From: a bacterium
GTDB taxonomy: Bacteria; JALSQH01
NCBI GenBank assembly: GCA_026985515.1
Contig: JALSQH010000033.1
Span: forward strand, 1-9,710
Direction of reading: 5' to 3'
Length of the DNA: 9,710 nucleotides
The notes under the pieces were generated by a model, which worked only from the letters and a program-made list of their open reading frames with translations, did not search any database and was not told where the DNA came from. Position numbers and translations under genes: made by a program. Shown here in pieces: positions 1 through 9,710 of the stretch; positions within the stretch are counted from its first letter, which is position 1, and each line of letters opens with the position of its first letter.

Positions 1-348
1 GACTCCAAGAATAACATCCACTGCCATGCTTCCGTGATGGGGGGAAGAAATTGTTGTAAGGGAGGCAACCTTTTTATGCAGGCCCAGCTTTGTTATCGCG
101 TAACGTGCATCAACTCCACCCAGACTGTGCCCGAAAAGATTCACCTTTTCAAAACCCAGCGATTCCACAAAATTTTTTATCTCCATGGCCCTATTTTCAA
201 TTCTGTCGTATGCGGTGAGATGAGGAACAAGAACCGTATAACCATGGCTTCGCAGATGCTCTTCAATTCTGTAGAAATAGGTGAAGCTGAAAATCTTATC
301 AAAACCACCTGCACCATGTAAAAGGACAATGGGATATTTTGTTGCCAT
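1..348 (-). CDS. alpha/beta-hydrolase, triacylglycerol lipase-like (5' part, partial)
   Basis: This gene reads leftward and leaves the window, so only the first 116 residues are seen. The start ATG is the complement of 346-348. The protein opens directly with the first core strand and an oxyanion-hole motif (LLHGAGG, residues 9-15), then reaches the nucleophile elbow GHSLGG (residues 73-78) with Ser75 as predicted nucleophile, followed by SSPHHGS (101-107). This order and the GFDKIF/YFYRIEEHLRSHG pattern are those of Pseudomonas/Burkholderia-type bacterial lipases, which hydrolyse acylglycerol esters. The catalytic Asp and His would lie beyond the window edge. Unlike the secreted family members, no signal peptide is present: the mature-type sequence begins at residue 4. 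The reading frame stays open upstream to an in-frame TAA, but that extension has no signal peptide either and covers the promoter. An intracellular esterase/lipase is likely; the exact substrate is not predictable. Confidence 0.85.
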   Translation of the reverse strand, partial: MATKYPIVLLHGAGGFDKIFSFTYFYRIEEHLRSHGYTVLVPHLTAYDRIENRAMEIKNFVESLGFEKVNLFGHSLGGVDARYAITKLGLHKKVASLTTISSPHHGSMAVDVILGV

Positions 349-357
349 CCTGTCTTT

Positions 358-385
358 ATTATACTTTTTCAGACACAAATGGCAA
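358..385 (-). promoter_or_regulatory. sigma-70-type promoter of the lipase gene
   Basis: On the minus strand TTGCCA (complement of 380-385) and a perfect TATAAT (complement of 358-363) are separated by 16 bp. The -10 box ends only 9 bases before the ATG at 348, so transcription would begin within a few bases of the start codon, giving a leaderless or nearly leaderless message. Only a weak ACAGG precedes the ATG. The call rests on consensus match and position only. Confidence 0.6.
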
Positions 386-440
386 TTATTTTAGAAGAAA
401 AAACAAAAATGTCTAATTTCAGCTAATTAGGGATAAATAT

Positions 441-469
441 TTGAAATTTTAATCCAAATGAGATAAGAT
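441..469 (+). promoter_or_regulatory. candidate promoter of the GGDEF-queA-tgt operon
   Basis: TTGAAA (441-446) and TAAGAT (464-469) are spaced by 17 bp. The -10 box matches consensus at four of six positions. A start of transcription near 476 would leave a leader of about 16 bases carrying the strong Shine-Dalgarno sequence of the gene starting at 492. This is the only reasonable match in the short divergent region 349-491, which otherwise holds nothing I can name. Confidence 0.4.
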
Positions 470-477
470 TGAAATGC

Positions 478-485
478 AGAGGGGG
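478..485 (+). promoter_or_regulatory. ribosome binding site that sets the GGDEF gene start at 492
   Basis: AGAGGGGG lies six bases before the ATG at 492-494. A second in-frame ATG at 474 lies upstream of this site, has no Shine-Dalgarno sequence of its own and would lie at the predicted transcription start. The ATG at 492 is therefore preferred. Confidence 0.65.
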
Positions 486-491
486 TGTCTT

Positions 492-1553
492 ATGAGCTGT
501 GAAGAAGAACTCATCGAACTTAAAAAGATCAATTCAAAATTACTAAAAACCAATCAGCAACTTGAACAAAAATTACTTGAACTTTACACCCTTTACAGCA
601 TTTCAAGGGAGCTGACTGATGCAACAGAGCTTGAAGAGATGTTGAACGCAACCATGCAAATCATGAAGGACACTCTTGGAATAGATGGTTTCGTTGTTTA
701 TCTCAAAGATGACCTGTCAGATTTTTTTGTCCTGCAGAGTGTCTACGGAATAGATCCTGAGAAAATTCAGAACATCAGAATCTCCCCCAACGAGGAGATA
801 ATTAAGGAACTTTCTGAAAAAAACAAAATAATGGTGGATCTCTCAGAAAACAACATTCCAATTCTTTCACCCGACCTGATAAAAAAAGGGAAAATGCTGC
901 TCCTTTCCTTCAGAAACCTCGAAATGGTCGGTTTTATAGGGATTTTGAGAAGCAGCAGGGAATTTGAGAATCATGAATGGGAATTTTTTGAAAATATGTC
1001 GGAACAGCTTACAAAAGCCATAGAAAAGTTTCTCCATCAAAAGAAAGTTCAGGACATGATAATCATTGACACTGAGACAGGACTCTATAATAGAAAATTT
1101 TTCTTTGAGGCAATGAAAAGGGAATGGGAAAGAGCAAGAAGGTACAAACGATTTATGAGCCTAATGATAATAAAAGTTAACAACTTCAATGAATTTTTTT
1201 CAAAACATGGTAGCAATCTCTCTGAAGCTTTACTGAGAAGTATTGCCCAAACCCTTTCAGCCAACATAAGATTCAGCGACATAATTGCCCGTTTCGGAAT
1301 TGATGAATTCGCAATAATTCTTCCTGAAACCAATTCGGAAAAAGCTGAAAAAGCTGCAAGAAAGATTCTCAATATTCTGGAGAAAAAAAGATTCCTTGGT
1401 GAAAGCGAAATGGGAGAAAATGGAGTTACTTTCTCAATTGGTATTGCATCATATCCTGAGTCAGGAGAGGAACCTCTGAAAATTCTGAACAGCGCTATTG
1501 AAGCTACCAGGCTTGCTCAAAAAGGCGGACCCGGTAAAATTATTGTTGCATGA
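492..1553 (+). CDS. GAF-like/GGDEF-like signalling protein with degenerate active site
   Basis: The 353-residue soluble protein has three parts: a Lys/Glu/Leu-rich coiled coil (about residues 3-40), a GAF-like sensor domain (about 42-182), and a GGDEF domain (about 188-353) that begins with the usual D-x3-GLYNR motif (193-201). GGDEF domains normally make cyclic di-GMP from two GTP. Here the signature reads GIDEF (269-273), and the strand that normally carries DIDxFK reads KVNNFN (228-233), so the metal-binding Asp is Lys228. By alignment with PleD, guanine-binding Asn335 becomes Phe236 and Asp344 becomes Glu245. The inhibitory-site motif RxxD is intact (Arg260, Asp263), five residues before the signature. 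Cyclase activity is therefore unlikely and c-di-GMP binding is plausible. The stop overlaps the start of queA by four bases (ATGA), so translation of the two is probably coupled. No membrane segment is visible; the GAF ligand is unknown. Confidence 0.88.
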   Translation: MSCEEELIELKKINSKLLKTNQQLEQKLLELYTLYSISRELTDATELEEMLNATMQIMKDTLGIDGFVVYLKDDLSDFFVLQSVYGIDPEKIQNIRISPNEEIIKELSEKNKIMVDLSENNIPILSPDLIKKGKMLLLSFRNLEMVGFIGILRSSREFENHEWEFFENMSEQLTKAIEKFLHQKKVQDMIIIDTETGLYNRKFFFEAMKREWERARRYKRFMSLMIIKVNNFNEFFSKHGSNLSEALLRSIAQTLSANIRFSDIIARFGIDEFAIILPETNSEKAEKAARKILNILEKKRFLGESEMGENGVTFSIGIASYPESGEEPLKILNSAIEATRLAQKGGPGKIIVA

Positions 1554-2581
1554 AAATAGACGAATTTGACTTTCATCTTCCTGAAGAACTCATAGCAATT
1601 TACCCGAGGAAAGAGAGAAGTTCCTCAAAATTGCTTGTGCTGTACAGGGAAAGTGGGGAAATAATACACTCCTCATTCAAACATCTTCCTCAATTTCTTG
1701 ACAGCAGTTTTCTCATCGTTTATAACGACACAAGAGTCATACCTGCAAGATTGTACCTTAAAAAAGAGACAGGGGGAAGAATAGAAATTCTTCTTGACCA
1801 CCCGGTGGGAGAAAATAGATGGACCGGGATCTTTTCAGCTTCAAAACCACCAAAAGTGAACTCGGACCTTTACTATGGGAAAGAAAAGGTGTTTAAAGTG
1901 GAAAAAGTGGAAAAAAATATGATAACCCTCAGATTCCTGGGGGAAGATTTCAAATCCTTCATAGAAAAAGCAGGGAATGTTCCCCTTCCTCCCTACATTC
2001 TCAAAAGAAGAAAAGGTGTGATACTTCCAGAGGATAGGGAATTTTATCAAACAATCTTTGCTGTAAAAAATGGGGCTGTGGCAGCACCCACGGCAGGGAT
2101 ACATTTTGACGAGGAGGTATGGAAAAAATTAAAGGAAAAGAAAATTGAAAGTGTCCCGGTGACCCTACATGTTGGAATTGGCACATTTCTCCCTGTTAAA
2201 ACAGAAGAAGTTGAAAAACACAAAATGCATTCAGAAAGGGTGATTATCACAGAAGAAGCTGCAGAAAAAATATCAATGTGGAAAGAAAAAGGGGGGAAAG
2301 TTCTTGCAATTGGTACCACGACAGTAAGAGCCCTTGAAGGAGTAATTGCAAAGACAGGAAAACTCACTGCCTTTGAAGGTGAAGTTGATATTTTCATATA
2401 TCCGGGATTTAAATTTAAAATCGTTGACGCAATGATTACCAATTTTCATCTCCCAAGAAGCACACTGATTCTCCTTGTTGCAGCCTTTGCAGGTAAAGAT
2501 AAAATCATGAAAGCATACAGAGAGGCAATTGAGAAAAAATACAGATTCTTCAGTTACGGCGATGCAATGCTGATACTATAA
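1550..2581 (+). CDS. queA: S-adenosylmethionine:tRNA ribosyltransferase-isomerase QueA
   Basis: QueA transfers and isomerises the ribosyl group of S-adenosylmethionine onto preQ1 in tRNA position 34, producing epoxyqueuosine. At 343 residues it has normal family length and is complete. Family landmarks appear in order: FDFHLPEELIAIYP (6-19), VYNDTRVIPARL (57-68), GAVAAPTAGIHFDEE (175-189), LHVGIGTF (206-213), HSERV (227-231), IGTTTVRALE (254-263), FIYPGFKFK (282-290), the ITNFHLPRSTL segment (296-306), and a C-terminal FSYGDAMLI. The start ATG lies inside the ATGA overlap with the preceding gene and has no clear Shine-Dalgarno sequence, so translation is likely coupled to that gene. The next gene, tgt, catalyses the preceding step of the same pathway and begins nine bases downstream. 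The enzyme is cytoplasmic. I see no missing conserved block. Confidence 0.97.
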   Translation: MKIDEFDFHLPEELIAIYPRKERSSSKLLVLYRESGEIIHSSFKHLPQFLDSSFLIVYNDTRVIPARLYLKKETGGRIEILLDHPVGENRWTGIFSASKPPKVNSDLYYGKEKVFKVEKVEKNMITLRFLGEDFKSFIEKAGNVPLPPYILKRRKGVILPEDREFYQTIFAVKNGAVAAPTAGIHFDEEVWKKLKEKKIESVPVTLHVGIGTFLPVKTEEVEKHKMHSERVIITEEAAEKISMWKEKGGKVLAIGTTTVRALEGVIAKTGKLTAFEGEVDIFIYPGFKFKIVDAMITNFHLPRSTLILLVAAFAGKDKIMKAYREAIEKKYRFFSYGDAMLIL

Positions 2582-3721
<1,140 letters not shown>

Positions 3722-3730
3722 TCATTATTG

Positions 3731-6481
3731 TTAGTACCACAAAGGTTCAACTTTTTGAGGTGTAATTCTCCATGGATAATCTTCCAAACCTAAAATACCA
3801 TACTGGCTCCTACCAAAACAATAGGCCTTATTATCAGAAGCAATACTACAGGTAAAACTGTTCCCTGCTGAAACATCCTGCCAAGTCTTAGAACTTTTAA
3901 CTTTTACAGGAGAATAAAAAGACCCCCTACTTTTTATTCCCAATTCCCCATAATTATTATATCCCCAGCATCTAATTGTATTATCCATTTGAATTGCACA
4001 GGTATGGAGCGGTCCTGCATCAACAGCTTTCCATTCATAATCTCCATCAACTTTTAAAGGCTCAGTTTCTCTATATGAAGAGTATCCAAGTCCAAGTTTA
4101 CCCCATCTGTTGTCTCCCCAGCAGTAAAGAGAATGATCAGATTTAATAGCACAGTTATGGATAGAACCAGCTGTAATATATACCCAATCATTGTCACTAC
4201 CAACCTGTTGAGGGGTATTGTAACTACTGGTATTTCCAATGCCAAGCTGTCCAAAATTATTTCTTCCCCAGCACCAGATAGTTCCATCATCCTTCAATCC
4301 ACAAGTGTGATCACTACCAGTAACAACCTGTAACCAATCAGTATCTGTTCCAACCTGCTGGGGAGTATTATAATTATTATTATCCCCAAGTCCCAGCTGT
4401 CCATAATTATTTCTTCCCCAGCACCACAGAGTTCCATTACTCTTCACGCCACAGGCATGGTAATATCCAGATGAGATATCACTCCAGTTGGAGTCGCTTC
4501 CAACTTGCTTTGGAAAATAAGAATTACCTGTATTTCCAATACCTAAGCGGCCATAAGCATTCCTCCCCCAACACCATAAAGTATGATCATCCTGTATCCC
4601 ACATACAAAATTATTTCCAATGGAAAAATCTTGCCATTTCCCTGTTCCTGTATCTGAAACCTGCTGAAAAGTATTATAAAAATATATATCGGTATTTCCC
4701 ACTCCTATTGTACCATAGGAATTATCACCTGTACATAGAAGCTTATCCTCACTGTTAATCAAACAGGTGTTATTTCCAAAAGTACCACCCTTGATCATTT
4801 TTACCGTTTTACCACTATAAGTCATAGTTGGCTCAAAAATATAACCGTTTTCTCCTATGCCAAGCTGTCCATCCCTAAAAAAGTTTCCCCAACAGTATAA
4901 CCACCCATTTTTTATCATACAGGTGTGATCTTCCCCCCCGCTCATATAAGTTATACCAGGATCATCAGAGATAATATGAGGTGAGTTGACACGGTAGGTA
5001 GTACTTTCAAATCCCAATTGTCTGTAATCATTTTCACCCCAGCAGTAGAGTTTAGTATCATTTATGCCACAGACATGTCTGCTTCCAGCTTTTACAAAAC
5101 TCCACTTTGTACTTGTTCCAACCTGATTTGGAGAATTTTTACTTGCATAATCACCAGTACCAAGCTGACCATAATAGTTGTGTCCCCAACACCAGAGGGT
5201 ACCATTCTGTCTTAGCCCACAGGTAAAATAACCACCAGTGGTTAATTCAATCCAATCTGCATTAGCTCCAACCTGGTGGGGTGCATTGTATTCAAGATAA
5301 TTTCCTGCACCAAGCTGCCCACTATTATTTGCTCCCCAGCAGTACAGAGTCCCATCTGTTTTAAGAGCACATGTGTGATAGTAGCCTGCACTGACAGATT
5401 TCCAATCAGAATCACTTCCCACCTGCTGCGGAGAAGAATAATTTGAGTTATCACCCAATCCAAGTTGTCCGTTATTATTGTTCCCCCAGCACCACAGGGT
5501 ACCATCAGCTTTCACCCCGCAGGTATGATAATATCCAGTGGTTACATCAACCCAATCCGTATCTTGCCCAATCTGCTGGGGAGTATAATAACTATTGTAA
5601 AATTCACCTACACCAAGCTGTCCATCATAGTTATACCCCCAGCACCACAGGGTTCCATCACTCTGGATACCACATGTATGCATATATCCTGTGGATACGA
5701 CTTTCCATATGGAATCATTGACTTTAACAGGATAATAATAGTAGCCTTGACCAGGGACACCAACTCTTCCCCATCCATTGTTTCCCCAACAATAGAGAAA
5801 ACCCGCCTGGTTGATCCCACAGGTATAGCTTCCCCCAGCATCAACCATTTTCCAGTAAGTAGCTGTTACTTCCCAGCTATAGGTGGCCGGGGTCTCATCT
5901 TTGTTTCCTGATGGATCTATTGCCCTCACATAAAAGGTGTGATGTCCTATAGAAAGACTTCTGTTTTCATAAGGTGGCTTGCATGGAAACCAGTCTGAAT
6001 TGTCAATCCTGCACTCAAATTCATCCACATATCCTGCAGTTCGATCAACTCCCGTGAAGGTAAAAAACGCCCTTGCAGTTGGTTCAGAGGGGCTGATATC
6101 AATAAATGTATCTGGAGGGAAAACATCTGGTGGTACAACAGGTTCTGTGGTTACACTTACTGCAATACCCTTTGAGTTAAACCCTGTTAATCTGTACACA
6201 TAAGATATTCCATCAAACACACTATAATCTGTAAAAACATTCACTGAATCGGGAACCTCTGCCACTTTCACAAAATTTCCCGATCCTTCCCTCCTCTCTA
6301 CGAGAATTTTTCCACGGGCCTGAGAGGAAACTTTCCAGGAAACAACAATAGCTTTTTGTTCTTCACTCCACACAGCACCGACTTTACTGAAAAGAGCTGT
6401 CTCAACGCTGGTTAAATGATTGTTGTTACAGGAAGCGAAGAAAAGAAAAAAAACAGGGATAAACCAAACAAACTTTCTCAT
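3731..6481 (-). CDS. large lipoprotein with FnIII-like, Ig-like and 14 RCC1 repeats
   Basis: The 916-residue protein begins with MRKF, a hydrophobic stretch and a lipobox ending FFAS-Cys18, so it is predicted to be exported and lipidated. The next residue is Asn, not Asp, which by the E. coli rule favours the outer membrane. A fibronectin-III-like domain (about 29-115) is followed by an Ig-like domain (about 122-206) of the FECRID...C...G.HTFYVRA.D..GN type, with a possible Cys157-Cys167 pair. Residues 210-916 are 14 RCC1 repeats of about 50 residues, most ending in CWG.N..GQLG. RCC1 repeats form seven-bladed propellers, so 14 suggests two. Nearly every blade has two cysteines 9-10 residues apart. 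The start at 6481 is chosen because of the signal peptide and strong AAAGGGGGGAGG; an upstream in-frame ATG at 6523 would precede the promoter's own -10 box. The role is unknown: probably surface binding or adhesion. Confidence 0.93.
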   Translation of the reverse strand: MRKFVWFIPVFFLFFASCNNNHLTSVETALFSKVGAVWSEEQKAIVVSWKVSSQARGKILVERREGSGNFVKVAEVPDSVNVFTDYSVFDGISYVYRLTGFNSKGIAVSVTTEPVVPPDVFPPDTFIDISPSEPTARAFFTFTGVDRTAGYVDEFECRIDNSDWFPCKPPYENRSLSIGHHTFYVRAIDPSGNKDETPATYSWEVTATYWKMVDAGGSYTCGINQAGFLYCWGNNGWGRVGVPGQGYYYYPVKVNDSIWKVVSTGYMHTCGIQSDGTLWCWGYNYDGQLGVGEFYNSYYTPQQIGQDTDWVDVTTGYYHTCGVKADGTLWCWGNNNNGQLGLGDNSNYSSPQQVGSDSDWKSVSAGYYHTCALKTDGTLYCWGANNSGQLGAGNYLEYNAPHQVGANADWIELTTGGYFTCGLRQNGTLWCWGHNYYGQLGTGDYASKNSPNQVGTSTKWSFVKAGSRHVCGINDTKLYCWGENDYRQLGFESTTYRVNSPHIISDDPGITYMSGGEDHTCMIKNGWLYCWGNFFRDGQLGIGENGYIFEPTMTYSGKTVKMIKGGTFGNNTCLINSEDKLLCTGDNSYGTIGVGNTDIYFYNTFQQVSDTGTGKWQDFSIGNNFVCGIQDDHTLWCWGRNAYGRLGIGNTGNSYFPKQVGSDSNWSDISSGYYHACGVKSNGTLWCWGRNNYGQLGLGDNNNYNTPQQVGTDTDWLQVVTGSDHTCGLKDDGTIWCWGRNNFGQLGIGNTSSYNTPQQVGSDNDWVYITAGSIHNCAIKSDHSLYCWGDNRWGKLGLGYSSYRETEPLKVDGDYEWKAVDAGPLHTCAIQMDNTIRCWGYNNYGELGIKSRGSFYSPVKVKSSKTWQDVSAGNSFTCSIASDNKAYCFGRSQYGILGLEDYPWRITPQKVEPLWY
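3734..5854 (-). repeat. array of 14 RCC1 repeats (about 150 bp each)
   Basis: Fourteen in-frame coding repeats fill the 3' three-quarters of the lipoprotein gene. Blades 2-5 and 9-11 are the most alike, sharing HTCG...DGTLWCWG...GQLG.G...Y..PQQVG and similar DNA such as CCCAGCACCACAG. Blades 6-8 are divergent: blade 6 has RQLG in place of GQLG, blade 7 carries an insertion (FFRDGQLG), and blade 8 has CTG for CWG and an elongated end. Blade 14 has CFG. The pattern fits duplication of blades followed by drift, with a divergent middle that could mark the junction of two seven-bladed propellers. Confidence 0.85.
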
Positions 6482-6483
6482 AA

Positions 6484-6495
6484 CCTCCCCCCTTT
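6484..6495 (-). promoter_or_regulatory. strong ribosome binding site of the RCC1 lipoprotein gene
   Basis: Read on the minus strand the site is AAAGGGGGGAGG, ending two bases before the ATG at 6481. It fixes the start at the signal-peptide methionine rather than the in-frame ATG 42 bases upstream. Confidence 0.7.
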
Positions 6496-6511
6496 CCAGA
6501 AGATTTGAGTG

Positions 6512-6520
6512 ATTATACCA
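6512..6520 (-). promoter_or_regulatory. extended -10 promoter of the RCC1 lipoprotein gene
   Basis: The minus strand carries TGGTATAAT, a perfect -10 box preceded by the TGn extension. No good -35 box lies at the usual distance, where a run of seven T occurs instead, as is typical of extended -10 promoters. Transcription would start near 6505, leaving a leader of about 24 bases that holds the strong Shine-Dalgarno sequence. Confidence 0.55.
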
Positions 6521-6548
6521 CATCGGAAGAAAAAAATCCAGCGGATAC

Positions 6549-6576
6549 TTGACATTCGATATTACATTTGTATAAT
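6549..6576 (+). promoter_or_regulatory. perfect-consensus promoter of the ModE-like/receptor/ABC operon
   Basis: TTGACA (6549-6554) and TATAAT (6571-6576) match the sigma-70 consensus at all twelve positions, with a 16-bp spacer. The -10 box ends nine bases before the ATG at 6586, so the transcript would start about 2-4 bases before the start codon. Such a strong promoter usually needs repression, and a palindrome covers its spacer and -10 box. Confidence 0.75.
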
Positions 6577-6582
6577 AACGAA
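6555..6582. promoter_or_regulatory. ModE-box-like operator palindrome
   Basis: The left arm TTCGATATTA (6555-6564) and right arm TAATAACGAA (6573-6582) are inverted repeats matching at nine of ten positions, separated by eight bases. The outer parts read TCGnTAT...ATAACGA with 20 bases between the two CG steps. As I recall it, this is the layout of E. coli ModE operators (CGnTAT and ATAACG half-sites, same CG-to-CG distance); the inner bases match less well. The palindrome spans the spacer, the -10 box and the probable transcription start, so a bound protein would block the promoter. It lies immediately before a gene for a ModE-family DNA-binding protein, which points to autoregulation. Confidence 0.6.
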
Positions 6583-6585
6583 CAA

Positions 6586-6948
6586 ATGAAGATCAAATCC
6601 AAGATATGGATCGAAGACAACGAGGGTAAAACAATTATAAGTTACGGTAAGTATCTCCTGCTGAAGGAGATTTCAAAAACTCATTCTCTATCAGAATCAG
6701 CATCAAATCTTGGCCTTTCCTTTCGTAAAGCGTGGATAATGATCAAAACTATGAATGAGAGAGCTGGTACCCCTCTTGTAATTACAAAGAAGGGAGGAGC
6801 TGGTGGTGGAGGAGAAACTTTTTTAACTCCAGAGGGTGAAAAATTGATCCAGTTTTTTGAGATACTCAACAGAGAAGTTGAACATCTGACCGGAAGTTTT
6901 GAAAAAGTAATATGGGATAATCTACCATCAAACCCTGAAAAGGAGTGA
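6586..6948 (+). CDS. ModE-family winged-helix regulator, DNA-binding domain only
   Basis: The 120-residue protein matches the N-terminal DNA-binding domain of the molybdate regulator ModE: GKYLLLKEISKTHSLSESAS (21-40), the recognition region LGLSFRKAWIMIKTMN (42-57), and the glycine-rich wing GGAGGGGETFLTPEGEKL (70-87). Full ModE has about 260 residues with two C-terminal MOP domains that bind molybdate; these are absent, so the ligand-sensing part is missing or is supplied by another protein. Similar single-domain relatives occur in many bacteria. A TTG 18 bases upstream is in frame, but it would put the -10 box inside the coding sequence, so the ATG at 6586 is preferred. No Shine-Dalgarno sequence precedes it and the message is probably leaderless. 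The TonB-dependent receptor gene starts three bases after the stop. Likely role: repressor of its own operon. Confidence 0.85.
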   Translation: MKIKSKIWIEDNEGKTIISYGKYLLLKEISKTHSLSESASNLGLSFRKAWIMIKTMNERAGTPLVITKKGGAGGGGETFLTPEGEKLIQFFEILNREVEHLTGSFEKVIWDNLPSNPEKE

Positions 6949-6951
6949 AAG

Positions 6952-8886
6952 ATGTTGATTCACCTCGTTTTTTACTTACTCACAGTTACATCATCCACTT
7001 TCTCGTCTCCCCAGACTACAGTTTCAAATCATTATTTCAAGCAAGTAAGTTCGGTAACTCCTGGAAGCTTCACCATAGGAGAAGTAGTGGTGACTGCCAG
7101 AAGGGTTTTACCATCAACCCGTCTCTACATAAGAAAACAGGATATTGAAGAAAAGGGAGCAATTTCCCTTGAAAAAATCTCAAATCTAACCCCTGTAATA
7201 AACACCCAGCAAACATCCAGAGGTGATACATACATCTACCTCTCTGGCTTCAACCACAAGGAGATTCAGATATACCTTGATGGGATTCCGGTTTATATCC
7301 CTTACAATGGTGATATTGGAGCTGACATACTCAAACTGATAAATGTTGAAAAAATTGTTATTGAACCTGTGCTCCCTTCCCTCTTTTATGGTCCCAACGC
7401 TATGGGGGGAGCAGTTAATATTCTCTCAGCATCTCCTGAGGAAGGCTTACATGGAAAGGGAGTTGCGGAGATAAGCAGTTCGTGGGGGAAAAGTTTTAAA
7501 CTGATCCTTGGAGACAGAAGCGGTCATCTCTACGGTGGAGCATCAACATATCTATGGAAAGACCCTGGATTCATTCTCTCTAAAAAATTCCACTCCTCTT
7601 TAAATGAAAATGGAGGATTGAGAGAAAACAGTTACAGCAACGGATACTCATTTTTCGGATACACAGGATATCAGGATGAGGAAGATTTCCTCACGGTAAG
7701 ATACTACAAAACATCCATGGAGAAAGGTGTACCACCTGAAGTCAACTCCACCAGGCCCAGATACTGGAAATTTACCGACTGGGAAAAAGATTTTCTAAAT
7801 CTGGTGGGTAAAAAACACTTCAAAAAATTTCTACTGAGGTTTAACTCAGCATATACCGGTTACTACAATGTCCTTGATTCATACGATAACAGCTACTATA
7901 CGACACAAACCAGACGATATGCATTCCACTCCACATATGATGACTACACCCTTCTTGATACATTGACTGGATCCATGTCCATTGGAGAGGCATCCATCTC
8001 AACAATGCTCCTGTACAGAAAAGATATTCACAGGGAACAATCCGATTATAATAAAGAATGGGAAAAGTATGGTCAGGAATTGTACTCAACTGCAGTAAGG
8101 GCAACATTTCAGCATAAAAAATTGATCTTCCTCACAGAGGGCAGATACGACTACCTTGCAGCATTCAAATACCACAACAGTCAGGCAACAAACTACCGCT
8201 TTGGCACAAGGTATCTTACAGATTCAGGTAAAATTGACATTATCTTTGGTTCCACAACAAGATTTCCTACAATGAAGGAAAAGTACTCCCATCATCATGG
8301 AAAAAGCATTCCAAACCCGGATCTGAAACCTGAAAGTCAGACGGCAGTTGTTCTGAAGTATCAAAATGATTTTTCAAATCATTTCCTTCTTACCACCTAT
8401 GCTTTTTACTCCAGAATAAGAAATCTTATTCAATCCAAATATGTTGATGAAAATATCACACAGAATCAGAACATTGCAAAGGCAGAAATTGAAGGATTCT
8501 ATGTTTTCGCTGAATACTTTCAGAGTAATATGAACATATCCGGGAGCCTAACAGGTACATGGGCCAAAGACTTAACAAATAATTTGCACCTTCCATACAG
8601 ACCCAGGTGGAAAATCAACATTTCAGGGGATTATTCAATATGGAAAATAAAAATCAACTGTGGTATCAATGGAGAATTCATAAATTTTTATCAGGATGAA
8701 AAAAACGGCGAAATAAAAAAATTACCCTCCTGGTACACTGTGGATATGGGGTCAGAGTTTAATTTCTCCAGCAACTTCTCAGCATATTTTCGAGTGGAAA
8801 ACGTTTTCGACCGTAACTACGAGACAGAACAAGGTTTCCCGGCCCCGGGAAGAATGATATATGCTGGAATCAGGGGAAAATTTTGA
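6952..8886 (+). CDS. TonB-dependent outer-membrane receptor
   Basis: The 644-residue protein is a TonB-dependent receptor, which uses the TonB/ExbBD complex to pull a bound substrate through an outer-membrane barrel. A hydrophobic leader (about residues 3-18) lacks the usual Lys/Arg at its start (MLIH). A TonB box, EVVVTA (44-49), follows. The plug (about 50-165) shows IYLDGIPVYIP (107-117) and the block from NVEKIVIE to YGPNAMGGAVNIL (131-158). The barrel is rich in Tyr/Phe strands, has a SHHHGKSIPNPDLKPES block typical of vitamin B12/siderophore-type receptors, and ends in VENVFDRNYE...GIRGKF with a terminal Phe. Size is near that of BtuB-type receptors. AAGGAG (6940-6945) lies six bases before the start. 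The three His could touch a metal, but this loop is common in the family. Substrate is not readable; the ModE-like neighbour suggests molybdate, tungstate or their carrier. Confidence 0.93.
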   Translation: MLIHLVFYLLTVTSSTFSSPQTTVSNHYFKQVSSVTPGSFTIGEVVVTARRVLPSTRLYIRKQDIEEKGAISLEKISNLTPVINTQQTSRGDTYIYLSGFNHKEIQIYLDGIPVYIPYNGDIGADILKLINVEKIVIEPVLPSLFYGPNAMGGAVNILSASPEEGLHGKGVAEISSSWGKSFKLILGDRSGHLYGGASTYLWKDPGFILSKKFHSSLNENGGLRENSYSNGYSFFGYTGYQDEEDFLTVRYYKTSMEKGVPPEVNSTRPRYWKFTDWEKDFLNLVGKKHFKKFLLRFNSAYTGYYNVLDSYDNSYYTTQTRRYAFHSTYDDYTLLDTLTGSMSIGEASISTMLLYRKDIHREQSDYNKEWEKYGQELYSTAVRATFQHKKLIFLTEGRYDYLAAFKYHNSQATNYRFGTRYLTDSGKIDIIFGSTTRFPTMKEKYSHHHGKSIPNPDLKPESQTAVVLKYQNDFSNHFLLTTYAFYSRIRNLIQSKYVDENITQNQNIAKAEIEGFYVFAEYFQSNMNISGSLTGTWAKDLTNNLHLPYRPRWKINISGDYSIWKIKINCGINGEFINFYQDEKNGEIKKLPSWYTVDMGSEFNFSSNFSAYFRVENVFDRNYETEQGFPAPGRMIYAGIRGKF

Positions 8887-9710
8887 TGGACACTCTGCTG
8901 ATTGTGGAGGGTCTGAGTTTCAGGAATCCATTCACAGGTGAATTTATACTAAAGGATGTTACCTTCAATGTAAAGAGGGGGGAAATAGTAGCGATACATG
9001 GCCCATCTGGTTCAGGTAAATCAACTCTTCTAAAAATTCTGGATGGTTACAGGGAACTTGACATAGTTTCAGGTAAAGTTGTAAATAAGAGCAGCATGAT
9101 AAGGGTCCCACAGGAACCATACAGCAGGATGCTTCATCCTGCAGTTAAAAATATTCTTTCTTCTTATGCAAGAGAAATGCTTCTTCACAGTGGAAAGGGA
9201 CAACTGCTTACCAGAAAAACTTTTCAACTTTCCTATGGAGAGAAGAAACTGATTACAATTATTCACGCCCTCAGCGAAGAGGACCCTCTGATTATCATGG
9301 ATGAACCTTTTGCAGGCTTGGACGAAGAGGCAAAAGAGTTTGTAAAGGAAGAAATCAAAAGGGCAAAAGAGAGGGGTAAGGGTTTTATAATCGTTGATCA
9401 CACCGGCACATTGTCAGAAAGTGAAAAAAACTTTTATATTGATACAGAGTTAAGAACATTGACGGATAAAAAGAAAAAGCATCAGAGGAAGAATTTCTCA
9501 ATAAATTTTAAAAACGACGCAGATGAAGAGGTTCTTTTAAAAATAGAAAAAATTGAGATAAAAAAGGGAGAGAGAATTATAAAATTACCTGCCTGTCTTG
9601 AAATAAAAAGAGGCAAAACCTTTTTCATCACAGGTAAAAATGGAAGTGGAAAAACCTCCATTCTCAGAGCCGTGGCAGGATGGGAAAAAGTGGTAAGAGG
9701 TGAAATAAAT
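8886..9710 (+). CDS. tandem ABC transporter ATPase, CbiO/ECF-like (3' end outside window)
   Basis: The frame opens at an ATG overlapping the receptor stop (TGATG), with AGGGG nine bases upstream, and stays open for 275 residues to the window edge. The first nucleotide-binding domain has Walker A GPSGSGKST (39-47), Q-loop VPQEP (74-78), signature LSYGE (115-119), Walker B LIIMDE (135-140), D-loop GLD (144-146) and H-loop His172. After a Lys-rich linker (about 190-215) a second domain begins with Walker A GKNGSGKTS (250-258). Two ATPase domains in one chain, with QEP-type Q-loops, resemble double CbiO/EcfA-type ATPases that power uptake of cofactors and metals. The first domain is short, with only about 68 residues between Walker A and signature. 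Membrane and substrate-binding partners would lie downstream. It most likely drives inner-membrane import of the substrate brought in by the receptor; a duplicated exporter-type ATPase is a less likely alternative. Confidence 0.88.
   Translation, partial: MDTLLIVEGLSFRNPFTGEFILKDVTFNVKRGEIVAIHGPSGSGKSTLLKILDGYRELDIVSGKVVNKSSMIRVPQEPYSRMLHPAVKNILSSYAREMLLHSGKGQLLTRKTFQLSYGEKKLITIIHALSEEDPLIIMDEPFAGLDEEAKEFVKEEIKRAKERGKGFIIVDHTGTLSESEKNFYIDTELRTLTDKKKKHQRKNFSINFKNDADEEVLLKIEKIEIKKGERIIKLPACLEIKRGKTFFITGKNGSGKTSILRAVAGWEKVVRGEIN

Follow-up and report, generated by a model that had tools for sequence, protein, structure and literature searches.

Introduction

Free molybdate crosses porins without the need for a TonB receptor, and the WtpABC and TupABC transporters are movers of oxyanions. 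Moco and metal chelates are near or over the porin size limit, and the imports of ECF systems are mostly cofactors. Moco itself is generally viewed as being made by each cell for its own use. A 2018 survey counted about 300 bacteria that have enzymes dependent on Moco yet lack a complete Moco pathway, and in most of these no known Mo transporter was present; the "orphan molybdoprotein" bacteria were left unexplained (PMC6147048). The literature that we searched, mostly freely available papers so that an earlier description is possible, contained nothing relevant on a TonB or ECF system for molybdenum or tungsten (Mo/W); a bacterial Moco importer was likewise absent from it.

Here we compare these systems with an operon at the end of the window, i.e., the whole 9,710-bp stretch of DNA that was analysed (contig C33 of genome G000). 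The operon, its operator, the conservation of its genes, its Mo/W context and its co-occurrence with missing MoaA/MoeA were established computationally.

Results

The operon begins with a sigma-70-type promoter on the forward strand (6549..6576), in which TTGACA (6549-6554) and TATAAT (6571-6576) are separated by a 16-bp spacer; on direct reading both hexamers are exact, in keeping with the perfect promoter claimed in the original prediction. The regulator gene (6586..6948, forward strand; best start ATG 6586) is followed after a 3-bp gap by the receptor gene (6952..8886, forward strand), which overlaps the ATPase gene by 1 bp (TGATG), again the spacing that had been described. The operon mRNA is nearly leaderless by prediction. 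The order ModE, receptor and double ATPase is kept at identities of about 55, 55 and 43% in G001, the sole other genome in the same family, a conservation far beyond chance; promoter and operator are in a comparably tight arrangement upstream of the ModE genes of G001 and G106. The window contains no Rfam matches. A role in queuosine uptake, with queA-tgt located upstream, was rejected: an opposite-strand gene intervenes, and none of the queuosine markers is found repeatedly alongside the operon.

The regulator is a putative ModE_N-only DNA-binding protein of 120 aa, 55% identical to its G001 orthologue. It scored 75 bits (E 2.7e-21) against ModE_repress TIGR00637, which does not reach the curated cut-off of 98.5 bits, and 24 bits against PF00126, also under the cut-off. 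The protein stops after the HTH region and has no TOBE match indicative of a TOBE/Mop molybdate-binding domain; a TOBE domain is present in the ModE paralogue preceding wtpABC of G000. Single-domain ModE proteins are known from Desulfovibrio, with their sensing mechanism unexplained (PMC545781). A predicted ModE operator (CGATATTACATTTGTATAATAACG; 6557..6580, unstranded) fits the pattern CGNTAT-N12-ATANCG with zero mismatches and agrees with the core of the E. coli ModE consensus ATCGNTATATA-N6-TATATANCGAT (consensus from PMC545781); it overlaps the -10 and ends 5 bp before the start codon. Exact ModE operators also occur before related operons, and one with a single mismatch precedes the wtpABC operon of G000. 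The earlier description of a ModE-like repressor and its Mo/W link is retained, with the amendment that the regulator lacks the molybdate-sensing domain; the operator and the nearly leaderless mRNA are additions to that description.

The operon exceeds the window, as the contig ends at 9710 inside the gene for the EcfA-type double ABC ATPase (8886..9710, forward strand, open at the contig end; start ATG 8886; PF00005, 96.7 bits). Within the window the first ABC domain is complete, whereas the second is represented by its Walker A; the intact G001 orthologue is a protein of 410 aa with two ABC domains. Contig C34 of the same genome opens with what are probably the last 127 codons of the ATPase (G000:C34:1-384), apparently completing the second domain, and continues with genes for an S-like membrane protein (C34 356-904), a T-like protein of 167 aa (C34 901-1404) and a THEP1-type NTPase (C34 1401-1859), in the gene order of the intact relative. 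C34 thus probably carries the remainder of the operon, through a C33-C34 join that we infer. The double ATPase of the original prediction is supported by this extension, in which the S-like and T-like genes that it had proposed to look for past 9710 are present, together with the NTPase gene, and no export system. Neither the operon of G001 nor that of G000 includes a periplasmic binding-protein gene or a ModB-type permease; both are encoded elsewhere in G000.

The T-like protein has no Pfam match, and its profile weakly resembles that of a T set containing CbiQ (probability 26%, E 7e-4); the T genes in related operons are Pfam CbiQ. The family of the S-like protein (hereafter S protein) has no Pfam or NCBIfam matches. 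An AlphaFold2 model of the G001 orthologue (pLDDT 82.9) matches 5edl, RibU, BioY and ThiT at fold level only, the closest PDB match being the S-component 5edl (Z 13.2 over 157 residues), with unrelated helical proteins also at Z 11-12. The S proteins of TiaS-type operons (G025, G043, G310), considered as members of the same family, gave no sign of relationship (profile probability 0.5%): related receptors come with two ECF flavours.

In the receptor (644 aa, RYWxFTDW...YAFHSTYDD subfamily), Pfam recognises a Plug domain (PF07715, 43 bits, above cut-off), and its AlphaFold2 model (pLDDT 86.7) is a plugged beta-barrel, both in agreement with the predicted TonB-dependent outer-membrane receptor. 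A profile search of the genome contigs with the window receptor alone returned no matches; the search that worked used an alignment adding G001, G055 and G256. ECF neighbours were found for 12 of the 18 high-scoring receptors vs 1 of the 34 low-scoring ones, and Mo/W marker neighbours for 7/18 vs 2/34.

The closest PDB match of the receptor model is BtuB (E 1e-30), with OprC and FrpB also matching. Together with the resemblance of the S model to 5edl and the CbiQ-related T components of relatives, this fold would be consistent with an ECF importer of another cofactor or metal (cobalamin, cobalt, nickel or a thiamine-type precursor) that was recruited into Mo/W regulons. Such an importer seems improbable, given that the receptor reached 65 bits against the NCBIfam BtuB equivalog (cut-off 836), that three unrelated kinds of Mo/W regulator (ModE, TaoR-type and Moco riboswitch) occur in the family, and that an AOR/XDH/Wtp/Tup context recurs. 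Furthermore, control receptor loci carried cobalamin riboswitches in 4/7 cases and Moco riboswitches in 0/7, and no cobalamin riboswitch was detected in the scanned Moco-riboswitch loci; this regulator evidence led us to discard a cobalamin role.

Adjacency of ModE and receptor, which the original prediction had proposed to look for in other genomes, is conserved in G001, G106, Alloalcanivorax (L173) and a Desulfobacteraceae locus (L165), and receptor and ECF genes are found together in many lineages. TaoR/PBP_like regulators adjoin the receptor in G025, G119, G235 and G172, and also in named Desulfobacterales or Deltaproteobacteria. At L152, L155, L159 and L160, the receptor shares an operon with, or is divergently paired to, WtpABC, TupABC or ModA genes, including a receptor-TaoR-WtpABC operon (L152; WtpA 451 bits, above its cut-off) and a TupA-TaoR pair divergent from the receptor (L155; TupA 237 bits, under its cut-off). 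Moco riboswitches (RF01055) are located directly 5' of receptor or S-T-receptor operons at L063, L158, L168, L150, L151 and L169, and in tandem before TupA-receptor-ECF at L055. With its ModE operators, its Moco riboswitches and the Wtp, Tup, AOR and XDH genes that adjoin it, the family makes a Mo/W role of the operon very likely.

The S gene is itself found within Mo-hydroxylase/MocA/XdhC operons (G175, G291, G137, G216), within an operon of the tungsten enzyme AOR (G297) and in a MobB-S-receptor-AOR order (L176). These positions inside hydroxylase and AOR operons might suggest import of the substrate of the neighbouring enzymes (purine, aldehyde or N-heterocycle), a cargo without Mo or W. 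However, the linked enzymes differ from one another in family and in substrate, and the regulators and Wtp/Tup/Moco-riboswitch partners have Mo/W in common, leaving this the most improbable of the explanations considered.

The main rival to a pterin cofactor cargo is a Mo/W chelate: the receptor would take up a metallophore, such as a catecholate or a thio-complex, after which either the chelate or the oxyanion released from it would be imported by the ECF transporter. This metal import would be consistent with the ModE and TaoR regulators, with the WtpABC, TupABC or ModA partners at L152, L155, L159 and L160, with the fusion of ModE_N to a siderophore-type Peripla_BP_2 in G091, adjoining a more distant receptor, and with the Peripla_BP_2 gene adjoining the receptor in L157. 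The occurrence of this receptor subfamily beside the oxyanion movers WtpABC and TupABC also counts against a cofactor, and modABC is likewise under ModE and Moco riboswitches, so that the regulators do not separate metal from cofactor. However, G000 already has a wtpABC operon, and a large Mo/W species is therefore a likelier cargo than the free oxyanion; in addition, no chelator-synthesis genes were noticed in an unsystematic look at the loci read. The uptake of molybdate, tungstate or a related species in the original prediction is upheld in its Mo/W importer context, with the cargo more likely to be Moco or a chelate than the free oxyanion.

Among genomes with Mo hydroxylases, the S protein was detected in 20 of 41 without MoaA vs 5 of 115 with MoaA (odds ratio 21, Fisher p 8e-10; uncorrected for phylogeny, with about 15 families and mostly draft genomes). 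Both MoaA and MoeA are missing in nine S-bearing genomes with Mo/W enzymes, three of which (G106, G133, G343) lack a PF13531 binding protein as well, and MocA or XdhC adjoins the S gene in several S-bearing genomes. This enrichment in genomes without MoaA and MoeA favours a cofactor over an oxyanion and is left unexplained by metal import, which we regard as a serious but doubtful alternative. Counting against a cofactor, the S protein was undetected in 21 of the 41 MoaA-lacking Mo-hydroxylase genomes, and in S-negative genomes of this kind S genes lay beside Mo hydroxylases in 1/20 neighbourhoods (L199; controls 0/20); the neighbourhood search therefore does not account for the remaining MoaA-lacking genomes. 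Also against it, G000 encodes MoaA, MoeA and wtpABC, and an imported cofactor is thus not needed there.

Discussion

Our analysis leads us to favour, with slightly better than even confidence, a complete two-membrane uptake route repressed by a ModE_N protein, the cargo of which is most likely a pterin cofactor (Moco, molybdopterin or the tungsten form); we infer the direction of transport, the cargo, the role of the NTPase and the response of the repressor to Mo/W. The TonB-dependent receptor would carry a large Mo- or W-containing molecule over the outer membrane, and the ECF-type transporter (double ATPase, T-like and S-like proteins) would move it into the cytoplasm, with the THEP1-type NTPase possibly assisting import. 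The ModE_N-type repressor would act at the operator over its own promoter, turning the operon off under plentiful Mo/W. Cofactor import would represent salvage in the Moco-synthesising G000 and the chief supply in relatives without the synthesis pathway. Moco is unstable and oxidation-sensitive (PMC9793310), which counts against cofactor import.

The broader proposal, of a widespread importer of assembled Mo/W cofactor, composed of a TonB receptor and an ECF transporter with an undescribed S family, that would let bacteria without Moco synthesis run Mo/W enzymes, is tentative, with chances that we place just short of even. If true, cofactor import would account for the "orphan molybdoprotein" bacteria, and Moco would be a shared good, as is vitamin B12; a concrete candidate transporter makes the question directly testable. 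If the cargo were a chelate, the operon would still provide an outer-membrane receptor and an ECF system dedicated to Mo/W, and our literature search met with neither.

Mo/W regulation is shared with ModABC, WtpABC and TupABC, and the ModE-type operator is common to wtpABC of G000 and the window operon; unlike these transporters, the latter combines an ECF double ATPase with S-like and T-like proteins and a receptor in the outer membrane, without a binding-protein gene. The regulator shares the operator pattern and probably the N-terminal HTH of E. coli ModE, but not its TOBE/Mop domains. An A1A2 double ATPase and an S-like membrane protein are also features of ECF transporters (YkoE, RibU, ThiT and BioY S-components), although the window S family falls outside Pfam and NCBIfam. 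B12 uptake through BtuB (with BtuCDF or ECF-CbrT) likewise combines a TonB receptor and an inner importer for a large metal cofactor under cofactor-sensor control. BtuB is the nearest fold to the window receptor, yet with only 15% identity, and BtuB systems are under cobalamin riboswitches, whereas the window family is under a ModE box, a TaoR-type regulator or a Moco riboswitch.

Organization and regulation of the operon

Re-reading of the sequence bore out the three genes of the original prediction, their spacing and their promoter: a ModE-like regulator (6586-6948), a TonB-dependent receptor (6952-8886) and a double ABC ATPase (8886-9710). The regulator consists of a ModE_N domain only, and the plug domain of the receptor is genuine. 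The window covers the whole of its contig (C33), which terminates within the ATPase gene; the part present encodes a complete ABC domain plus the Walker A motif of a second. The adjacency and gene order are conserved in the one other same-family genome compared (G001), whose intact locus reads TauE, DUF364, ModE, receptor, 410-aa double ATPase, S-like, T-like and THEP1-type NTPase. A profile search with the S-like protein located a copy in the window's genome at 380-895 of another contig, C34, which opens with the C-terminal 127 residues of a double ATPase followed by S, T and NTPase genes in exactly the G001 order; these include S-like and T-like genes of the kind to be looked for beyond position 9710. 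Comparison of the C33 and C34 ends found no shared sequence, and judging by the alignment a few codons are missing between them; synteny, rather than reads, indicates that the two contigs probably adjoin. Elsewhere in the window, a GAF-GGDEF protein overlaps queA, then tgt (474-3721), a queuosine cluster headed by a putative diguanylate cyclase, and 3731-6523 (minus strand) encodes a secreted, lipoprotein-like protein of 930 aa, whose 11 RCC1 repeats abound in YCWG motifs.

A 24-bp site, CGATATTACATTTGTATAATAACG, spans the -10 box of the window promoter and agrees with the published ModE consensus core (PMC545781, PMC2700814). It is the sole exact match to our ModE operator pattern (10 fixed bases) in ~58 kb of the genome's sequence. 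Exact sites also lie upstream of TauE-DUF364 in G001, ModE-receptor in G106 and the Alloalcanivorax gelatiniphagus receptor, with two upstream of the G111 receptor; one-mismatch sites precede G001 ModE and the window genome's own wtpABC operon, whose ModE paralogue does carry a TOBE domain. The -10 box (within 6571-6588) is only 9 bp upstream of the ModE ATG, and the predicted mRNA would therefore be nearly leaderless; G001 and G106 have equally tight layouts, with the ModE box across the start region.

Genomic contexts of related receptors

A receptor profile was applied to 386 genomes and 33 named loci. With profile seeds excluded, survey receptors scoring above 240 bits had ECF-type neighbours in 12 of 18 cases and Mo/W markers in 7 of 18; for lower-scoring receptors the counts were 1/34 and 2/34. 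Several contexts involve HTH_17 plus PBP_like regulators, which we take to be TaoR-type, presuming the function generally ascribed to TaoR: regulator, receptor, double ATPase, CbiQ, TiaS-domain protein and S (G025); an orphan WtpA adjoining regulator and receptor (G235); receptor-TaoR-WtpA-WtpB-WtpC in a Desulfobacterales MAG (L152); and TupABC-TaoR divergent from the receptor (L155). Others are ModE-receptor-S/NTPase-MobA (L165) and MobB-S-receptor-AOR in a Stahlbacteria MAG (L176). The Moco/Tuco riboswitch (Rfam RF01055) lies directly upstream of the receptor at L063 and L158 and of S-T-receptor operons at four Ignavibacteria or Melioribacteraceae loci (L150, L151, L168, L169), in tandem ahead of TupA-receptor-ECF at L055, and farther upstream on the same strand at L037. 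No Moco riboswitch was found in seven control receptor loci, four of which held five cobalamin riboswitches between them.

Operons of the TaoR/riboswitch type have a conserved kinase-like TiaS_TCKD-type protein, encoded between the T and S genes or close to the receptor (L035:6184-6918, L037:5436-6143, L055:12482-13318, L056:7161-7916, L063:2477-3214). At L087:594-2045, a ModE_N domain fused to a siderophore-type Peripla_BP_2 domain, resembling a chelate sensor, adjoins a related receptor. Secreted Oxidored_molyb-domain proteins, one fused to a tetrapyrrole methylase, adjoin the receptor at L155:7835-8944 and L058:6170-7981, and could be periplasmic cofactor-binding partners.

Putative transporter components

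Searches of Pfam and NCBIfam found no family covering the S-like protein. The AlphaFold2 model of its G001 orthologue (alignment of 10 sequences; pLDDT 82.9) has seven helices, and its top PDB match, the only one with TM >0.6, is the S-component 5edl (Foldseek E 0.016; VIA Z 13.2 over 157 residues); the next-ranked transporters are RibU, 4huq_S, BioY and ThiT. Methane and ammonia monooxygenase subunits also reach Z 11-12, and the fold match by itself is therefore no proof; an S-component identity is plausible. The T-like protein might, tentatively, be a T component. S-like proteins share a near-invariant E and H within the first helix or just past it. Two genomes from a single family encode receptors whose N-terminus is preceded in frame by an S-like membrane domain (L071:8585-11365, 926 aa; L072:7826-10480, 884 aa), an apparent and odd inner/outer membrane fusion.

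The S family also occurs independently of the receptor, in operons that encode a Mo hydroxylase together with MocA, XdhC or both (G175, G291, G137, G216; the S gene lies next to MocA or XdhC in the last three), within an AOR operon (G297), and beside MobA (G241) or wtp genes (G256). Profile comparison linked window-type S proteins to those mostly of enzyme operons (probability 97.8%, E 9e-13). DUF364, a putative heavy-metal chelation domain, recurs with S and Mo/W genes (L033:1118-1879, L126:7523-8326, L133:9334-10092, L135:8314-9051).

Cofactor synthesis and possible cargo

Among the 386 surveyed genomes, most of which are drafts, 156 encode a Mo hydroxylase (PF02738), and MoaA (PF06463) is missing from 41 of the 156. 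A single S-protein profile detected the S protein in 20 of these 41, the 20 genomes representing about 15 families, versus 5 of the 115 with MoaA, as raw counts that ignore phylogeny. Among S-bearing genomes tested for MoeA, those with Mo hydroxylases or AOR in which neither MoaA nor MoeA was found (G106, G270, G133, G343, G137, G291, G297, G256, G216) are 86-100% complete; their pterin must come from outside, unless the enzymes are non-functional or an undescribed pathway supplies it. Near-complete genomes with Mo hydroxylases in which neither MoaA nor S was detected (G101, G239, G368, G141, G278; L182-L188, L200) are possibly a second group of Moco auxotrophs, without a candidate importer.

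A cargo related to Mo/W, whether cofactor or chelate, is very probable. Import of the cofactor is favoured over any other single reading, with roughly an even chance and with a Mo/W chelate as the serious rival, because nine S-bearing genomes with Mo hydroxylases or AOR lack both MoaA and MoeA, a TonB receptor would be pointless for a 160-Da oxyanion given porin limits, and the window's own genome already carries wtpABC.
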